A stretch of DNA of 64,000 bases, taken from contig NZ_FOIJ01000001.1 in the NCBI RefSeq assembly GCF_900111745.1, positions 992,001 to 1,056,000 on the forward strand, given 5' to 3'. This document shows positions 1 to 64,000 of this stretch, piece after piece. The DNA comes from Stigmatella erecta (GTDB taxonomy: Bacteria > Myxococcota > Myxococcia > Myxococcales > Myxococcaceae). Below the pieces are notes generated by a model. That model worked only from the letters and a program-made list of their open reading frames with translations. It made no database searches and had not been told where the DNA came from. Each line of letters opens with the position of its first letter. Within the stretch, counting starts at the first letter, position 1. Made by a program: the position numbers and the translations under genes.

Positions 1-285
1 GATCTCCGGCCGCCCATACGTGTTGGCGGCGAAGGACCAGGCCCCGGGGGCTACCGGTGCATAGCGTGACAGGGTGAGCCGCACGAGCGCGTGAGAAACC
101 AGGTACTGCAGCCGGTGCCTCTCGAAGTGGAACCGCTGCTGCTTCTCGCGCTCCGGCGCATCCAGCAAGACCCGGTAGGACGCCAGCAACCCGGGATCGG
201 TGATGCGCTCGGGCTCAACGATCCAGACATGGACCTCATCGGGCGGCAGCGTCAACAACGGCGGCGGAGGGGCGGACGTCGGCAT
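1..285 (-). CDS. 4'-phosphopantetheinyl transferase (Sfp type), 3' end cut by window edge
   Basis: The N-terminal 95 residues of a protein that runs off the left edge of the window. The residues fit the N-terminal half of Sfp-type phosphopantetheinyl transferases. There is an early DEVHVWIV strand, then a basic helix around residues 45-60 (EREKQQRFHFERHR), then an ALVRLTLSRY helix and a WSFAANTYGRPEI segment, which corresponds to the family's conserved 'W.f..n..GkP.i' stretch. Family enzymes transfer phosphopantetheine from CoA to carrier proteins of polyketide, non-ribosomal peptide or fatty acid synthases. The catalytic Mg-binding Asp/Glu lie in the missing half. The start is the ATG at 285. 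It lies 34 bp downstream of, and on the same strand as, the copper radical oxidase gene, so co-transcription is possible. Confidence 0.8.
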   Translation of the reverse strand, partial: MPTSAPPPPLLTLPPDEVHVWIVEPERITDPGLLASYRVLLDAPEREKQQRFHFERHRLQYLVSHALVRLTLSRYAPVAPGAWSFAANTYGRPEI

Positions 286-319
286 GGCGCCCCTAGCGAA
301 GCAGTCTCCGCCCGCTTTG

Positions 320-2551
320 TCACGGAGCCTCTCGCGGGTGCCCCTGGAGCTGCGTGCGCACGATCGCGAACACGGCATCGCTCACGTCCGAAGTCCCTCC
401 CCCGGATTTCGACACGCGCACCAGCACCCGGGACGAGGCGATGTTCGGCACCCGCCACGTGTAGGTGCCCTGGCTCGCAGGAAGCTCGAAGGCAATGGGC
501 ACCCAGACGCCCCCTCCATCCGCGGAGAAGGCGAGGTCCACCGCGGACAAGGGGCTCTTGAGCGCCCAGCGGATGCTGACCCGGCTTCCCCCCACCCAGG
601 ACTCTCCTCCGTTCGGAGACAGCACCTGGATCACGTCATCCACGGGCGCCGGGGTGCTCTCCACCTCCAGCCCCAGCGCGAAGGTCAGGTCGGTCGAGTT
701 GCTGCCCACCTGCTTTACCATCGCCGTGATGAGGTTCTCCCCCACCCGGAAGGGCGTGCCCGAGAGCGCCAGCTTCTCCCGGATGTATTGGTTATTCGTC
801 GAGCCCGAGGCGAAGGTCTCGAAGTTGAGCCCCTTTGCCATGTTCCGGGAGAAGACGGGCACCTCGTTGACCCACACCTGAATGCCATCATCGAAGAGCA
901 CCTCCAGCATGGCCGCCGAGACAGGCTTGGCCAGGGAGAACTTCTTTCGAAAATAGACGGAGGGTTGCGATGGCACCGTGGCGGTGAGCACCGTCCCCTC
1001 ATCTCCATCCCCGAAGCCCAGCTGTCCGGGCCCGGACTTCCACTGAGCATCGTCGTAGCTGGCCGAGAGCCAGGCGGTGCCCCGGTCCACGTTGGTGTCG
1101 TCGTACTTCCACACATCGCTGAAGGCGAGGGCGCGGGAGAACTTCGGCGCCACCTTCTTGACCATCACCACCTTCGCCACCGAAGGGATGCCTTCCTGGC
1201 TGATCAGAAACAACATGTACGGCCCCGGAGGGGCCATCACGTTGCTCTCCGGCGCGGTGACGCTGAGTCCCTCCGGGGTCACCGTGTGCGGCAGCGTGAG
1301 AAACCGAAGGTTCGAATCGAAGGCATGCGTCACGGAGCCCAACGCAATCAACGTGACCTTCTTGATCTGGCTCGCGTTGGGCGTCCCGACGTTGAAGGCC
1401 GTTCCGGGCTTGAGCTCATCCGGGGCCGCCGTGAGGGTAGGACGCGGCCCCTGGAAGAGATAGGGAGGCTCGAAGACTTCCGCGGTGCGCACATTGCGGC
1501 CCCCCGCACTCAGCACCCGCCCATCCGGCAGCAACAGCGTGGTCGAATGGTATCCGCGAAAGGCGTTGTTGCTGGCCAGGTTCTTCCAGACATTGGTCTC
1601 TGGATCCCACACCTCGGCATGACGGACGGCGCCATCGGGATTGTTGAACCCTTCCAGACTGCTTCCGCCCGTCACGAGGATCTTGCCGTCCGGCAAGAAC
1701 ATCGTGTTGTGCTGCCGCCGGGCGATGCTCATGGGGCTCTGGTAGCTCCAGCTGGGCGAAGGTTGGTTGAGATCAATGAGCTCCACGGTTTTCGTGGGAG
1801 GATTTCCGCCGCCCGTGGAGAGTACCTTTCCGTCAAAGTAGACGTTTCCTCCGTAGGACCTGCCGCCAAACTGGCTGTACGGTGCCTCGAACCACGTGCC
1901 GGTCCCCTCTGGATCTAACCACTGGCTGGAGCGCCAGGGCCCCGCGAAGAAGAGCTTGTTGTTGGGGGCCAGGAACATGTGCGGGTAATACGGAATCTTC
2001 CTCTGGGCGGTGGACAGGTTCACCCAGGTGTTGGAGCTGGGCAGGTAGCGCTGGGGCAGCTCGTTGAACAAGCCCTCCCCGTCCGTCTCCCCCGAGAGCA
2101 CCAGCACCTCGCCATTGGCCAAGGTGGTGTTGTTCGGGTACCAGCGCTTGTCGTTCATGTCGGGCACAGGGTCCCAACCATTCGTCTTCGGATTGAAGAT
2201 GATGGCCTGGGGCAAGCCCTTGTGGCTGTCCACGTGCCCCCCCGTGATGAGCAACCTGCCATCTTCGAGGAAGGAGTGTCCCGCGCAGAAGATGTTGAAG
2301 GGGGGCGCGGAGAGCGGCGTGAGCGTGTTGGCCGCGGGATCCCACAGCCGGGGGGGTTGTTTGCCCTCGTCAAACTCCCCGAAGAACATCACCTTGCCAC
2401 TGGGCAGCAGGTGCGTGTGTGTGGCGGAGATGGGCCATGACATCAGCGGCGACCACCGCCCGGCTTCAGCGGCGGGTTGAGCCAACGCGAGGCTGCCCTG
2501 CAATCCCAACCACAGCCCAACCCCTGCAGCCCTGACGCCCATTACTCCCAT
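320..2551 (-). CDS. Secreted copper radical oxidase (galactose oxidase / glyoxal oxidase / GlxA type)
   Basis: A 743-residue protein with an N-terminal signal peptide (cleavage near LALA-QPA, residue 24). Kelch-type propeller repeats follow (repeated LPDGK/LEDGR...TGG units, residues about 40-360), then an Ig-like DUF1929 domain (about 368-470), a beta-sandwich (about 480-640) and a C-terminal Ig-like domain. Every copper/radical site residue known from galactose oxidase has a counterpart: Cys89 (FCAGHSF) and Tyr138 (KRWYPN) for the Cys-Tyr cofactor, Tyr334-His335 (FRGYHSTTLLLPDGRV) and His409 (GSVTHAFD). The family oxidises primary alcohols or aldehydes to yield H2O2. In Streptomyces the homologue GlxA works with the synthase CslA in glycan deposition. 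Here the gene is divergent from a GT2 synthase operon, which suggests the same kind of partnership. Substrate is unknown. Confidence 0.87.
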   Translation of the reverse strand: MGVMGVRAAGVGLWLGLQGSLALAQPAAEAGRWSPLMSWPISATHTHLLPSGKVMFFGEFDEGKQPPRLWDPAANTLTPLSAPPFNIFCAGHSFLEDGRLLITGGHVDSHKGLPQAIIFNPKTNGWDPVPDMNDKRWYPNNTTLANGEVLVLSGETDGEGLFNELPQRYLPSSNTWVNLSTAQRKIPYYPHMFLAPNNKLFFAGPWRSSQWLDPEGTGTWFEAPYSQFGGRSYGGNVYFDGKVLSTGGGNPPTKTVELIDLNQPSPSWSYQSPMSIARRQHNTMFLPDGKILVTGGSSLEGFNNPDGAVRHAEVWDPETNVWKNLASNNAFRGYHSTTLLLPDGRVLSAGGRNVRTAEVFEPPYLFQGPRPTLTAAPDELKPGTAFNVGTPNASQIKKVTLIALGSVTHAFDSNLRFLTLPHTVTPEGLSVTAPESNVMAPPGPYMLFLISQEGIPSVAKVVMVKKVAPKFSRALAFSDVWKYDDTNVDRGTAWLSASYDDAQWKSGPGQLGFGDGDEGTVLTATVPSQPSVYFRKKFSLAKPVSAAMLEVLFDDGIQVWVNEVPVFSRNMAKGLNFETFASGSTNNQYIREKLALSGTPFRVGENLITAMVKQVGSNSTDLTFALGLEVESTPAPVDDVIQVLSPNGGESWVGGSRVSIRWALKSPLSAVDLAFSADGGGVWVPIAFELPASQGTYTWRVPNIASSRVLVRVSKSGGGTSDVSDAVFAIVRTQLQGHPREAP

Positions 2552-2785
2552 GGGGGCTCTCCCTTATGTCCCAGGGCCGTAACCTAAGTGCCTGGGCTCC
2601 CCTGCCAACCCTCCCTGAGGTGCCTGGCACTGCGAAGAAAAGGACACCGGCCCGCGCCTCCAAGCGTTCAATGACGGGCAGCCTTACGCCCTTCCAGCCA
2701 GGTTGCCCTTGGGCCTCTGGAGTTCAAGGTTTTGCGCGGTTAGCACTCTGGGGACAGCCTGCTCCCTTCCCTTCCAGGAGTGGTG

Positions 2786-4030
2786 ATGGAGCTATTTCCC
2801 ATTCAAATCCTGTTCCTCGTGGTGTTGATGAACCGGTACATCCTGGGACCCTTGATGCGGCGGGTCCGGAGCAATCAATTCGATGCCACGAATGATGATT
2901 ACGAGCCCACGGTGGCCATCATCATTCCCCTCTTCAATGAAGGCGAAGGCATCTACCACGCCATCAACAGCCTGCTGTTACAGGATTACCCCCCCGACAA
3001 GCTGTCGATTGTCGTGGTCGATGACTGCTCCAAGGACGACAGCCATGCCTGGGCCCTGAAGGCCGCCGAGAGACATCCCAATGTCCTGGTGATGCGCAAC
3101 CCGGAGAACATGGGCAAGCGCAAGGGCATCAACCGGGGAGTGCGTGCCACCCGCTCGGAGGTCGTCGTCTCGGTGGACTCGGATGTCATCGTGGACCGGA
3201 GCGCCGTGCGGCAGCTCGTCCGGCGGTTTCTCCACCCGCGGATCGCCGCGGTGGGCGGAAGAACCTATGTGACGAACCGCCACCAGACCTGGCTCACGCG
3301 GATGGTCGAGATCAAGTTTCACTTCGCCCAGGAGTGGCTCAAGGACCTGGAGCGGGGATTCCGCTCGGTGATGTGTCTGTCCGGGTGTCTGACGGCCTAT
3401 CGCCGCCATGTGCTGGAGGAGCTCGAGCCCATCCTGGAGGCGCGTGCCATCGCCGGGATCGCCATCAAGTACGGCGAGGATCGCTTCCTCACCCGGCAGA
3501 TCATCAAGGCGGGCTATGAGACCCTCTACACCACGGACGCGGTCTGCTACACCGCCGCTCCCGCTCACCTCCCGGGCTACTTCGCGCAGCAGCTGCGCTG
3601 GCGCCGCTCCAACCTGGTGGACATGCTGGGCGGGCTCAGCCACGCCTGGCGGCTGCACCCCGTGGTGGCGGTCCACTATGTCTCGCAGTTAGGGCTGTTG
3701 CTCTCCTACCCCGTCGTCATCGTCCACAACGTGTTGACCGGGGAGTTCTGGGACATCCTGGCCATGCACGTGCTCGTGGTGGGGCTCATGGGCTTCATCT
3801 ACCGCTGGGAGACGCGCCACCTGCCCGAGGACCGGCGTGTCCCGGCCCTGAGCTTCCTGCCCATGGCCCTGTTGATGCCCGTCACCTACGCCCTCTTCAC
3901 ACCGCTGGCGCTGTGGACGCTGGATTCGGGCAGCTGGGAAACGCGGGGCGCGCCGTCCGCGAACACGGACACGCCGGCACCTCCGGATACCGCCCTGCTG
4001 CCCACTCAGACCGCAGGGGGCCTCTCATGA
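2786..4030 (+). CDS. Processive family 2 glycosyltransferase (cellulose/hyaluronan synthase-like), membrane bound
   Basis: A 414-residue inner-membrane synthase. One N-terminal membrane segment (about 3-22) precedes a GT2 catalytic domain. The domain has the full motif set of processive synthases: VVVDD (Asp79-80), SVDSD (Asp131/133), GED (Asp232, base) and QQLRW (268-272). About three membrane helices follow (about 290-385). Such enzymes polymerise a UDP- or GDP-sugar and push the chain through the membrane; the sugar cannot be told from sequence. ATG 2786 is chosen because GGAG (2777-2780) lies 5 nt before it, while the in-frame GTG at 2780 overlaps that site. It is the first gene of an operon whose next gene overlaps by 4 bp. 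The layout resembles alginate (Alg8/Alg44) and rhizobial BgsA/BgsB synthase-MFP pairs. Confidence 0.87.
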   Translation: MELFPIQILFLVVLMNRYILGPLMRRVRSNQFDATNDDYEPTVAIIIPLFNEGEGIYHAINSLLLQDYPPDKLSIVVVDDCSKDDSHAWALKAAERHPNVLVMRNPENMGKRKGINRGVRATRSEVVVSVDSDVIVDRSAVRQLVRRFLHPRIAAVGGRTYVTNRHQTWLTRMVEIKFHFAQEWLKDLERGFRSVMCLSGCLTAYRRHVLEELEPILEARAIAGIAIKYGEDRFLTRQIIKAGYETLYTTDAVCYTAAPAHLPGYFAQQLRWRRSNLVDMLGGLSHAWRLHPVVAVHYVSQLGLLLSYPVVIVHNVLTGEFWDILAMHVLVVGLMGFIYRWETRHLPEDRRVPALSFLPMALLMPVTYALFTPLALWTLDSGSWETRGAPSANTDTPAPPDTALLPTQTAGGLS

Positions 4031-5121
4031 ACCAACAGGTCGCCAACAAAGTGAACGCGCTGGCCGTCAGCGCCTACAAGGGCCTGGGAACCTGCCTGTT
4101 GGTGCTCATCCTCCTGAGCTTCATCACGTACCTGGGCATGCAGGCGTTCTTCCTCGTCAGCGAGGGCTGGGTCGTCCCCACCATCATCGCCCCCACGGAC
4201 CCGGCGATTCTCCAGCTCAACTCGCAGATTGCCCAGCAGGCCGCCGCCCGCTCACAGCTGATGGCGGACCGGCGCGATGTCCAGGCCCGGCTCGCGAACG
4301 CCGAGCGGACCGTCATCGCCGAGCAAGCGTTTCAGGAGCGCTTCCAGGAGGCCCTGAAGGGCGAGCGCGCGGCGCGTGCTCAGGCCCTCCAACGGTTCTC
4401 CGCCCTGCGGCGCCAGTATCAGCACGCGCAGGCGGAGATCTCCGGCTCCGCCCAAGCCTTCGCGGGCATGGCGCGCGTCCGGACCCAGACCCTGCACGAC
4501 GCCCGCATGCTCGACCAGGAGGCCTACCTCACCTCCAACCACCAGCTCGCGCAGATGGCCCAGAGCCAGCTCACCCTGGCCGAGCACGCCGCGGACCTGG
4601 AGAACCGGCTGGAGGGCCTGCAACGCGAGCTGCTCGGCTTCGACAGCGTCCAGGCACGGGGACGTTCCCGAAGCCCGCAGGTAACCACCGCGGCCCTGCT
4701 GCTGGAGCGCGAGTACACCCGGTCGCTGCTGGAGCAGGCGCGCGCGGAGAACACCCGCTCCGCCCTGAAAGAGGATCTGCAGGGGCTCGACGAAGCCGTG
4801 GCCCGGTATGACCAGCTGCTCAAGACCATCCGCGACTCTCCCTACTTGCGCGCCTTCGAGGGCAACCTGACCGTGGCCTTCGTCCCCTATGACAACCTGG
4901 ATGCGTCCCCGCCAGGCACCCCGCTCTATGCGTGCAGGGCGAAGCTGGTGTGGTGCCATCAGGTGGGGGTGGTGGGCCAGGCCCAGGAAGGGGAAGTGTC
5001 GGTGAAACACCCCATCCGGCAGCACTTCGTGCGCGGGGTGATGGTGGAAGTCCACCTGCAGGATGGCCTGTCCGTCCAGGAAGAGCTGCTCCACCTGGGC
5101 CAACCCCCACTGTTGCTGTAG
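4027..5121 (+). CDS. Membrane-fusion (HlyD/Alg44-like) periplasmic adaptor of the polysaccharide operon
   Basis: A 364-residue protein starting at ATG 4027, which overlaps the stop of the synthase gene (ATGA). A single membrane helix (about 18-40, LGTCLLVLILLSFITYLGMQ) is followed by a long alanine/glutamine/arginine-rich coiled-coil hairpin (about 60-270). A beta-rich C-terminal part (about 275-360) contains the LTVAFVPYDNLDASPPGTPLY segment and ends in repeated short strands. This is the architecture of periplasmic adaptors that bridge an inner-membrane synthase or pump to an outer-membrane channel. Translational coupling to the GT2 gene and a TolC-like gene downstream support a role in polymer export. 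No PilZ domain is visible, so c-di-GMP control through this subunit, as in Alg44, is not indicated. Confidence 0.78.
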   Translation: MNQQVANKVNALAVSAYKGLGTCLLVLILLSFITYLGMQAFFLVSEGWVVPTIIAPTDPAILQLNSQIAQQAAARSQLMADRRDVQARLANAERTVIAEQAFQERFQEALKGERAARAQALQRFSALRRQYQHAQAEISGSAQAFAGMARVRTQTLHDARMLDQEAYLTSNHQLAQMAQSQLTLAEHAADLENRLEGLQRELLGFDSVQARGRSRSPQVTTAALLLEREYTRSLLEQARAENTRSALKEDLQGLDEAVARYDQLLKTIRDSPYLRAFEGNLTVAFVPYDNLDASPPGTPLYACRAKLVWCHQVGVVGQAQEGEVSVKHPIRQHFVRGVMVEVHLQDGLSVQEELLHLGQPPLLL

Positions 5122-5138
5122 TGCTCAAGGAGGCAGGC

Positions 5139-6251
5139 ATGAAGAGAGCCATCGTGTGGGGGGTCTTGCCCTGCTTCGCCGCCCTGCACCTGGCGAGCGC
5201 GCAGTCCGGCCCCTCCGTTTCGGAAGCCACTCAAGGCCCGCCCGCCTGGTGCGAGTTCACGCGAAGCGTGGCGGCCGCCGAGTCCGCGGTGCTGCTGGCG
5301 CCCGAGGTCTTCGGCAGCGCCGGCGTGGTGAACGCGGGGGATGCCACCGGCGACACGCCGCTCGGCACCCAGACCCTTCGGCTGACCGCGGGCCTTGGCT
5401 ACAACGTGGTGAACGCCTACCGGGGCGTCACCCTGCGCCGCCGCGCGGAGGCCGAGTGCCGCCGTTACAAGGCCTTCTCCGCGCTCCAGGGCGTGTTCCA
5501 GGCCGGGCCGGACCTCGGCGCTGCGCCCGCCCTGGCCGCGCGCCTGTCGGTGCTCGAGGCCGCCATCCCCGAAGGCGCCCGGCTGCTCGAATCGCTGCGG
5601 GCGGATCTCCGGGAGGGACGGGCCACCGTGGAGGAGCTCAACGGGTTGCAGCTCCGGCTGGAACAACTGCGTGCCCTGGCCCACGACACCGCCCGTGAGC
5701 AGGAGCGCCTGGCCCACTTGCCGCCGGCCTCGGGCCAGCCCCTCCCCGCCCTGCTCCAGGAGCTGCATGCCGCGGACGACGAAGTCGAGCGGCTGACCGG
5801 CACGCTGCGCCGGGCCGCCGCCTGGGACATCCGCCTCCGGGGCGGCTACGACGAGCTGATCGACGTGCGGCAGGAGGTGCCCCTCTTCGGCGTGCTGACC
5901 GTCTCCTACAACCTCGGCGGGGGGTGGCAAGCGAAGGCCAACGCCCGCGCTCGCAGCGCCCGCCAGCGGGCCTCGGCCGAGGAGGTGGAGGGCTTTCCCC
6001 AGCGGGTGGAGCGGATGCTCCAGGACCTGCGCGCCACCCAGCGGCTCGAGGAGACTCGGCTGCGCGAGGTGTCCGTGCTGGCCAGCGACCTGGAAGGCCA
6101 GCTCCGGGAAGTCCAGGCCCTGGAGACGGGGAAGGTGCGCCGCTTCCGCGACTACCTCGTGCTGGAGGTGGCGCGGCTGCGCGCCGAGCAAGCCTGGCTA
6201 CAAGCCCACCTGAGTGCCCTCGGGGCCCTGCTCGGGAGTCTCGCCCCATGA
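5139..6251 (+). CDS. TolC-like outer-membrane / periplasmic coiled-coil protein
   Basis: A 370-residue protein with a signal peptide (MKRAIVWGVLPCFAALHLASA-Q) and a strong AAGGAGG ribosome site before ATG 5139. It has two long helical regions (about 115-215 and 270-365) around a strand-rich stretch (RLRGGYDELID...PLFGVLTVSYNLGGGW, about 230-265). A second strand-like stretch lies near residues 70-100 (TLRLTAGLGYNVVNAYRGVTLRRR). Helical hairpins alternating with barrel strands are typical of TolC-type outer-membrane factors, but the protein is shorter than classical TolC (about 430-490 residues). From its place in the operon it would be the outer-membrane conduit. The assignment rests on architecture and context, not on a diagnostic motif. 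Confidence 0.62.
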   Translation: MKRAIVWGVLPCFAALHLASAQSGPSVSEATQGPPAWCEFTRSVAAAESAVLLAPEVFGSAGVVNAGDATGDTPLGTQTLRLTAGLGYNVVNAYRGVTLRRRAEAECRRYKAFSALQGVFQAGPDLGAAPALAARLSVLEAAIPEGARLLESLRADLREGRATVEELNGLQLRLEQLRALAHDTAREQERLAHLPPASGQPLPALLQELHAADDEVERLTGTLRRAAAWDIRLRGGYDELIDVRQEVPLFGVLTVSYNLGGGWQAKANARARSARQRASAEEVEGFPQRVERMLQDLRATQRLEETRLREVSVLASDLEGQLREVQALETGKVRRFRDYLVLEVARLRAEQAWLQAHLSALGALLGSLAP

Positions 6252-6898
6252 GGCGGAACCTGCTGCTCCTGGCGCTGGCATTGCTCGCCCCCGCGCACCA
6301 TGCGTCCACGCGCGAGCGGCCCCGGCCCCAGCTCACGCGCACGGCCCTGCATCAGCTGCACGTGACCCAAGGGACCTTGAGCGAGGGGACCGGTGGCAGG
6401 CTGGCCGTCGAGGCATCCAAGGTCCGCGCCGTGGTCCCCGGCCTGGATGCCGCCGCCGCCGAGCTGCGCTTCAAGTACCTGGGGCCCACCCGGGTGCAGA
6501 AAGCGCTCGCCTCCGGCGAGTCCCGCCAGCAGCTCGGGCTGAAGCTCCGCGCCCAGGATGGGTGCAACGTCGTCTATGTCATGTGGCGGCTGGGCCCCAA
6601 GGCCGGGCTCCACGTCTCGGTGAAGTCCAATCCCAGGAACCACACGAGCGCCGAGTGCGGCAACCGGGGCTACCAGCGGGTCCGGGCCCGAAGAGAGCTT
6701 CCCGTGCCCAAGCTCGTCCCAGGTGCTTCCCACACCCTCTCTGCCGCATGGGAGGGCCCGGCCTTGCGCGTCCAGGTGGATGGCGTCCTGGCCTGGGAAG
6801 GCACCCTGCCCCCCGAGGCGCTCGCCTTCGAGGGGCCCGTGGGACTGCGGACGGACAACGGCCGCTTCGAGCTGGAGCTGCTCACCCAGCAGCGCTAG
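6248..6898 (+). CDS. Secreted concanavalin-like (LamG-type) carbohydrate-binding protein
   Basis: A 216-residue exported protein that starts at ATG 6248, overlapping the preceding stop (ATGA). It has a signal peptide (MRRNLLLLALALLAPAHHAS) and then a beta-rich domain with pattern features of concanavalin/LamG jelly rolls: GLKLRAQDGCNVVYVMWRLGP, LHVSVKSNP, HTLSAAWEGPALRVQVDGVLAWEG and VGLRTDNGRFELELL. Two cysteines (in DGCN and AECGN) may form a disulphide. No catalytic residues are recognised, so it is probably a lectin-like or structural component binding the exported polymer. It is the last gene of the four-gene operon. Similarity to a named family is only at fold level. Confidence 0.6.
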   Translation: MRRNLLLLALALLAPAHHASTRERPRPQLTRTALHQLHVTQGTLSEGTGGRLAVEASKVRAVVPGLDAAAAELRFKYLGPTRVQKALASGESRQQLGLKLRAQDGCNVVYVMWRLGPKAGLHVSVKSNPRNHTSAECGNRGYQRVRARRELPVPKLVPGASHTLSAAWEGPALRVQVDGVLAWEGTLPPEALAFEGPVGLRTDNGRFELELLTQQR

Positions 6899-6931
6899 CC
6901 GTCACGCCCAGGAAGCCCCCGCGTCCGGGCC

Positions 6932-7927
6932 TCACCGGCTGAGCAGCGAGGGGCGTCCCGCCCGCGAGGCGGCAGGCGAAGACGGAGCCTCCGCGGGGCG
7001 GAGGTCCGCGGAGGGACGGGGCTGTGGACGCCAACCCAGCGACACGCTCAGGTAGGGAGCGGGCTTCGTCGAGTTGAACAACTCCATCGTCATCCGCTTC
7101 CGGTCCTTGTCGAGCAGCGCGTAGTCGTTCATCAGGTCCACGCCCAGGGAGGTGCTCAACCAGAGGCTGCTGCTCACGCGTGTATTCACCGTGGGACCCA
7201 CGCGAAGCATCGTCTGCCGGGCGTAGTAGTCCGTGGGGCTCCGGTCTCCAGCGGCCGAGAAGGGGGTCCGAAACACCTGCTGGCCGTACTCGCCGGTCAA
7301 GCCCAGCTCCATCCGCCCGCCCACCTTCAGAAGCATCGCGAGCCGGGGCAGCCCCAGCTCCAGGATGTACGAATCCCCGCGATAGACGAATGACACGATG
7401 GGGACCACGGGCGTGAAGTCGAACGGATAGAGGGCGGCCAGGCCGAACGTCAGGCGCATCCGGCCATCGGTCCCCATCAGGTAGGTCGCCGTCGCGAAGC
7501 CCGTCCACGAGGTGTCCAGTGCAAAGTCGAACTGGCTCCGGAAGTCGGTGCGGGTGTTCGCCATGACGCCCGCCGCCAGCATCCAGCGGGGCGACAGCGG
7601 ACGGATCCCCGTGAGCCCGAGCTGGAAGGCATGAAAGTTCCGGTCCAACGTGTCCTTCGGCACATCCGCCACGGGGCCTCGCTGCTCCAATCCCCCCCAC
7701 CACCCCTCGTAGCCGAAGGACGGGACGAGCACGTTCCGTCCCAGGAAGAGCGCGCCCAACGGCAGGCGCAGCTTGAGCTGCTGCCGATCATCGAGCCTGG
7801 CCCCCTGGGGGCCTACCCGCGTTCCACCGCCGAAGGTGACACCGATGTACGCCCGGTCCTCCGCCGACTGCGCGCTCGCCATACCGGCGAAGAGGACGAT
7901 GCATGCGAAGAGGGCCCCTCGAAACAT
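6932..7927 (-). CDS. Outer-membrane beta-barrel protein (DUF6268-like)
   Basis: A 331-residue protein. The start is placed at ATG 7927, giving a good signal peptide (MFRGALFACIVLFAGMASA-Q); the open frame extends further upstream to 8017 without a better site. The mature part is a series of amphipathic strands with alternating aromatic and hydrophobic residues (FHAFQLGLTGIRPL, TGFATATYLMG, MRLTFGLAALYPF, WLSTSLGVDLM and a terminal YLSVSLGW), typical of an outer-membrane barrel. A proline-rich tail ends in LLSR rather than a C-terminal Phe. The pattern resembles DUF6268 barrel proteins, whose function is unknown. It is convergent with the lectin-like gene (6898) and 166 bp from its minus-strand neighbour. 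Confidence 0.6.
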   Translation of the reverse strand: MFRGALFACIVLFAGMASAQSAEDRAYIGVTFGGGTRVGPQGARLDDRQQLKLRLPLGALFLGRNVLVPSFGYEGWWGGLEQRGPVADVPKDTLDRNFHAFQLGLTGIRPLSPRWMLAAGVMANTRTDFRSQFDFALDTSWTGFATATYLMGTDGRMRLTFGLAALYPFDFTPVVPIVSFVYRGDSYILELGLPRLAMLLKVGGRMELGLTGEYGQQVFRTPFSAAGDRSPTDYYARQTMLRVGPTVNTRVSSSLWLSTSLGVDLMNDYALLDKDRKRMTMELFNSTKPAPYLSVSLGWRPQPRPSADLRPAEAPSSPAASRAGRPSLLSR

Positions 7928-8050
7928 AAACTTCCAGGCGATCTGGAGATGAGAGCGCCGGCCCCGCTTCGCGTCTCCCCAAGAGATGTCACCGGCCACG
8001 GTAGAGGCCAGGTTCACGCCCTGTCAACGCGCAAACCCCCTCCCGGGACA

Positions 8051-8084
8051 AGGGCCGTGGCGAGCCATGAGACGCCACGGCCCT
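8051..8084 (-). terminator. Hairpin downstream of the MBL-Rieske gene
   Basis: A perfect 12-bp inverted repeat, arms 8051-8062 (AGGGCCGTGGCG) and 8073-8084, with a 10-nt loop, starting 10 bp beyond the stop codon of the minus-strand gene at 8094. It is probably a transcription terminator. No clean U tract follows directly on the minus strand, so it may be weak or Rho-assisted. Confidence 0.55.
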
Positions 8085-8093
8085 CGCGGGCGC

Positions 8094-9704
8094 TCAGAAC
8101 CGGGTCTGGGCTTCCCGGACCGGCTGTTGCCGCCGCTCACGCTCCGTGTCCGGCAGGCACTTGGCCTCGATGGACAGGCCGTTGGCCGCGCACCGGCCGC
8201 CATCCTGCAAATCGAACTGCCAGCGGTGCCGCGGGCACAGGAGGTACCGCCCTCCCTCGATCCAGGCTTCGGTCAGGTCCGCGCCCTGGTGCGGACAGAA
8301 GCGCTGGATGGCGTAGCGTTTCCCCCCGGCCGTCACCACGGTGCGCTCGCGCCTCGCCTCCGCCGCGACCAAGTCCTGGCAGAACACCCCCACGTCCTCG
8401 ATTTCCAGGCCCAGGAAGGCATGCAAGATGGGCTCGTAGACGTCCGGCGTGCGGCTCATCCGGTGCCGGAAGGAGAGCAACAGCTCCTCCCAGGTCAGCT
8501 TGCGCTCCAGCACACGCGCGATGTCCGTGGCCGCCACCATCATCGTGTACCGGCTGCGGTCCTTGATTTCCGGAACGAGGTCCACCCGCCGCAGCCGGAA
8601 GTCCACCCGCAGCCATTGCCCGGGTAGTTCGTTCAGGCCCATGTACAGCGGCATCCCCACCCGTCCGTGCAGCTCCAGGCGATCCAGCTTGCGCCGCAGC
8701 TCCGTGTGCAGCTTCCCATGGATCTCCTCCACCTCCGCCCAGAGGATGTTGCGGCGCCGCTCCCGGAACAGGTGCGCCATGTCCGAGGCATAGGCATGCA
8801 GGTAGTCCGCCAGGTTCTCGTCCGTGACGCGCTCGGGCGACTGGTGCGCCCACTCCAAGCTCTCCCCGTCCAGCACATCGCCGGGCATGGGCTCGAGGTA
8901 CCGCGTCGAGCCATGGGGCAAGCGTTCCTTCAGGAAGGCGAACAGCTCGGGGGCCCGCGGGAAGATGTTCACCTTCTCCAGGTTCAGGTGAAACAGGGCG
9001 GGGTCCAGGAAGCAGGCGGGGCCCGCCGCGGCCAGGAAGGCCCGGGGGTTGACCGTCTGGATGGCTCGCGCCACCGCCTCGAATTTGCTGGCGCGCTTCT
9101 TGAGCGAGATCTCCTCGTACACCTCGCGCGAGTAGTCGTAGCAGATGGGGTGCCAGATGGCGCCCGAGAACTGGGCGGAGAAGAAGTCGATGGAGCCCTC
9201 GGCCTCCAGGATCCGCGCCAGCCGGTCGTGAATCTTGCAGTCGTTGAGGTTGAGAAAGGATTGTCCGTCTCCCCTCACCAGCACCCCCGAGTCCCGGTTC
9301 GTCCCGGACTCCGTGAGGAACAGCTTGATGTAGCCGCCTCCCGGCACGGGGATCTCCTGCCCGTCCCGGCAGGAGATGATCCGCTTGCACCCATACGCCT
9401 GGAACATGTCGCGCAGCGCGGACCGCTGGAACTTCGGCAGGAGCACCGAGAAGTCCCGCTTCGTCAACGTCTCGAGGAACTCGGGATCGAAGTGATCCTG
9501 GTGCTCATGGCTGATGTACAGGAAGCGTTGCTTGGGTGATGACTCCAGCAGCTCGCGCACCTGCGGCGCGAGGTGGTGGTTCCTGGGCAACTGCATCCAC
9601 GCAGAATCAAATGCTCCCCTGGGTGACAGCCAGGGATCCATCACCACCACGGCGCTGGACGTCTCGACGACAAAGCCAGCATGGCCGATAAACGTGATCC
9701 GCAT
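8094..9704 (-). CDS. Metallo-beta-lactamase fold / Rieske [2Fe-2S] protein, CMP-Neu5Ac hydroxylase-like with reversed domain order
   Basis: A 536-residue cytoplasmic protein. The start is ATG 9704 with GGGGGGAAC upstream; the frame is open further but without an export signal. The N-terminal domain (about 1-290) is a metallo-beta-lactamase fold: FIGHAGFVVE, VMDPWLSPRGAFDSAW and the metal motif SHEHQDH (His66, His68, Asp70, His71). The MDPWL...AF..W...YISH.H.DH pattern is close to that of CMP-N-acetylneuraminate hydroxylase (CMAH). A middle region (about 290-440) is of unknown fold. The C-terminus carries a Rieske cluster: Cys470-x-His472 (CPHQG) and Cys490-x2-His493 (CPRHRW). In vertebrate CMAH the Rieske domain is N-terminal, so the order here is swapped. 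An oxygenase acting on a sugar nucleotide is possible but not proven; no sialic-acid genes are nearby. Confidence 0.75.
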   Translation of the reverse strand: MRITFIGHAGFVVETSSAVVVMDPWLSPRGAFDSAWMQLPRNHHLAPQVRELLESSPKQRFLYISHEHQDHFDPEFLETLTKRDFSVLLPKFQRSALRDMFQAYGCKRIISCRDGQEIPVPGGGYIKLFLTESGTNRDSGVLVRGDGQSFLNLNDCKIHDRLARILEAEGSIDFFSAQFSGAIWHPICYDYSREVYEEISLKKRASKFEAVARAIQTVNPRAFLAAAGPACFLDPALFHLNLEKVNIFPRAPELFAFLKERLPHGSTRYLEPMPGDVLDGESLEWAHQSPERVTDENLADYLHAYASDMAHLFRERRRNILWAEVEEIHGKLHTELRRKLDRLELHGRVGMPLYMGLNELPGQWLRVDFRLRRVDLVPEIKDRSRYTMMVAATDIARVLERKLTWEELLLSFRHRMSRTPDVYEPILHAFLGLEIEDVGVFCQDLVAAEARRERTVVTAGGKRYAIQRFCPHQGADLTEAWIEGGRYLLCPRHRWQFDLQDGGRCAANGLSIEAKCLPDTERERRQQPVREAQTRF

Positions 9705-9864
9705 GAACCTGTTCCCCCCACCCGGGCACCGCAAGCTGCCCGTCGCAGCTTGCCTCAGTGCCGGTGACAACTCGCAGGCTGCCCTGCGGCGCTAGCAAGA
9801 CTGCAATCTTACGAGCGCACGGGCATGTGTCCTGGGGTCGGAACCCGAAGTTCATTAAAACCCA

Positions 9865-10854
9865 TCAAGGCTGGATTTCCCGGACACTCATCCATTTGAA
9901 ATCCACATCCTTGGCGCTGTCCCAGCGGAAGACCGCGATGGGGCCGCCCCAGGTGATGGGCATGGCGTCCGTGAGGCCATCGCACTCGGAGGCATCCCCG
10001 CCCCAGTCCCCGGCGTCCACCATGTCGTAGACCTTCTTCCAGGAGACCTTGTCGGCGGAGTCATCCACCCACAGCTCCAGCCGCACGGCCTCGGCACCAT
10101 CCACCTCGACGTTGCGGATGATGGCCTTCAGGCCCACCCAGCGGCCCTTGAGCGCGGACACCGCAGGCTTGTAGGGCGCCTGCTCGTAGCTGACGTGCCA
10201 CGTCTCCTTCTGCCAGCGGACGCGCCCGTCGTAGTGCAGCGCGCCCTTGTAGGAGGAGCCCTCGCACGGCACCGAGTCCGAGTGCCGGCCGCCGCGGGCG
10301 TACCAATCGAAGTTGTCCTTGACGTCCGAGACCGCGTTGAGCTTGACGTAGCCCGTCATCTCCACGTTCTTCCAGTCGCTGGGCGATTGCATGTAGCCCT
10401 GCTCCGCCAGCACTTCCCGGTCGTAGGTGGGAATCTGGAAGGCCTTGAGGCTCGCGGAGGTGAAGACAGACATCCGGACCTGGTTGGATTTCATCTTCCA
10501 GGAGCCATCGGTGTTCAGGGTAATCTTGGTCTGGGGATCAAAGCGCGCGTCCTTGGTGGGATCCTCCGCCATGAACCAGGACTCGCCGCCCTCTTTGGAG
10601 GGATAAAGCATTGTCACACCGAAGACGTCCTTCTCCTCTGCGGGGGAGGGCGTGGGCTCCGTGGATTCGACCTCGGGCGCGGACACCCCGGGCGTGGACC
10701 CGGGGGCGGGAGCAGGAAGCCCCCCCTTCGAACCCGCCCCAGACCCTTCGCCCGTTGTAGGGGACTCTGGAGCTGGATCCTGCATTCCACCACATCCCCC
10801 ATTGAGAAAAATCACCACGGATGAAACAATCGCGATACACGAAATTTTATTCAA
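9865..10854 (-). CDS. Lipoprotein with beta-sandwich, possibly carbohydrate-binding domain
   Basis: A 329-residue lipoprotein. The best start is TTG at 10854, preceded by AAGGAG six nt upstream; the upstream ATG (11004) would destroy the signal peptide. The signal peptide ends at Cys21 (VVIFLNGGC). A Pro/Gly/Ser/Glu-rich spacer (about 25-75) then leads to a single extracellular domain (about 80-329). Recognisable stretches are NFDWYARGGRHSDSVPCEGS, HYDGRVRWQKETWHVSY, GRWVGLKAIIRNVE, VRLELWVDD, and a terminal DFKWMSVREIQP. The strand pattern, with a long mid-domain 'GRWVG.K....V' and a 'W.D' strand, suggests a concanavalin-like sandwich of the kind found in polysaccharide-active proteins. I cannot assign an enzyme activity. 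Confidence 0.6.
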   Translation of the reverse strand: MNKISCIAIVSSVVIFLNGGCGGMQDPAPESPTTGEGSGAGSKGGLPAPAPGSTPGVSAPEVESTEPTPSPAEEKDVFGVTMLYPSKEGGESWFMAEDPTKDARFDPQTKITLNTDGSWKMKSNQVRMSVFTSASLKAFQIPTYDREVLAEQGYMQSPSDWKNVEMTGYVKLNAVSDVKDNFDWYARGGRHSDSVPCEGSSYKGALHYDGRVRWQKETWHVSYEQAPYKPAVSALKGRWVGLKAIIRNVEVDGAEAVRLELWVDDSADKVSWKKVYDMVDAGDWGGDASECDGLTDAMPITWGGPIAVFRWDSAKDVDFKWMSVREIQP

Positions 10855-11097
10855 GACGCGCTCCTTATCAATCGCAGCGGGACCGGCGCTGTCTTGCTGC
10901 CCAAGAAGGATAAGTCTTCTGAGCCATGGCCGAAGCCACGGCCATTCCAGGAAGGGCACGGCCGCCCGATGGGCCATGTGTCCCCTCAGAAGGGGAAAGG
11001 CCATTCACCGAGCCAACCGCTGATTCCCAGCCTGGATGCGCGCTGGACTCACATTTCTGTGATTTCTATGGTTGTAACACGGCGCGCGCGGAGATGC

Positions 11098-11433
11098 TCA
11101 CGCGCGCGAGAGCTCGATGAAGCGGAGCCATGAGCCCACAGCCTCTTCGAACTCTTCCAGTGTCAGATCCAGCGAGCGGCCCGGAACCGCGTACTCGCTC
11201 ACGATGGCCGCGCGGGCCCGGTTGAGGCTCACGCTCCACGCCTGGCCCTCCGTGTCCCAGGATGAGCGCCGGCCCACCCTCAGGGACTGGATGGTATCGA
11301 GCACACGCCTGCAGACCGGTGCGTTCGTTTGCAGTTCCTCCGACAGGTAGCCCGCAAGCACGTCATGTGGTGGCTCCGCGAGCACTGTCGCATCCCCGCG
11401 CTGATCCCAGGTAAACCGCAGCTTCTGCCTCAT
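11098..11433 (-). CDS. Small protein resembling the UPF0231/YacL family
   Basis: A 111-residue soluble protein starting at ATG 11433. The order of segments (LRFTWDQRGDATVLAEPPHDVLAGYLSEELQ, a short helix, GQAWSVSLNRARAAIVSEY and a C-terminal acidic helix LTLEEFEEAVGSWLRFIEL) matches the general outline of YacL/UPF0231 proteins (about 120 residues, unknown function). The match is by pattern only. It sits alone between the lipoprotein gene (244 bp downstream) and the chitinase promoter region. Confidence 0.55.
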   Translation of the reverse strand: MRQKLRFTWDQRGDATVLAEPPHDVLAGYLSEELQTNAPVCRRVLDTIQSLRVGRRSSWDTEGQAWSVSLNRARAAIVSEYAVPGRSLDLTLEEFEEAVGSWLRFIELSRA

Positions 11434-11588
11434 GCCGCCCCTCCTCCCTGGGGCGGGAGTGTCTCACGGGGCCGCGGTCCGGCCACTTTGCCCGCCAGGG
11501 AGGGCCCCCCGCGTTTGCCGACCAGTGGATACAACCCCCCAGCGGAATGATGGGTACCGGGCACTGGGGCCCGGCGAGCAGTGGATCC
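11434..11588. other. Non-coding part of the 381-bp chitinase upstream region
   Basis: The gap from 11434 to 11814 has no gene. This left part contains GC-rich, C/G-run sequence with no clear motif. The right part (11589-11738) holds the activator sites and the sigma-54 promoter described separately. Confidence 0.5.
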
Positions 11589-11620
11589 GTCACCGGGCTG
11601 ACGCCCGGCCCCCGCCCTGG

Positions 11621-11660
11621 CTGGTGACGGCTGTCACCAGGGGCGAAACGTTGTCACCAG
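11621..11660 (+). promoter_or_regulatory. Predicted enhancer (bEBP) binding sites upstream of the chitinase gene
   Basis: A perfect palindrome CTGGTGAC-GGCT-GTCACCAG (11621-11640) is followed two helical turns later by a half site GTCACCAG (11653-11660). A degenerate copy (GTCACCGG, 11589-11596) lies before them. The palindrome is centred about 119 bp upstream of the predicted sigma-54 transcription start (about 11749), the usual distance for NtrC-type activators. The same palindrome recurs at 45644-45661, at the same distance from another sigma-54 element. Confidence 0.72.
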
Positions 11661-11721
11661 GGGCCCAGCCCCACCAATCCACTAAAGCCTTGAAATCAGG
11701 TCTCTCCAGGATATATCTGGT

Positions 11722-11738
11722 TTGGCACGCGGGATGCT
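11722..11738 (+). promoter_or_regulatory. Sigma-54 promoter of the GH19 chitinase gene
   Basis: TTGGCACG-CGGG-ATGCT matches the consensus YTGGCACG-N4-TTGCW at all positions but one. The GG (11724-11725) and GC (11736-11737) dinucleotides are exactly 10 nt apart. The predicted start is near 11749, giving a leader of about 66 nt to ATG 11815. Confidence 0.78.
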
Positions 11739-11814
11739 TCTGCCCGGTCCGGCAGCGCGTGCATCGGACGCGACGTCGAATCCCTTTCGTTTCATCACCC
11801 CCAAGGAGCACATC

Positions 11815-13026
11815 ATGCTGCGTATGAAGCTGATCCGTTGTCTGTCATTGCTGGGTGTCGTGGGTGGCTTGAGTGGCTGTGCCGTGGAGCAGGAGACCCC
11901 GGAGGAGCTCGGACAGCTCCAGGGCGAGGCCACCGTCACCAGCATCACCGAGGGTGACTATGTCATCCGCTCCGCGCGGACCGGCAAGTGTATGGACATC
12001 GCCGCGTCCGGCACGGCGGACGGGACGAAGGTCCAGCAGTGGGATTGCAACGGGACCAACGCCCAGAAGTTCAACATCTCGCCCACGTCGGATGGGTACT
12101 GGAAGATCATCAACGTCAACAGCGGCAAGGGGCTCGACGTCAAGGCGGTGAGCTACGAGCAGAACGCCGAGATCCACCAGTGGTCCTACGTCGGTGGGGC
12201 CAACCAGCAGTTCCGGTTCGTGAACCGGGGCGGCGACCGGTTCACCATCCACCTGCGCCACACGGACATGGCCATCGATCTGTACTGGGGCTCGGCGGAC
12301 AACGGGACGATCTACGTGCAGTACCCCTACAGCACCTACGACAACCAGCTCTTCACCCTCGACAAGGTGAGCGGTGGCGGCACGACCCCTCCCCCCACCG
12401 GCAACGGCATCGCCTCGGTCCTGAGCGAGGGCACCTTCAACTCCATGTTCCCCAGCCGCAACGGCTTCTACACCTACCGGGCGCTGGTGGACGCGGCCAA
12501 CACCTTCCCGGAGTTCGCCACCTCCAGCGATATCGCCATCCGCAAGCGCGAGGTGGCCGCCTTCCTGGCCAACATCGCCCACGAGACCGGCAACCTGGTC
12601 TACATCGAGGAGATCAACAAGAGCGTCATGTGCGACACCAGCTGGGGCCCTGCCGGCTGCGGCTGCGCCGCGGGCAAGATGTACTACGGCCGTGGCCCCA
12701 TCCAGCTGTCGTGGAACGGCAACTACTGCGCCGCCGGTAACTACCTGGGCGTGGACCTGAAGAACAACCCGGACCTGGTGGCCCAGAACGCCACCATCGC
12801 CTGGCGCACGGGCCTCTGGTTCTGGATGACCCAGACGGGCGCCGGCTCCATGACCGCCCACAACGCCATCATCAACAACGCGGGCTTCGGGCAGACCATC
12901 CGCTCCATCAACGGGGCGCTGGAGTGCGACGGCAAGAACCCGGGCCAGGTCGACAGCCGCGTCAACAACTACAACCGCTTCCTGCAGATGCTGGGTGGCA
13001 CCGCCGTCGGCAACAGCCGCTGCTAA
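11815..13026 (+). CDS. Lipoprotein chitinase: ricin-B (CBM13) lectin domain plus GH19 catalytic domain
   Basis: A 403-residue protein starting at ATG 11815 with AAGGAG six nt upstream. Signal peptide and lipobox: LSGC, Cys22. Residues about 45-185 form a ricin-B beta-trefoil (repeated 'GKCMDIAASG..DGTKVQQWDC..' and 'QW' units), a sugar-binding module. A short Gly/Thr/Pro linker follows, then a GH19 chitinase domain (about 198-400). The GH19 motifs are FLANIAHETGN with the catalytic Glu257, IEEINK with the second acid Glu266, YYGRGPIQLSWNGNY and GLWFWMT. The family cuts chitin endo-wise by inversion, and related folds act on peptidoglycan. As a surface lipoprotein it could serve prey or fungal wall lysis. 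It is driven by the sigma-54 promoter at 11722. Confidence 0.92.
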   Translation: MLRMKLIRCLSLLGVVGGLSGCAVEQETPEELGQLQGEATVTSITEGDYVIRSARTGKCMDIAASGTADGTKVQQWDCNGTNAQKFNISPTSDGYWKIINVNSGKGLDVKAVSYEQNAEIHQWSYVGGANQQFRFVNRGGDRFTIHLRHTDMAIDLYWGSADNGTIYVQYPYSTYDNQLFTLDKVSGGGTTPPPTGNGIASVLSEGTFNSMFPSRNGFYTYRALVDAANTFPEFATSSDIAIRKREVAAFLANIAHETGNLVYIEEINKSVMCDTSWGPAGCGCAAGKMYYGRGPIQLSWNGNYCAAGNYLGVDLKNNPDLVAQNATIAWRTGLWFWMTQTGAGSMTAHNAIINNAGFGQTIRSINGALECDGKNPGQVDSRVNNYNRFLQMLGGTAVGNSRC

Positions 13027-13052
13027 GGCGCCTTCCGCCGGCCTCTTCGGCG

Positions 13053-13104
13053 AAAAAGAAGAGGCCGGACTCCGCTGGGTTTCCCCCGCGAGGTCCGGCC
13101 TCTT
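13053..13104 (-). terminator. Intrinsic terminator after tRNA-Val
   Basis: Arms 13059-13070 (AAGAGGCCGGAC) and 13093-13104 form a perfect 12-bp stem with a 22-nt loop. Read on the minus strand the stem is followed by CTTTTTC, so it terminates transcripts leaving the tRNA gene. It also stands between the tRNA and the convergent chitinase gene. Confidence 0.75.
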
Positions 13105-13108
13105 GAAG

Positions 13109-13180
13109 TGGGCGCAGCAGGGTTTGAACCTGCGACCCCTGCCGTGTGAAGGCAGTGCTCTACCGCTGAGCTATACGCCC
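13109..13180 (-). tRNA. tRNA-Val (anticodon CAC)
   Basis: A complete 72-nt cloverleaf on the minus strand. The 7-bp acceptor stem is GGGCGTA/TGCGCCC (one G-T pair), with discriminator A at 13109. The D arm is GCTC...GAGC. The anticodon stem CTGCC/GGCAG holds the loop TTCACAC with anticodon CAC, decoding GTG. The T loop is GGTTCAAACC. The 3' CCA is not encoded. Confidence 0.95.
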
Positions 13181-13279
13181 GTGCCGCGTTGCGACGGGGG
13201 GGTAAATGCCATCCGCCCCCTCCCCCTGTCAACGCTATTTCTCGCCCCCCCCGTTCGAATCGTTCCCCGCGCCCGGGGC

Positions 13280-13558
13280 TCACTTCTGCGAGAGCTCGTC
13301 CAGCTTCTCGTCCAGCTCCCGGAGGCGGCGCTTGAGGCCCGCGAGCCGCTTGCCCACGGTCTTGAAGTCCCCGGGGGTAGCGACGTGGAGGGCCCGCATC
13401 AGCTCCTCGTGCCCCTTGTCGAGGGCCTGCTTGCCCCGCTGCACCTTGCCGATGGCTTCGGCGATCTGCATGGCGCGCTTCTCGTCCGCCATGAGCTTCT
13501 CCACCGCCTTGGCGGAGAGCCCCAGGGCCCGCTTCTTCAGGTCGTTGCCGATTCCCAT
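13280..13558 (-). CDS. Small helical coiled-coil protein of unknown function
   Basis: A 92-residue, Lys/Glu/Leu/Ala-rich protein predicted to be almost wholly alpha-helical, with no signal or membrane segment. A terminal heptad-like stretch (RLAGLKRRLRELDEKLDEL, about 70-89) suggests a coiled coil. It lies 19 bp downstream of the SCP2 gene on the same strand and is probably the last gene of that operon. I do not recognise the family. Confidence 0.65.
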   Translation of the reverse strand: MGIGNDLKKRALGLSAKAVEKLMADEKRAMQIAEAIGKVQRGKQALDKGHEELMRALHVATPGDFKTVGKRLAGLKRRLRELDEKLDELSQK

Positions 13559-13577
13559 CGAGGTGCCATCCCTTCCT

Positions 13578-14003
13578 TCACCGCTCGTCCGCGTAGTCCG
13601 TCTGGAGCTGCGCGAACACGCGGTCCGCGATGCCCTTGAACCGCATCCGCTCGATGAGCGGCTGGAGATCCCCCTTCACGGCGATGCGGCGCCGGAGCAC
13701 CGCCTCCACTGGATCCAGGGTGCCCTGCAGCAGCTGCTTCCACACCGAGTAGGGCGCCCGCGCCACATAGGCGGGGTCGAACTCCTCCAGGTCGTCCGGA
13801 TCCTCCAGGATCCGCAGCTTCACGATGCGGCCGTCCTTGGGCTCGAGGTAGGCCACGAACGTCCGGTCCAGCTTCCCCGGCTCGGCGTCCACCACGGCCC
13901 CAAAGTCCCCCTTCCACCCCTGCCCGGCCTGGGCGGCCTCGGGGTCCGCGTTGGTGAGGCGCACCGCTTCCTCACACCATTCCTTCGACGGGAATCTCGG
14001 CAT
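13578..14003 (-). CDS. SCP2 sterol-binding-domain-like protein
   Basis: A 141-residue soluble protein starting at ATG 14003, 10 bp after the Hsp70-like gene. The features fit SCP2-type lipid-binding proteins: an N-terminal PSKEWCEEAVRLTN helix, the WKGDFGAVVDAEP strand pair, APYSVWKQLLQGTLDPVEAVLRRRIAVKGDL (variants of the family's 'g....w..l..G..dp..A...g.i.v.Gd' pattern) and a final helix. SCP2 domains bind fatty acyl or other hydrophobic ligands. A distinct ligand is not suggested by context. It is probably co-transcribed with the Hsp70-like and helicase genes. Confidence 0.75.
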   Translation of the reverse strand: MPRFPSKEWCEEAVRLTNADPEAAQAGQGWKGDFGAVVDAEPGKLDRTFVAYLEPKDGRIVKLRILEDPDDLEEFDPAYVARAPYSVWKQLLQGTLDPVEAVLRRRIAVKGDLQPLIERMRFKGIADRVFAQLQTDYADER

Positions 14004-14013
14004 CTCGCCCCTC

Positions 14014-15624
14014 TTAGCGCCTGCGGAAGACCCGGGTGAGGCTCGACAGGAGCCCCCCGCTGGCCTTCTTCGGCTCATTCTCGGGAGGGACCTCGCGCGA
14101 CAGGGCCTCCTCGATGGCCTTCTTCAATGCTTCCGGCGTGTCCCGGGTCGCCAGGGCCACCTCGTTGCTGGAGGTTCCATCGTCCACCAGCACCTGCAGG
14201 AGGCACTCCCCCGTCAGCTTGAAGTCGATCTTCCGCCCCGCCGAGGCCGCGGGGACCCGCACCGTCCCCAGGTACTCGTTGTCCACCATGTAGTCGCTGT
14301 CGCCCTGGAAGATGTCCAGCTCGATGAAGGGCGCGCCGGGGTCCATCGGGGAGGGCAAGCGGAAGCTGCGCGTCAGGGGCAGCTGCAGGTTCTTCTCGAT
14401 GATGTGCTTCACCCGCCCGTCCGGCAGCCCGTAGCCGATGGGCATGGACAGCACGTCCATCAGCGTCACCGAGTCGATGCTGCCCAGCGAGTCGCCCAGC
14501 AGCGCGGCGCCCAGCGCCACGCACTCGTCCGGGTGAACCCCCTTGCGCGGCGGCTTGCCGAAGTGCTCCTGGATCTTCTGCTGCACGAGCGGCATGCGGC
14601 TCTGGCCGCCCACCAGGATGATCTCGTCGATCTCCGAGCGCTTGATGCCCTTCTCTTCCAGCACCCGATCGCAGATCTCGAAGGTGCGGTCCACCAGGTC
14701 TCCCGTGAGGGCGTTGAGCACCTCGCGGGTCAGGGGAATGCGCAGGTCCAGGGGCTTGCCCTTGCGCTCGCCGATGTAGGGCAGCTCGATGAGGACGTTG
14801 AGGCGCAGGGTGAGATCGATCTTCGCGCTCTCGGCAGCGTTCTTGATGCGCGGCAGGGCCACCGGGTCCTGCGAGAGGTCCACCTTGGTCTGCTCGCGGA
14901 ACTGCTCCAGCAGGTAGTCCATCACCCGGTTGTCGAAGTCCGCGCCGCCCAGGAAGGTGTCCCCCCCGGTGGCCAGCACCTCGAAGACGTTGCCGGTGAG
15001 CTGCAGCACGGAGACGTCGAAGGTGCCCCCGCCCAGGTCGTAGACGAGGATCTTCTGGTCCAGGCCCCGGTTGAAGCCGTAGGCCATGGCCGCCGCGGTG
15101 GGCTCGCTGACGATGCGCTTGACGTCGAAGCCCGCCAGCGCCCCGGCTTCCTTCACCGCGTTGCGCTGGTTGTTGTTGTAGTAGGCCGGGACCGAGATGA
15201 CCGCCTCGGTGATGGGCCCGCCGAGGAACTGCTCGGCGATGGTCTTGAGCTGCTTGAGGATCAGGCTGGAGACGTGCGGCAGGGAGTACATCGTCCCGCC
15301 GAGCATCACCGCCGCGTCCCCGTCCGGGCCCTCGACGATGTCGTAGTTGAAGTAGCCCTTGAGCTCCTCGACCACCTTGGAGTGGTACTTGCGCCCGATG
15401 AGGCGCTTGGTGCCATAGAGCGTGTTCTTGGAGTTGGTGACCATCTGGTCCTTGGCCACCCCTCCCACCAGCAGGTCTCCCTTGGGCGACAGCGCGACCA
15501 CCGACGGCAGGATGAGGTTGCCGCGATCGGTGGGGACGATCTTCGGGATGCGGTTGCGCACAGACGCGACCAACGTGTTGGTCGTCCCCAGGTCAATCCC
15601 GACGATGCGTGGTTTGTCCGCCAT
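14014..15624 (-). CDS. Hsp70/DnaK-like chaperone, short form
   Basis: A 536-residue Hsp70 family protein. The ATPase motifs are clear: GIDLGTTN (9-16, phosphate 1), the [12 protein letters not shown] segment, [10 protein letters not shown] (about 195-204, phosphate 2), and an adenosine motif [10 protein letters not shown] (about 330-340). The substrate-binding beta domain follows, but the C-terminal lid is short and the DnaK-type EEVD/disordered tail is absent; canonical DnaK is about 610-640 residues. No DnaJ or GrpE gene is adjacent. Myxobacteria carry several extra DnaK homologues, among them SglK and StkA, which affect social motility and exopolysaccharide. This could be one of these, but orthology cannot be fixed here. 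It lies 88 bp after the UvrD-like gene. Confidence 0.88.
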
Positions 15625-15712
15625 GAGGTCTCAGGGCCGGCCCCGGAAGCGCCCCGCCCGTCCTCCTCTGTATCACGCCGGAGTACGTTCTGCGCGTTTC
15701 TGTGCTGTCCTG

Positions 15713-17791
15713 CTAGTCCAGGGCATCCGGGCCCGGCTTGGGAGGCTTCCCTCCCTCCAGGCGAGGGAGCTCCGGCGTCTCCAGCTCCTCCAGGATGAGC
15801 CGATCGTAGGGGGCCTCGTCCCCCACCGGCAGCTCCTCGATGAAGCGGGACTGCCGGACGATGATGCGCGTGCCGTCCTGGGGGTTGGTCGTCAGCGGGT
15901 ACGTCAGCGCCAGCTCGTCCTTGGCCCGGGTCACCGCCACATAGAAGAGGCGCCGCTCCTCCTCCTCTTCCTCCGCGTCCCGGGTGGCATTCACCATGGG
16001 AAAGCGCCCCTCGGCCAGCCAGATGACGAACACCGCCCCCCACTCCAGCCCCTTGGCCTGGTGGACCGTGGACAGGGTGAGGAACTCGTCCGGCGCCTCC
16101 GTCTCCACGGTGTCCTCGGCGGCGAACTCGGACACCAGGGCGATCTCCGACAGGAACCGGGGCAGGTCCTCGAAGCGCCCGGCGTACTCCGCCAGCTGGC
16201 GGATGTCCTCCTCCCGGCGGCCGTCGGCCCCGAACTCGTCCCGGAGGTACTCCCCGTAGCCCCCCCGCAGCACGTCCTCGATGAGCTGGCCCGGCGTCCG
16301 GGCCGCGTCCTCCCGGGTGAGCCGGGTCATCAGCGCCGTGAAGCGGGCAAACCCCGCCGAGGCCCGCCGGGGCACCTGGGCGCGCACGTCCGGGTGGCTC
16401 AGCGCCTCCTTGAATGAAGGCGCCGAGGGCACCGCGCTCAGCGCGGTCCACAGGGCTTCCGCCGTGGCCTGCCCCACCCCGGAGACGAGCTTCACCACGC
16501 GCTTGAAGGCCAGCTCGTCTCCGGAATTGTGGACCAGCCGCAGGTGGGCGAGCACATCCTTGATGTGGGCCTGCTCGAAGAAGCGCACCCCCGAGCGCAC
16601 CCGGAAGGGGATGCCCCGCCGGGTCAGCTCGATCTGAAGCTCCAGGGAGTGGCTGTGGGCCCGGTAGAGCACCGCCATCTCCTCCAGCGGCAGGCCCTCC
16701 TCGCGCAGCTCCAGGACGCGCTGGGCGACGAAGGTGGCCTGCTCGTCCGCATCCCGGGTGGGCACCACCACCGGCGGAACCCCGGGCTGCCGCGAAGCGG
16801 TGAGCTGCTTGTGGAACTGGCGCTGGTTGAGGGTGATGGAGGCATTGGCCAGCGTGAGGATCTGCGGCGTGGAGCGGTAGTTGCGCGTGAGCGGGTACAC
16901 CCCACACCCCGGGTAGCGCTGCGGGAAATCGATGATGTTGGTGAAGTCCGCGCCCCGGAAGCTGTAGATGGACTGGCAGTCGTCCCCCACCACCGTCAGG
17001 TTCTTGCGCTCGCCCACGAGCAGGTCCACCAGGTCCCCCTGGAGGCGGTTGGTGTCCTGGTACTCGTCCACCAGCACGCACTGGAACCGCTCGGTGAGCT
17101 GGGTGCGCACCGGGGGGTGCTCGGCCAGCAGCCGCTTGAGGTGCAGCAGCAGGTCATCGAAGTCCATCAGGTTCATCTGCTGCTTGCGCTGCTGGAAGCG
17201 CTGCCCCACCGCCAGCACCTCCTCCGCCAGGGGCAGGAACTGCGGCCGGCGGTCCACCAGCACCTCCGCCAGGGACTTCTGCAGGTTGATGGCCGTGGAG
17301 ACGAGATCCAACACCACCTCGGCGCGCGGGAAGCGCCGCTCGCGGGAGACCTTGCGCTCGGCGACGCACGAGGCCATCAGGTCCCTCGCATCCTCCCGGT
17401 CCAGGACCGTGAAGGAGGGCGCGAAGCCCAGCGTGGGGGCGAACTGGCGCAGCAGGGCATGGGCCGCATGGTGGAAGGTGCCGCCCAGAATCCGGCGCAC
17501 GTCCACGAAGCCTCCGGCCAGCTCCTCCACCCGCCGGGTCATCTCCCGGGCCGCCTTGTTGGTGAAGGTGAGCAGCAGCATCCCCTCGGGCGGCACCCCG
17601 CGCTCCAGCAGCCGCGCCACCCGGAACGTCAGCGTGCGCGTCTTGCCCGTGCCCGCCCCGGCGATGACCAGCACCGGCCCGTCGCCCGCCTCGACCGCCC
17701 GGAGCTGCTCCTCGTTGAGGAGCGCCGCGTAGTCGATCTTCAGGCGGGGCTTGGCCTGGGTGACCTTGAGCGTGTAGGTGCGGGTGGCCAT
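15713..17791 (-). CDS. UvrD/PcrA/Rep-type superfamily 1 DNA helicase
   Basis: A 692-residue SF1A helicase. Visible motifs are Q motif LNEEQLRAV (25-33), Walker A GAGTGKT (45-51), Ia LTFTNKAAREM, II VLVDEYQDTN, III VVGDDCQSIYSFRGAD, IV LTRNYRST, V TVHQAKGLEW and VI FYVAVTRAKDEL. The N-terminal 20 residues precede the Q motif as a short extension. Length and motif order fit UvrD/PcrA/Rep 3'-5' helicases used in repair and replication-fork restart. The C-terminus is proline-rich (PPKPGPDALD) rather than the Tudor-like tail of PcrA. It is flanked upstream by a lipoprotein gene 49 bp away and downstream by the Hsp70-like gene. Confidence 0.92.
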   Translation of the reverse strand: MATRTYTLKVTQAKPRLKIDYAALLNEEQLRAVEAGDGPVLVIAGAGTGKTRTLTFRVARLLERGVPPEGMLLLTFTNKAAREMTRRVEELAGGFVDVRRILGGTFHHAAHALLRQFAPTLGFAPSFTVLDREDARDLMASCVAERKVSRERRFPRAEVVLDLVSTAINLQKSLAEVLVDRRPQFLPLAEEVLAVGQRFQQRKQQMNLMDFDDLLLHLKRLLAEHPPVRTQLTERFQCVLVDEYQDTNRLQGDLVDLLVGERKNLTVVGDDCQSIYSFRGADFTNIIDFPQRYPGCGVYPLTRNYRSTPQILTLANASITLNQRQFHKQLTASRQPGVPPVVVPTRDADEQATFVAQRVLELREEGLPLEEMAVLYRAHSHSLELQIELTRRGIPFRVRSGVRFFEQAHIKDVLAHLRLVHNSGDELAFKRVVKLVSGVGQATAEALWTALSAVPSAPSFKEALSHPDVRAQVPRRASAGFARFTALMTRLTREDAARTPGQLIEDVLRGGYGEYLRDEFGADGRREEDIRQLAEYAGRFEDLPRFLSEIALVSEFAAEDTVETEAPDEFLTLSTVHQAKGLEWGAVFVIWLAEGRFPMVNATRDAEEEEEERRLFYVAVTRAKDELALTYPLTTNPQDGTRIIVRQSRFIEELPVGDEAPYDRLILEELETPELPRLEGGKPPKPGPDALD

Positions 17792-17840
17792 GGGCCTGGA
17801 ACTCTAACCGTGCCCCCGGCCGCCGGCAGGGACAATCCGT

Positions 17841-19532
17841 TCAGTGCCCCGGGCGCTCCAGGGCAGCCAGGCGGGCGGCGGCCACGGCGCGGACCTCCGG
17901 CACCGGATCCCGCTCCTTCACCACGGCCAGCAGCTGGTGGGCCAGCTTCGGCAACTTCGTCCCCACCGCCTCCAGCGCCGCCGTGCGCTCCTTCACCGCG
18001 CTGTCCAGGCGCTCGCGCACCTGCCGGTCCCGGCACAGCCGCGCGTGGGGGTTGCGCTCGCGCAGCAGCAGCTCCGCGTCCGCCAGCCGGGCCTCCGACA
18101 GCCGCACCGCGTCCGCCGCCAGCAGGCCGAAGCCCTCCACGTCCTCGGGGAACTCCGTCGCCGTCTGGCGGATCTGGGCGATGACCCCCGCGGCGAACCG
18201 CGCGTTCTCCGCCGCCGCGCAGAGCTGCCGGGCCGAGGCCAGGGGAATGCCCCCCTCGGCGGACACCACCTCCTCGCGCGCCGCCCCGAGCGCCCACAGC
18301 GAGAGCTGCCGCGCCGCCACCGCCGCCGAGAAGGACTGGCGCCGCTCCTGGCGCAGCTGCACCCAGCGGCGCAGCACCACCGGATCCGGCGCCCCCGCGT
18401 CGAAGGCCCGCTGGTACTCGGTGGCCGCCTGCTCGAGCTGTCCCGTCAAGTCCAGCAAGGCCGCGATGGTGAGGTACACCTCCGCGCTGCTCGCCCGCTC
18501 GCGCAGGCCCTCCAGCCGCGAGGCCACCTCGTACCCGGCGACCTCCCGGGGCAGGGCCCGTAGCACGCTCTGGAGGCTCTCCAGCGCCCGCAGGCGGATG
18601 AGCGGGTTGCGCGCGGTCCGGAAGGCCGTCAAGAGCGGCTCCAGGGCCCGCACCGAGACGTGCTGGCCCAGCTCCTCCGCCGCCTCCCACCGGTCCAGGG
18701 GATCCGGCGCGCCCAGCGCCCGTTCGAGGTCTCCCAGCTCCCGGAGGTAGTACCCGGCCTGGACCGCCTGGGCCAGCGGCTCCCGGGACTCACACGCCTC
18801 GCGCTCGGCCCGCGCCCGGGCCATCCGCTGGGGCCAGTCCGGCAGCAGGGGCGCCAGCGGGTTCGTCTTCAGCCGCGCCTCCACCTCTTCCAGGAGCCCC
18901 GACACGAGCAGCCCTTCCATCTCCAGGCGCAAGAGCGCCACCTTGGCCTGCTCCCGGTGGCTGCCCGCCGGGAACTCCCTCAGGTACGCGAAGAGCTTGG
19001 CCGCCCCCGAGGCCCGTGCCTGCTCAAAGGCCTGCGCGTCCAGCCGGTCCTCGACCTCCAGCCGCCGGGGATCCCCCTCCGCGCCCTTCAGAAAGGACGA
19101 GAGCTGCCGCGTGTCCTGGGTCGAGGCCAGCTCCGCGCGCTCCGCCTCGCCCAGCAGCCGCTTCGCCTCCTCGCGCTGGGCGCCCTCCGGGTGGTCCGCC
19201 AGGAACTGCCGCCACCCCGCCACCGTGTCTGCCTCCTTCGCGGCGTTGAAGCGCAGCCCCTCCAGCAGCGCGCCCGCCGCCCGGGCCTGCGCCGCCTCCG
19301 GGTAGGCCTCCAGGAAGCGCTTGTAGGCCACCACCGTGTGAAGCTTCCGCGCCTCGGCGAACTCCAGCTCCTCGATGCGCACCTGCACCGCCTCGGCGAG
19401 CGTGTCCTTCGGATGCTCCCGGAGAAAGGCCCGGTAGGCCTCCACCGTGTCGGCCTCCTTGGCCCGCTGATAGGCTCCGGACGCACAGCTTGTGAGCAGC
19501 AGCAGGACCACCAGGGGCAAGAGCTTGGCCAT
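17841..19532 (-). CDS. Lipoprotein with tetratricopeptide/HEAT-like helical repeats
   Basis: A 563-residue lipoprotein. The start is set at ATG 19532 because it places a good signal peptide and lipobox (LLTSC, Cys16) at the N-terminus; the longer frame to 19715 lacks them. Four N-terminal repeats follow a 'AKEADTVEAYRAFLREHP' pattern (helical pairs, about 20-200), similar to the repeats of outer-membrane assembly or tol-pal-like lipoproteins. The remainder is helical with HEAT-like segments (RWEAAEELGQHVSVRALEPL...IRLRALESLQ, about 290-340) and a final EVRAVAAARLAAL repeat. It is probably a scaffold facing the periplasm. Same-strand spacing of 49 bp to the helicase gene suggests shared transcription, though functions differ. 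Confidence 0.75.
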   Translation of the reverse strand: MAKLLPLVVLLLLTSCASGAYQRAKEADTVEAYRAFLREHPKDTLAEAVQVRIEELEFAEARKLHTVVAYKRFLEAYPEAAQARAAGALLEGLRFNAAKEADTVAGWRQFLADHPEGAQREEAKRLLGEAERAELASTQDTRQLSSFLKGAEGDPRRLEVEDRLDAQAFEQARASGAAKLFAYLREFPAGSHREQAKVALLRLEMEGLLVSGLLEEVEARLKTNPLAPLLPDWPQRMARARAEREACESREPLAQAVQAGYYLRELGDLERALGAPDPLDRWEAAEELGQHVSVRALEPLLTAFRTARNPLIRLRALESLQSVLRALPREVAGYEVASRLEGLRERASSAEVYLTIAALLDLTGQLEQAATEYQRAFDAGAPDPVVLRRWVQLRQERRQSFSAAVAARQLSLWALGAAREEVVSAEGGIPLASARQLCAAAENARFAAGVIAQIRQTATEFPEDVEGFGLLAADAVRLSEARLADAELLLRERNPHARLCRDRQVRERLDSAVKERTAALEAVGTKLPKLAHQLLAVVKERDPVPEVRAVAAARLAALERPGH

Positions 19533-19662
19533 CGCCCCCACCCTTATCCCACCCGCCCGGCGAGGGAAAACCTGAGCACTGACGGACGGTTGCCTGGGTA
19601 GGTTTTTTGACGACAATGCCTCCCCCCGCGACCATGGGCCCCTGGATTCGCTGGGAGGTCCC

Positions 19663-20505
19663 ATGAGGCTCATCTCGCTGGTAGCGGGCATGCTGTGGAT
19701 GACGGGGTGTGCCACGGGCGGCCCGCTGGGCGGCCAGATGGCCTTCGAGGGGCTGCGCTACCGCCCCCTCACCCCCTCTGCGGCGCCCCGCGACATTCCC
19801 GAGGAGGTGGAGCCCTCGGAGCCCGCCCTGGCCCAGGCACCCGCGGCGGAGTCCCCGCGCGCCCCCGCTTCCGCCCCCAAGCCCGCCCCCCGCGGGGCCC
19901 GGACCCCCTCGAAGAAGAAGGCCGCCTCCGCCAGCCCCCGCGGAGCGGCCTCGGCCCGGGAGACGGTGCTCGCCACGGCCCGGGGGTTGGTGGGCCAATC
20001 GAAGGTGACGGTGAAGGGCCGCCCCTACCCGGCCGACTGCACCGGCCTCGTCGAGGCCGCCTACGCCTCGGCGGGCATCTCGCTCCGGGGCAGCTCGAAG
20101 TCAGGGGACAACGGCGTCACCGCGCTCTACCGGTACGCCCAGGCCCAGGGCGGGGTGTACACCCGCGGCACGCCCACCCCCGGGGACATCGTCTTCTTCC
20201 GGGAGACGTACGACCAAAACCGCGATGGGCGGCGCAATGACGGGCTCACCCACGTGGGGCTGGTGGACAAGGTGGCGGCCGATGGCACCGTCACCGTCAT
20301 CCACCGCGTCCAGCGGGGCGTGGTCCGCTACCGCATGAACCTGGCCCGCCCGGGCGCCGCCAAGGATCCCCGCAGCGGCCAGGTCATCAACGACACGCTG
20401 CGGGCGCCCAGCTCCGGGAGGCCCTTTGCCCTCACCGGACAGCTCTTCTCCGCCTACGCCACCGTGCTGCCTGCTCCCGCGCCGGTGGCCGTGGCCAGCC
20501 GCTAA
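19663..20505 (+). CDS. NlpC/P60-type (CHAP-like) cell-wall peptidase lipoprotein
   Basis: A 280-residue lipoprotein with lipobox MTGC (Cys16). A disordered Ala/Pro/Lys-rich linker (about 35-100) precedes a cysteine peptidase domain (about 105-235). The catalytic Cys is in YPADCTGLVEAAYASAGI, the His in GLTHVGLVD, and the family's 'PGDIVFF' turn lies between them. NlpC/P60 enzymes cleave peptidoglycan stem peptides or related amide bonds in the envelope. The gene is divergent from the lipoprotein at 19532 and ends directly against the convergent GT2 gene (20506). Confidence 0.8.
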   Translation: MRLISLVAGMLWMTGCATGGPLGGQMAFEGLRYRPLTPSAAPRDIPEEVEPSEPALAQAPAAESPRAPASAPKPAPRGARTPSKKKAASASPRGAASARETVLATARGLVGQSKVTVKGRPYPADCTGLVEAAYASAGISLRGSSKSGDNGVTALYRYAQAQGGVYTRGTPTPGDIVFFRETYDQNRDGRRNDGLTHVGLVDKVAADGTVTVIHRVQRGVVRYRMNLARPGAAKDPRSGQVINDTLRAPSSGRPFALTGQLFSAYATVLPAPAPVAVASR

Positions 20506-21687
20506 TCAGGACGAGGCGCGCGCGGTGCGATCCCACGCGGCCTTCTGCGCGTTGCGCAGGAACCGCCAGAAGCCCACCACGATGGCCAGGTTCATCGTCA
20601 CGAAGTAGTACGCCACCGAGGCGATGCGCTTGCCCGTGCCCTTCAGCACCCCGGCCTTGCCCAGGTACGCCAGCGCGTAGAACAGCGCCTGGAAGAAGAG
20701 CGTGAACTGGTAGAAGAGGCTGTCCATCAGGAAGAGGTTCGCCAGCAGCGCCACCGCCATCAGCGCCGGCGCGCACCAGCGCAGGAGCTTGTGCGACCAG
20801 AAGGCGAACGCCGGGAAGCCCGCGGTGGGCAGCAGCAGCCCCGGCACCATCTTCAGGCTCTGGAAGTTCCCGGCCGCGATGCGCGCCCGGCGGCCGAACT
20901 CCTTGCCGTAGTCCTCCGTCGTCTCCTCGTGGGCCACCGCCCCGGCCTCGTAGACGACCTTGTAGCCGTTCTCCAGGATGCGCAGCGGGATGACGAAGTC
21001 GTCCACGATGGTGGACGGCGGCAGCTGCGTGAAGAGCGTCCGGCGGATGGCGTACAGCCCGCCGTTGGCCCCCACCACCGCGCCGCGCTTGCCCTCGTAG
21101 AACTTGATGAACGACTCGTAGTTCCAGTAGGCGCTCTCCTCGTAGTCCTGCTTCGTCGGGTTGTAGAGCCGCAGCTTGCCGCAGACGGCGCCTACCTCCG
21201 GGTCGTCGAAGTGGCGCACCAGCGCCTCGACGGCGCCCGGCTCGATCATCGTGTTGGCGTCCGACAGGACGATGATGTCCCCCTTGGCCATGGGGATGCA
21301 GCGGTTGAGCACCGTCGTCTTGCCGGCGCGGGGCGCGGGTGACAGCCGCACGCGCGGATCCGTGCACTGGCGCACCAGCTCGTCCGTGCCGTCCGAGGAG
21401 CCGTCCGAGCCGATCAGCACCTCGAACCGGTCCTCCGGGTACTTCAGCGCGAAGCTGTTCTGCAGCTTCTGCTGAATGCAGCTCGCCTCGTTGTAGGCCG
21501 CCACCACGAGGCTCACCGACGGCTGAGGCCCCGAGGACCGCTCCCGCCGCCGGTTGGAGCCTGTCCGCATGAACCGGATGGACTGAAAGACCTGGGCCAT
21601 CCCATCCATGGCGCACAGGATGAGTGGGTAGAAAAAATATGTGTGCAACAGCAGCAGGGCGGCACACCAGAAAAGACCTTCCGCCAT
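20506..21687 (-). CDS. Membrane glycosyltransferase family 2
   Basis: A 393-residue enzyme starting at ATG 21687, with GGAGGCAAGG upstream. An N-terminal membrane helix (LFWCAALLLLHTYFFYPLIL) leads to a GT2 domain with VAAYNEA, GSDGSSDGTDE, LSDANTMIEP (DxN/DxD type) and the acceptor-side VDDFVIPLRI. Three or four C-terminal membrane helices follow (about 285-375). The QxxRW motif of processive synthases is replaced by GRRARIAAGN, as in many IcaA-related or undecaprenyl-linked transferases of envelope glycan synthesis. Sugar and product are not deducible. No partner polysaccharide genes are adjacent, so this is a separate system from that at 2.7-6.9 kb. Confidence 0.83.
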   Translation of the reverse strand: MAEGLFWCAALLLLHTYFFYPLILCAMDGMAQVFQSIRFMRTGSNRRRERSSGPQPSVSLVVAAYNEASCIQQKLQNSFALKYPEDRFEVLIGSDGSSDGTDELVRQCTDPRVRLSPAPRAGKTTVLNRCIPMAKGDIIVLSDANTMIEPGAVEALVRHFDDPEVGAVCGKLRLYNPTKQDYEESAYWNYESFIKFYEGKRGAVVGANGGLYAIRRTLFTQLPPSTIVDDFVIPLRILENGYKVVYEAGAVAHEETTEDYGKEFGRRARIAAGNFQSLKMVPGLLLPTAGFPAFAFWSHKLLRWCAPALMAVALLANLFLMDSLFYQFTLFFQALFYALAYLGKAGVLKGTGKRIASVAYYFVTMNLAIVVGFWRFLRNAQKAAWDRTARASS

Positions 21688-21851
21688 CACCTTGCCTCCA
21701 TGAGCTGGGCCTTGAACCCGACCCGGAGGTAGCAAGGGATGTGCCGAGCCCCAGACGCCGGGGCCGCTCGGAGAGGCCTCCTCTCAAAGCTTGAGAAGGC
21801 GTGTGACTCTGAACTTCTTCCAGCCCCTGCTGCCGGGAGGCTGAAACCGCG

Positions 21852-23732
21852 TCAGGGCGCCGGGGCGGCTTCCTGGGCGGAGGCAGCCCAGCCCCGGAGC
21901 TTGCGAGCAAGCGTGTGGTTCGGGTTGAGCGCCACCACGGCATCGAGCAGGGCCTTGGCCGCCGAGGGGTCCCCCTCCCGCAGGGAGATGCGCGCCTCCA
22001 GGACATAGACGCGCAGGAAGGTGCTGTCGCGGCCCCGGACCCGCGTCAGCTCATCCGACACCCTCGCCAGCGCCTCCAGGGACACGCGGGCATGAAGGCC
22101 ATGCTCGGCGGCCGCCACGGCACTCCAGTGCGGCGGGTTCTCCACCTTGCGAAACCGCTCGGCCATCGCCAGCCCCACGGGGGTGCCCATCACACCGCCC
22201 TGGAGCGCCTGCGCCTTCAGCCGTGCCAGCACATCGGCGGCAGGCTCCGTCTCGGGGGCCTTCCGGATGACGGCGAAGGCCTCCTCCAGCTGCTTGGTCA
22301 GCTCCGCCACGGAGGCCTCCAGCGGGGCCCGCTGCTTGCGCAGCCCGTCCAGCTCCTCCCGCTGCGCGTTGACCCGGCTGCTCCAGTCCGGCCGGGACTT
22401 CTCCTTCTCCATCACGAAGAGAACCCGGCGCAGCCGCGTCTCCTCGTTTCCGAGCCACTCCAGCTCGGTCTTCGCATCGTCCAGGCGCAAGGCGAGCACG
22501 GCCACCAGCTCCGCCTGGGCCTCCGTGTACTTCGGATAGCGGCCCACCAGCTCGCGCAACCGCTCGGTGGCCTGGGAGAGCGAGGCCGGGTCATCGCGCC
22601 GCAGCAGGAGCACCGCCTCGTCCTTGACGCTCACCGCTTCGGAAGGCAACTCCGACGCCCGGTTGCGCCAGGCGGGATAGGTCAGCCAGGCCGTCAGGCC
22701 GAGCACCACCGCGGCGACCACGGCAATCAGGAGCCGCTCCCGCCCGCCGCCCGCTTCCACGGCCTCCCGCGAGGCTCCCCCTCCCGGCGGCCGGCTGGGG
22801 GTCAGCAGCTCGGGAGGAAGCTCCAGCGCCGCGCTCCGGTGCGGCGCCGCGGGGGGACCTCCCCAGGCGCCCGCGGGCTCTGGGGGCAGCGAGGGCCGCG
22901 ACTCCCCACCCGTCTCCGGCGTGCTCCAGGGCACCTCGGCCGTGGCCCGCTTGTCACGCATTCCCGGAGGAAGGGACTTGTCCGCCTCTTGGGGGCCACG
23001 GGCCGTCCCCGCCGCCTTCTCCGCGGCCCGGAGCTGCGCCACGCCAAAGGCCTGGGTCGCACTGGGGGAAGACGCCTGGGGAATCGAGGCCGCACCAAAC
23101 GCCTGGGTCGCGCTGGGAGCAGGCGCCTGGGGAATCGAGGCCGCGCCAAAGGCCTGGGTCGCACTGGGGGAAGGCGCCTGGGGAATCGAGGCCGCGCCAA
23201 ACGCCTGGGTCGTGCTGGGAGCAGGCGCCCGGGGAAGGGAGGCCGCGCCAAACGCCTGGGTCGTGCTGGGAGCAGGCGCCCGGGGAAGGGAGGCCGCGCC
23301 AAACGCCTGGGTCGTCTCGGCGGAGGGGCGGGCCGGCGGCACGCCGAAAGCCTGCGTCTTGTTCAGCGCGGACGGGGTGGCCTGCGGGGGCAAGGTCCCG
23401 AAAGCGGGGGTCTTCTCCCCTTCCTCCGGCTCGCCCTGGACCGCGGTGCCATACACCGGCGTCACATCCTCCTGGGGCGCCGCCGCGCCGGCCGCGGGCC
23501 TCGCGGGAGGGGCGCCGAAGAGCAACGTGCTGTTGAGCACCGACGGTGGGACTCCTCCCGTGGCCTTGGGCCCGGCGGGGCTGGCCGGCTGGCCCGGGAG
23601 CAGGATCTGACCCGAGGGGGTCGCCGTGAAGACAAAGCTGCACCGCGTGCACTGCACCGATGCCCCGGACGGCGGCAACAGCCGCGGGTCGAGGTCATAC
23701 CGCATCGAGCATTGAGGGCAGGCGATCTGCAC
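21852..23732 (-). CDS. MJ0042-type zinc-ribbon protein with repeat linker, membrane helix and helical domain
   Basis: A 626-residue protein. An N-terminal MJ0042 zinc ribbon uses Cys5/Cys8 and Cys28/Cys31 (CPQC...CTRC). A long low-complexity region (about 45-320) contains five 17-residue repeats of TTQAFGAASLPRAPAPS and a partial sixth (140-234). A membrane helix (about 333-352, LIAVVAAVVLGLTAWLTYPAW) divides it from a C-terminal helical domain (about 360-626) with coiled-coil (RLRRVLFVMEKEKSR...LDGLRKQRAPLEASVAELTKQLEEAF) and TPR-like segments. This domain order is common in myxobacterial proteins of unknown role. The zinc ribbon would be cytoplasmic and the helical domain periplasmic. It is 9 bp downstream of the comEA-like gene. 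Confidence 0.78.
   Translation of the reverse strand: MQIACPQCSMRYDLDPRLLPPSGASVQCTRCSFVFTATPSGQILLPGQPASPAGPKATGGVPPSVLNSTLLFGAPPARPAAGAAAPQEDVTPVYGTAVQGEPEEGEKTPAFGTLPPQATPSALNKTQAFGVPPARPSAETTQAFGAASLPRAPAPSTTQAFGAASLPRAPAPSTTQAFGAASIPQAPSPSATQAFGAASIPQAPAPSATQAFGAASIPQASSPSATQAFGVAQLRAAEKAAGTARGPQEADKSLPPGMRDKRATAEVPWSTPETGGESRPSLPPEPAGAWGGPPAAPHRSAALELPPELLTPSRPPGGGASREAVEAGGGRERLLIAVVAAVVLGLTAWLTYPAWRNRASELPSEAVSVKDEAVLLLRRDDPASLSQATERLRELVGRYPKYTEAQAELVAVLALRLDDAKTELEWLGNEETRLRRVLFVMEKEKSRPDWSSRVNAQREELDGLRKQRAPLEASVAELTKQLEEAFAVIRKAPETEPAADVLARLKAQALQGGVMGTPVGLAMAERFRKVENPPHWSAVAAAEHGLHARVSLEALARVSDELTRVRGRDSTFLRVYVLEARISLREGDPSAAKALLDAVVALNPNHTLARKLRGWAASAQEAAPAP
23031..23315. repeat. 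51-bp tandem repeats inside the zinc-ribbon gene
   Basis: Five copies of a 51-bp unit plus a partial copy encode 17-residue repeats (TQAFGAAS[LI]P[RQ]AP[AS]PS[TA]). Copies differ by a few codons and keep the reading frame, so copy number can change without breaking the protein. Confidence 0.85.
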
Positions 23733-23741
23733 CCTGCGTGC

Positions 23742-24158
23742 TTACCACACACCTTCCGGGGGTGGCGCCTCTCGTAGCTCCGTGGTTGCCCGGAGGGTCT
23801 CCAGCTTGCCAGGACCCACGCCCGAGACGGCGTCCACCTCGTCCCAGCTCTGGAAGCGGCCCTGGGCCTCGCGCGCCTCCACCAGCTTGCGCGCCAGGGA
23901 ACGTCCAACCCCCGACACCTGGGCCAGCTCCGCCTCCGAGGCCGTGTTGAGATCCAGCTTCAAGCCCAGCGCCACCGCCTGGGCCCCCGTGGGGACGGCG
24001 CCCTCGCCACACCGGGCCACACCCCCGGCCATCCGGACGGCGGCGGGCTCACAGTCCAGCGCGGGCGAGGCGCTCGGCCACTGCCACCGCGCCAGGCCTC
24101 CCAGCACGAGCAACCCCAGCGTGGCGGCGGCGAGCGAGCCCGTGCGGTTCACACTCAC
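23742..24158 (-). CDS. comEA: ComEA-like helix-hairpin-helix protein
   Basis: A 138-residue protein. An N-terminal signal anchor ([14 protein letters not shown], about 11-24) is followed by a helix-hairpin-helix DNA-binding domain (about 66-130): [29 protein letters not shown] and the second hairpin [13 protein letters not shown]. ComEA proteins bind DNA on the outer face of the inner membrane during uptake. The GTG start at 24158 overlaps the stop codon of the aspartate kinase gene (GTGA), so translation is coupled. No other competence genes are adjacent, so a role in DNA uptake is inferred from the family only. Confidence 0.82.
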
Positions 24159-25411
24159 CTCTTGAGGGAGACGACCTCGGACTCCGGCGCCGCCTCCTGC
24201 TTGTCCAGGCCGAACGCGGTGTGCAGCGAGCGCACCGCCAGCTCCGTGTAGTTGGAGTGGATGACGCAGGAGACCTTGATCTCCGAGGTGGAGATCATCT
24301 GCACGTTGACGCCGGCGCCGGCGAGCACCGTGAACATCTTCGCCGCCACGCCCGAGTGGTTGCGCATGCCCACGCCGACGATGGACACCTTGGAGACCTG
24401 ATCATCGGTCTCCACGCCCTCGGCCTTGACGGCCTTGGCGATCTTCTTCACCACGTCCTTGGCCTTGGCGAGGTCCGCCTTGCCCACGGTGAAGGTGACG
24501 TCCGTGCGGCCGTCCTTGGAGACGTTCTGGACGATGAGGTCCACGACGATGCTCTGCTCGTCGAGCGCCCCGAAGATCTTCGCCGCCACGCCCGGAACGT
24601 CCGGCACGCCCCGGATGGCGATCTTCGACTCGTTCTTGTCGTAGGCGATACCACTGACCAGCACGTCTTCCATCGCAGCGTCCTCCTCACACACCAGCGT
24701 GCCGGGATCGTCCGTGAACGAGGACTTCACCCAGAGCGGCACCTTGTACTTCATCGCGAACTCGACCGAACGGATCTGCAGCACCTTGGCGCCCACGCTG
24801 GCCAGCTCCAGCATCTCCTCGTAGGAGATGCGCTCGAGCTTGCGCGCTGCGGGGACCATGTTGGGGTCGGTGGTGTAGACGCCGTCCACGTCCGTGTAAA
24901 TCTCGCAGGCATCCGCCTTGAGCGCGGCCGCCAGCGCCACCGCCGTGGTGTCCGAGCCGCCCCGGCCCAGCGTGGTGACGTTGCCGTGCTCGTCCTGGCC
25001 CTGGAAGCCCGCCACCACGACGATGTTCTTCTTCTTCAGCGCATCGACGATGCGCTCCGCGTCGATGCTCTTGATACGGGCCTTGGAGAAGGTGCTGTCG
25101 GTGGTGATGCGCACCTGGTGCCCCAGGAAGCTCACCGCCTTGCGCTTCTGGGCCTGGATGGCCAGCGCCACCAGCCCGATGGAGACCTGCTCCCCGGTGG
25201 CCACCACCACGTCCTGCTCGCGCTCGTTGGGCCGGTCGGTGATCTGCGACACGAGCTTGAGCAGCCGGTTGGTCTCTCCGGACATCGCGGAGACCACCAC
25301 CACCACGTCATGCCCGGCTTTCTGGGCCGCGATGCAACGCTTCGCCACGTTCTTGATGCGCTCGGTGTCGCCCACCGAGGTGCCGCCATACTTCTGGACG
25401 ATGAGTGCCAA
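24155..25411 (-). CDS. lysC: Aspartate kinase
   Basis: A 418-residue enzyme for the first step of Lys/Thr/Met synthesis (aspartate to aspartyl phosphate). The start is taken as TTG at 25411, giving [15 protein letters not shown]; the upstream ATG at 25459 adds an unlikely leader, and GGAAGGGG lies upstream of the TTG. The catalytic domain shows [29 protein letters not shown] and the [11 protein letters not shown] loop. Two C-terminal ACT domains follow ([16 protein letters not shown] and [18 protein letters not shown]), typical of feedback-inhibited aspartokinases. It is divergent from hutH with 105 bp between. Confidence 0.92.
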
Positions 25412-25516
25412 GGCGCTTGTGCCCCTTCCTGCTTGACGCGCGGACCCTATTGGGCGCATCCCCCGCGTGTCAAAGCCCGTCGTTGCCTATCAGTACCGTG
25501 AATCCTTGGAGCGCCT

Positions 25517-27049
25517 ATGTCCCGCCCCCGCTTACTCATTGATGGAGACACCCTGAAGCTGGAGGAGATCCTCCAGGTGGCCCAACACGCCGTCACCGTG
25601 GAGCTGGCCCCCGAGGCCGCCGCCCGCGTGAAGGCCTCGCGCGAGCTGGTGGACCGGGTGGCCGCCGGAGATGCCCCCTCCTACGGCATCAACACCGGCT
25701 TCGGGACGCTGGCCGAGGTGCGCATCGACAAGAAGGACCTGCGCGAGCTGCAGCGCAACCTCATCCTCTCGCACGCCGCCGGGGTGGGCGCGCCGCTGCC
25801 CCTGCCCGAGGCCCGGGCCCTGCTGCTGCTGCGCTGCAACGTGCTGGCCAAGGGCTACTCGGGCATCCGGCCGGAGACGCTGGCGCTGGCGCTGGAGATG
25901 CTCAACCGCGGCGTGGTGCCCGTGGTGCCCGAGCGCGGCAGCGTGGGCGCCTCGGGGGACCTGGCCCCGCTGGCGCACCTGGCGCTGGTCTTCATCGGCG
26001 AGGGCGAGGCGTTCTACCAGGGCGAGCGGCTGCCGGCCGCCCAGGCCCTGGAGCGCGCGGGGCTCCAGCCGGTGGTGCTGGAGGCCAAGGAGGGGCTGGC
26101 GCTCGTCAACGGCACCCAGGCCATGTGCGCGGTGGGCACCCTGCTCCAGCTGCGCGCCGAGATGCTGGCGGAGCTGGCGGACCTGGCCGGGGCGATGACC
26201 CTGGAGGGCCTGCTGGGCAGCCACAAGCCCTTCATCCCGGAAATCCAGGATGTGCGCGCCCACGAGGGCCAGAAGGCCTGCGCGGCCCACCTGCGCGAGC
26301 TGCTGGTGGACAGCGCGCTGGTGGAGAGCCACGTGAACTGCAGCAAGGTGCAGGACCCCTACAGCCTGCGCTGCATGCCCCAGGTGCACGGCGCGGCGCG
26401 CGAGGGGCTGGCGTTCGCCCGGCGCATCCTGCAGGTGGAGATCAACAGCGCCACGGACAACCCGCTGGTGTTCGTGGAGACCGAGCGCATCGTCTCGGGC
26501 GGCAACTTCCACGGCCAGCCGGTGTCGCTGGCGCTGGATGTGACGGCCATGGCGCTCACGCAGCTGTCGGCCATCAGCGAGCGCCGCGTGGAGCAGCTCG
26601 TCAACCCGTCGCTGTCGGGGCTGCCGCCGTTCCTGGCCAAGAACTCGGGGCTCAACTCCGGCTTCATGATCGCCCAGGTGACGAGCGCCGCGCTGGTGGC
26701 CGAGTCCCGCGTGCTCAGCCACCCCGCCTCGGTGGACTCCATCCCCTCCTCCGCGGGGCGCGAGGACCACGTCTCCATGGGCATGACGGCGGCGCTCAAG
26801 GGCCGGCAGGTGGCGGACTTCACCCGCTCGTGCCTCGCCATCGAGCTGCTGGTGGCCGCCCAGGCGCTGGACTACCGCCAGCCCACGCGGGCCGGCAAGG
26901 GCCCCCAGGCGGCCTACGAGCTCATCCGGAGCAAGGTTCCCACCATGGAGAAGGACCGGGAGCTGCACCGGGACATCTCCGCCGTGAGCGCGCTCATCGA
27001 CTCGGGTGAGCTGTTGAACGCTGTGCGGGCCGCGACCCGCCGCGCCTGA
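25517..27049 (+). CDS. hutH: Histidine ammonia-lyase
   Basis: A 510-residue MIO-dependent lyase that converts L-histidine to urocanate and ammonia. The Ala145-Ser146-Gly147 triad ([11 protein letters not shown]) forms the MIO cofactor. [19 protein letters not shown], and REDHVSMG with the Glu favoured in histidine-specific enzymes support histidine rather than tyrosine or phenylalanine as substrate. No hutU, hutI or hutG is seen within the window, so the rest of the pathway would be elsewhere. Length matches the family (about 500-515). Confidence 0.92.
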
Positions 27050-27061
27050 ACCGCGTGACTA

Positions 27062-27110
27062 GGATGGAACCTCAGCGGAGGACGTTGGGTCCACCGGAGG
27101 GGTTCCATCC
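27062..27110 (+). promoter_or_regulatory. Inverted repeat around the ribosome-binding site of the small lipoprotein gene
   Basis: A perfect 10-bp inverted repeat, GGATGGAACC (27062-27071) and GGTTCCATCC (27101-27110), ends one base before the ATG at 27112. The Shine-Dalgarno GGAGG (27096-27100) lies just inside it, and an inner hairpin (GGAC/GTCC, 27080-27092) can also form. The structure may control ribosome access. There is no U tract, so a terminator is less likely. Confidence 0.55.
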
Positions 27111-27111
27111 T

Positions 27112-27375
27112 ATGAAGAAGCTCGTGGCCGCAGGTCTGCTCGGTATCTTCGCCGTGCTGGGAACGGGGTGCTCGGACGCGTGCGAGAAAACCGGCAGCGC
27201 CCGGGAGGACAAGTACAAGGAGTGCGGCATCGACTACAGCGATGGCGACGGCAACGCGGAGCCGGACATCGAGTGCACCGACGAGGCGGCCGAGGCGGAC
27301 AAGCGGGTGGCCGAGTGCATCGAGAAGGCCAGCTGTGACGCGATGCGGGATGGCTCCTACCTGAGCCAGTGCTGA
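27112..27375 (+). CDS. Small cysteine-rich lipoprotein of unknown function
   Basis: An 87-residue lipoprotein. The signal peptide and lipobox end at GTGC (Cys20). The acidic mature part carries six further cysteines (DACEK, KECGID, IECTDE, AECIEK, SCDA and a C-terminal Cys), so several disulphides are likely. The pattern resembles small myxobacterial Cys-rich lipoproteins of unknown role. It is 62 bp downstream of hutH, with a structured leader between them. Confidence 0.75.
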   Translation: MKKLVAAGLLGIFAVLGTGCSDACEKTGSAREDKYKECGIDYSDGDGNAEPDIECTDEAAEADKRVAECIEKASCDAMRDGSYLSQC

Positions 27376-27428
27376 CGCCGAAACCGCATTCCTTGGAAAA
27401 CAAGTAAGTTTGGCTTAAGGAGACGGCC

Positions 27429-30281
27429 ATGACCCCGTCTCCTTTCTCTTGGATGCGCTGGGCTCCTGCCTTCGCCGCGGTGTTCGCGGCGGCGGAGCTG
27501 CTCTCTCCCCTGCCCGCCTCGGCCGCGGGACTCAGCTGGCCGCAGGGCCAGGTGCTTCCGTCCTTCTCCGCGCCCGCGGCGACGATGGACCTGATGGACC
27601 TGACCGACACCGAGTCCCGGTTCGAGGCGGAAGGTTCCCAGCTCCGGCATTCCACGGGCCGCCTCGATGGCAACGGCTGGGTCGCCCAGGTGTCGATCGA
27701 CGCCGCCAACCAGTTCCTCATCTACGGCCCCTACACCACCCAGCTTCCGGTGGGCGGCAACACGGCCTACTTCGATCTGAGCATCGACAACAACACGGCC
27801 AACAGTGAGCTCGTGGCGACCGTGGATGTCCGCAACAACGTGACGGGGGCCGTGCTGGCCACCCGGGACCTTCTCCGCACGTCGTTCAAGCGGGCGGCCA
27901 CCTTCGAGCGGTTCGAGCTGCCGTTCAATAACCCGGTGGCGGGGCAAGGCATCGAGTTCCGGGTCTTCTGGTACGGCAGGGCCTACATCAAGGCCGACGC
28001 CGTGGGGGCCATCGCGCCCGTGCCCGAGGACGAGGCGGCGCTCTTCACGACGCTCAAGGGCATCGTCAACCGGACCCAGCCCCGCATCTTCACCTACGAC
28101 GGCGCGGTCCGGGGCCAGGATGGCCGGTACGGCTGGCTGAACGCCCTGGGCCTCCGGTACACGGACATCGCTGACCGGTGGAGCCTGGTGACCAAGTACC
28201 GGAACGAGCTGGCCGGCATCGTCATCTATGACCCGGCCGTGCCGGACACGCTGAACCTGGCCACCACCATCGCGGGCCTGAAGAAAGGCGTGGCCGCCTC
28301 TCCTGCCCTCGCGGCCAGGCTGACGGCCGCGCCGTACAACTTCCCCGTCCTGATGGACCTGCGCGGCGCCTTCACCTCGAAGCTCCAGGTCTACCAGCAC
28401 CTGTATGACACCTACTGGTCCCAGGTGACGCATCAGCTGATCGTCGGCCTGTCCCCGTCCATCAAGGGCTTCCTGCGGGACTACGCCACGGCGCTGCCGG
28501 TGGCCGTCGTGTGGCTCGATCCGAAGATCGCCGCGGAAGACGCGATGTTGCGGAAGTTCCTGTCCGCCATGCCCTACGGCAACGGCGGCATCTACATGGG
28601 CTGGTGGCCGGAAGAGGCCGCGGGCATCGAGCGGGTGTCCGAGTACGGCATCTCCACCCTGGCCAGCGACTTCGCCTCGAACCTGACGGTGTTTGGCGGA
28701 ACGCCCCGGACCGTGAACCTCAAGCCCATTCCCAACAAGCCCCCGCTGGGCAACAAGATCTACGTGTCCCTCATCCTCAGCGATGGGGACAACCTCCAGT
28801 ACGTGGAGCACCTCTTCAAGAAGCTCTGGGACAGCTCCAACCGGGGCCAGGTGCCGCTGGGCTGGACGATCTCCCCGGCGATGCTGGATGCCATGCCCGG
28901 GGTGCTCAACTACCTGCACGCCACGTCCACGCCCAATGACAACCTCATCTCCGGCCCCACGGGGCTGGGCTACACCTATCCCAACTACTGGGGCAACGCG
29001 GCCTACCTGGACCGGTACGTCGCCCTGACCAACGACTACATGAACCGCTCGGGGCTGACGGTCCTCACCGTGTGGAACAAGATCGACGGCGCCACGAACA
29101 CGAACGTGGGCAACAGCTTCGCGGCCCACGCCCCCTCGCTGCTGGGGCTGACGGCGCAGAACGCGGGCGGAGGCATCACCGTCTACAACAACGTGCTGCC
29201 CAGCCAGGGCCTCAACGCCACGTACTGCCCCACGGAAGCCTCCATGGTCTCGGAGATCAACCGAGCCATCTCGGGGTGGACCAGCACGAGCCCCCGGTTC
29301 GTCAGCATCCAGGCCAACCCCTGGGAGGGCAACAACTACCAGAGCTTCGTCAACGTGGTGAACACCTTCAAGAGCAACACCAACATCGTCTTCGTGAGGC
29401 CGGACCACTACTTCCAGCTCATGCGGGAGCACTACAACCTGGCGGCGGATCCCTCCACCCTCGTGAAGATCCAGGAGGCGGAGAACACCAGCTACGCCAC
29501 CTCGCCGTTCTCGCACGCCGTCGGGCGCTCGAGCGACAACGGGTGGACCGCGAACGTTTCCCAGGACAACGAGGGGTTGATGCTGTACGGCCCCTACGTC
29601 ACGGCCTTTCCCGGAGGGCCGTTGACCACGACGTTCAAGATGAAGATCGACGCGGTGAGCGGCAACAACGACCATGTCGTGACGCTCGATGTCCGGAATG
29701 CCACCACGGGGGTGGTGCTCACCTCCTTCGACGTCTACCGCAACCAGTTCAAGGCCGCGGGCGTCTACCAGGACTTCAGCCTCGCCTACCTCAACACCGC
29801 CGGGCACTCGCTCGAGTTCCGCGCCCTCTACAAGGACAAGGCGGCGATCAACATCGACAAGGTCACGACCACCACCCGCCTCGGCCAGTACGAGTCGGAG
29901 GGCGCCATGCAGGGGCACCACGCGGGCCGGGTGAGCGGGGACGGCTGGCAAGCCTCGCCCTCTCTTGAGGGCCCCGGCCACATGATCTACGGCCCCTACG
30001 ACGGAAACGTGCCCGTGGGCACGCGCCGGGTGACGTTCCGCCTGAAGACCGACAACAATTCGCTCGGCGCCCAGGTGCTCGCGACCCTCGACGTGCGGGA
30101 TGACACCTCGGGAGCGGTGCTGGCCAGCATGGACCTGACGGCCCAGCAGTTCACCGCCGCCAACCAGTATCAGGACTTCACCCTGACCTTCCCGCAGACC
30201 ACGCCCCGCCGGGTCCTGGAATACAGGATCTACTTCCACGCCCGGGCGGCCCTCACGGCCGACAAGATCCTCATCCACTGA
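27429..30281 (+). CDS. Secreted GxGYxYP-family putative glycoside hydrolase with three beta-sandwich modules
   Basis: A 950-residue exported protein. The signal peptide ends at ASA-AG (about residue 33). A first CBM-like sandwich covers about 60-190, with the pattern 'FEAEG...GNGWVAQVS...FLIYGPYTT'. A catalytic-type region (about 195-680) carries the family signature GLGYTYPNYW (about 512-521) and SLILSDGDNLQYVEH. Two further copies of the sandwich module follow (about 685-820 and 825-950), each with an 'EAE/ESEG...GWxAxxS...MxxYGPY' core. GxGYxYP proteins are predicted glycoside hydrolases with little biochemical characterisation. The three modules would anchor the enzyme to a polysaccharide. 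It is a single gene with TAAGGAGA before ATG 27429. Confidence 0.82.
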   Translation: MTPSPFSWMRWAPAFAAVFAAAELLSPLPASAAGLSWPQGQVLPSFSAPAATMDLMDLTDTESRFEAEGSQLRHSTGRLDGNGWVAQVSIDAANQFLIYGPYTTQLPVGGNTAYFDLSIDNNTANSELVATVDVRNNVTGAVLATRDLLRTSFKRAATFERFELPFNNPVAGQGIEFRVFWYGRAYIKADAVGAIAPVPEDEAALFTTLKGIVNRTQPRIFTYDGAVRGQDGRYGWLNALGLRYTDIADRWSLVTKYRNELAGIVIYDPAVPDTLNLATTIAGLKKGVAASPALAARLTAAPYNFPVLMDLRGAFTSKLQVYQHLYDTYWSQVTHQLIVGLSPSIKGFLRDYATALPVAVVWLDPKIAAEDAMLRKFLSAMPYGNGGIYMGWWPEEAAGIERVSEYGISTLASDFASNLTVFGGTPRTVNLKPIPNKPPLGNKIYVSLILSDGDNLQYVEHLFKKLWDSSNRGQVPLGWTISPAMLDAMPGVLNYLHATSTPNDNLISGPTGLGYTYPNYWGNAAYLDRYVALTNDYMNRSGLTVLTVWNKIDGATNTNVGNSFAAHAPSLLGLTAQNAGGGITVYNNVLPSQGLNATYCPTEASMVSEINRAISGWTSTSPRFVSIQANPWEGNNYQSFVNVVNTFKSNTNIVFVRPDHYFQLMREHYNLAADPSTLVKIQEAENTSYATSPFSHAVGRSSDNGWTANVSQDNEGLMLYGPYVTAFPGGPLTTTFKMKIDAVSGNNDHVVTLDVRNATTGVVLTSFDVYRNQFKAAGVYQDFSLAYLNTAGHSLEFRALYKDKAAINIDKVTTTTRLGQYESEGAMQGHHAGRVSGDGWQASPSLEGPGHMIYGPYDGNVPVGTRRVTFRLKTDNNSLGAQVLATLDVRDDTSGAVLASMDLTAQQFTAANQYQDFTLTFPQTTPRRVLEYRIYFHARAALTADKILIH

Positions 30282-30292
30282 AGTGGGGTATA

Positions 30293-30313
30293 GAGGGCGC
30301 ACGCTGCGCCCTC
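30293..30313. other. Hairpin between the GxGYxYP gene and the next gene
   Basis: A perfect 9-bp stem GAGGGCGCA/TGCGCCCTC with a 3-nt loop, 12 nt after the stop codon and 16 nt before the next ATG. There is no U tract. It could stabilise the 3' end or act as a processing site. Confidence 0.45.
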
Positions 30314-30329
30314 ATCCCCAGGAGAACCC

Positions 30330-31022
30330 ATGACCGCCGTGAAGTGTCCCAAGTGTGGAACCGCGATCGACGTGCGCGGCGTCAAGCCGGGTTCCACCCT
30401 CATCTGCCAGTGCGGCAACGTGGTGGCGGTGCCCGCGGGCGGCATGAGCCGCAAGATGCGCAACCTGCTCATCGCGGGTGGCCTCGTCGCGCTCTCCTGT
30501 CCGTGCCTGGGCATCATCGCGGCCGTGGCCATCCCCAACTTCATGCAGTACCAGGGCCGCGCGAAGCAGGCCGAATGCAAGGTCAACCTCAAGTCCTTCT
30601 ACGCGGCGCAGGCCATGCACAGCGCTTCCGAGGAAGGCTTCGAGCCCGTGCTCTCCAAGATCCAGTTCTCCCCCGAGCGCGGCAACCGCTACGCCTACTT
30701 CGCGGGGCCGGGGCCGATGGAGGAGCGGGCAAGTGCCCAGGCGACGGGCACCGAGGAGGCCCAGGCCATCGGCCTCGACACCTTCAAGTTCGCCGGCCAG
30801 CCCTCCATCACCTTCGAGTCGCTCCCACCCGAGGTGGCCGGGATGGTGGGCCTCTCCGGGGAGTGCCCTGACTGCGACATCACCATGGTGTGCGCGGGAA
30901 ACATCGACCAGGACCCCTCTCTGGACATCTGGAGCATCTCCCTCAAGGACCGCGCCCTGACGGACGGCACCACCATTCCCGCGGGGCAGATCTTCCAGCA
31001 CGTGAACGATGTCCTGGAGTGA
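30330..31022 (+). CDS. Zinc-ribbon protein fused to a type IV pilin-like helix and globular domain
   Basis: A 230-residue protein. It opens with a zinc ribbon (Cys6, Cys9, Cys26, Cys28). A hydrophobic helix (about 45-66) then ends in GIIAAVAIPNFMQYQGRAKQAE, which is the N-terminal helix pattern of type IV pilins. It lacks the short leader and 'G|FTLIE' prepilin peptidase site, so it cannot be processed as a normal pilin. A globular part with four cysteines (ECPDCDI, CAGN) follows. It is best read as a membrane-anchored pilin derivative. The ribosome site is CAGGAG before ATG 30330. Confidence 0.75.
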   Translation: MTAVKCPKCGTAIDVRGVKPGSTLICQCGNVVAVPAGGMSRKMRNLLIAGGLVALSCPCLGIIAAVAIPNFMQYQGRAKQAECKVNLKSFYAAQAMHSASEEGFEPVLSKIQFSPERGNRYAYFAGPGPMEERASAQATGTEEAQAIGLDTFKFAGQPSITFESLPPEVAGMVGLSGECPDCDITMVCAGNIDQDPSLDIWSISLKDRALTDGTTIPAGQIFQHVNDVLE

Positions 31023-31073
31023 CGGGCGACGCGGGGCGCGCCAGAGGCCCGCCCGCCCAGGTATGATCCCGGC

Positions 31074-31547
31074 ATGAGTTCACAGTTCATCCGGCATGGT
31101 GCCTTGCAGCTCTCCCTTCCCGAGGGTTGGTTCGACGCGAGCCAGGTCGTCGCGGTGGGCCCCGAGGACAACGGCTTTCGCGCGAACCTGGTGGTGTCGA
31201 TCGAGCCCACCGCCCCGGGCGAGACGGTCCAGCAGTTCGCGGCGAGGACCCTCGTGGGCGTACGTCAATCGTCCGAGGCCTTCACGCTCGGAGAGGAGCG
31301 GGCAGCCACCTTTGGCCCGCACACGGGCGTCGTGCGCGAGTGCTCCTTCAACCTCCAGGGCACCCGCCTGTCCCAGCTGCAGTTCATCGTGGTGAAGGAG
31401 CTGGTGGGCTACCTGTTCATCTATACCCAGCGGACAGAGAAGCTGGCCCAGACGCGCCACGTGGCCGAGAACTTCTTCACCACGGCCCAGCTGGACTCCA
31501 AGACGGCTCCGCCCAGGACCGACAAGGGGCTTGGCACCTTCTGGTGA
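31074..31547 (+). CDS. DUF1795 / DcrB-like protein
   Basis: A 157-residue soluble protein without a signal peptide. The pattern LQLSLPEGWFDASQVV, ANLVVSIEP, VRQSSEAFTLGEERAATFGPHTGVVRECSF, LQFIVVKELVGYLFIYTQR and HVAENFFTTAQL fits DcrB/DUF1795 domains. Some members are Eag-type chaperones that protect the membrane segments of type VI effectors. No PAAR, Rhs or effector gene is adjacent, so that role is not supported here. It follows the pilin-like gene by 51 bp. Confidence 0.65.
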   Translation: MSSQFIRHGALQLSLPEGWFDASQVVAVGPEDNGFRANLVVSIEPTAPGETVQQFAARTLVGVRQSSEAFTLGEERAATFGPHTGVVRECSFNLQGTRLSQLQFIVVKELVGYLFIYTQRTEKLAQTRHVAENFFTTAQLDSKTAPPRTDKGLGTFW

Positions 31548-31593
31548 CCGGATCAGCCCTCGGCCGGCCGGCAGTGACGCGGCCCCCGCCGCC

Positions 31594-32337
31594 TCACGCG
31601 CCGAGCGTCCGGCCAAACAGGGACAGCAGGGTCTGCCAGTGCCACTTGGCGGCCTCCTTGTCGTAGGCCGGCAGCCCCTCCACGGCGAACCCATGGCGCG
31701 CGCCCGTGTAGAGCTCGGACTGGTGTTTGACGCCCGCGGCCTTCAAGGCCGCCTCCAACCGCGCGATGGCCTCGGCGGGCATGAGCGCATCCTGGTCGGC
31801 GTGCCCGAAGTAGAGCTCCCCCTTCAGCTGGCCCGCGAGCAGGTGGGGACTGTCGGGGGCATCCGTGGCGAGCCTGCCGCCATGGTAGGAGGCCGCCGCG
31901 ATGACCTGCCCGGGGAAGCCGGCCATCATCCGCACGGCGATGGAACCGCCCATGCAATAGCCCACCACCCCCACCCCCTGCCCCTTCACCCGGTCATGTC
32001 CAGCAAGGAAGCTGAGTTCCGCGGTGGCATCGATCTGGATGCGCTCGGGGGTCAGCGTGCTGATGAGCCCCATGATGCGATTGCGGTAGGCCTCATCCGC
32101 GAATGAGCCTTCCATGCCCGGCAACGGCGCGCGGCCCTCCCGGTAATAGACGTTGGGAAGGAGCACGGTGTACCCCTCCATGGCCAGCCGCTCCGCCATG
32201 GCGTCGTACACGGGACGAATGCCCCCCGCGTCGGTGATCAGGATGACGGCGGGCCACCGCCCCGGGCCCTCCGGGTGGAAGAGCTTCGCATCGAGCGTTC
32301 CAGCGGGCGTCTGAATATCGATGGCCTGCGCGGACAT
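31594..32337 (-). CDS. Dienelactone hydrolase family protein
   Basis: A 247-residue cytoplasmic alpha/beta-hydrolase starting at ATG 32337 with AGGGAG upstream. The nucleophile is Cys in GYCMGG. The acid is Asp in HADQDALMP and the base His in GARHGF, the Cys-His-Asp triad of dienelactone hydrolases. These open lactones or related esters in aromatic degradation and stress metabolism; no pathway neighbours give a substrate. It is divergent from the glucan-synthase-like gene across an 82-bp interval that must hold both promoters. Confidence 0.85.
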   Translation of the reverse strand: MSAQAIDIQTPAGTLDAKLFHPEGPGRWPAVILITDAGGIRPVYDAMAERLAMEGYTVLLPNVYYREGRAPLPGMEGSFADEAYRNRIMGLISTLTPERIQIDATAELSFLAGHDRVKGQGVGVVGYCMGGSIAVRMMAGFPGQVIAAASYHGGRLATDAPDSPHLLAGQLKGELYFGHADQDALMPAEAIARLEAALKAAGVKHQSELYTGARHGFAVEGLPAYDKEAAKWHWQTLLSLFGRTLGA

Positions 32338-32419
32338 GGGGTTCTCCCTGGGGCGTTGACGGCACCTGACGTGGAAACACACCCGATGCGCTCATCCGTG
32401 CCAAGGGGAAAAGCGATCG

Positions 32420-35400
32420 TTGCAGGCCACACGGTATGGGAGACTCGCCCGGGTGCAACCTCCCTCTCCACCTTCAGTCCGCACGGACAACAGCGCCGAG
32501 GCCCTCGGCCGGATTCTCCAGAGCGATCCTTCGGGCACCTACCCCTCGATGGATGCGGCCACCCGCGAGCGCTATGAGCACGCATGCCTGGAGCTGGCGG
32601 CATGGTCGAAGCGCACTCCCTCCGAGGTAGCACACGCGGCGGTCCAGCTCAGCCAGGAGCATGACGCAGGCGACGCCCGCGGACGGCATGTGGGCACCCA
32701 CCTGCTGGCCGAGGGCCGGCCCCTGTTGGAAGCCCGCCTGGGTTGCCGGGTGCCCGGGTCCGTGCGCATCGGCCGCCGGGTGAAACGGCACGCCGAGGGC
32801 CTCTACGTGGGCACCCTCCTCGTGCTGACCCTGGTGTTCCTGGGCGGCATCGGGCTGCTGCTGCCCTGGGAGGAGCCCCTGCATCGCGTGCTCTTCCTGG
32901 CCCTGCTCGCGCTGCCGGTGCTCCGGTTCGTCCACGATCCCTTCGATGCGCTGCTCGCGTCCCGGTACCAGAACCTCGAACCCCTCTCCCGGCTGGAGCC
33001 TGCCCAAGCGCTGAGCGAGGACACGCGCACCCTGGTCGTCACGCCCCTGCTCATCACGAACGTGGAGGACATCGACGCTCAGCTTCGCAAGCTGGAGATC
33101 AACTACCAAGGCAACGTCTCGCCCCACGTGCTCTTCGCGGTGCTGACCGACTTCGCCGATGCCCCGGCGAAGGACATGCCTGGCGATCAGGAGCTCCTCG
33201 CCCGGATGGAGCGCGGCATTCACGAACTCAACGAGCGCCATGGCCACCGCGAACTTCCACGCTTCCTGTGCCTTCATCGCGAGCGGCGCTGGAACCCCGT
33301 GGCGGACCGGTGGATGGGGTGGGAGCGCAAGCGCGGGAAGCTCGAGGAGCTCAACCACCTCCTCCTGGGTGCCAGCGGCACCAGCTACACGGGCGCCCTC
33401 CCCGCCGCCTTGCACTCCATCCGCTACGTCCTCACGCTCGATGCGGACAACCAGCTGCTCCCGGGCAGCGTGGCCGTGATGGCCGCGATCCTCCACCATC
33501 CCTTGAACCAGGCCCGCTTCGATGCGTCCGGCAGGCGGGTGGTGGCGGGCTATTCGATGCTCCAGCCCTCCATGGGGGATGGCCCCTCCCGGGAGCGGTG
33601 GCTGAGTTCGGGCGCCTGGCCCCTGTCCATCATCCACAGCAAGCGAGGCCATCGGACCCCCACCGCGACCCACCTGAGCCAGGCGCTCTTTGGCGTGGGG
33701 GACTTCCTGGGCAAGGGCCTCTATGACGTGGCGGCCTTCACGCGAAGCCTGGAGGGCCGGATCCCCGGCAACAGCGTCCTCAGCCACGACAAGCTCGAAG
33801 GGATGTATGCGCGCGTCGCGCTGGCCACCGACGTCGTCCTGTTCGAGGGACAGCCCGCCAACATGGCCAATGCCGCAAGCATCTGGCACCGGTGGATTCG
33901 GGGCGATTGGCAGTTGCTGCCCTGGCTCTTGCCCTGGGTGCCCTCCCGGGAGGGCCGCTGGGTTCGCAATGACTTGCCGCTGCTCGACCGCTGGAAGCTG
34001 TTGACCGACATTCTGCGGAGCCTGAATTCTCCCGCGACCCTGGCCGCGCTCGTCTCTGGGTGGCTGATGTTCCCGGCCCACCAGCTGGGAGCCTGGACGC
34101 TCATCGCGTCCTTGTGGATTGGCCGTGGCTTCCTCGCCTTCCGGGTGGGCAAGCTGCGCTCCAGGTTGCGTCAGGGCTCGTTCGCCACCCGGGTGCGCCA
34201 CCTCGTCTTCGCCCTTCCCCAGCTCGCTGGAGACCTGCTCGCGGCCGTGGGGCTCCTGATTCCCACCTGTTGCATCGTGCTCGACGCCACGGCCCGCGCC
34301 TCGTACCGGATGGTGGCCAACCGGCGCCGGATCCTGGATTGGACCACGAATGCCCAGTCGGCACGCGTGGGCAAGGGCCGCGGTCTGCAGATGAGCCGGG
34401 AGCTGTGGCAGTCGGCGGTCCTGACCGTGCTCATCCTCGGAGTCCTGGGAGGCTTCCATGCGGCGGCCTTGCCCTGGGCCTTGCCCCTGTTTCTCGTGTG
34501 GCTTCCGCTCATGGCCTTGAACATCCGCAATTCCCAGACGGCCTCGCCGGGTGCCCGGACGGTGCTCCCCGCGGGCATCGAGCCGTTGCGCGTCCTGGCA
34601 CGGCGCTCCTGGGCCTTCTATGAGCACCTGGACACCACGGGCCGCGAGCTGCCCCGGCTCACCCTGTCCGAGGACGGAGTCCGCGGCGATGCCCCCGGGG
34701 TCTCCCCCACGGACATCGCCCTGTGGCTCGTGGCGCCCCTGAGCGCCTACCACCTGGGCTACATGACGTTGGAGGAGTGGGTGGCCAGGCTGAAGGAATC
34801 CCTCACCGCCGTGGAGGGCCTCGAACGCCACCGGGGCCACCTGTTCGTCCGGTACGACGCCCGCAGCCTGCAGCCGCTGGAGCGGCGCACCGCCCCCGCC
34901 GAGAGTGGCATGCTCTCGGCGACCCTCATCGTCATCGAGCGCGCGCTTCGGGCAGCGCGGAGCACCCCTGCCTCCTCCCAGGTGCTCCGGCAGGGATTGG
35001 CCGACACCCTCGCGGTCCTTTGCGAAGATCTCCCAGCGCACCTGCAGAGCACGCTCCCCTCCCTTCGCGCCAAGGTGGTTGAGCGCACGGCCTCGACGGA
35101 GGATGTGCTCGCGGAGGTTCAGCGCCAGCTCGCCCTTCTGACGGAGCTTCCCGCCAAGCCGCTGGAGCGCCTCCAGCAACAGCTCGCCCGGCTCGCACAT
35201 GTATCGCGGCCCGCGGCGGGCCGTGACACGGAGCACCTCGTCAGGCAGCTCGAGGAAGCCGAGGCGCGGATCTATTCGCTGCGCGAACAGATGGACTTCG
35301 CGTGCTTCGACGCGCTGCCCCCGGCGGAGAGCGCCGGGACACCCTTGGCGGGATTTCTGGCGATCTCTCGCCGGGAAGCCGCCACCACCACCTGGCTGAA

Positions 35401-35848
35401 GGTGATCGCCCCCTCCTCCCCTGTGCACACGGCGGACCGGGACACGCTCACCGGCCGCGTGATGCCCAGCCTGTTCCTCTGGTATCCCCCCGCCACGCTG
35501 CTGGGACAGACCGCGCTGACGGCGGTCGACGCGGCCATCGCCCAGGGCGCCACCCCCTCCCTGTCCCTGCTCGCGCTGCGCTTCCGGCCCACGCAGGCCC
35601 GGGAGAACCTCGACCGGCTGATCTCCCTGGGGGCGCGGGGAGGCTATGGGCTCTATGACGCGATCCAGGTAACTCCAGGCTCTGAGCAGGCAGTGGCCCA
35701 GCACGTGTACACCTACCGGGCCCAGGCCATCACCCTCGCGGCGGTGGCGAACCTGGCCTGCAACGACGTCCTGGTGGACCACTTCCACCATCACTGGCAA
35801 ACGGGATGGGTGGAAGGCCTGGTTTACGAAACGGCGGAAGCGCGGTGA
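32420..35848 (+). CDS. Cyclic beta-1,2-glucan synthase-like protein (GT84 type) lacking the GH94 phosphorylase domain
   Basis: A 1142-residue membrane protein that matches the N-terminal and middle parts of NdvB/ChvB (about 2800 residues). Two membrane helices (about 130-175) precede a GT84 catalytic region (about 195-510). It includes LTLDADNQLLPGS (DAD at about 341-343), GYSMLQPSMG, GVGDFLGKGLYDVAAF, NSVLSHDKLEG and HRWIRGDWQL. Four or so helices (about 540-690) follow. A shortened glycoamylase-like region (about 700-1142) has LARRSWAFYEHLD, SPTDIALWLVAPLSAYHLGYM and RHRGHLFVRYD. The C-terminal phosphorylase that sets ring size is missing. The product is probably a linear or differently sized glucan. 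The start is uncertain: TTG 32420 with AAGGGG upstream, or a later in-frame codon. Its stop overlaps the ABC exporter start. Confidence 0.83.
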   Translation: MQATRYGRLARVQPPSPPSVRTDNSAEALGRILQSDPSGTYPSMDAATRERYEHACLELAAWSKRTPSEVAHAAVQLSQEHDAGDARGRHVGTHLLAEGRPLLEARLGCRVPGSVRIGRRVKRHAEGLYVGTLLVLTLVFLGGIGLLLPWEEPLHRVLFLALLALPVLRFVHDPFDALLASRYQNLEPLSRLEPAQALSEDTRTLVVTPLLITNVEDIDAQLRKLEINYQGNVSPHVLFAVLTDFADAPAKDMPGDQELLARMERGIHELNERHGHRELPRFLCLHRERRWNPVADRWMGWERKRGKLEELNHLLLGASGTSYTGALPAALHSIRYVLTLDADNQLLPGSVAVMAAILHHPLNQARFDASGRRVVAGYSMLQPSMGDGPSRERWLSSGAWPLSIIHSKRGHRTPTATHLSQALFGVGDFLGKGLYDVAAFTRSLEGRIPGNSVLSHDKLEGMYARVALATDVVLFEGQPANMANAASIWHRWIRGDWQLLPWLLPWVPSREGRWVRNDLPLLDRWKLLTDILRSLNSPATLAALVSGWLMFPAHQLGAWTLIASLWIGRGFLAFRVGKLRSRLRQGSFATRVRHLVFALPQLAGDLLAAVGLLIPTCCIVLDATARASYRMVANRRRILDWTTNAQSARVGKGRGLQMSRELWQSAVLTVLILGVLGGFHAAALPWALPLFLVWLPLMALNIRNSQTASPGARTVLPAGIEPLRVLARRSWAFYEHLDTTGRELPRLTLSEDGVRGDAPGVSPTDIALWLVAPLSAYHLGYMTLEEWVARLKESLTAVEGLERHRGHLFVRYDARSLQPLERRTAPAESGMLSATLIVIERALRAARSTPASSQVLRQGLADTLAVLCEDLPAHLQSTLPSLRAKVVERTASTEDVLAEVQRQLALLTELPAKPLERLQQQLARLAHVSRPAAGRDTEHLVRQLEEAEARIYSLREQMDFACFDALPPAESAGTPLAGFLAISRREAATTTWLKVIAPSSPVHTADRDTLTGRVMPSLFLWYPPATLLGQTALTAVDAAIAQGATPSLSLLALRFRPTQARENLDRLISLGARGGYGLYDAIQVTPGSEQAVAQHVYTYRAQAITLAAVANLACNDVLVDHFHHHWQTGWVEGLVYETAEAR

Positions 35849-37680
35849 CCTCAACAAGCTCGAAGGCAACACCCGCGAACGGCTCCCCGTCCCGGCCGAG
35901 CATGTCCTCGATCAAGAACATCCTCCCGGTGCTGCGGATGGTCTGGGACGCGGGCCCGGGCGTGGTGGGGGTCAACCTGGCCCTGCGCCTGACCGCGGCG
36001 CTGATTCCCGTGGCGGTGCTGGCCGTGGCGCGCTGGATCGTCGACGCGGCGGTCGCGCAGGCGGGCTCGGAACGGGAGATGACCCGGCAGCTGGTGGGGC
36101 TGGTCGCGCTCGAGTTCGGTCTGGCCGCCCTCGGGGGAATCCTCTCCCGCGCCATCCAGTACGCCAACGTCGTGCTCGCCGAGAAGTACACCCGGCACGT
36201 CAGCCTGCGCCTGCTGGAGCATGCCTCCCAGCTGGATCTGGCGACCTACGAGGACCCCTCCTTCTACGACCGGCTGGAGCGCGCACGCGTGCAGGCCACG
36301 GACCGGCTCGTCATGGTCGAGGCCATTGCCCGCTTCCTGCAGCAGGGCATCACCACGATGAGCCTCTGCATCGGCATCTTCGTGTTCTCGCCGTGGATCC
36401 TCCTGAACATCATCGTCTGTCTGATCCCCGCGACGCTCGCCGAGGCCCGCTTCGGCACCCAGCTCTACGCCATGAACTTCCGGCACACGCCCAAGCGGCG
36501 TGAGCTCGAATACCTGCGCCAGCTCGGGGCCAGCAAGGAGAGCGCGAAGGAGCTCAAGCTCTTTGGCCTGAGCCCCTTCCTGATGCAGCGCTACGAGACC
36601 CTCTCGGGGAAGATCATCGAGGATGTGCTGGGCCTCTGGAAGCGCGCCTTTCCGCGCCTGTCCTTGCTGGCCATGCTGGGCACCCTCGGCTACTACGGCG
36701 CCTATGCCTTCGTGGTGTACCAGACCGCGCACGGGGAGCTGAGCGTGGGGCAGCTCACCTTCTTGATCGGCGCGATCGCGGGGGCGAACCGCACCTTCCA
36801 GGACCTCTTCGTCTCCGCGGTGGGCATCATCGATCAGTCCCTCTACATCAGCGACATGCTCGCGTTCTTCGCGATGCGGCCCGCCATCCGCTCGGGCCAG
36901 CAGGCGCTCCAGGTCCCGCGGCCAATCCGGCAAGGCTTCGAGTTCCGGGAGGTCTCCTTCGCCTATCCGGGCCGCACGGTGCCCGTGCTCCAGAGCACGA
37001 GCTTCCGGCTGGCTCCCGGCGAGCGCATCGCGCTCATTGGCGAGAACGGCCAGGGCAAGACGACCCTCATCAAGCTCATGATGCGGCTCTATGATCCGAC
37101 CGCGGGCCAGATCCTCCTCGATGGCGTCGACCTGCGGGAGTACGATCTCCAGGATCTCTGGAGCCAGATCGGCGTGGTCTTCCAGGACTTCGCCCGCTAC
37201 GAGATGACGGCGGCCGACAACATCGCCGTGGGCCGCATCGAGTGGCGCACCGACCGGGAGCGCATCACGGACGCGTCCCGGAAGAGCCTCGCCAACACCG
37301 TGATTGACAAGCTGCCCCTCGGCTACGAGCAGATGCTGGGCCGGCGCTTCGAGGGCGGCGTCGACCTCTCGGGCGGCGAGTGGCAGAAGATCGCGCTCGG
37401 GCGGGCGTACATGCGCGATGCGCAGTTCCTGGTGCTGGACGAGCCCACCGCCGCGCTGGATGCCCAGGCCGAGCTCGACGTCTTCAACCGCTTCGGCGAG
37501 CTGACGAGCGGCAAGATGGCGATCCTCATCTCCCACCGCTTCTCGACCGTGCGCATGGCGGACCGCATCCTCGTCCTCAGAGATGGACGCATCTCCGAGG
37601 AGGGTTCTCACGAGCAGCTCATGGCCCGGGGAGGCGGTTATGCGGCCATGTATGAGCTTCAGGCCTCACGGTACCGCTAA
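35845..37680 (+). CDS. ABC exporter (fused membrane and ATPase domains)
   Basis: A 611-residue half-transporter that would act as a dimer. The GTG start at 35845 overlaps the synthase-like gene stop (GTGA). Six membrane helices (about 30-320) precede an ATPase with Walker A GENGQGKTTL, Q-loop GVVFQDFARYE, signature DLSGGEWQ, Walker B FLVLDEPTAALD and the switch His in LISHRFST. Coupling to the GT84-like synthase is the same pairing as cyclic glucan synthase with its exporter NdvA/ChvA. The ATPase is clear; the substrate is inferred from context only, because related type 1 exporters also carry lipids and peptides. Confidence 0.87.
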   Translation: MTSTSSKATPANGSPSRPSMSSIKNILPVLRMVWDAGPGVVGVNLALRLTAALIPVAVLAVARWIVDAAVAQAGSEREMTRQLVGLVALEFGLAALGGILSRAIQYANVVLAEKYTRHVSLRLLEHASQLDLATYEDPSFYDRLERARVQATDRLVMVEAIARFLQQGITTMSLCIGIFVFSPWILLNIIVCLIPATLAEARFGTQLYAMNFRHTPKRRELEYLRQLGASKESAKELKLFGLSPFLMQRYETLSGKIIEDVLGLWKRAFPRLSLLAMLGTLGYYGAYAFVVYQTAHGELSVGQLTFLIGAIAGANRTFQDLFVSAVGIIDQSLYISDMLAFFAMRPAIRSGQQALQVPRPIRQGFEFREVSFAYPGRTVPVLQSTSFRLAPGERIALIGENGQGKTTLIKLMMRLYDPTAGQILLDGVDLREYDLQDLWSQIGVVFQDFARYEMTAADNIAVGRIEWRTDRERITDASRKSLANTVIDKLPLGYEQMLGRRFEGGVDLSGGEWQKIALGRAYMRDAQFLVLDEPTAALDAQAELDVFNRFGELTSGKMAILISHRFSTVRMADRILVLRDGRISEEGSHEQLMARGGGYAAMYELQASRYR

Positions 37681-37713
37681 CCCCCTCCCGGGCCACCCGG
37701 GCACGGGAATGCC

Positions 37714-38835
37714 CTACTTCGCGCCGAGCTTCTCGCCCACCGCCGAGAGGAGCTGATCGAAGGACTCCGAGAACAGCCGGATGCCGTCGGTGGCCAGCTC
37801 CTCGGTGACGGTCTTCATCGAGATGCCGCTCGCCTCCAGCTGGCGCATCGTCTCCTCGGCGCCCGCGAGATCCTCCTCCAGGCTCGCGCGCACCTTGCCG
37901 TGGTCCCGGAAGGCATCGATGGTGGCCGGCGGCAGGGTGTTCACGGTGTCACGGCCGATGAGCTCCTCCACGTAGAGCACGTCCCGGAGCTTCGGGTTCT
38001 TGGTGCTGGTGCTGGCCCAGAGCACGCGCTGCACCCGCGCCCCCTTGGCCGCGAGCGTCTTCCAGCGCGCGCTGCCGAAGATCTCCTTGAAAGCGCGGTA
38101 GGCCAGCTTCGCGTTGGCGATGGCCACCTTGCCACTCAGGGTGTCGAGCGCCTTCTTCTGCTCGGCGGTAGCGCCCGCCTTCACCTTCTTCTCGATCTCC
38201 TTGTCGACGATGGAGTCGATGCGGCTGACGAAGAAGGAGGCCACGCTGGCGACCTTGCTCACGTCGCCCCCGGAGGCGGCGAACTTCTCCAATCCGGAGA
38301 CGTAGGCCTCGGCGATCTTCCGGTAGCGCTCCTGGCTGAAGAGCAGCGTCACGTTGACGTTGATGCCCTCGGCGGTGAGCTGCTCGAAGGCCGGGACGCC
38401 GGCCTCGGTGCCCGGGACCTTGATCATCACGTTGGGCCGGGAGAGCGTCTTCCACAGCCGCCGGGCCTCCTCCAGCGTGGCCTGGGTGTCGTGCGCGAGC
38501 CGGGGGGAGACCTCCAGCGAGGCGTAGCCGTCCTGGCCCTTCCGGGCGTCGTAGACCGGGCGCAAGATGTCGGCGGCGCCCTGGACATCGCGCACCGCCA
38601 GCTTCTCGTAGAGGTCATTGCCGGACACGCCCTTGCCCTTCGCCTCGGCGAAGAGATCCTCGTAGTCCTCGCTGCCCGACACCGCCTTCTGGAAGATGGT
38701 GGGGTTGGAGGTCAGCCCCGTGAGCCCATCTTCGTCGATGAACTTCTTCAGGGTGCCCTTCGTGATGTAGCTGCGCTGGAGGTTGTCCACCCAGATGGAT
38801 TGGCCAAGCTCAGCAAGCTGTCGAAGCGGGTTCAT
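37714..38835 (-). CDS. tal: Transaldolase
   Basis: A 373-residue enzyme of the pentose phosphate pathway. It transfers a dihydroxyacetone unit between sedoheptulose-7-phosphate and glyceraldehyde-3-phosphate. The Schiff-base Lys139 is in NVMIKVPGTEAG. SNPTIFQKAV (43-52), SLEVSP and the GINVNVTLLFS segment match the bacterial long-form transaldolases (about 360-375 residues). The gene is convergent with the ABC exporter (34 bp apart). Confidence 0.94.
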   Translation of the reverse strand: MNPLRQLAELGQSIWVDNLQRSYITKGTLKKFIDEDGLTGLTSNPTIFQKAVSGSEDYEDLFAEAKGKGVSGNDLYEKLAVRDVQGAADILRPVYDARKGQDGYASLEVSPRLAHDTQATLEEARRLWKTLSRPNVMIKVPGTEAGVPAFEQLTAEGINVNVTLLFSQERYRKIAEAYVSGLEKFAASGGDVSKVASVASFFVSRIDSIVDKEIEKKVKAGATAEQKKALDTLSGKVAIANAKLAYRAFKEIFGSARWKTLAAKGARVQRVLWASTSTKNPKLRDVLYVEELIGRDTVNTLPPATIDAFRDHGKVRASLEEDLAGAEETMRQLEASGISMKTVTEELATDGIRLFSESFDQLLSAVGEKLGAK

Positions 38836-38990
38836 GGGTTCTCCCTAGCGTTATCTCAAGATGCTCATGTCCAGCCCCCAGATCCGGGCGGGCGGACAAG
38901 CACTCGCGGATTCTGCCTGGGCCCGGGGCTGGCGGGTAGCACCCTTGCGAGGAACCAGGCCAGTTAACACACCGCCTGGGGCCCCACCGC

Positions 38991-39554
38991 TCAGGACGCC
39001 GGGGATTCCAGCCGGGTGGCCGAGCGCCATGCCCCGAGCGACCGGGCATAGTCCAGCGCCGTGCGCTGGTCCACGTCCCGGTGCTCCCGGCTCGCGCCGC
39101 GCTGGAGCAGCAACTCCACGAGGTCCACCTTGTCGAACATGGCCGCGAACATCAGCGCCGTGCGCCCGTCGTCTCCCATGCCATCCACCCGCGCCCCATG
39201 GTCCAGGAGCAGCAGGGCGATGGCGGCGTTGCCCTTGAAGGCCGCCCCGGCCAGCGGCGTCTGCCCGGCATCGTTGGTCTGCTCCGGGTCCGCCCCGCGC
39301 TCCAGCAGCAGGCGGGCCGCCTCCAGGTGGCCATAGTAGCTGGCGAGCATCAACAGCGAATCGCCCCGCTCGTTGCGCAGCCGCACGGGCAGTCCCGCGT
39401 CGAGCAGCGCGAGCAGAGGGGGGACGTTCCCCGCGCGCGCATGGGTGAAGGCGGTCCTCGCCAGGTCCAGCACGGCGCTGTCGCCATCATCGGCCAGGTT
39501 CTTGGCGGACAGGTCGCTGCTGCCATTCGTAACCGTAACGGTCTTCGGATTCAT
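38991..39554 (-). CDS. Ankyrin-repeat protein linked to catalase (AnkB-like)
   Basis: A 187-residue soluble protein starting at ATG 39554, 14 bp after the catalase gene. About four ankyrin repeats are visible: NERGDSLLMLASYYGHLEAARLLLERGAD, NDAGQTPLAGAAFKGNAAIALLLLDHGAR, DDGRTALMFAAMFDKVDLVELLLQRGAS and a final DVDQRTALDYARS. In Pseudomonas the ankyrin protein AnkB is co-transcribed with catalase KatB and needed for its full activity; the same gene order here suggests the same role. Confidence 0.87.
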   Translation of the reverse strand: MNPKTVTVTNGSSDLSAKNLADDGDSAVLDLARTAFTHARAGNVPPLLALLDAGLPVRLRNERGDSLLMLASYYGHLEAARLLLERGADPEQTNDAGQTPLAGAAFKGNAAIALLLLDHGARVDGMGDDGRTALMFAAMFDKVDLVELLLQRGASREHRDVDQRTALDYARSLGAWRSATRLESPAS

Positions 39555-39568
39555 GGTGCGTGTCCTTT

Positions 39569-41041
39569 CTAGCGTGCGCGGCGAAGCTGCTGGACGGCGG
39601 TGGCGATGCGAGAGCCGTACTCCTCGTCGGCGGCCCGGAAGTGGGCGATGGCGCGGGTGATGATGTCCTCGCGGCTCACCTGCGCGAGGCTGCCGGAGAT
39701 GTTCTCCACCAGGCGCTGCTTCTCCGGGGCCGTCATCCGCCGGTAGAGGGCGCCGGCCTGCACGAAGTCGTTGTCCTCCGCGTGCTTGCCGTGGACATAG
39801 GTGCCCGTCCGCCCGCTGGCCTCGTACCCCACGCCGGGGGCCTCGTCCGTCTGCGCGGGGCCGTTGAAGCTGTTCGGCTCGTAGTTGGGACCCCGCCCGC
39901 CGTTGCCATCGAAGCGCATGGCCCCGTCCCGGCCGTAGTTGCGCGCGCCCCCCTTCACGCCCTTCGGCGAGTTCACCGGCAGCTGCGTGCTGTTGATGCC
40001 CAGCCGGTAGCGGTGCGCGTCTCCGTAAGCGAACAGGCGCGCCTGGAGCATCCGGTCCGGGGACGGGCCAATGCCGGGCACGAAGTTCGCGGGATCCAAC
40101 GCCGCCTGCTCCACCTCCGCGAAGAAGTTGTCCGGGGTGCGGTTGAGGACGAGCTTGCCCACCTCCATGAGCGGGTAGTCCTTGTGGGGCCACACCTTGG
40201 TGAGATCGAACGGGTTGAAGCGGTAGTTCGCGGCCTCCGCCTCCGGCATCACCTGGACCTTGAGCGTCCACGAGGGGAACTCACCGCGCTCGATGGCCCG
40301 ATACAGGTCGCGCTGGTGGTGCTGCGGATCCTTGCCGCCGAGCGCCTCCGCCTCCGGGGTGGTGAGGGTGCGGATGCCCTGGTCCGTCTTGAAGTGAAAC
40401 TTCACCCAGAAGCGCTCGCCCTTCGCGTTCACCCACTGGAAGGTGTGCGAGCCGAAGCCGTCCATGTGCCGCAGCGTCGCCGGGATGCCGCGGTCCCCGA
40501 ACAGCCAGGTGAACTGGTGCGTGGCCTCCGGAGAGTGGGAGAAGAAGTCCCAGACGTTGTCGGGCTCCTGGCGGTTCGTGTACGGGTCGTACTTCTGCGA
40601 GTGGATGAAGTCCGGGAACTTGATGCCGTCGCGCAGGAAGAACACCGGCGTGTTGTTGCCCACCAGATCCCAGTTGCCGTCCTCCGTGTAGAAGCGCACG
40701 GCGAAGCCCCGGGGGTCCCTGGCGGTGTCGGGCGCGCCCTTGGAGCCCGCCACGGTGGAGAAGCGCAGGAAGACCTCCGTCTTCTTGCCTACCTCGCCGA
40801 AGAGCTTCATGCGCGTGTAGCGCGGCACGTCCTGGGAGGTGACCTCGAAGGTGCCGTAGGCGCCCGAGCCCACCGCGTGCACCACGCGCTCCGGGATGCG
40901 CTCGCGGTTGAAGCGGGCCAGCTTCTCCAGCAGGTGGTGGTCCTGCAGCAGCACCGGGCCGTTGGGTCCCGCCGTCTGCGAGTGCTGGTTGTCGGAGACA
41001 GGGGCTCCCGCTTCGGTGGTCAGGGTGGGACGCTGGGACAT
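39569..41041 (-). CDS. katB: Haem catalase (small-subunit, clade 3)
   Basis: A 490-residue catalase. The distal His55 ([16 protein letters not shown]), the distal Asn in [11 protein letters not shown] (128-138) and the proximal haem-ligand Tyr in [14 protein letters not shown] (about 345) are all present. Length fits small-subunit catalases. The start at ATG 41041 is taken because the upstream frame to 41188 runs over the oxyR control region. It forms an operon with the ankyrin gene and is divergent from oxyR, so H2O2 induction is expected. The katB name is by analogy with katB-ankB units. Confidence 0.93.
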
Positions 41042-41137
41042 GGGCTCGCTCTTTCGTGAGGGCTTCGGGGTCCTTCGACAGGGGGAAAAGTAGAGAGTCC
41101 CCAGCAATAGGGCCAAGACATCGTTTGGATGGGAGTG

Positions 41138-41152
41138 ATAGGCAGGGCCTAT
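41138..41152. promoter_or_regulatory. OxyR-type operator between catalase and oxyR
   Basis: ATAG-GCAGGGC-CTAT (41138-41152) is an exact ATAG-N7-CTAT half of the OxyR consensus, within the longer near-palindrome GATAGGCAGGGCCTATC. It starts 17 bp before oxyR ATG 41169 and lies in the 127-bp divergent interval, so it may control both genes. The second half site expected for reduced OxyR is not intact; an isolated ATAG occurs at 41107. Confidence 0.65.
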
Positions 41153-41168
41153 CGGTTCATGGAGGACC

Positions 41169-42107
41169 ATGGCCTCGCTCAACGACATCTCCCTGCGGCA
41201 GCTTCAGTACCTGGTGGCGGTGGCGGACCTGCTGGGCTTCCGGCGGGCGGCCGAGCACTGCCACGTCTCCCAGCCCGCCCTGAGCGCCCAGATTCAGCAG
41301 CTCGAGGCGGTGCTCGGCGTGAAGCTATTCGAGCGCGATACACGCCGGGTGATGCTCACGCCCGCGGGCCAGGAGCTGGTGGGCCGGGCGCGGCGGGTGC
41401 TCACCGAGGCGGAGGACATCCTCAAGGCGGCCTCGCGGATGGGAGACCCCTTCGCGGGCCCGCTGCACCTGGGGGCCATTCCGACCGTGGCCCCCTACGT
41501 GCTGCCGGAGGTGATTCCGGCGCTGGTGAAGCACTACCCCAAGCTGCAACTGCGGCTGTACGAGGAGAAGACGGCGCTGCTGCTGCGCGACATGGCCGAG
41601 GGCCGGCTGGACGCGGCGCTGCTGGCGCTGGACGCGGAGATGGACAGGGCGGTGGAGCACGAGGTGCTCTCGGAGGACCCCTTCGTGGTGGCGGCGCCCC
41701 CGGGCCACCCGCTGGAGCGCAAGAAGCAGGTTCAGCTTCGCGACCTGGATGGCGAGAACGTGTTACTCCTGGAGGACGGGCACTGCTTTCGCAGCCAGAC
41801 GCTGGCGCTGTGCACGCGGGTGGGGGCGCACGAGGTGGACTTCCGGGCCACGAGCCTGACGACGCTGGCGCAGATGGTCATGGCGGCCGGCAGCGTCACC
41901 CTGCTGCCCCAGCTCGCGGTGTCCAGGGAGAACCGGCAAGGGCAGCTCGTGGTGCGGCCCTTCGCCCCTCCCGGGCCCGGCCGGACGCTCGTGCTGGCCT
42001 GGCGCCCGGGCCACCCCCGCGCGGAGGCGCTGCGCACCATCGCCGGCACGCTGCGCTCCGTGTGGCCGGGGGAGGCCAGGTCAGCGCGCAAGCCCGGCGC
42101 GTCTTGA
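41169..42107 (+). CDS. oxyR: Peroxide-sensing LysR-type regulator OxyR
   Basis: A 312-residue LysR family regulator. The N-terminal winged helix (about 7-65, with [36 protein letters not shown]) is followed by a substrate-like domain. It contains the redox pair Cys206 and Cys215 ([14 protein letters not shown]), spaced nine residues apart, exactly as Cys199/Cys208 of E. coli OxyR. It should activate the divergent catalase-ankyrin operon on oxidation and bind the ATAG-N7-CTAT site 17 bp before its own start. Confidence 0.92.
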
Positions 42108-42162
42108 CGGTCAACACATCCCTCCGACCCCGGTCCGTGGACGCCGCCTCCCCTCCTCTGCC

Positions 42163-44184
42163 ATGGGGGGCCCCATGGGCGAGACATCCCGTTGTACCTG
42201 GCTTCTGGTGGCGCTGATGTTGGGAGGCATCTCCTGTAACGGAGGGCGGCGAACCCCGGGGCCTGCCGCTGGGGCCCGGCCGCCAGACCACCCGCTGTCC
42301 GCCTTTTCCACGATGGAGTTCGAGCACGCCCTCCAGCTCCTGCGCGCCCAGGGGCATGTGACGGAGAGCACCGTGTTTCCCCTGGTGGTTCCTCACGAGC
42401 CCTCCAAGGAGGAGCTGGAAGGCTTCCAGACGGGAGGCCTCGTCCCGCGGCGGGTGCTCGTGGTGGCGTATGACACGGCGAAGAACCAGACCTTCGAGGC
42501 GGTGGTCCGGTTGACGCCCCCGGGTGCCGTCGAGCGCTGGACGCTCGTGCCAGGTGTCCAGCCCCCGCTGAGCAAGCATGACTTCGACCAGGCGAAGGCG
42601 CTGGTGTGGCGGGACGATCGCTGGACCGCCGCCCTGCGCCGGCGCGGCGTGGAACGCCCGGACCATATCTACCTCGACATCTGGGCCATGGGGCCCTCGG
42701 ACGAGCCCCAATGGAAGGGGCACCGGCTGGTGAAGGCCCTGCCCTTCTTCAAGGGCGACACGAGCTACACCTACGCGCGGCCCGTGGAAGGGTTGATCGC
42801 GCTGGTCGACCTCACGGACCAGAAGGTGGTGGAGCTCACCGACCAGGGGAATGTCCCGATTCCCAAGGACGTGGGGGCTTATGACGAGCAGTCCGTGGGA
42901 CCGCTTCGGCCTCTCCCCCACCCGGTCGTCCTGACCCATCCGGAGGGCCGGAACTTCTCCCTCTCGGGCAATGAAGTGCGCTGGCAGAACTGGCGCTTCC
43001 GCGTGGACGTTCATCCGCGCGAAGGCCCCGTCCTCCACGGGGTCACCTACACGGACCAGGGCCGGGAACGGAAGATCCTCCACCGCCTCTCGCTCTCCGA
43101 GATGGTGGTGCCCTATGGCGACCCCGCGGGCACGTGGTCCTGGCGGAGCGCCTTCGATGTGGGCGAGTACGGCTTCGGGGACAAGATCAGCCCCCTGGAC
43201 CCGGGGGCCGACGTCCCATCCAGCGCCACCTTTCTGCCCGCCGTCTTCGCGGACCCCTCCGGCAAGGCCCAGGAGACCCCTCGCGCGGTGGCCCTCTACG
43301 AGCGGGACGGCGGGGTGCTCTGGAAGCACTACGACGCCCACCTGAAGCGCAACGAAGCCCGGCTGGGAATCGAGCTCGTGGTGACCTTCGGGGTCGTCAT
43401 CGAAAACTACGACTACTTGCTGAACTACATCTTCAAACAGGACGGCTCCATGAAGGTCGAGGCGGTCCTAACGGGCATCATGCTGGCCAAGGCCGTGCCC
43501 CCGCAGGTGGATGCGGCCGGGCATGCGGAGCATGACCTGTATGGCCACCTCGTCGCGGAAGGCGTGGTCGCGGTCCACCACCAGCACTTCTTCAACTTCC
43601 GGCTCGATTTCGACGTGGATGGGCGCCGCAACTCCATCCTGGAGATGAACTCCGCGCCCATTCCATCGGGTCCGGCCAATCCCCAGGGCAATGCCTTCAC
43701 CATGCGGATGGAGCCCTTGCGCACGGAGCTGCAGGCCCAGCGAGACATGAACCTCGCGAGCGCCCGGCGGTGGTTGATCATCAACCCCCAGGAGCACAAT
43801 GGACTGGGACACCCCACAGGCTACGCGCTGGTGCCAAGCGAGAATTCCCTCCCCTTCGCCACCCCGGACAACCTGGCCCGCAGGCGCGCGGGCTTCATCG
43901 ACCACGCCTTCTGGGCCACGCGTTATGCCCCCAGCGAGCGGAGCGCTGCGGGGGCCTATCCCAATCAAAGCCAGGGAGGAGACGGGCTGCCCACCTGGGT
44001 GAAGGATGACCAGCCCCTGGTCAACGAGGACGTGGTGGTCTGGTACACCCTGGGGGTGACGCATACGCCACGTCCCGAGGAGTGGCCGGTCATGCCTGCC
44101 GCGCACGCGGGCTTCGAGCTGTTGCCCGTGGGCTTCTTCACACGCAACCCCGCACTCGATCTGCCCAGGGCCTCTACTCCCTAA
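42163..44184 (+). CDS. Copper amine oxidase lipoprotein
   Basis: A 673-residue primary amine oxidase with a lipobox (LGGISC, near residue 25). Either ATG 42163 or 42175 could be the start. The N-terminal beta/alpha domains (about 50-290) precede the catalytic sandwich (about 310-665). The topaquinone precursor is Tyr416 in IENYDYLLNYIF. The copper ligands are the His-x-His pair in VHHQHFFNF (about 471-475) and the later His in VTHTPRPEEWPVMP. The family oxidises primary amines to aldehyde, NH3 and H2O2. Membrane anchoring as a lipoprotein is unusual for this family. It ends 3 bp from the convergent alpha/beta-hydrolase gene. Confidence 0.9.
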   Translation: MGGPMGETSRCTWLLVALMLGGISCNGGRRTPGPAAGARPPDHPLSAFSTMEFEHALQLLRAQGHVTESTVFPLVVPHEPSKEELEGFQTGGLVPRRVLVVAYDTAKNQTFEAVVRLTPPGAVERWTLVPGVQPPLSKHDFDQAKALVWRDDRWTAALRRRGVERPDHIYLDIWAMGPSDEPQWKGHRLVKALPFFKGDTSYTYARPVEGLIALVDLTDQKVVELTDQGNVPIPKDVGAYDEQSVGPLRPLPHPVVLTHPEGRNFSLSGNEVRWQNWRFRVDVHPREGPVLHGVTYTDQGRERKILHRLSLSEMVVPYGDPAGTWSWRSAFDVGEYGFGDKISPLDPGADVPSSATFLPAVFADPSGKAQETPRAVALYERDGGVLWKHYDAHLKRNEARLGIELVVTFGVVIENYDYLLNYIFKQDGSMKVEAVLTGIMLAKAVPPQVDAAGHAEHDLYGHLVAEGVVAVHHQHFFNFRLDFDVDGRRNSILEMNSAPIPSGPANPQGNAFTMRMEPLRTELQAQRDMNLASARRWLIINPQEHNGLGHPTGYALVPSENSLPFATPDNLARRRAGFIDHAFWATRYAPSERSAAGAYPNQSQGGDGLPTWVKDDQPLVNEDVVVWYTLGVTHTPRPEEWPVMPAAHAGFELLPVGFFTRNPALDLPRASTP

Positions 44185-44186
44185 AA

Positions 44187-45260
44187 TCAATCAAAGTGGA
44201 ATTTGTAGAGATTCCGATTCTGAATCACCAATCCGGGGCCGTCATAGGCAAGGTCGAAGGGGAGGCGTTCCTGCAAATAGGTCCCCTGGTAGCTATGCGC
44301 CTCGATGAGCGACTTCGCGGAGAACTCGACGATCTTCGCTTGGCGGCCAAAGATATCCTTCCCCGGATTGTTGCGGAAGCTCGTCGCGCCTTCCACCCCG
44401 AAGAGGTTGGAGACCGGATCCTTGTTGTTGACGTAGTGCACATAGCGGGGACCATCGGGATAACGGCCCGAGGCCGCGCCAAACGTCTCGACCTTGATCC
44501 GGTACAACAGATCGGATTTGCCCTCCCGCTCAAGTTCCTTGGCGACCTCTCCCAGCGCGCGGCTGGTGATGAGGCCCCCTTGGCTGTGCGCCATCAGGTG
44601 GACGGGGCGGCGGTCCCTCAGCTCGCTGAGGATGACGTCCCTCAGTGACTCCACGGCCTCATTCGTTCCCACATTGAGCTTGTCGGTGACACTCTGCTTC
44701 AAATCTCCCAACACGCCCTCGGTCGCGTTGTGAATGCCCACTACCTTTGCGCCCGTCGCGTCGGCGGTCGTCTGGAGGGCCGACTTCTGCTCATCCAGGG
44801 ACGTGTTGATGCCATTGATCTGGATGATGGTCTCCCCCGAAGGGCGCTTCGTGCCCGGCCGGGGCGTGAAACCCTCGATGTCCTTCAGCTTGACCGCTTC
44901 AAGGTCCTTCTTGCCCACGAGATCTTCCTGCTTGATCGTCTTGTCAACGCCCACCAGCGCGCCGTCGAACTCCACGTCATTCGTGCGCTTGTGCAGGTTG
45001 ACGGGGTCAATGCCCAGCTGCCGGGTCAGTTCCTCGACGACCTTGGGATCGTCCAAGTTCAACTTGCGGATATCCAGCGTGGGCGGCAAGCCGAGGTGCT
45101 GCGCCAAGTCCTTCAACTTCTGCACCGTCTGAGGGTCGAAGCCGTCCGCGAACTGCTGGGCCTTTCGCGCCGAGGGAATGACAGTCTTGGGAGAAGATAC
45201 CTCCGCGCGCGTCTCGAACGAGGAAGGAGCCGGGGAGTAACGCCGATTGACATTGATCAT
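44187..45260 (-). CDS. Alpha/beta-hydrolase (lipase/esterase-like), possible secreted effector
   Basis: A 357-residue protein with no classical signal peptide. The C-terminal two-thirds is an alpha/beta-hydrolase: IIQINGINTSLDEQKSAL (oxyanion region), GAKVVGIHNATEG, nucleophile Ser in HLMAHSQGGLITSRAL, and a catalytic Asp in NNKDPVSN. The His candidate is in IEAHSYQGTYL. The N-terminal 110 residues are hydrophilic and variable-looking (Ser/Pro/Lys-rich, then helical). The shape, a short extension before a lipase-like domain, resembles secreted lipase effectors, but the delivery route is unknown. The start is ATG 45260; an alternative ATG lies at 45368. It is preceded by a long leader and a sigma-54 promoter. 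Confidence 0.7.
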   Translation of the reverse strand: MINVNRRYSPAPSSFETRAEVSSPKTVIPSARKAQQFADGFDPQTVQKLKDLAQHLGLPPTLDIRKLNLDDPKVVEELTRQLGIDPVNLHKRTNDVEFDGALVGVDKTIKQEDLVGKKDLEAVKLKDIEGFTPRPGTKRPSGETIIQINGINTSLDEQKSALQTTADATGAKVVGIHNATEGVLGDLKQSVTDKLNVGTNEAVESLRDVILSELRDRRPVHLMAHSQGGLITSRALGEVAKELEREGKSDLLYRIKVETFGAASGRYPDGPRYVHYVNNKDPVSNLFGVEGATSFRNNPGKDIFGRQAKIVEFSAKSLIEAHSYQGTYLQERLPFDLAYDGPGLVIQNRNLYKFHFD

Positions 45261-45470
45261 GAGGTTGCCTGCTTTGCGAATGGGATTGAGCGCCGTGAGC
45301 GACGGTGCGTCGCATGAGCCACTGGAGCGTCCCGCTGTTGTGTGCTCATACCTGCGATACGCACGCATGCCGCCACCGGTTACACGCTGGAAATAAGATC
45401 TCTATTTTCTGGCGCGCTCACCGCGCAGGCGCTGTTCCTGACAAGCATTGCTGGATGCGGAGAGGTGATT

Positions 45471-45508
45471 AAATACAAACGGCCCGCTGGCGATGTCGCC
45501 AACGGGCC
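45471..45508 (-). terminator. Intrinsic terminator or attenuator in the alpha/beta-hydrolase leader
   Basis: A stem of 12 pairs with one mismatch (arms 45481-45493 and 45496-45508, GGCCCGCTGGCGA...TCGCCAACGGGCC) is followed on the minus strand by GTTTGTATTTAA. It lies about 25-52 nt downstream of the start predicted from the sigma-54 element at 45543-45559, so that transcript would meet a terminator before the gene. Confidence 0.72.
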
Positions 45509-45542
45509 GTGGACCTCTCATCGCTGTGGAACTGACGTCAAC

Positions 45543-45559
45543 TGCACTCGACGTGCCAA
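45543..45559 (-). promoter_or_regulatory. Sigma-54 promoter upstream of the alpha/beta-hydrolase gene
   Basis: Read on the minus strand: TTGGCACG-TCGA-GTGCA. The -24 box is perfect and the -12 box has one mismatch (GTGCA for TTGCA), with 10 nt between GG and GC. The predicted start is near 45532, about 270 nt before ATG 45260. The rest of the 423-bp gap (45261-45683) holds the terminator hairpin and the activator sites given separately. Confidence 0.73.
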
Positions 45560-45610
45560 GCCATGAACGGGCAATGCCTCTCTGGAGCAGGCCCTGTCCT
45601 GGGGCCCGGG

Positions 45611-45661
45611 TGATAACTCCAGTCACCAGTTGCCGGGCGAAGGTGGTGACTGGAGTCACCA
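45611..45661 (-). promoter_or_regulatory. Paired enhancer (bEBP) sites, same motif as the chitinase promoter
   Basis: A perfect palindrome TGGTGACT-GG-AGTCACCA (45644-45661; equally TGGTGAC-N4-GTCACCA) and a weaker copy TGATAAC-N4-GTCACCAG (45611-45629). The two are 33 bp apart, three helical turns. The strong site is centred about 121 bp and the weak site about 88 bp upstream of the predicted start, almost the same spacing as at the chitinase gene. Confidence 0.73.
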
Positions 45662-45683
45662 GCCCCTTGCACGGAGCGGGAAC

Positions 45684-46448
45684 TCAGTAACCGAGCCGCT
45701 CCGCGACGTAGTGGTCGAGCTGCCGGTACCAGGTGGGCCAATCGTGGGGCATGTCCTCGCCCCAGATGTCCAGGTTGTGAGGGATGCCCCGCTGGTGCAG
45801 CAGGTGGCTGAGGTGCTCGGAGTAGCCGGGGAACTCCCAGGCGCCACGGCTCGTCACCAGGTGGATCCGGCTGTGGTGGCGGAGGAGGTCCATGTTGGAG
45901 CCCTCAGGCAGGTTCGGCACGTAGGAGACAGGGTTGTTGAAGTAGACCTCCTCGCTCCAGAACCCATGGAGGAACTCCGGCTGGAGATCGTAGAAGCCAC
46001 CCAGGCCGAGGAGCAGCTCGAACAGGTCCGGCCGCCGGAAGAAGGCATTGGCGGCGTGGAAGGCTCCGAAGCTGGCCCCCGCGGCGCCGATGCGCGCATG
46101 GCCGTTGCCCAGGCAACCTCGGATGTGGGGCACCACCTCCTGCTCGACGTAATCCGAGAAGCGCGCCTGGTTGTGGGCCTTCTCGTGCAGGGGGATGCCC
46201 GGGTTCATCCAGGCCCAGGGGTTGATGCTGTTGATGCTGAAGATCTGGAACCGGCCCGCGAACAGGTGGTGCGCGACGGACTGGATGAGCCCCATGCGCT
46301 CGGCCTCCAGGAAGTCGCCTCCCGCCGTGGGGAAGAGCAGCATCGCCGGGCCCCAGTGGCCGTAGCGGACAACGGGCATGTCCATGCCCAACCGGTGGCT
46401 GTACCAACCGAAGACTTCCCGGCGCAGGTTCGGATCGACGGATGACAT
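45684..46448 (-). CDS. Esterase (alpha/beta-hydrolase, esterase-D-like)
   Basis: A 254-residue cytoplasmic hydrolase starting at ATG 46448. The order is LFPTAGGDFLEAE (oxyanion region), FSINSINPWAWMN, the nucleophile Ser in GAAGASFGAFHAANAF, and a final His in GEDMPHDWPTWY. This matches bacterial 'putative esterase' proteins of about 250 residues with a GxSxGxxxA elbow. The substrate is unknown. It is divergent from the toxin-like lipoprotein gene at 46699. Confidence 0.8.
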   Translation of the reverse strand: MSSVDPNLRREVFGWYSHRLGMDMPVVRYGHWGPAMLLFPTAGGDFLEAERMGLIQSVAHHLFAGRFQIFSINSINPWAWMNPGIPLHEKAHNQARFSDYVEQEVVPHIRGCLGNGHARIGAAGASFGAFHAANAFFRRPDLFELLLGLGGFYDLQPEFLHGFWSEEVYFNNPVSYVPNLPEGSNMDLLRHHSRIHLVTSRGAWEFPGYSEHLSHLLHQRGIPHNLDIWGEDMPHDWPTWYRQLDHYVAERLGY

Positions 46449-46698
46449 GAGGGCGGCTTTCTCGGGTGTATGGCCCGCCCGGTGGGACGGGCTGCAGGGG
46501 AGGAAATCCTCGGGCAGGCTCTTACCAGTTCCCGTCCCTGACTCAAGAACGGTCCCGGCGCACCAGGCCCCGGGCATGGATGCCGTCAAAGGTCTCGAAG
46601 ACCGCGTCTTCAGTGGCGCTGGACGTCCCCGTGGCACTGCAGATATCGATGTAGTCTCGGTCCAGCACGGCTACCGACGTTGTCCGCATCCAAGCGCT

Positions 46699-47529
46699 AT
46701 GCCCCTTCTTGCTCCCGCCCGGTTCTTTCTCGCCATGCTCGCCGCGAGTGTGAACTCCGCCGCTTGCAGCCCTGCAAGCATGACCGGTCAACGTGCACCA
46801 CGGCACTACTCGCAAACGACGGACTCGGCGACCACTGCCTGCCTGCGGACTCCCGCCTGTTACTCGCCACCAACGGGTGAAACCTCGATCCTGCCCTGGC
46901 TGTCACGAGCCGCCTCGGCTGCCGGAAGCGGAGCCGCCGTGCTACGCCTGCTGGAAGCTGCTGAACTCTCGAAGATCGAGCAAGTTCTGAACGACTGTGC
47001 CAACCAAGCGAGCCATCGTGTCAACGAGCAACTGCTGGGCAAAGGCCAACGGCCTACACGTCAGCGCTGCCAGGAGACATTCCGAATGGAACCCGGAGGC
47101 AACAAGGTGACCTGGGCCATGCATCTGGGACGTGAAAAGCATCAGGCTGCACTGGAGTGCGCGCAACAAGAGCTAGGCGAGCTGTTCCCGGGCAACCTCA
47201 GCTTCCAGCCCACTTACCGGTACGACAGGACAACGAAAAAGGTTGAACCCATCGCTCCCAAACAGGTGGATGAGTGGCTTCGAAATGGCTTCTTTGGAAA
47301 GCTCCTTGGGACGCTGATTCCCGATGTCGTGGTCCATGCGGCAGGAGACTTGTCCCGCGTCCAAGCCGTCCTCGACTTCAAATTCCCCTGCCCAGGGGAT
47401 AGAAACCCTACGTGGCGCGAATATCACGAAGACCATCCTTACTACCCAGCAAACCAAGGTGAAATTTACAGAGAAGCATTCAAAGTAACACCCAAGATGC
47501 TCTCTCCTGGATTTGGGGCCATGCGATGA
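46699..47529 (+). CDS. sitA6: SitA6-family polymorphic toxin lipoprotein
   Basis: A 276-residue lipoprotein. ATG 46699 gives a signal peptide and lipobox (SVNSAAC, Cys23); the open frame to 46378 is out of context. The middle is hydrophilic. The C-terminus (about 170-276) has a compact domain with IPDVVVHAAGDLSR, AVLDFKFPCPGDRNPTW and YYPANQGEIYREAF. Its PD...DFK residues are arranged like the PD-(D/E)xK nuclease core (inference). In M. xanthus, SitA lipoprotein toxins pass between kin cells by TraA/B outer-membrane exchange, and cognate SitI gives immunity. A SitI6-type gene two genes downstream supports this family. The next gene overlaps its stop by 4 bp. Base composition is visibly lower in GC than the flanks. 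Confidence 0.75.
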   Translation: MPLLAPARFFLAMLAASVNSAACSPASMTGQRAPRHYSQTTDSATTACLRTPACYSPPTGETSILPWLSRAASAAGSGAAVLRLLEAAELSKIEQVLNDCANQASHRVNEQLLGKGQRPTRQRCQETFRMEPGGNKVTWAMHLGREKHQAALECAQQELGELFPGNLSFQPTYRYDRTTKKVEPIAPKQVDEWLRNGFFGKLLGTLIPDVVVHAAGDLSRVQAVLDFKFPCPGDRNPTWREYHEDHPYYPANQGEIYREAFKVTPKMLSPGFGAMR

Positions 47530-48452
47530 CCGGGCGCTATCCACGAATTCAGTTCCATCGAGTCATTGATGGCGAGCAGGTCCTATCCGTCCAGATGAGT
47601 CTCAGCATTTGCTTCTATCTACGGCGCTCACACCGGGAAATAATTCCGGCAGTCCTCAACGCGTTGGAGGTCTACCGCAACGCCATTGAGCCCCACAGTC
47701 TTGCTTGGTATCCGAATGAGGACGGTGACTGGCAGGAGCTTGACGACGCGGGTTGGGAGCTTAACCGCCGGAAGATGCGTCACCCTCGCGGTGCGAATAT
47801 TTGCTTGCGTGACACTCCCCATCTTACAACGGATTACGAGTTCAGGTATTACGGACGCGAGTTGGCGCAGCCAGGCTTGGATGACCAGACAGGGCCTACC
47901 TGCGCCATGGCATTCTGGCTCCCCATGGGGTATCTGGAGGCCCAAGGTCCCGAGCAAGTGTGGAAGCTAGCGCTCCAATTGGGCTCTGCGCTGCCATTCA
48001 ATTCTGGGCACGCCGGGCTCTCATTCTATTGTCATGAGAGCCTGTCCGGCATCACCGATCCGCTCCGCCCTTTGTGCTTCCGCTACCCAGGCGTGGACAT
48101 GCCCGCCATGGAAAGCATTCCCCTGGAACTCGGGACGAGGCTCAAAGGCGCGTACTGGATGACTTTCCTGGGGGCTTCCGTTCTGGACAAACTCGGAGGC
48201 ACCGCAGGACTCCGCGCGCGCCTGCATTCAGTAGATACCCATGTTGAGGACTTAAGTGCAAACCGTGGAGTTGTAAGGCTTGGGAGGTGGCCTGAAGCCG
48301 GTGACATGGACCATGGCCACACCCTTCCTGCATACCGCGAGTTAGCACAAGTGCTAGAGCCATGGCTCTACCGTGCCCCCCACTCTCCCTGGAGCGGATT
48401 TTCGGATGAAGAAGTCTACAACTGGGAACACCGTTTCATTAAAACCATCTAA
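47526..48452 (+). CDS. Type VI immunity family (DUF3396) protein, probable second immunity protein
   Basis: A 308-residue soluble protein whose ATG (47526) overlaps the toxin stop (ATGA), so it is translated with it. The pattern fits DUF3396 'type VI immunity family' proteins: LSICFYLRRSHREIIPAVLNALEVYRN, WELNRRKMRHPRGANICLRD, YYGRELAQPG, AMAFWLPMGYLEAQGPEQVWKLALQLGSAL, GHAGLSFYC and GTRLKGAYWMTFLG. These occur near type VI or other polymorphic effectors. It has no signal peptide. Its lower GC matches the toxin gene. Confidence 0.72.
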   Translation: MTGRYPRIQFHRVIDGEQVLSVQMSLSICFYLRRSHREIIPAVLNALEVYRNAIEPHSLAWYPNEDGDWQELDDAGWELNRRKMRHPRGANICLRDTPHLTTDYEFRYYGRELAQPGLDDQTGPTCAMAFWLPMGYLEAQGPEQVWKLALQLGSALPFNSGHAGLSFYCHESLSGITDPLRPLCFRYPGVDMPAMESIPLELGTRLKGAYWMTFLGASVLDKLGGTAGLRARLHSVDTHVEDLSANRGVVRLGRWPEAGDMDHGHTLPAYRELAQVLEPWLYRAPHSPWSGFSDEEVYNWEHRFIKTI

Positions 48453-48472
48453 CAAAATTTCATACCCCATAG

Positions 48473-49219
<747 letters not shown>

Positions 49220-49232
49220 CTCCATTATCACT

Positions 49233-50585
49233 TCAAGGTTTCTCCGAAGTATTGGGACGGAGGGGGGCAGCCACTGGGACGTAACAGGCACCCTTCCAAT
49301 CATAAAAGCTCTCACCGCAAGGCGGCGAAAGCTGAACGATTTCGGCCCAACAACCTCCCTTAATGTTGATTTGGTTGCGAGGACATGGCGGGCGGCGTTG
49401 GCCGGGTAAAGGACCCTCAGGCATTTCTAGTCTCAGCCCGCGCAGCTCGGGCTCTTGCTCCATGCTTGTCACAGGCAGCTCTGCCACAACCTGGTCCGCT
49501 ACACCTCCAGCTCCACCCTCTGTCATGCCTGGAGACGAGCCCCAGAGCCCGTCCAAGTTCAGGTTCACGGAGGTCAAGAGGAGAAGCCCGGCAATCACAG
49601 GCAGGAGCGCCATGCGCCAAAGTTTCCCATGGCGAGGCACCGATGCGGACACGCCTGATACTTCTGCGAGCATTCTCGAATCGCTCAGGCGAGCCAATTC
49701 ACCCGCTTCCGCATCAACCAAGGCTTCCATCGTGGCCGCTAGCTCGCCAGCAAGGCCCCTGTCCCGGGGCTTCTCGGAAAGCATGCGGAGGATGAGCGAC
49801 TCCAACGCAGGTGCCAGCGGCTTCCATTGACTTGGAGGCTTCAGCAACTCCTGGGTATCGCGTCCATCATCTCCCATGATGGAGGGGTCCGTTGCCAGGG
49901 GAGGGTAGACGCCTGTGCACAGACGGTAGGCAGTCACCCCAAGCGCATACACATCATCTGCGGGTGTGGCACGGTAATGGATTTGGGTCTCGCGACGGTG
50001 GTTCCACTGGAAGCGCAGCGCCTGGGGACTGCGGTAGATACGGGTACCAGGGGCCAAGAGCCCGTCGGTGAGAGAAGCGGCCCCCTCCCAAATGCCGCAC
50101 CCGAAGTCCATCAGGATGGCTTGGCCATCAGCATTCACCAGGATATTGTCGCCTTTGACGTCCCGATGAAGTCCTTGAATCGCATGGGTGGCCTCCAGAG
50201 CCCGTGCCACCTGAGCCAGCAAGCGTAGCGCTTGGCAGAATGTGAGCGGATGCCGCTCGGCCCAATCGTATAACCGAATGCCCTCCACCCACTGCATCAC
50301 GACATACGGATGCGAGTCACCCCTGGCGTTCGCTTTCCAAGTTCCCTTTCCCAGTAAGCAAGGAACACCAGGATGGTGAATCCGGGAGAGCAGCTCTGCC
50401 TCTCGGCGGAAGCGCAAATCATTCGGGTAACGTGCCAGCTTGAGCGCGACAGGGTACGTTTCTGTCTGTCCTACCTTACGTGCCCGATAGACCACGCCAT
50501 AAGCGCCATATCCCGCCCAGCCGTCCACTTGCCATGAGCCCAAAACGGTACCGGTTGGAAGCGCCTCGGGGAACAGCTGGTTCAT
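49233..50585 (-). CDS. Membrane Ser/Thr protein kinase with Cys-rich extracytoplasmic tail
   Basis: A 450-residue kinase starting at ATG 50585. The kinase domain (about 18-290) has the glycine-rich loop GYGAYGVVYRA, Lys49 (VALKLA), HRDVKGDN (Asp142), DFG (160-162) and APGTRIYRSPQAL. A membrane helix (about 340-358, LLPVIAGLLLLTSVNL) divides it from a short outer domain with several cysteines (PPCPRNQINIKGGCWAEI, PPCGESFYDWKGACYVP). Such tails are common in myxobacterial kinases, with unknown ligand. It is convergent with the SitI6-like gene, and base composition resembles that island, so it may have arrived with it. Confidence 0.88.
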   Translation of the reverse strand: MNQLFPEALPTGTVLGSWQVDGWAGYGAYGVVYRARKVGQTETYPVALKLARYPNDLRFRREAELLSRIHHPGVPCLLGKGTWKANARGDSHPYVVMQWVEGIRLYDWAERHPLTFCQALRLLAQVARALEATHAIQGLHRDVKGDNILVNADGQAILMDFGCGIWEGAASLTDGLLAPGTRIYRSPQALRFQWNHRRETQIHYRATPADDVYALGVTAYRLCTGVYPPLATDPSIMGDDGRDTQELLKPPSQWKPLAPALESLILRMLSEKPRDRGLAGELAATMEALVDAEAGELARLSDSRMLAEVSGVSASVPRHGKLWRMALLPVIAGLLLLTSVNLNLDGLWGSSPGMTEGGAGGVADQVVAELPVTSMEQEPELRGLRLEMPEGPLPGQRRPPCPRNQINIKGGCWAEIVQLSPPCGESFYDWKGACYVPVAAPLRPNTSEKP

Positions 50586-50645
50586 GGCGTGCCTCCAGGC
50601 AAGTTGTGGTCTTCTGTCTTGGCACACCCTACCCTTTGAGTCACC

Positions 50646-53237
50646 TCACGTCAGCCCTTCTTCTGAGGTCTTCTTCTCCTGCACAGCCACGAGGAACTCT
50701 TTGAGGAAAGGCGCGGTACGGCTCTTGGGTGACTTGGAGACGTTTTGGGGAGCGCCTGCGGCGACCACCCTCCCCCCTTCGTCTCCTGCCCCTGGGCCGA
50801 TGTCGATGACCCAGTCGCTCTGGGAGACGACGCGCATGTCGTGCTCGACGAGGATGACGGTGTTGCCCTGGTCCACCAGCCCGTTGAGCTGCACCAGGAG
50901 CTTCTCCACGTCCGCTGGGTGCAGTCCCGTCGTGGGCTCGTCCAGGACGTAGAGCGTGTTGCCTCGCTGCACCCGCTGCAGCTCGGTCGCGAGCTTGATT
51001 CGCTGGGCCTCTCCACCAGAGAGTTCCGTGGCGGGCTGGCCCAGCCGCAGATAGCCGAGGCCGACTTCCCTCAGGACCCCCAGCGCCCGGCGCAGGTGCT
51101 GCTCGTCCTCGAAGAAGGCGTAGGCCCCGTCCACCGTCAGGCCCAGGACTTCCGCGATGTTCTTGTCCTTGTAGAGGATCTCCAGCGTCTTCGCGTTGTA
51201 GCGGGCACCGTGGCACGTGGGACAGGGAGCGAAGACGTCCGGCAGGAAGATCAGCTCGACGCTGACGAATCCCTCGCCCTCGCACGTCTCGCAGCGTCCC
51301 TTGGGGACGTTGAAGGAGAACCGGCCCGCGTCGTAGCGCCGGGCCTTCGCGGCCTTCGTCGCGGCAAAGAGCTTTCGCACGCTGTCGAAGAGCCCCGTGT
51401 AGGTCGCCAGGTTGGAGCGCGGGGTGCGTCCGATGGGTTTCTGGTCGACGCGCACCAGCCTCGTGACGCCTTCCATTCCCTCCGCGATGCGGCCTCCCTC
51501 GGTGAGGGTGGGCGCGCGCTCCAGTTCCTCGCCCTCCTCTTCTTCCGGTTCCATTTCGTGGCCCAGGTGTTTCGACACCAGCTCCACCAGCACCTGGCTC
51601 ACGAGGCTCGACTTGCCCGAGCCTGAAATTCCCGTCACGGAGGTGAAGACGCCCAGTGGGAAGCTGGCATCGAGGCCACGCAGGTTGTTGCGGGTGACGC
51701 CCTCCAGGCGCAGCCACCCCGTGGGCTGGCGCGGCGGCCGTCTCACCGCCCCGCCGTGTCCCAGCAGGTAGCGGCGCGTCTGGGAGGCCTCGACGGCCAT
51801 GAGCCCTTCGGGTGGGCCGCTGTAGAGCACCTGTCCTCCCTGCTCCCCCGCCGCCGGGCCCACGTCCACGATCCAGTCCGCCTCGCGGATGACGTCCACC
51901 TCGTGCTCGACCACGAAGAGCGAGTTGCCCGCCGCCTTCAGTTGTCCGAGCGCCGCCAGCAGCGCCTGGGTGTCCGCTGGATGGAGGCCCGCCGAGGGCT
52001 CGTCGAGCACGTACACCACCCCGAAGAGCTGGGAGCGGATTTGCGTGGCCAGCCGCAGCCGTTGGAGTTCTCCGGGCGAGAGCGTGGGCGTGCTGCGATC
52101 CAGCGAGAGGTAGCCCAGTCCGAGATCCGTCAGCACCCGGATGCGCCCCAGCACATCCTGGGTGAACCGCTCGGCGACAAGCGCCTTCTCCGGGTGCTCC
52201 TTCCTCAGCTTCGTCAGCCCGGGCGCGATTCCCTCCGCCGTGGGGCGCAGCACCTCGGCCACGCGGCTCAGCGGCAGCTTCGACAGCTCACCGATGTCGA
52301 GCCCCGCGAAGGTCACCGAGAGCGCCTCGCGCCGCAGCCGCTTGCCCTCGCACTCCGGGCACTCGGTGCTCAGCAGGTACCGCGACACCCGCTTCTTGAT
52401 CGATGCGCTCTCCGTGGTGGCGAAGGTCTGCAGGACGTACTTGCGGGCGCTCGTGAACGTCCCCATGTAGCTGGGCGTCTCCTTGCGCTTGAGCGCCTGG
52501 CGCGTCTCCGCCGGCGTGAAGCCCGCGTACACCGGCACCGTGGGCTGCTCCTCCGTGAAGAGGATCCAGTTCCGGTCCTTCTGGGGCAGCTCCCTCCAGG
52601 GACGGTCCACGTCGTAGCCCAGGGTGACGAGGATGTCGCGGAGGTTCTGGCCGTGCCACGCGGGCGGCCACGCGGCCACCGCGCGCTGGCGGATGGTGAG
52701 CGAGTCGTCCGGCACCATCGAGCGCTCGGTCACCTCGTACACCCGGCCCAGCCCATGGCACCGCGGGCAGGCCCCCGCGGGCGTGTTCGGCGAGAACGCT
52801 TCCGCCGCCAGGTGCTCCTGTCCGGGCGGATAGTGTCCCGCCCGCGAGTAGAGCAGGCGCAGCGAGTTAGACAGCGTGGTGACGCTGCCCACCGAGGAGC
52901 GCGTCGTGGGGCTGCCGCGCTGCTGCTGCAGCGCCACGGCCGGGGGCAGGCCCTCGATGGCGTCCACCTCGGGCACGCCCACCTGATCCATCAGGCGCCG
53001 GGCATACGGGGCCACCGACTCGAAGTAGCGCCGCTGCGCCTCCGCGTAGAGCGTCCCAAACGCGAGCGAGGATTTGCCCGAGCCCGAGACGCCCGTGAAC
53101 ACCACCAGCGCATCCCGCGGGATGTCCACGTCGATGTTCTTGAGGTTGTTCTCGCGGGCCCCTCTGACCTTGACGGAGGCCGTGACGCCTCCGCCCGCCA
53201 CAGGGTTCCTGGATGCGTCTGCGTTGTGTTTGGGCAT
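50646..53237 (-). CDS. UvrA-like ABC ATPase (UvrA2-type paralogue)
   Basis: An 863-residue protein with two ATPase halves: Walker [11 protein letters not shown] (about 49-58) and [10 protein letters not shown] (about 545), with signatures LSPGELQR and LSGGEAQR. Zinc-finger cysteine pairs are CPRCHG, CPECEG and CETCEG...CPTCHG. It is shorter than canonical UvrA (about 940-950), with reduced insertion between the first ATP site and the first zinc module. That region carries the UvrB-binding domain. Such forms (UvrA2/DrrC-type) are linked with drug tolerance or self-resistance rather than core repair. No uvrB or uvrC is adjacent, and no clear antibiotic cluster either, so the role is open. Confidence 0.85.
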
Positions 53238-53241
53238 GGCG

Positions 53242-53661
53242 CTACGGCATCGGGGGAAGCACGCCCAGCTGCTGCAACAGCGACAGTGCGTCCGTGCAAT
53301 CCCAGAGTTCGGCGATCTTGCCTTCGTGCAGCCGGTAGTGCGTATGCGCGACGGCCTGGATCTTCTTCCCCGTCGGCGGGATTCCCATGTAGGGCCCCGT
53401 ATGGGTTCCCGTCACGGTGAGCCGCGCCGCGATCATGTTGTCCGCGTACAGGAATGGCCCCGGCGTCACCCGGAAATCCGAAAACCCTTCCACCAGCATC
53501 TGCGTCGCGCCCCTCACCCCGGCAAAGGACAGCTCTCCCGGGAAGGGGGGATGGACCACCACGCTTTCATGGAAGAACCGGGGGAATTCGCTGATCCGGC
53601 GCTCGTGGTAGAGGGTGTCCAGGTACTGCCGGTAGAACTCGCGGGCTTGCTCGGTATTGAT
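53242..53661 (-). CDS. SnoaL-like ester cyclase family protein, start codon unclear
   Basis: A 139-residue protein in the SnoaL/NTF2-like fold: [96 protein letters not shown]. The coding pattern runs upstream of the first canonical start (GTG 53562), which would cut off the first helix. The open frame back to the stop near 53737 has no ATG, GTG or TTG, but an ATC at 53661 is preceded by GAGAGGACGCC, a good ribosome site. The start may therefore be a rare ATC, or the sequence may have a changed base. Members catalyse or assist cyclisations or hydrolysis of small molecules. Confidence 0.65.
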
Positions 53662-53724
53662 GGCGTCCTCTCGGGTGGTGAATCCGAACGACCATACCCT
53701 GACGCGACTTGCTAGTGTGTCTTC

Positions 53725-55530
53725 ATGGCACTACCCAGTGATGAACAGAAGGGCTCCGCCGCCCCCTCCTCGACTGTCTGGACACACATCGCCCGGGCCG
53801 AGGAGCTGCGCGGCCCCGGCCCCTTCGCCCTGTCCGTGGATGGCATTGATCTGGTGGCGGTCCGCGCCCCCTCCGGCCTGAAGGTGTTCGAGGGGCGCTG
53901 CCCCCACCAGGGCGCGCTCCTCGGCGAGGGCGAGCAGAACGGCACCGAGCTCGTCTGCCGGAACCACCGCTGGCGCTTCGACACCACCTCCGGCCAGCGG
54001 CTGGAGGGGCCCCAGTGTCTGCGCGCCTGTCCTGCACAGGTGCGCGAGGACGGTCTGTTCGCGGATGTCCGGGCGCTCCGCGAGGCCGCCGGCCCCCACC
54101 GCGCCACCCGCCTCCGGGCCATCGCGGAGCTGCCGGGCCCCACGGGCTATCCCCTCGTGGGCAACGCCCTGGAGCTCCTCTCGGACCAAATGCACCAGGT
54201 CATCGAGGGCTGGGAGACGACCTATGGCTCCATCTTCCGCTTCCGCCTGGGGCCCCGGGACGTCGTCGCGGTGTCCAAGCCCGCGCTCGTGCAGCAGATC
54301 CTCCGGCAGCGGCCCGAGAACTTCCGGCGCATGAGCAGCTTCGCCACGGTGTTCGCCGAGATGGGCACGCCGGGCGTCCTGTCCGCCGAGGGCGCCCCCT
54401 GGCGCTCGCTGCGGCGGCTCACCATGGTGGCGCTCTCGAACCGCAACCTGAAGACTTTCTACCCCACGCTCAAGGACGTCGCCGAGCGCCTCTACCGGCG
54501 CTGGAAGCAGGCCGCCGACACCGGGCAAGAAGTCGCATTGTCCGAGGACCTGCAGCGCTTCGCCGTCGATGTGACGACGCAGCTGGCCTTCGGCCACGAC
54601 GTCAACGCGCTCGGCGGCGGCGAGGACGAGCTCCAGCGCAAGTTCGATGAGATCTTCGCGGCGTTCAACCGGAGGCTCACCGCCATCGTCCCCTACTGGC
54701 GCTTCCTCAAGCTCCCCGTCGACCGCCGGTTGGACCGGGTGCTCGAGGAGCTCCGCACCTGGGTGTCCGGGCTCGTCGATGGCGCCAGTGCCCGCCTCGC
54801 CGCGGACCCCACCCGGGCCGAGCAGCCCGCCAACTTCCTGGAGGCCATGGCCTGTGCCCGGGACGAGGCGGGCCAGCCCTTCCCCAAGCAGACGATCCTC
54901 GGCAATGCCCTGCAAATCGTGGGCGGCGGCGAGGACACAACCGCGCACACCCTGGCATGGGCCGTCCACGAGCTCTGCAACCGTCCCCAGGCGGTGGCCG
55001 CGCTGCGCGAGGAGCTGGGCACCGTGCTCGGCGAGGCCATTGTTCCCGGGGACATCGACACCGCCGGGAAGCTGGCCTACGCCAATGCCATCGCCAACGA
55101 GGCGATGCGGCTGCGCCCCGTGGTGCCGGTGATGTTCATGGAGACGAACACGGACCTGGTGCTGGAGGATGTCGTCCTGCCCAAGGGCACGGCAACCTGG
55201 GCCCTGCTGCGCCCGGTGTCCCGCAGCGCCTCGCAGTTCTCCGAGCCGGAGACCTTCCAGCCCGAGCGCTGGCTGGCCCAGCCCGGCGGAGGCTCCTCGG
55301 ATCCGATGGGCCACTTCGCCTTCGGCTCAGGCCCCCGGATGTGCCCGGGCCGGACCCTGGCGCTGCTCGAGATGCGGGTGGTGCTCGCCACGCTCTTCCA
55401 GAACTTCGACGTCGAGCGCGCCGGCCCCCCGGACCAGGTCCGGGAGGTCCTCTCGTTCACCATGCACCCGAAGGGGCTCTCGGTGCGCCTGCGTCACCGG
55501 GGCGCCCCGGCCGCTGCGCCCAGCGCCTAG
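53725..55530 (+). CDS. Rieske-cytochrome P450 fusion protein
   Basis: A 601-residue protein. Residues about 17-112 are a Rieske [2Fe-2S] domain: Cys59-x-His61 (CPHQGALL) and Cys78-x2-His81 (CRNHRWRFD). From about 130 a P450 begins (LPGPTGYPLVGNAL). It has the I-helix GGGEDTTAHT (about 400), the K-helix ExxR (NEAMRLRP), a PERW meander (ETFQPERW) and the haem-binding FGSGPRMCPG (Cys540). Fusion with a Rieske domain suggests it receives electrons through its own iron-sulphur centre, with a reductase elsewhere. It is convergent with, and overlaps by 4 bp, a UbiA prenyltransferase gene. The substrate is unknown. Confidence 0.88.
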   Translation: MALPSDEQKGSAAPSSTVWTHIARAEELRGPGPFALSVDGIDLVAVRAPSGLKVFEGRCPHQGALLGEGEQNGTELVCRNHRWRFDTTSGQRLEGPQCLRACPAQVREDGLFADVRALREAAGPHRATRLRAIAELPGPTGYPLVGNALELLSDQMHQVIEGWETTYGSIFRFRLGPRDVVAVSKPALVQQILRQRPENFRRMSSFATVFAEMGTPGVLSAEGAPWRSLRRLTMVALSNRNLKTFYPTLKDVAERLYRRWKQAADTGQEVALSEDLQRFAVDVTTQLAFGHDVNALGGGEDELQRKFDEIFAAFNRRLTAIVPYWRFLKLPVDRRLDRVLEELRTWVSGLVDGASARLAADPTRAEQPANFLEAMACARDEAGQPFPKQTILGNALQIVGGGEDTTAHTLAWAVHELCNRPQAVAALREELGTVLGEAIVPGDIDTAGKLAYANAIANEAMRLRPVVPVMFMETNTDLVLEDVVLPKGTATWALLRPVSRSASQFSEPETFQPERWLAQPGGGSSDPMGHFAFGSGPRMCPGRTLALLEMRVVLATLFQNFDVERAGPPDQVREVLSFTMHPKGLSVRLRHRGAPAAAPSA

Positions 55531-56435
55531 CCGAGGATCGCCCCGGCCGCGAGCGAGAGGCTCGACACGCCGAGCTGAAGCCGGATCGTCTTGAAGGACA
55601 GGAGCCGGGAGTCCGCATACCGGCCCTCGAAGGCCCAGCGGAGCAGGCGCACGTGGTTGGGCAGCAGCACCAACCACGTGATGACCGCCAGCGGCAGCGT
55701 GCGCGTGGCCAGGCCCGCCACGAACAGCCCCCAGAACAGCCCGAGGAGCGTCAGGGCAATCCAGGGCGCGCGCTGGGGGCCGACCATCACCGTCAGGGTG
55801 CGCCGGCCACTGGCCTTGTCCCCGTCGTAGTCCACGGCGTTCGAGATGGCGATCTGCGCGGCGTAGGGAATGCCGGCCATGAGCGCGACCCAGATCGTCG
55901 CCGTGTCCAGGTGGCCTCGCAGCAGCCACACCGGCAGCAGCACCGTCATCGTCGCCCCGTAGATGACGACCAGCTCGCCCAGGCCCCGGTAGGACAGCTT
56001 GGTGCCCCACGAGTACTGGATGACGCCCGCCATCGTCACCACGAGCATCCCCAGCGTCGCCACCGCCGGCGCGGGGGTCAGCCACACCAGCCCCGTGCCC
56101 GTCACCGCCGCGAACAGGACAATGGCCCCCGCCGCCTTCCAGGCCTCCGGCAGCGTCAGCTCCCCGGTGAGCAACGGCTTGGTGATGTTCCGCTTCGCGG
56201 CCAGCGCATGCGTCTGGTCCACGCCGTCGCGGTAGCCCTCGATGTCATCCAGCACGATGGACAGCGTGGAGCAGCACAGGCTGAACAGCAGGAACGCCAG
56301 ACACAGCTGCCAGGGTCTCGCCCCCTGGATGTCCGCCGCCAGAATCCCAAAGCCAATCAGGGGGAACAGGCCGAGTTCGGGAAGGTTGAGCTTCAGGAGC
56401 CGGGAGTACGCGCGTAAACGTCCAGATTCTAACAT
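55527..56435 (-). CDS. UbiA-family prenyltransferase
   Basis: A 302-residue integral membrane protein with about eight or nine helices. The first Asp-rich motif is LDDIEGYRDGVD (Asp63, Asp64, Asp70), and the second is NAVDYDGDKASG (about 200-210). Both bind Mg-prenyl diphosphate. UbiA enzymes attach a prenyl chain to aromatic acceptors for quinones, haem or chlorophyll, or cyclise terpenes. The 'DYDGDKASGRRTLTVMVG' segment is like MenA/UbiA-type quinone enzymes. The tail-to-tail Rieske-P450 neighbour hints at modification of the same prenyl or terpenoid product, but they are not co-transcribed. Confidence 0.85.
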   Translation of the reverse strand: MLESGRLRAYSRLLKLNLPELGLFPLIGFGILAADIQGARPWQLCLAFLLFSLCCSTLSIVLDDIEGYRDGVDQTHALAAKRNITKPLLTGELTLPEAWKAAGAIVLFAAVTGTGLVWLTPAPAVATLGMLVVTMAGVIQYSWGTKLSYRGLGELVVIYGATMTVLLPVWLLRGHLDTATIWVALMAGIPYAAQIAISNAVDYDGDKASGRRTLTVMVGPQRAPWIALTLLGLFWGLFVAGLATRTLPLAVITWLVLLPNHVRLLRWAFEGRYADSRLLSFKTIRLQLGVSSLSLAAGAILG

Positions 56436-56516
56436 GGCCGTTTATATTGTAATCCTGTTATTTCTCAGTCAAGCAAGAATTCCTGAGTTCTACGGAATGC
56501 CTGATGTTTCCCTGGC

Positions 56517-57824
56517 TTAGCGCTCGAACCGGAGGAGGCGCTCCACGCGCCACAGGCCGGGCGCGGGGGCCGCGCGCAAGAGCATCAGCTCCGCGGGCTG
56601 TCCCACCCGCACCGTGCAGTCCCGCCGCGGCGGCAGCGGCACCGTGTCGCCCTCCTTCGGCGGCTCGGGGGGCAGCGGCACCACGGTGAGCCCGGCCCCG
56701 TCCACCGTCTCCAGCGCCCCGAAGATGCGCAGGTCTCCCAGCTCGGCGATTTCACCCGCCATCACCGCCACGGCCCCTCCGGCCTTCTTCCGCACCGCGG
56801 GGCTCGCCGCCACCCCCAGGTCCGCCGTGAAGGCCTCCCCGGCCTCGCCGAACACCTGGGCGCCCTTCACCACGAGGCGCAGCAGGCCCTTGCTCTCGTT
56901 CAGGGGAATCGAGTCGTAGCGCCCCACGTCCGCCGCCTCCGCCTGCCCGTTCACCAGCGCCTCCAGCGCCGTGAGCAGGGCCACGAAGTTCAACCGGCGC
57001 AGCGCCTCGTCATGGTCCGCCGTGGGCCAGGGCCCCGTCTCGATGAGCACCGTGGGCGTGCCCCAGCGGCCGATGTTGTCCCCGAAGGCCCGGACCTCGA
57101 AGGCATCGCTGTACCGGCCGATCCGCCCCGGAATGAGGGGCTCGAGCGCGTCCCGGATGACCGCGCAGACTTTCTTGGCGAGCACCCGCCCTGGGTTGTC
57201 GCTGCGCGCCTCGTCGAACGCCGGCGCCAGCAGCGAGATGGAGGCCGGCTGGCGCGTCTTCTCCACCGCCGTCCGCCAGTCCTGGTTGTGAAGGTTGAAG
57301 CCCAAACAAGGCTGGAGCCGGTCGCGGAGGGCCTTGAGGGTGCGGCCCTCCGGCGTCTGGAGCCTCAGCGCGTCCCGGTTGATGTCGAGGCCCTGGGCGT
57401 TCACCCGCTGGAAGCGCTCGGCCCCATCCGGGTTGAGCATGGGCACCACGTGCACGGTGAGCCCCGCGAGCAAGGCCTCCACCCGGGGGTGTCCGCCGTA
57501 GCGCCGGATGTATTCACACAGCTCGAACAGCGCCGTCGTGGCCGTGGGCTCGTCCCCGTGCATCTGGGACCAGAGCAAGACGTGCTTCGGGCCCCGGCCA
57601 AACCAGACATGGTGAAGCGCCCGGCCCTCCACCGAGTGTCCCGCGGCCTCCCCCTGAAACACCTCCGGGGCCTGCTCCCGGAGGCGGCGCACCCAGGCCT
57701 CCACCTGCGCGTGGCGCACGAGCGGCAACGGCGGCAATTCATGGAAACGGACGGTGTTCCAAATATCGGGGATCAAAGGGGCTGGAGCAGTCACGGGTTT
57801 GAGCCAGGAAAAGGGCGGTGACAC
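56517..57824 (-). CDS. M14 family zinc carboxypeptidase
   Basis: A 435-residue enzyme without a signal peptide. The zinc ligands are His89 and Glu92 (QMHGDE) and His179 (FNLHNQDW). The substrate-recognition NPDG (131-134) and the Arg of DINRD fit M14 metallocarboxypeptidases. The catalytic Glu is probably in VLIETGPW (about 274). A C-terminal beta-rich extension (about 310-435) contains no recognised catalytic residues. The substrate could be a C-terminal peptide or a peptidoglycan-type amide. It stands 81 bp from the UbiA gene and is divergent from the Ig-like lipoprotein. Confidence 0.85.
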   Translation of the reverse strand: MSPPFSWLKPVTAPAPLIPDIWNTVRFHELPPLPLVRHAQVEAWVRRLREQAPEVFQGEAAGHSVEGRALHHVWFGRGPKHVLLWSQMHGDEPTATTALFELCEYIRRYGGHPRVEALLAGLTVHVVPMLNPDGAERFQRVNAQGLDINRDALRLQTPEGRTLKALRDRLQPCLGFNLHNQDWRTAVEKTRQPASISLLAPAFDEARSDNPGRVLAKKVCAVIRDALEPLIPGRIGRYSDAFEVRAFGDNIGRWGTPTVLIETGPWPTADHDEALRRLNFVALLTALEALVNGQAEAADVGRYDSIPLNESKGLLRLVVKGAQVFGEAGEAFTADLGVAASPAVRKKAGGAVAVMAGEIAELGDLRIFGALETVDGAGLTVVPLPPEPPKEGDTVPLPPRRDCTVRVGQPAELMLLRAAPAPGLWRVERLLRFER

Positions 57825-57922
57825 ATCACAGAGTAGGTGAAGACACTCACAATTTGGTATGGGTTCGCGGGGGCTTCCCCCAGTCCTTTGAATTGCAAGC
57901 TTTATCCGCAGGAGAATCCATC

Positions 57923-58753
57923 ATGAAGTCGCTGTTTCATCCCGTGATGCTCGTGGCCGCGGTCTCGTTGACGGCCGCTGGCTGCCAGAAGGTCGAGAAG
58001 ATCGACGTCAAGCCCGCGCAGGTCTCGCTCTCTTCCGCTGGCCAGAAGGAGGCCCTGCAGGCCCGCGCGCTCACCGCCGACGGCAAGCCCGTCGAGGACT
58101 CCAAGTTCGAGTACGCCTCCAGCGACGGGAAGGTGGCGCAGGTCGACCCCTCCGGCACCGTGACCGCGGGCAAGAGCGGCTCGGCGTCCATCACCGTGAA
58201 GAGCGGTGAGAAGAGCGCCACCGTGCCCGTGACCGTGAGCATCCCGGCCAGCATCGCCGTGAAGGGCGCGCCCCTGTCGCTCACCGGGCTGGACACCACG
58301 GCCGCCTTGGACAGCCAGGTGCTGGACGACGCGGGCCAGCCCGTGAAGGACGCCCCGGTGGCGTTCACCAGCGCCGACCCCGCCATCGTCGAGGTGCAGG
58401 GCAACCAGCTCGTCGCCAAGGCCGTGGGCACCACGTCCGTGACGGCCACCTCCGGTGAGCTCAAGCAGGCGTTCGAGGTCACCGTGGCCCTGCCGGAGAT
58501 CTCCACCGTGGCCCTGGAGACGGTTCCCGCCACCCTGAAGGTCGGCGAGACGGCCACCCTGGCCGCCGTGGCCAAGGGCACCGACGGCGCCGCCATCAAG
58601 GGCGTCAGCTTCTCGTTCACCTCCAGCGACGAGAAGATCGCCACCGTGGATGCCAGCGGCAACGTGAAGGCCGTCAAGCCCGGCTCCGCCACCATCACCG
58701 CGGCGGGCGCGGGCAAGACCACCGAGGCGAAGCTCACCATCAAGAAGAAGTAG
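57923..58753 (+). CDS. Lipoprotein with bacterial Ig-like (BIG2) domains
   Basis: A 276-residue lipoprotein (lipobox TAAGC, Cys21) starting at ATG 57923 with GGAG 8 nt upstream. It has three BIG2-type repeats, the first with 'ADGKPVEDSKFEYASSDGKVAQVDPSG', and later a fairly exact copy 'DGAAIKGVSFSFTSSDEKIATVDASGNVKAVKPGSATITA'. Such domains serve as structural or adhesive extracellular modules. Neither enzyme nor partner is suggested. Confidence 0.84.
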   Translation: MKSLFHPVMLVAAVSLTAAGCQKVEKIDVKPAQVSLSSAGQKEALQARALTADGKPVEDSKFEYASSDGKVAQVDPSGTVTAGKSGSASITVKSGEKSATVPVTVSIPASIAVKGAPLSLTGLDTTAALDSQVLDDAGQPVKDAPVAFTSADPAIVEVQGNQLVAKAVGTTSVTATSGELKQAFEVTVALPEISTVALETVPATLKVGETATLAAVAKGTDGAAIKGVSFSFTSSDEKIATVDASGNVKAVKPGSATITAAGAGKTTEAKLTIKKK

Positions 58754-58773
58754 GGAGCCCCGCGGCCGGGCGG

Positions 58774-58977
58774 TTACTCGCCGAACACCTTGCGGAAGAA
58801 GCGGATGATCGACCGCGAGATGGGCGTGGCCACCGCCCGGACCGACTCGTTCGTGTCCAGCACCACCTTGGGCTTGCGGTCCGGGTCGATGGAGAAGGTG
58901 CTGAACTCATCATCCCCCTGGAGCGCCGTGTAGACCTTGTCCGCACGGCTCTTGGGGGGCGGTTTGGGATGCGACAT
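58774..58977 (-). CDS. Small conserved-looking protein of unknown function
   Basis: A 67-residue protein, Lys/Arg/Pro-rich at the N-terminus (SHPKPPPKSRADKVYT) with an amphipathic C-terminal helix (PISRSIIRFFRKVFGE). It has no signal peptide, membrane segment or known motif. It starts 33 bp upstream of the M28 peptidase's own end on the same strand (59011) and is 20 bp from the convergent Ig-like gene. It could follow the peptidase in its transcript. I do not recognise the family. Confidence 0.5.
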   Translation of the reverse strand: MSHPKPPPKSRADKVYTALQGDDEFSTFSIDPDRKPKVVLDTNESVRAVATPISRSIIRFFRKVFGE

Positions 58978-59010
58978 GGCCTGGAGCCTACCCCAACCGC
59001 CCGCCGCCCA

Positions 59011-61791
59011 CTACCGGGGCCGCTTGCTCTCCTGGAAGGTCACCGGCAGGGGCACTTCCTTGCCGTCGCGGATGACCACCGCCGTCACCGTCTCGCCCGG
59101 CTTGGCGCTGTTGAGGACGTACATCAGGTCCTCCACGCTCCCCACCGCGTGCGTGCCGAGCTTCACGAGGAGGTCCCCCCGCTTCAGGCCGGCCTGTTCC
59201 GCGGCGCCCCCGGCGCGCACCCCCGCCAGCAGCATGCCCTTCTGCCCGTTCGGCGGGCCCGCGTAGTCCGGCACCGTGCCGAGCGAGGCGTTGAAGCTGC
59301 GCATGTCCCCCTGCGGCGCCGGTGAGGGCAGCTTCCGGTAGGTCAGCGCCGGGCGCTCGCCCAGCCCCAGGGCGACGGCGGCCGTGATGTCGGCGACCCG
59401 GGAGATGCCGGCCGCGTTCAGCGCCTGCGCCGTGTCCGAGGGCTTGTGGTAGTCCGAGTGCGTCCCGGTGAAGAAGTGCAGCACCGGCACGCCCGCCGCG
59501 TAGAACGGGGAGTGGTCGCTCGGGCCGTAGCCATCCCCGCCGGTGGTGCATTGCACCCGCGCCTGCTCACAGGCGGCGGTGACGAGCGGCTTCCACTCTT
59601 CGGCCGACTCCGCCCCCAGCACCGAGAGCGTGTTGCCGCGCAGCCGCCCCACCATGTCCAGGTTCAGCATCGCGGCCACCTCCTTCATCCCCGCCTCCCC
59701 GCGCGCGCGCGTGAAGTACGAGGAGCCCAGCACCCCCGACTCCTCCCCGGAGAAGGCGAGGAAGAGCACGTCCCGGCGCAGCTCCGCGCGCTTCTCCGTC
59801 AGCTGCCGGGCGATCTCCAGCAGCGCCGCCACGCCCGAGGCGTTGTCATCGGCCCCCACGTGCGGCTCGCGCTTGTCCGGCGCCAGGGAGTTCCGTCCGC
59901 CGAGCCCCAGGTGATCGTAGTGGGCGCCGATCACCACCACTCCGGGCTGCTTGCCCTCCCCCGCCTCCAGCAGGCCCGCCACGTTGAAGGTCTGCTGCGT
60001 CTCGCGCTCCAGCTGCACCTCCAGGCGCGCCTCCACGCGCTTGCCCCCGGCCAGCCGGGCCATGAGCGGCTCCAGCGCCGAGCGCTTCACGACGATGACG
60101 GGGATGCCCGCGTCGCCCGGTCCCTCGATGGAGGGCGACGGCAGGGCGGCCTCGGTGGGCATCGCCCAGTCCTTCGGCTGCGGCGAGGGGGCCACCGGCC
60201 AGTCCACCACCACGAGCGCCTTGGCCCCCTTCTCCCGCGCCACCCACGTCTTGTGCCGCAGGTCGCCGTAGCGGCGCTGCTTCTCCGTCTCGGCGAACTC
60301 CGGGCTGTCCGGGACGAAGCGGCGCACCACGGCGATCTTCCCCTTCACGTCGAGCTTCGCGTAGTCGTCCACCTTCAGGGAGGGCTCGGCGATGCCATGG
60401 CCCGCCAGCACCAGCGGCCCCTGCACCGCCCCCTGCGCCGAGAAGCCCAGCACCGTGTAGGCGTCCGCCGGGAGCGCCTTGCCGCCCAGCGACACCTGCG
60501 TCTTCGGGCCTGGCTTCGCCGACACCGTCACCGGGAACGCCTGGCGGAAGGTGTTTGCGTCGCCGGCGGGCTTCAGGCCCAGGTCTCCGAAGCGCTTCTC
60601 GATGTAGGCCCCCGAGGCCTCCAGGCCCTTCGTGCCGATGCCGCGGCCCTCCTGCTCCGGGGCCGCGAGGAAGGCGGCGTCCTTGGACACCTGATCCGCG
60701 GGGGTGGGAACGGCCGCCACCGGCTTGGCGTCCTCCACCCAGCGCGCCAGGAACACGTTGGTGTCCCCCTTGCCAGGCTCCGTGGCCCGGTTGCTGGAGA
60801 ACGCCAGCCACTTGCCGTCCGGCGAGAACATGGGGAAGCCGTCGAAGCCCGGCGCGGTGGTGATGCGCTCCAGGTTCGAGCCGTCCACGTTCACCGCCCA
60901 GATGTCGAACTCGCGGCCCTTCGGATCCCCGTAGTTCGTCGAGAAGAGGATGCGCTGGCCGTTGGGGTGGAAGAACGGCGCGAACGAGGCCGCGTTGAGG
61001 TAGGTGATCTGCTTGGCCTCCGAGCCGTCCGCGTTGGCCACGAACAGCTCCAGCTTCGAGGGCCGCACCAGCCCCCGGGCGAGCAGCCCCTGGTAGTCCT
61101 CCAGCTCCTTGCCGGGCTTCGGGCGCGAGGCGCGCCAGACGATCTTCGAGCAGTCCGCGTTGAAGAACGCCCCGCCGTCATAGCCCGGGGTGTCCGTCAA
61201 CCGGCGCACGTTCCCCCCGTCCTTGTCCATGCGGTACAGGTCGATGTCCCCGTCCCGCGTGGAGGTGAAGAGGAGGGTGCCGTCCTTGGCGCAGACGGTG
61301 CCCTCCGCGTCGTACCCCGGCGTCTCCGTGAGCCGCGTCACCCCGCTGCCATCCGCGTTCGACTTGAAGATGTCGTAGCTGTCGTAGAGCGCCCACACGT
61401 AGCCCATGGAGCGGTCCGGCTTGGGCGGGCACGCCTCGCCCCCCAGGTGCGTGGAGGCGTAGATGAGTTCCTGGTCCCCCGGCAGGAAGTGGGCGCACGT
61501 GGTGGCCCCCTTGCCGCTGGAGACCTGCGTTTCGGAGAAGGGGTCCACCGTCATCCGGAAGATGCGGTCGCACCCCATGTCCCCCCGGTTCGCCTGGAAC
61601 GAGAGCTGCTTTCCATCGAAGGACCAGTAGGCCTCGGCGTTCTCGCCGCCGAAGGTGAGCTGGCGCAGGTCCGCCAGGTGGACTTCCTCGGGCCGCAGGG
61701 CCGCCGCTGGGGCGCCCGTCAGGGAGCCCGGGCCCGGGGTGGAGGGGGTGGCACAAGAGATCAGGGCAAGAAGGGGCAGGGAACGCTTCAT
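59011..61791 (-). CDS. M28 aminopeptidase lipoprotein with TolB-type propeller and PDZ domain
   Basis: A 926-residue lipoprotein (lipobox LALISC, Cys13). The N-terminal part (about 35-375) is a TolB/WD40-like propeller with repeated 'NADGS...RLT..PG...FSPDGKWLAFSSNR' units. A PA-type domain covers about 430-600. The M28 peptidase (about 610-830) has HYDHLG, GADDNASG, FSGEESGVLGS and a distal GDGYGPSDHSPFY, giving zinc ligands and catalytic Glu. A PDZ domain (about 850-915) ends it. M28 enzymes remove N-terminal residues from peptides. The propeller and PDZ could dock protein substrates at the envelope. Such multidomain peptidases are frequent in predatory bacteria. Confidence 0.88.
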   Translation of the reverse strand: MKRSLPLLALISCATPSTPGPGSLTGAPAAALRPEEVHLADLRQLTFGGENAEAYWSFDGKQLSFQANRGDMGCDRIFRMTVDPFSETQVSSGKGATTCAHFLPGDQELIYASTHLGGEACPPKPDRSMGYVWALYDSYDIFKSNADGSGVTRLTETPGYDAEGTVCAKDGTLLFTSTRDGDIDLYRMDKDGGNVRRLTDTPGYDGGAFFNADCSKIVWRASRPKPGKELEDYQGLLARGLVRPSKLELFVANADGSEAKQITYLNAASFAPFFHPNGQRILFSTNYGDPKGREFDIWAVNVDGSNLERITTAPGFDGFPMFSPDGKWLAFSSNRATEPGKGDTNVFLARWVEDAKPVAAVPTPADQVSKDAAFLAAPEQEGRGIGTKGLEASGAYIEKRFGDLGLKPAGDANTFRQAFPVTVSAKPGPKTQVSLGGKALPADAYTVLGFSAQGAVQGPLVLAGHGIAEPSLKVDDYAKLDVKGKIAVVRRFVPDSPEFAETEKQRRYGDLRHKTWVAREKGAKALVVVDWPVAPSPQPKDWAMPTEAALPSPSIEGPGDAGIPVIVVKRSALEPLMARLAGGKRVEARLEVQLERETQQTFNVAGLLEAGEGKQPGVVVIGAHYDHLGLGGRNSLAPDKREPHVGADDNASGVAALLEIARQLTEKRAELRRDVLFLAFSGEESGVLGSSYFTRARGEAGMKEVAAMLNLDMVGRLRGNTLSVLGAESAEEWKPLVTAACEQARVQCTTGGDGYGPSDHSPFYAAGVPVLHFFTGTHSDYHKPSDTAQALNAAGISRVADITAAVALGLGERPALTYRKLPSPAPQGDMRSFNASLGTVPDYAGPPNGQKGMLLAGVRAGGAAEQAGLKRGDLLVKLGTHAVGSVEDLMYVLNSAKPGETVTAVVIRDGKEVPLPVTFQESKRPR

Positions 61792-61845
61792 GGCGGGCCG
61801 ACCATGGCACCGCCTCCCGGGCCTCTCAACGCCCTTTCCACCCCG

Positions 61846-62061
61846 TTACCTGCGCTTATGGCCCCCGCCGCCGAACAGCACCAGCAGAATTCCACCGGCC
61901 AGTGCCGCGCCCCCGCCGGCCAGGTACAGCGTGGTCCGCTCCGTGTAGCCGCCGGTGAGCAGCTCACTGGCGCGCTCGGTGAGCGAGTCCTTCGCCTTCA
62001 ATCCCATCCACAGCACCACTGCCCCCGCGACGGCGAGCATCACTCCCACGAGCCGGGCCAC
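61846..62061 (-). CDS. Small two-helix membrane protein (DUF3185-like)
   Basis: A 71-residue membrane protein. GTG 62061 is preferred because AAGGAGG precedes it; an ATG at 62130 would add a hydrophilic leader. The order is MLAVAGAVVLWMGLKAKDSLTERASELLTG, then TLYLAGGGAALAGGILLVLFG, and a basic tail. This matches DUF3185 proteins (about 65-70 residues) of unknown function. It lies between the M28 peptidase and the divergent Nudix gene. Confidence 0.72.
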   Translation of the reverse strand: MARLVGVMLAVAGAVVLWMGLKAKDSLTERASELLTGGYTERTTLYLAGGGAALAGGILLVLFGGGGHKRR

Positions 62062-62116
62062 AGCCCCTCCTTCTTCGAGTTGGTGCCGCAAACTACCCCA
62101 TCCCGGTGGATCCGGT

Positions 62117-62617
62117 ATGCAGCGCGCCATGCCCTACACCCCCATCATCGGCACGCTCGGCTATGTCCTGTCCCCCGACGGGAGCCGGGTGTTGCTCGTC
62201 CACCGCAACGCCCGCCCCCAGGATGCGCACCTCGGCAAGTACAACGGCCTGGGTGGGAAAATGCAGCCGGACGAGGATGTGGTGTCCTGCATGCGCCGGG
62301 AGATCCGCGAGGAGGCCGCCCTAGAGTGTGTGGACATGCGGCTGCGGGGGACGATCAGCTGGCCCGGGTTCGGGCCCCAGGGCGAGGACTGGCTGGGGTT
62401 TGTCTTCCGGATCGACCGGTTCACCGGCACCCCGCTGGAGCGCAACCCCGAGGGGGAGCTGTCCTGGGTGCCTGTTCAGGACATCCTGAAACTGCCCCTG
62501 TGGGACGGGGACCGGCACTTCCTTCCCCTGGTTTTCGACAATGATCCACGGGCTTTCCATGGGATCATGCCCTACGCCCAGGGCCGCGCGGTGAGCTGGT
62601 CCTTCTCCCGAATTTGA
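62117..62617 (+). CDS. Nudix hydrolase (8-oxo-dGTPase/MTH1-like)
   Basis: A 166-residue enzyme. The Nudix box (GGKMQPDED...CMRREIREEAAL) is complete, with the metal-binding REIREE. The rest (LGYVLSPDGSRVLLVHRNARPQDAHLGKYNGLG before the box; FVFRIDRFTGTP, GELSWVPVQDILKLPLWDGDRHFLPLV after it) follows the MTH1/MutT-like sanitising enzymes that hydrolyse oxidised purine nucleotides. Start at ATG 62117 or 62129 cannot be resolved. Preferred substrates cannot be read from sequence. Confidence 0.84.
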   Translation: MQRAMPYTPIIGTLGYVLSPDGSRVLLVHRNARPQDAHLGKYNGLGGKMQPDEDVVSCMRREIREEAALECVDMRLRGTISWPGFGPQGEDWLGFVFRIDRFTGTPLERNPEGELSWVPVQDILKLPLWDGDRHFLPLVFDNDPRAFHGIMPYAQGRAVSWSFSRI

Positions 62618-62694
62618 GAAGCGAGGCAAAGATCACCTACTCTGCGTGGAAGTAATGCCGTGAGATACTGCCCTTAACTGCCATCGAGCCCTCC

Positions 62695-63192
62695 ATGCCC
62701 AAGAAGCCCGAAGCCAAGATCCAAAAGACCTCCTCCGCCCGCCCGGTGAAGCGCACGCCGGCCCGTACCGCGAAGGCCGCCAAGACCGCCGCCCCGAAGG
62801 CCGCCGCCAAGAGCAGCCCCAAGGCGAGCCCGGCACGTGCTGGCACCAAGGCTCCGCGGGCTCAGTCCTCCCAGGCCGTGACGCAGCTGGTCGACGCGCT
62901 CAAGGGCCACCCCCAGCAGAAGGATCTCGTCACGGCCGGGCAGCAGCAGAAGGATCAGCTCCTGCGCTCGCTCATCCCGCTCTACCTGGCGCGCGCCCTC
63001 AACCTGGAGGTCACCTCCGGCACCACCTCCCGCTTCTGGGGCACCTTCGGCGTCAGCTACGCCGCCCCCAACGCCGCCAAGGCGCTGCGCATGAACACCG
63101 GCTATGCCCAGGAGACCCGCAAGGGCAAGGCCATCACCTCCAAGGGCGTGCGCTACGTCGAGCAGGCCCTCAAGCAGATCCGGCCCGCCTGA
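62695..63192 (+). CDS. Histone H1-like Lys/Ala/Pro-rich protein with C-terminal helical domain
   Basis: A 165-residue protein. The N-terminal 55 residues are basic and low in complexity (Lys, Ala, Pro and Ser; repeats of 'AAKxAAPKAAAKS'), like H1-type tails that bind and compact DNA. The C-terminal 105 residues are a globular, mostly helical domain (LVDALKGHPQQKDLVTAGQQQKDQLLRSLIPLYLARAL, GVSYAAPNAAKALRMNTGYAQETRKGKAITSKGVRYVEQALKQI) that I do not recognise. It is probably a nucleoid or DNA-associated protein. Confidence 0.72.
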   Translation: MPKKPEAKIQKTSSARPVKRTPARTAKAAKTAAPKAAAKSSPKASPARAGTKAPRAQSSQAVTQLVDALKGHPQQKDLVTAGQQQKDQLLRSLIPLYLARALNLEVTSGTTSRFWGTFGVSYAAPNAAKALRMNTGYAQETRKGKAITSKGVRYVEQALKQIRPA

Positions 63193-63211
63193 GTCTCTCC
63201 CCTCCGTGAGG

Positions 63212-63237
63212 GCCGCCTCCCGGCTTCCGGGGGCGGC
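63212..63237. terminator. Hairpin between convergent H1-like and oxidoreductase genes
   Basis: Arms GCCGCCTCCCGG (63212-63223) and CCGGGGGCGGC (63227-63237) pair with one bulge. The site is between two converging genes and probably ends transcription in one or both directions, although no long U tract is seen. Confidence 0.5.
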
Positions 63238-63251
63238 TTGCCGGGAACGCG

Positions 63252-64000
63252 TCAGGCCAGGGAGACGCGCCGGCCCTCGCTGGCGCTGCGCTGGGCCGCT
63301 TCGATGACGCGGATCACCTCCGCAGCGCTCTCCGCCGTCACCGGCACGGGCCCCTGGCCCGCGATGGCGGCGGCCAGCTGGCCGTAGAACCGCTCGTAGC
63401 TTCCCGGCGCCGTGGGCACGCTCCCGCCCTGGCTCAAGCGGCCGTGCCGCTCCGGGGGCTCCGCGCCCCAGCCCGGGGCGCCCGGCAGCAGGCCCGCCTT
63501 GAGCTGCTCCTCCTGGGGATCCAGCCCGTACTTGACGAAGGCATCCGCCTCGCCGTGCAGCACGAAGCGCGGCCAGGGCTCGTGCACCACCGAGCCCGAG
63601 CGCAGGATGACCCGGAGCTCGCCGTAGCGCAGCAGCAGGTGGAACCAGTCCACGGCCTGGGCCCCGGGGCGCTGCTGGCCCAGGTCCGCCATCACCGACT
63701 CGGGCAGGCCGAACAGCTGCAGGGCTTGATCGATCAGGTGGGCGCCGAGATCCCACAGCAGCCCCCCTCCCGGCACCGCGTCCTCCTTCCAGCGCTTCTT
63801 CACCTGGGGGCGCAGGCGGTCGAAGTGGCTCTCGAAGCTGTACAGCTTGCCGAGACGCCCCTGCCCGAGCAGCTGGCTCACGGTGAGGAAGTCCCCATCC
63901 CAGCGCCGGTTGTGGAAGACGGCCAGGCACAGGCCGCGCTCCCGGGCCAGGGCCCCCAGCTGGCGCGCCTCGCCCGAGTCCAGGGTGAAGGGTTTCTCAA
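63252..64000 (-). CDS. Gfo/Idh/MocA family oxidoreductase, 5' end cut by window edge
   Basis: The C-terminal 248 codons of an NAD(P)-dependent sugar-type dehydrogenase. The first visible residues are EKPFTLDSGEARQL, the conserved EKP motif that follows the missing Rossmann fold. Then come VFHNRRWDGDFLTV, GKLYSFESHFDR, GGGLLWDLGAHLIDQALQLFG and the GHFDxHxxD-type substrate region. A downstream GSYERFYGQLAAAIAGQGPVPV segment is typical of the family. Such enzymes oxidise or isomerise sugars or inositols. The N-terminus lies outside the window. Confidence 0.87.
   Translation of the reverse strand, partial: EKPFTLDSGEARQLGALARERGLCLAVFHNRRWDGDFLTVSQLLGQGRLGKLYSFESHFDRLRPQVKKRWKEDAVPGGGLLWDLGAHLIDQALQLFGLPESVMADLGQQRPGAQAVDWFHLLLRYGELRVILRSGSVVHEPWPRFVLHGEADAFVKYGLDPQEEQLKAGLLPGAPGWGAEPPERHGRLSQGGSVPTAPGSYERFYGQLAAAIAGQGPVPVTAESAAEVIRVIEAAQRSASEGRRVSLA

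Follow-up and report, generated by a model that had tools for sequence, protein, structure and literature searches.

A dispersed sigma-54 promoter arrangement before effector-like genes of Stigmatella erecta and a candidate FHA-domain activator

VasH, for the T6SS, and HrpR/HrpS, for the T3SS, activate secretion systems and effectors together with sigma-54. For Myxococcus xanthus, Jelsbak, Givskov and Kaiser (2005, PNAS 102:3010) reportedly treated FHA-domain enhancer-binding proteins and the sigma-54 regulon, under a title said to concern fruiting-body development. HrpL control has been described (PMC5263251), as have tandem bEBP sites upstream of the -24/-12 promoters of the Nla28 regulon in M. 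xanthus (PMC7910581, PMC9765219). The predation system of M. xanthus consists of the Tad-like Kil apparatus and a needleless T3SS*; it lyses prey, and the T3SS* is needed for lysis (PMC12075869, PMC10433427, PMC8460266). A review and a primary paper both give the effectors of the Kil/T3SS* machinery as unknown (PMC10433427, PMC12075869).

We analyzed a window of 64,000 nucleotides belonging to the 9.2 Mb genome of S. erecta (labelled G000), in which a sequence-only reading had noticed the same palindrome and sigma-54 element ahead of a chitinase gene and of a lipase-like gene, and had proposed a shared bEBP regulon. We consider it probable (roughly 0.74) that the two sites belong, as promoters, to one dispersed sigma-54 regulon with an effector output, whose enhancers would be bound by a single FHA-domain activator, P0004. 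The literature searched, which included few subscription papers, gave no earlier description of the palindrome, of an FHA-type bEBP associated with predation, or of the candidate effectors.

Promoter elements in the window and in related genomes

The palindrome and the -24/-12 element were verified at both places, on the minus strand at the lipase side (Table 1). Both -24/-12 elements have GG at -24 and GC at -12 in the spacing of TGGCAYRN4TTGCW. The start of the first palindrome precedes that of the -24 element by 103 bp on the lipase side and by 101 bp on the chitinase side, and the main UAS-to-promoter distance therefore matches, as the sequence-only reading had it. Its claim of likeness does not extend to the second site, which at the lipase side is a two-mismatch copy 33 bp downstream of the first palindrome and at the chitinase side is a half-site only, 20 bp away. 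The GH19 ATG lies 76 nt after its -12 element, and conservation of this promoter across five species covers the -24/-12 element and the greater part of the two palindrome halves and of the IHF-like element, with the half-site GTCACCA of UAS 2 invariant. No IHF-like match was found at the lipase site.

Table 1. Coordinates of features at the two window sites, of regulon genes in G000, and of variant palindromes beside activator paralogues.
Feature	Location	Strand	Details
UAS 1, GH19 promoter	11622..11639	+	exact palindrome TGGTGAC-GGCT-GTCACCA; one of 12 exact genome copies; kept in 4 other species
UAS 2, GH19 promoter	11642..11659	+	half-site GTCACCA at 11653-11659
IHF-like element TAAAGCCTTGAA	11683..11694	+	fits YAAN4TTGAW; between GH19 UAS and promoter; largely conserved in 5 species
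Sigma-54 -24/-12 element TGGCACGCGGGATGCT, GH19 side	11723..11738	+	GGCAC and ATGCT invariant in 5 species
GH19 chitinase with ricin-B lectin domains	11815..13026	+	PF00182 2e-40, PF14200 1e-44; lipobox LSGC, predicted Sec lipoprotein
UAS 1, lipase side	45644..45661	-	exact palindrome TGGTGAC-TCCA-GTCACCA
UAS 2, lipase side (TGGTGACTGGAGTTATCA)	45611..45628	-	TGGTGAC-TGGA-GTTATCA
Sigma-54 -24/-12 element TGGCACGTCGAGTGCA, lipase side	45543..45558	-	minus-strand TTGGCACGTCGAGTGCA spans 45543-45559
Intrinsic-terminator-like hairpin	45479..45510	-	14-bp stem followed by TTTGTATTT (T-rich); between promoter and lipase-like gene
P0001, alpha/beta-hydrolase-like, 357 aa	44187..45260	-	no signal peptide; disordered 1-43; D-G-F-D at 39-42; GxSxG with S226
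Regulon gene, G000	C3		ricin B-thaumatin protein
Regulon gene, G000	C6		alpha-lytic-type protease with ricin B
Regulon genes, G000	C2, C10		two SLT muramidase-domain proteins
Regulon gene, G000	C1:844733		thaumatin-like protein
Regulon gene, G000	C4		M4 thermolysin without Sec signal
Regulon genes without Pfam family, G000	C1:340518, C2:923542, C5, C7 (two), C10:122390, C16, C36		
Regulon genes, G000	44187-45260 and C24		lipase-like gene and paralogue, bringing the total to about 17
Variant palindrome beside activator paralogue, G020	L116:10859-10876		
Variant palindrome beside activator paralogue, G004	L118:9468-9485		

Exact copies of TGGTGAC-N4-GTCACCA number 12 in the 9.2 Mb, where base or dinucleotide composition predicts about 0.03. 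When up to two mismatches were allowed, the whole genome gave 161 matches per strand versus 19 for the reversed pattern. A two-part pattern, GTCACC followed 40-100 bp on by TGGCAYN6TGC, occurred 14 times in G000 and its reversed control once. The genome-wide search and the random-expectation count thus leave standing the claim that the recurrence is unlikely by chance; the pattern is not a common one. Eight of the 12 exact palindromes have a clear promoter and gene, and two are doubtful. Among the 96 family genomes, the strict two-part signal was present in 38 and the reversed control in one.

The loci retrieved yielded 68 non-redundant promoters, in which the enhancer consensus is again TGGTGAC-N4-GTCACCA and the -24/-12 consensus likewise follows the sigma-54 pattern. 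Extra UAS copies are most commonly spaced 19-21 bp apart, and the distance from UAS to -24 ranges from 83 to 159 bp with a period of 10.95 bp, a periodicity reached in none of 1000 simulations. An exact IHF-like site, YAAN4TTGAW, stands between UAS and promoter in 18 of the 68, compared to a mean of 0.07 in mononucleotide shuffles. Helically phased enhancer palindromes some 80-150 bp upstream and a DNA-bending site between are features of a sigma-54 promoter. Of 40 held-out sites, 39 have a gene 0-125 nt downstream.

As judged from the sequences, one or more enhancers, often an IHF-like site, and a -24/-12 element are placed on a fixed helical face before about 17 genes of G000, and the same gene classes carry this predicted promoter arrangement in related genera. 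The proposed sigma-54/bEBP regulon is at this level strongly supported, and extends far beyond the two genes from which it was first suggested. It appears to be real and sizeable, with an ordinary mechanism and an interesting content.

The lipase-like gene and its promoter

P0001 gave only sub-threshold Pfam matches. Foldseek returned cutinases, esterases, and lipases with E values down to 4e-5 at low TM scores of 0.3-0.4. The residues S226 (in HSQGG), D281, and H322 are invariant in 21 homologues, and D-x-F is invariant in the lipase-like family. The predicted structure of P0001 is an alpha/beta-hydrolase fold with a GxSxG nucleophile and an Asp/His pair. Its closest homologues (58-68% identity), on C24 in G000 and in three other genomes (G003, G004, and G005), have canonical UAS and sigma-54 promoters 71-73 nt before the ATG.

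By its elements the lipase site appears a genuine regulon member. Whether its promoter still drives P0001 is uncertain because a strong terminator-like hairpin lies between them (MFE -42.2 kcal/mol, z -7.7), and we put the chance at about even. With the promoter intact but followed by the terminator, the site may now make mainly a short RNA, P0001 being reached by read-through only. A reading that we weigh equally with its converse is that the promoter no longer serves P0001, being the relic of another effector gene or the source of a terminated RNA of about 60 nt, with P0001 itself silent or dependent on a decayed promoter of its own. The position of the hairpin directly after the promoter speaks for this, as does the start codon of P0001, 282 nt after the -12 element compared to 0-125 nt in the 39 held-out genes. 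The cassette of UAS, promoter, and P0001 is moreover specific to G000, other genes being found at this place in all relatives checked, and the region just upstream of P0001 aligns weakly with the canonical promoters of the homologues while having neither a UAS nor a good -24/-12 element. Against it, the near-perfect promoter elements suggest continued selection, the closest homologues of P0001 belong to the regulon, and terminators may be read through or regulated. The question concerns one site, and either answer is compatible with a real regulon.

If the terminator acts, the minus strand at 45455-45531 would give an RNA of about 60 nt with a very stable hairpin, a possible small RNA. The point just after the esterase stop codon (45683-45684) is a variable insertion point with differing genes in each relative examined; the sister genome G003 has a methyltransferase gene between the flanking esterase and amine oxidase genes, and other relatives have different genes. 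The segment at 46378-49219, which differs in G003 and is likely a toxin/immunity or variable island, has a gene for a 383-aa protein; next come those for a TsiV-type T6SS immunity protein (PF11876, 8e-58) and for a Gmx_para_CXXCG protein (PF09535). We considered P0001 as a T6SS effector by way of the TsiV-type immunity gene (47526-48452) and rejected this, that gene being on the opposite strand and in a separate variable segment.

A candidate activator linked to the palindrome

One palindrome (C2:229879) is flanked on one side by an SLT effector gene and on the other by a divergent gene pair encoding a Ser/Thr kinase with TPRs and P0004. P0004 is a protein of 467 aa with an N-terminal FHA domain (PF00498, 5e-16), a sigma-54 AAA+ domain (PF00158, 9e-65) containing the GAFTGA loop, and a Fis-type HTH (PF02954, 1e-4), the composition of an FHA-class bEBP. 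An orthologue, defined by a score of at least 735 bits, was present in all 38 signal-bearing genomes of the 96, and the strict signal was absent from all 49 genomes lacking an orthologue, 14 of which have only paralogues of 69-75% identity. The Fisher P value of 1.7e-18 for this co-distribution is too small because the genomes are related and their kinship overstates independence. In nine genomes bearing an orthologue the strict signal was not found, the pattern having been applied there in its strict and not its relaxed form. Searches for P0004 found none on plasmids, and only distant bEBPs in the genome contig collection.

A stronger argument than the P value is the physical linkage of P0004 to the sites in changing contexts. 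In 13 of the 15 genomes with the closest orthologues, no more than 5 kb separates P0004 from a signal site, nine times by the strict pattern and four by the relaxed one, the chance expectation for the strict cases being about 0.1. The gene context varies, comprising the SLT gene, the thermolysin gene, or other effector genes. Kinase and activator stay linked across genera, together in many genomes with a C39-peptidase-like D-x-F-E protein. The latter, encoded at L025:2595-3515 with equivalents in L109-L114 and L200-L209, adjoins the FHA activator and may be a founding member of the effector set.

We think it rather unlikely that the regulon is real but answers to another bEBP, whether one of the roughly 45 others or a paralogue with a near-identical helix, with P0004 merely co-traveling. 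G000 does encode 46 full bEBP domains, the HTH sequence of P0004 recurs almost unchanged in paralogues of G001, G006, and G002, and the genomes are phylogenetically non-independent; set against this are the exact co-distribution of the signal with P0004 orthologues, the conserved linkage in changing contexts, and the lack of signal where only paralogues occur. The one other bEBP compared, an unrelated response-regulator type encoded near another G000 site, was present in 33 of 38 signal genomes and in 29 of 58 without the signal; missing from five signal-bearing genomes, it fits far worse than P0004.

The recognition helix of the G002 paralogue is near-identical to that of P0004, yet the G002 genome has no signal, and HTH identity alone therefore does not settle specificity. 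In other paralogues (72-74% identity) IDRFYLRK replaces IDRVYLRK in the recognition helix. These V-to-F paralogues adjoin variant palindromes, TGGCGAC-N4-GTCGCCA or TGGCAAC-N4-GTTGCCA; sigma-54 elements and a further effector-like gene are present there too. A paralogue of 70-72% identity followed directly by GGGTGACTCGAGTCACCC palindromes and a sigma-54 element was also seen at L204:6280-6700 (G050) and in G051, G053, and G064, which suggests that FHA activators form a family whose sites are related. Linked indirectly to the TGGTGAC palindrome, by co-distribution and physical proximity, P0004 is a specific candidate for the master activator of the regulon.

Effector-like products and comparison with known systems

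The 73 regulon proteins fall into 24 families. A rough scan, in which some Sec signals go undetected, found a hydrophobic N-terminal segment in five of 112 regulon proteins, and the Sec-exported minority includes the GH19 lipoprotein and a serine protease. A motif of the D/S-x-F-E/D type occurs within the first 130 residues in 14 of the 24 families, compared to 53 of 569 control ORFs (9%). The motif was picked after the first set had been viewed and held up on the held-out set, from sites previously unexamined, where 29 of 39 genes encode it. The N-termini are Ser/Pro-rich and are disordered in the one reliable model, that of P0001; for L034, a regulon protein of 395 aa, AlphaFold gave a pLDDT of 39, and no fold is claimed. 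The targets examined included no gene for secretion machinery. Domains of the muramidase, protease, and esterase types would fit an attack on other cells, and the products are probably used against prey or competitors. The earlier suggestion that the targets act outside the cytoplasm finds support and generalizes across the regulon; for the lipase-like gene itself it stands only in part, given the intervening terminator.

That the palindromes arose by chance or as a mobile repeat and lack a regulatory function is highly improbable, even with two of the 12 exact copies lacking a promoter and lying inside coding sequence or next to the end of a gene, since loci share only the palindrome, bend site, and -24/-12 element amid unrelated flanks, targets span many families, the sites are helically phased and lie on one side of the promoter, and the reversed control is near zero in the 96 genomes and in the two-part count of G000.

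In the mechanism that we favor for the P0004 regulon, the Ser/Thr kinase encoded with the activator, or a substrate of that kinase, would pass its signal on by way of the FHA domain. P0004 would bind the enhancers by its Fis-type HTH and oligomerize on paired palindromes, the DNA would loop with the aid of IHF, and the opening of sigma-54 RNA polymerase would fall to the AAA+ domain and its GAFTGA loop. The predicted output is a set of muramidases, proteases, lipases or esterases, thaumatin-like and other proteins, mostly without a Sec signal, of which most would have a disordered N-terminus with the D/S-x-F-E/D motif and few would be Sec-exported; attack on prey or competitors is the likely purpose.

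A bolder proposal, which we regard as tentative with the odds against it, is that the regulon is the cargo list of the contact-dependent T3SS*/Kil predation machinery, that the D/S-x-F-E/D region is a non-Sec export signal, and that P0004 and the kinase form a prey-responsive switch. Lytic proteins without a Sec signal are plausible T3SS* cargo, given that prey lysis depends on the T3SS* and that no effectors are known for it; some members with a clear Sec signal, such as the GH19 protein, would not be such substrates. SctV is present in 94 of the 96 family genomes, far more widely than the regulon. With T3SS genes in nearly all family genomes, distribution does not test the cargo proposal, and we set aside SctV co-occurrence as uninformative on the export route.

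Like VasH and HrpR/HrpS, P0004 would be a bEBP turning on weapons of interbacterial or host attack. Those activators govern machinery operons or a downstream sigma factor, whereas the present sites immediately precede dispersed effector-like genes. P0004 shares with the M. xanthus FHA activators an FHA domain, an AAA+ domain, a Fis-type HTH, a predicted partnership with sigma-54, and a myxobacterial host. Unlike that work, which by its title deals with fruiting-body development, the present analysis uses sequence to connect one orthologue group with a defined palindrome and with an effector/hydrolase regulon. It offers a candidate DNA target for an FHA-class sigma-54 activator, along with a pair of paralogues whose recognition helix and palindrome differ together. 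The Nla28 regulon has the same sigma-54 consensus and likewise has tandem sites upstream of -24/-12, but the Nla28 half-site CT(C/G)CG(C/G)AG is unrelated to TGGTGAC-N4-GTCACCA, and its described targets are natural-product and developmental genes, unlike the effector regulon here (PMC7910581, PMC9765219). As with the Kil/T3SS* system, the setting is one of predatory myxobacteria, and the combination of a DNA signature, one candidate activator, and an N-terminal motif provides a concrete list of effector candidates across the Myxococcaceae.
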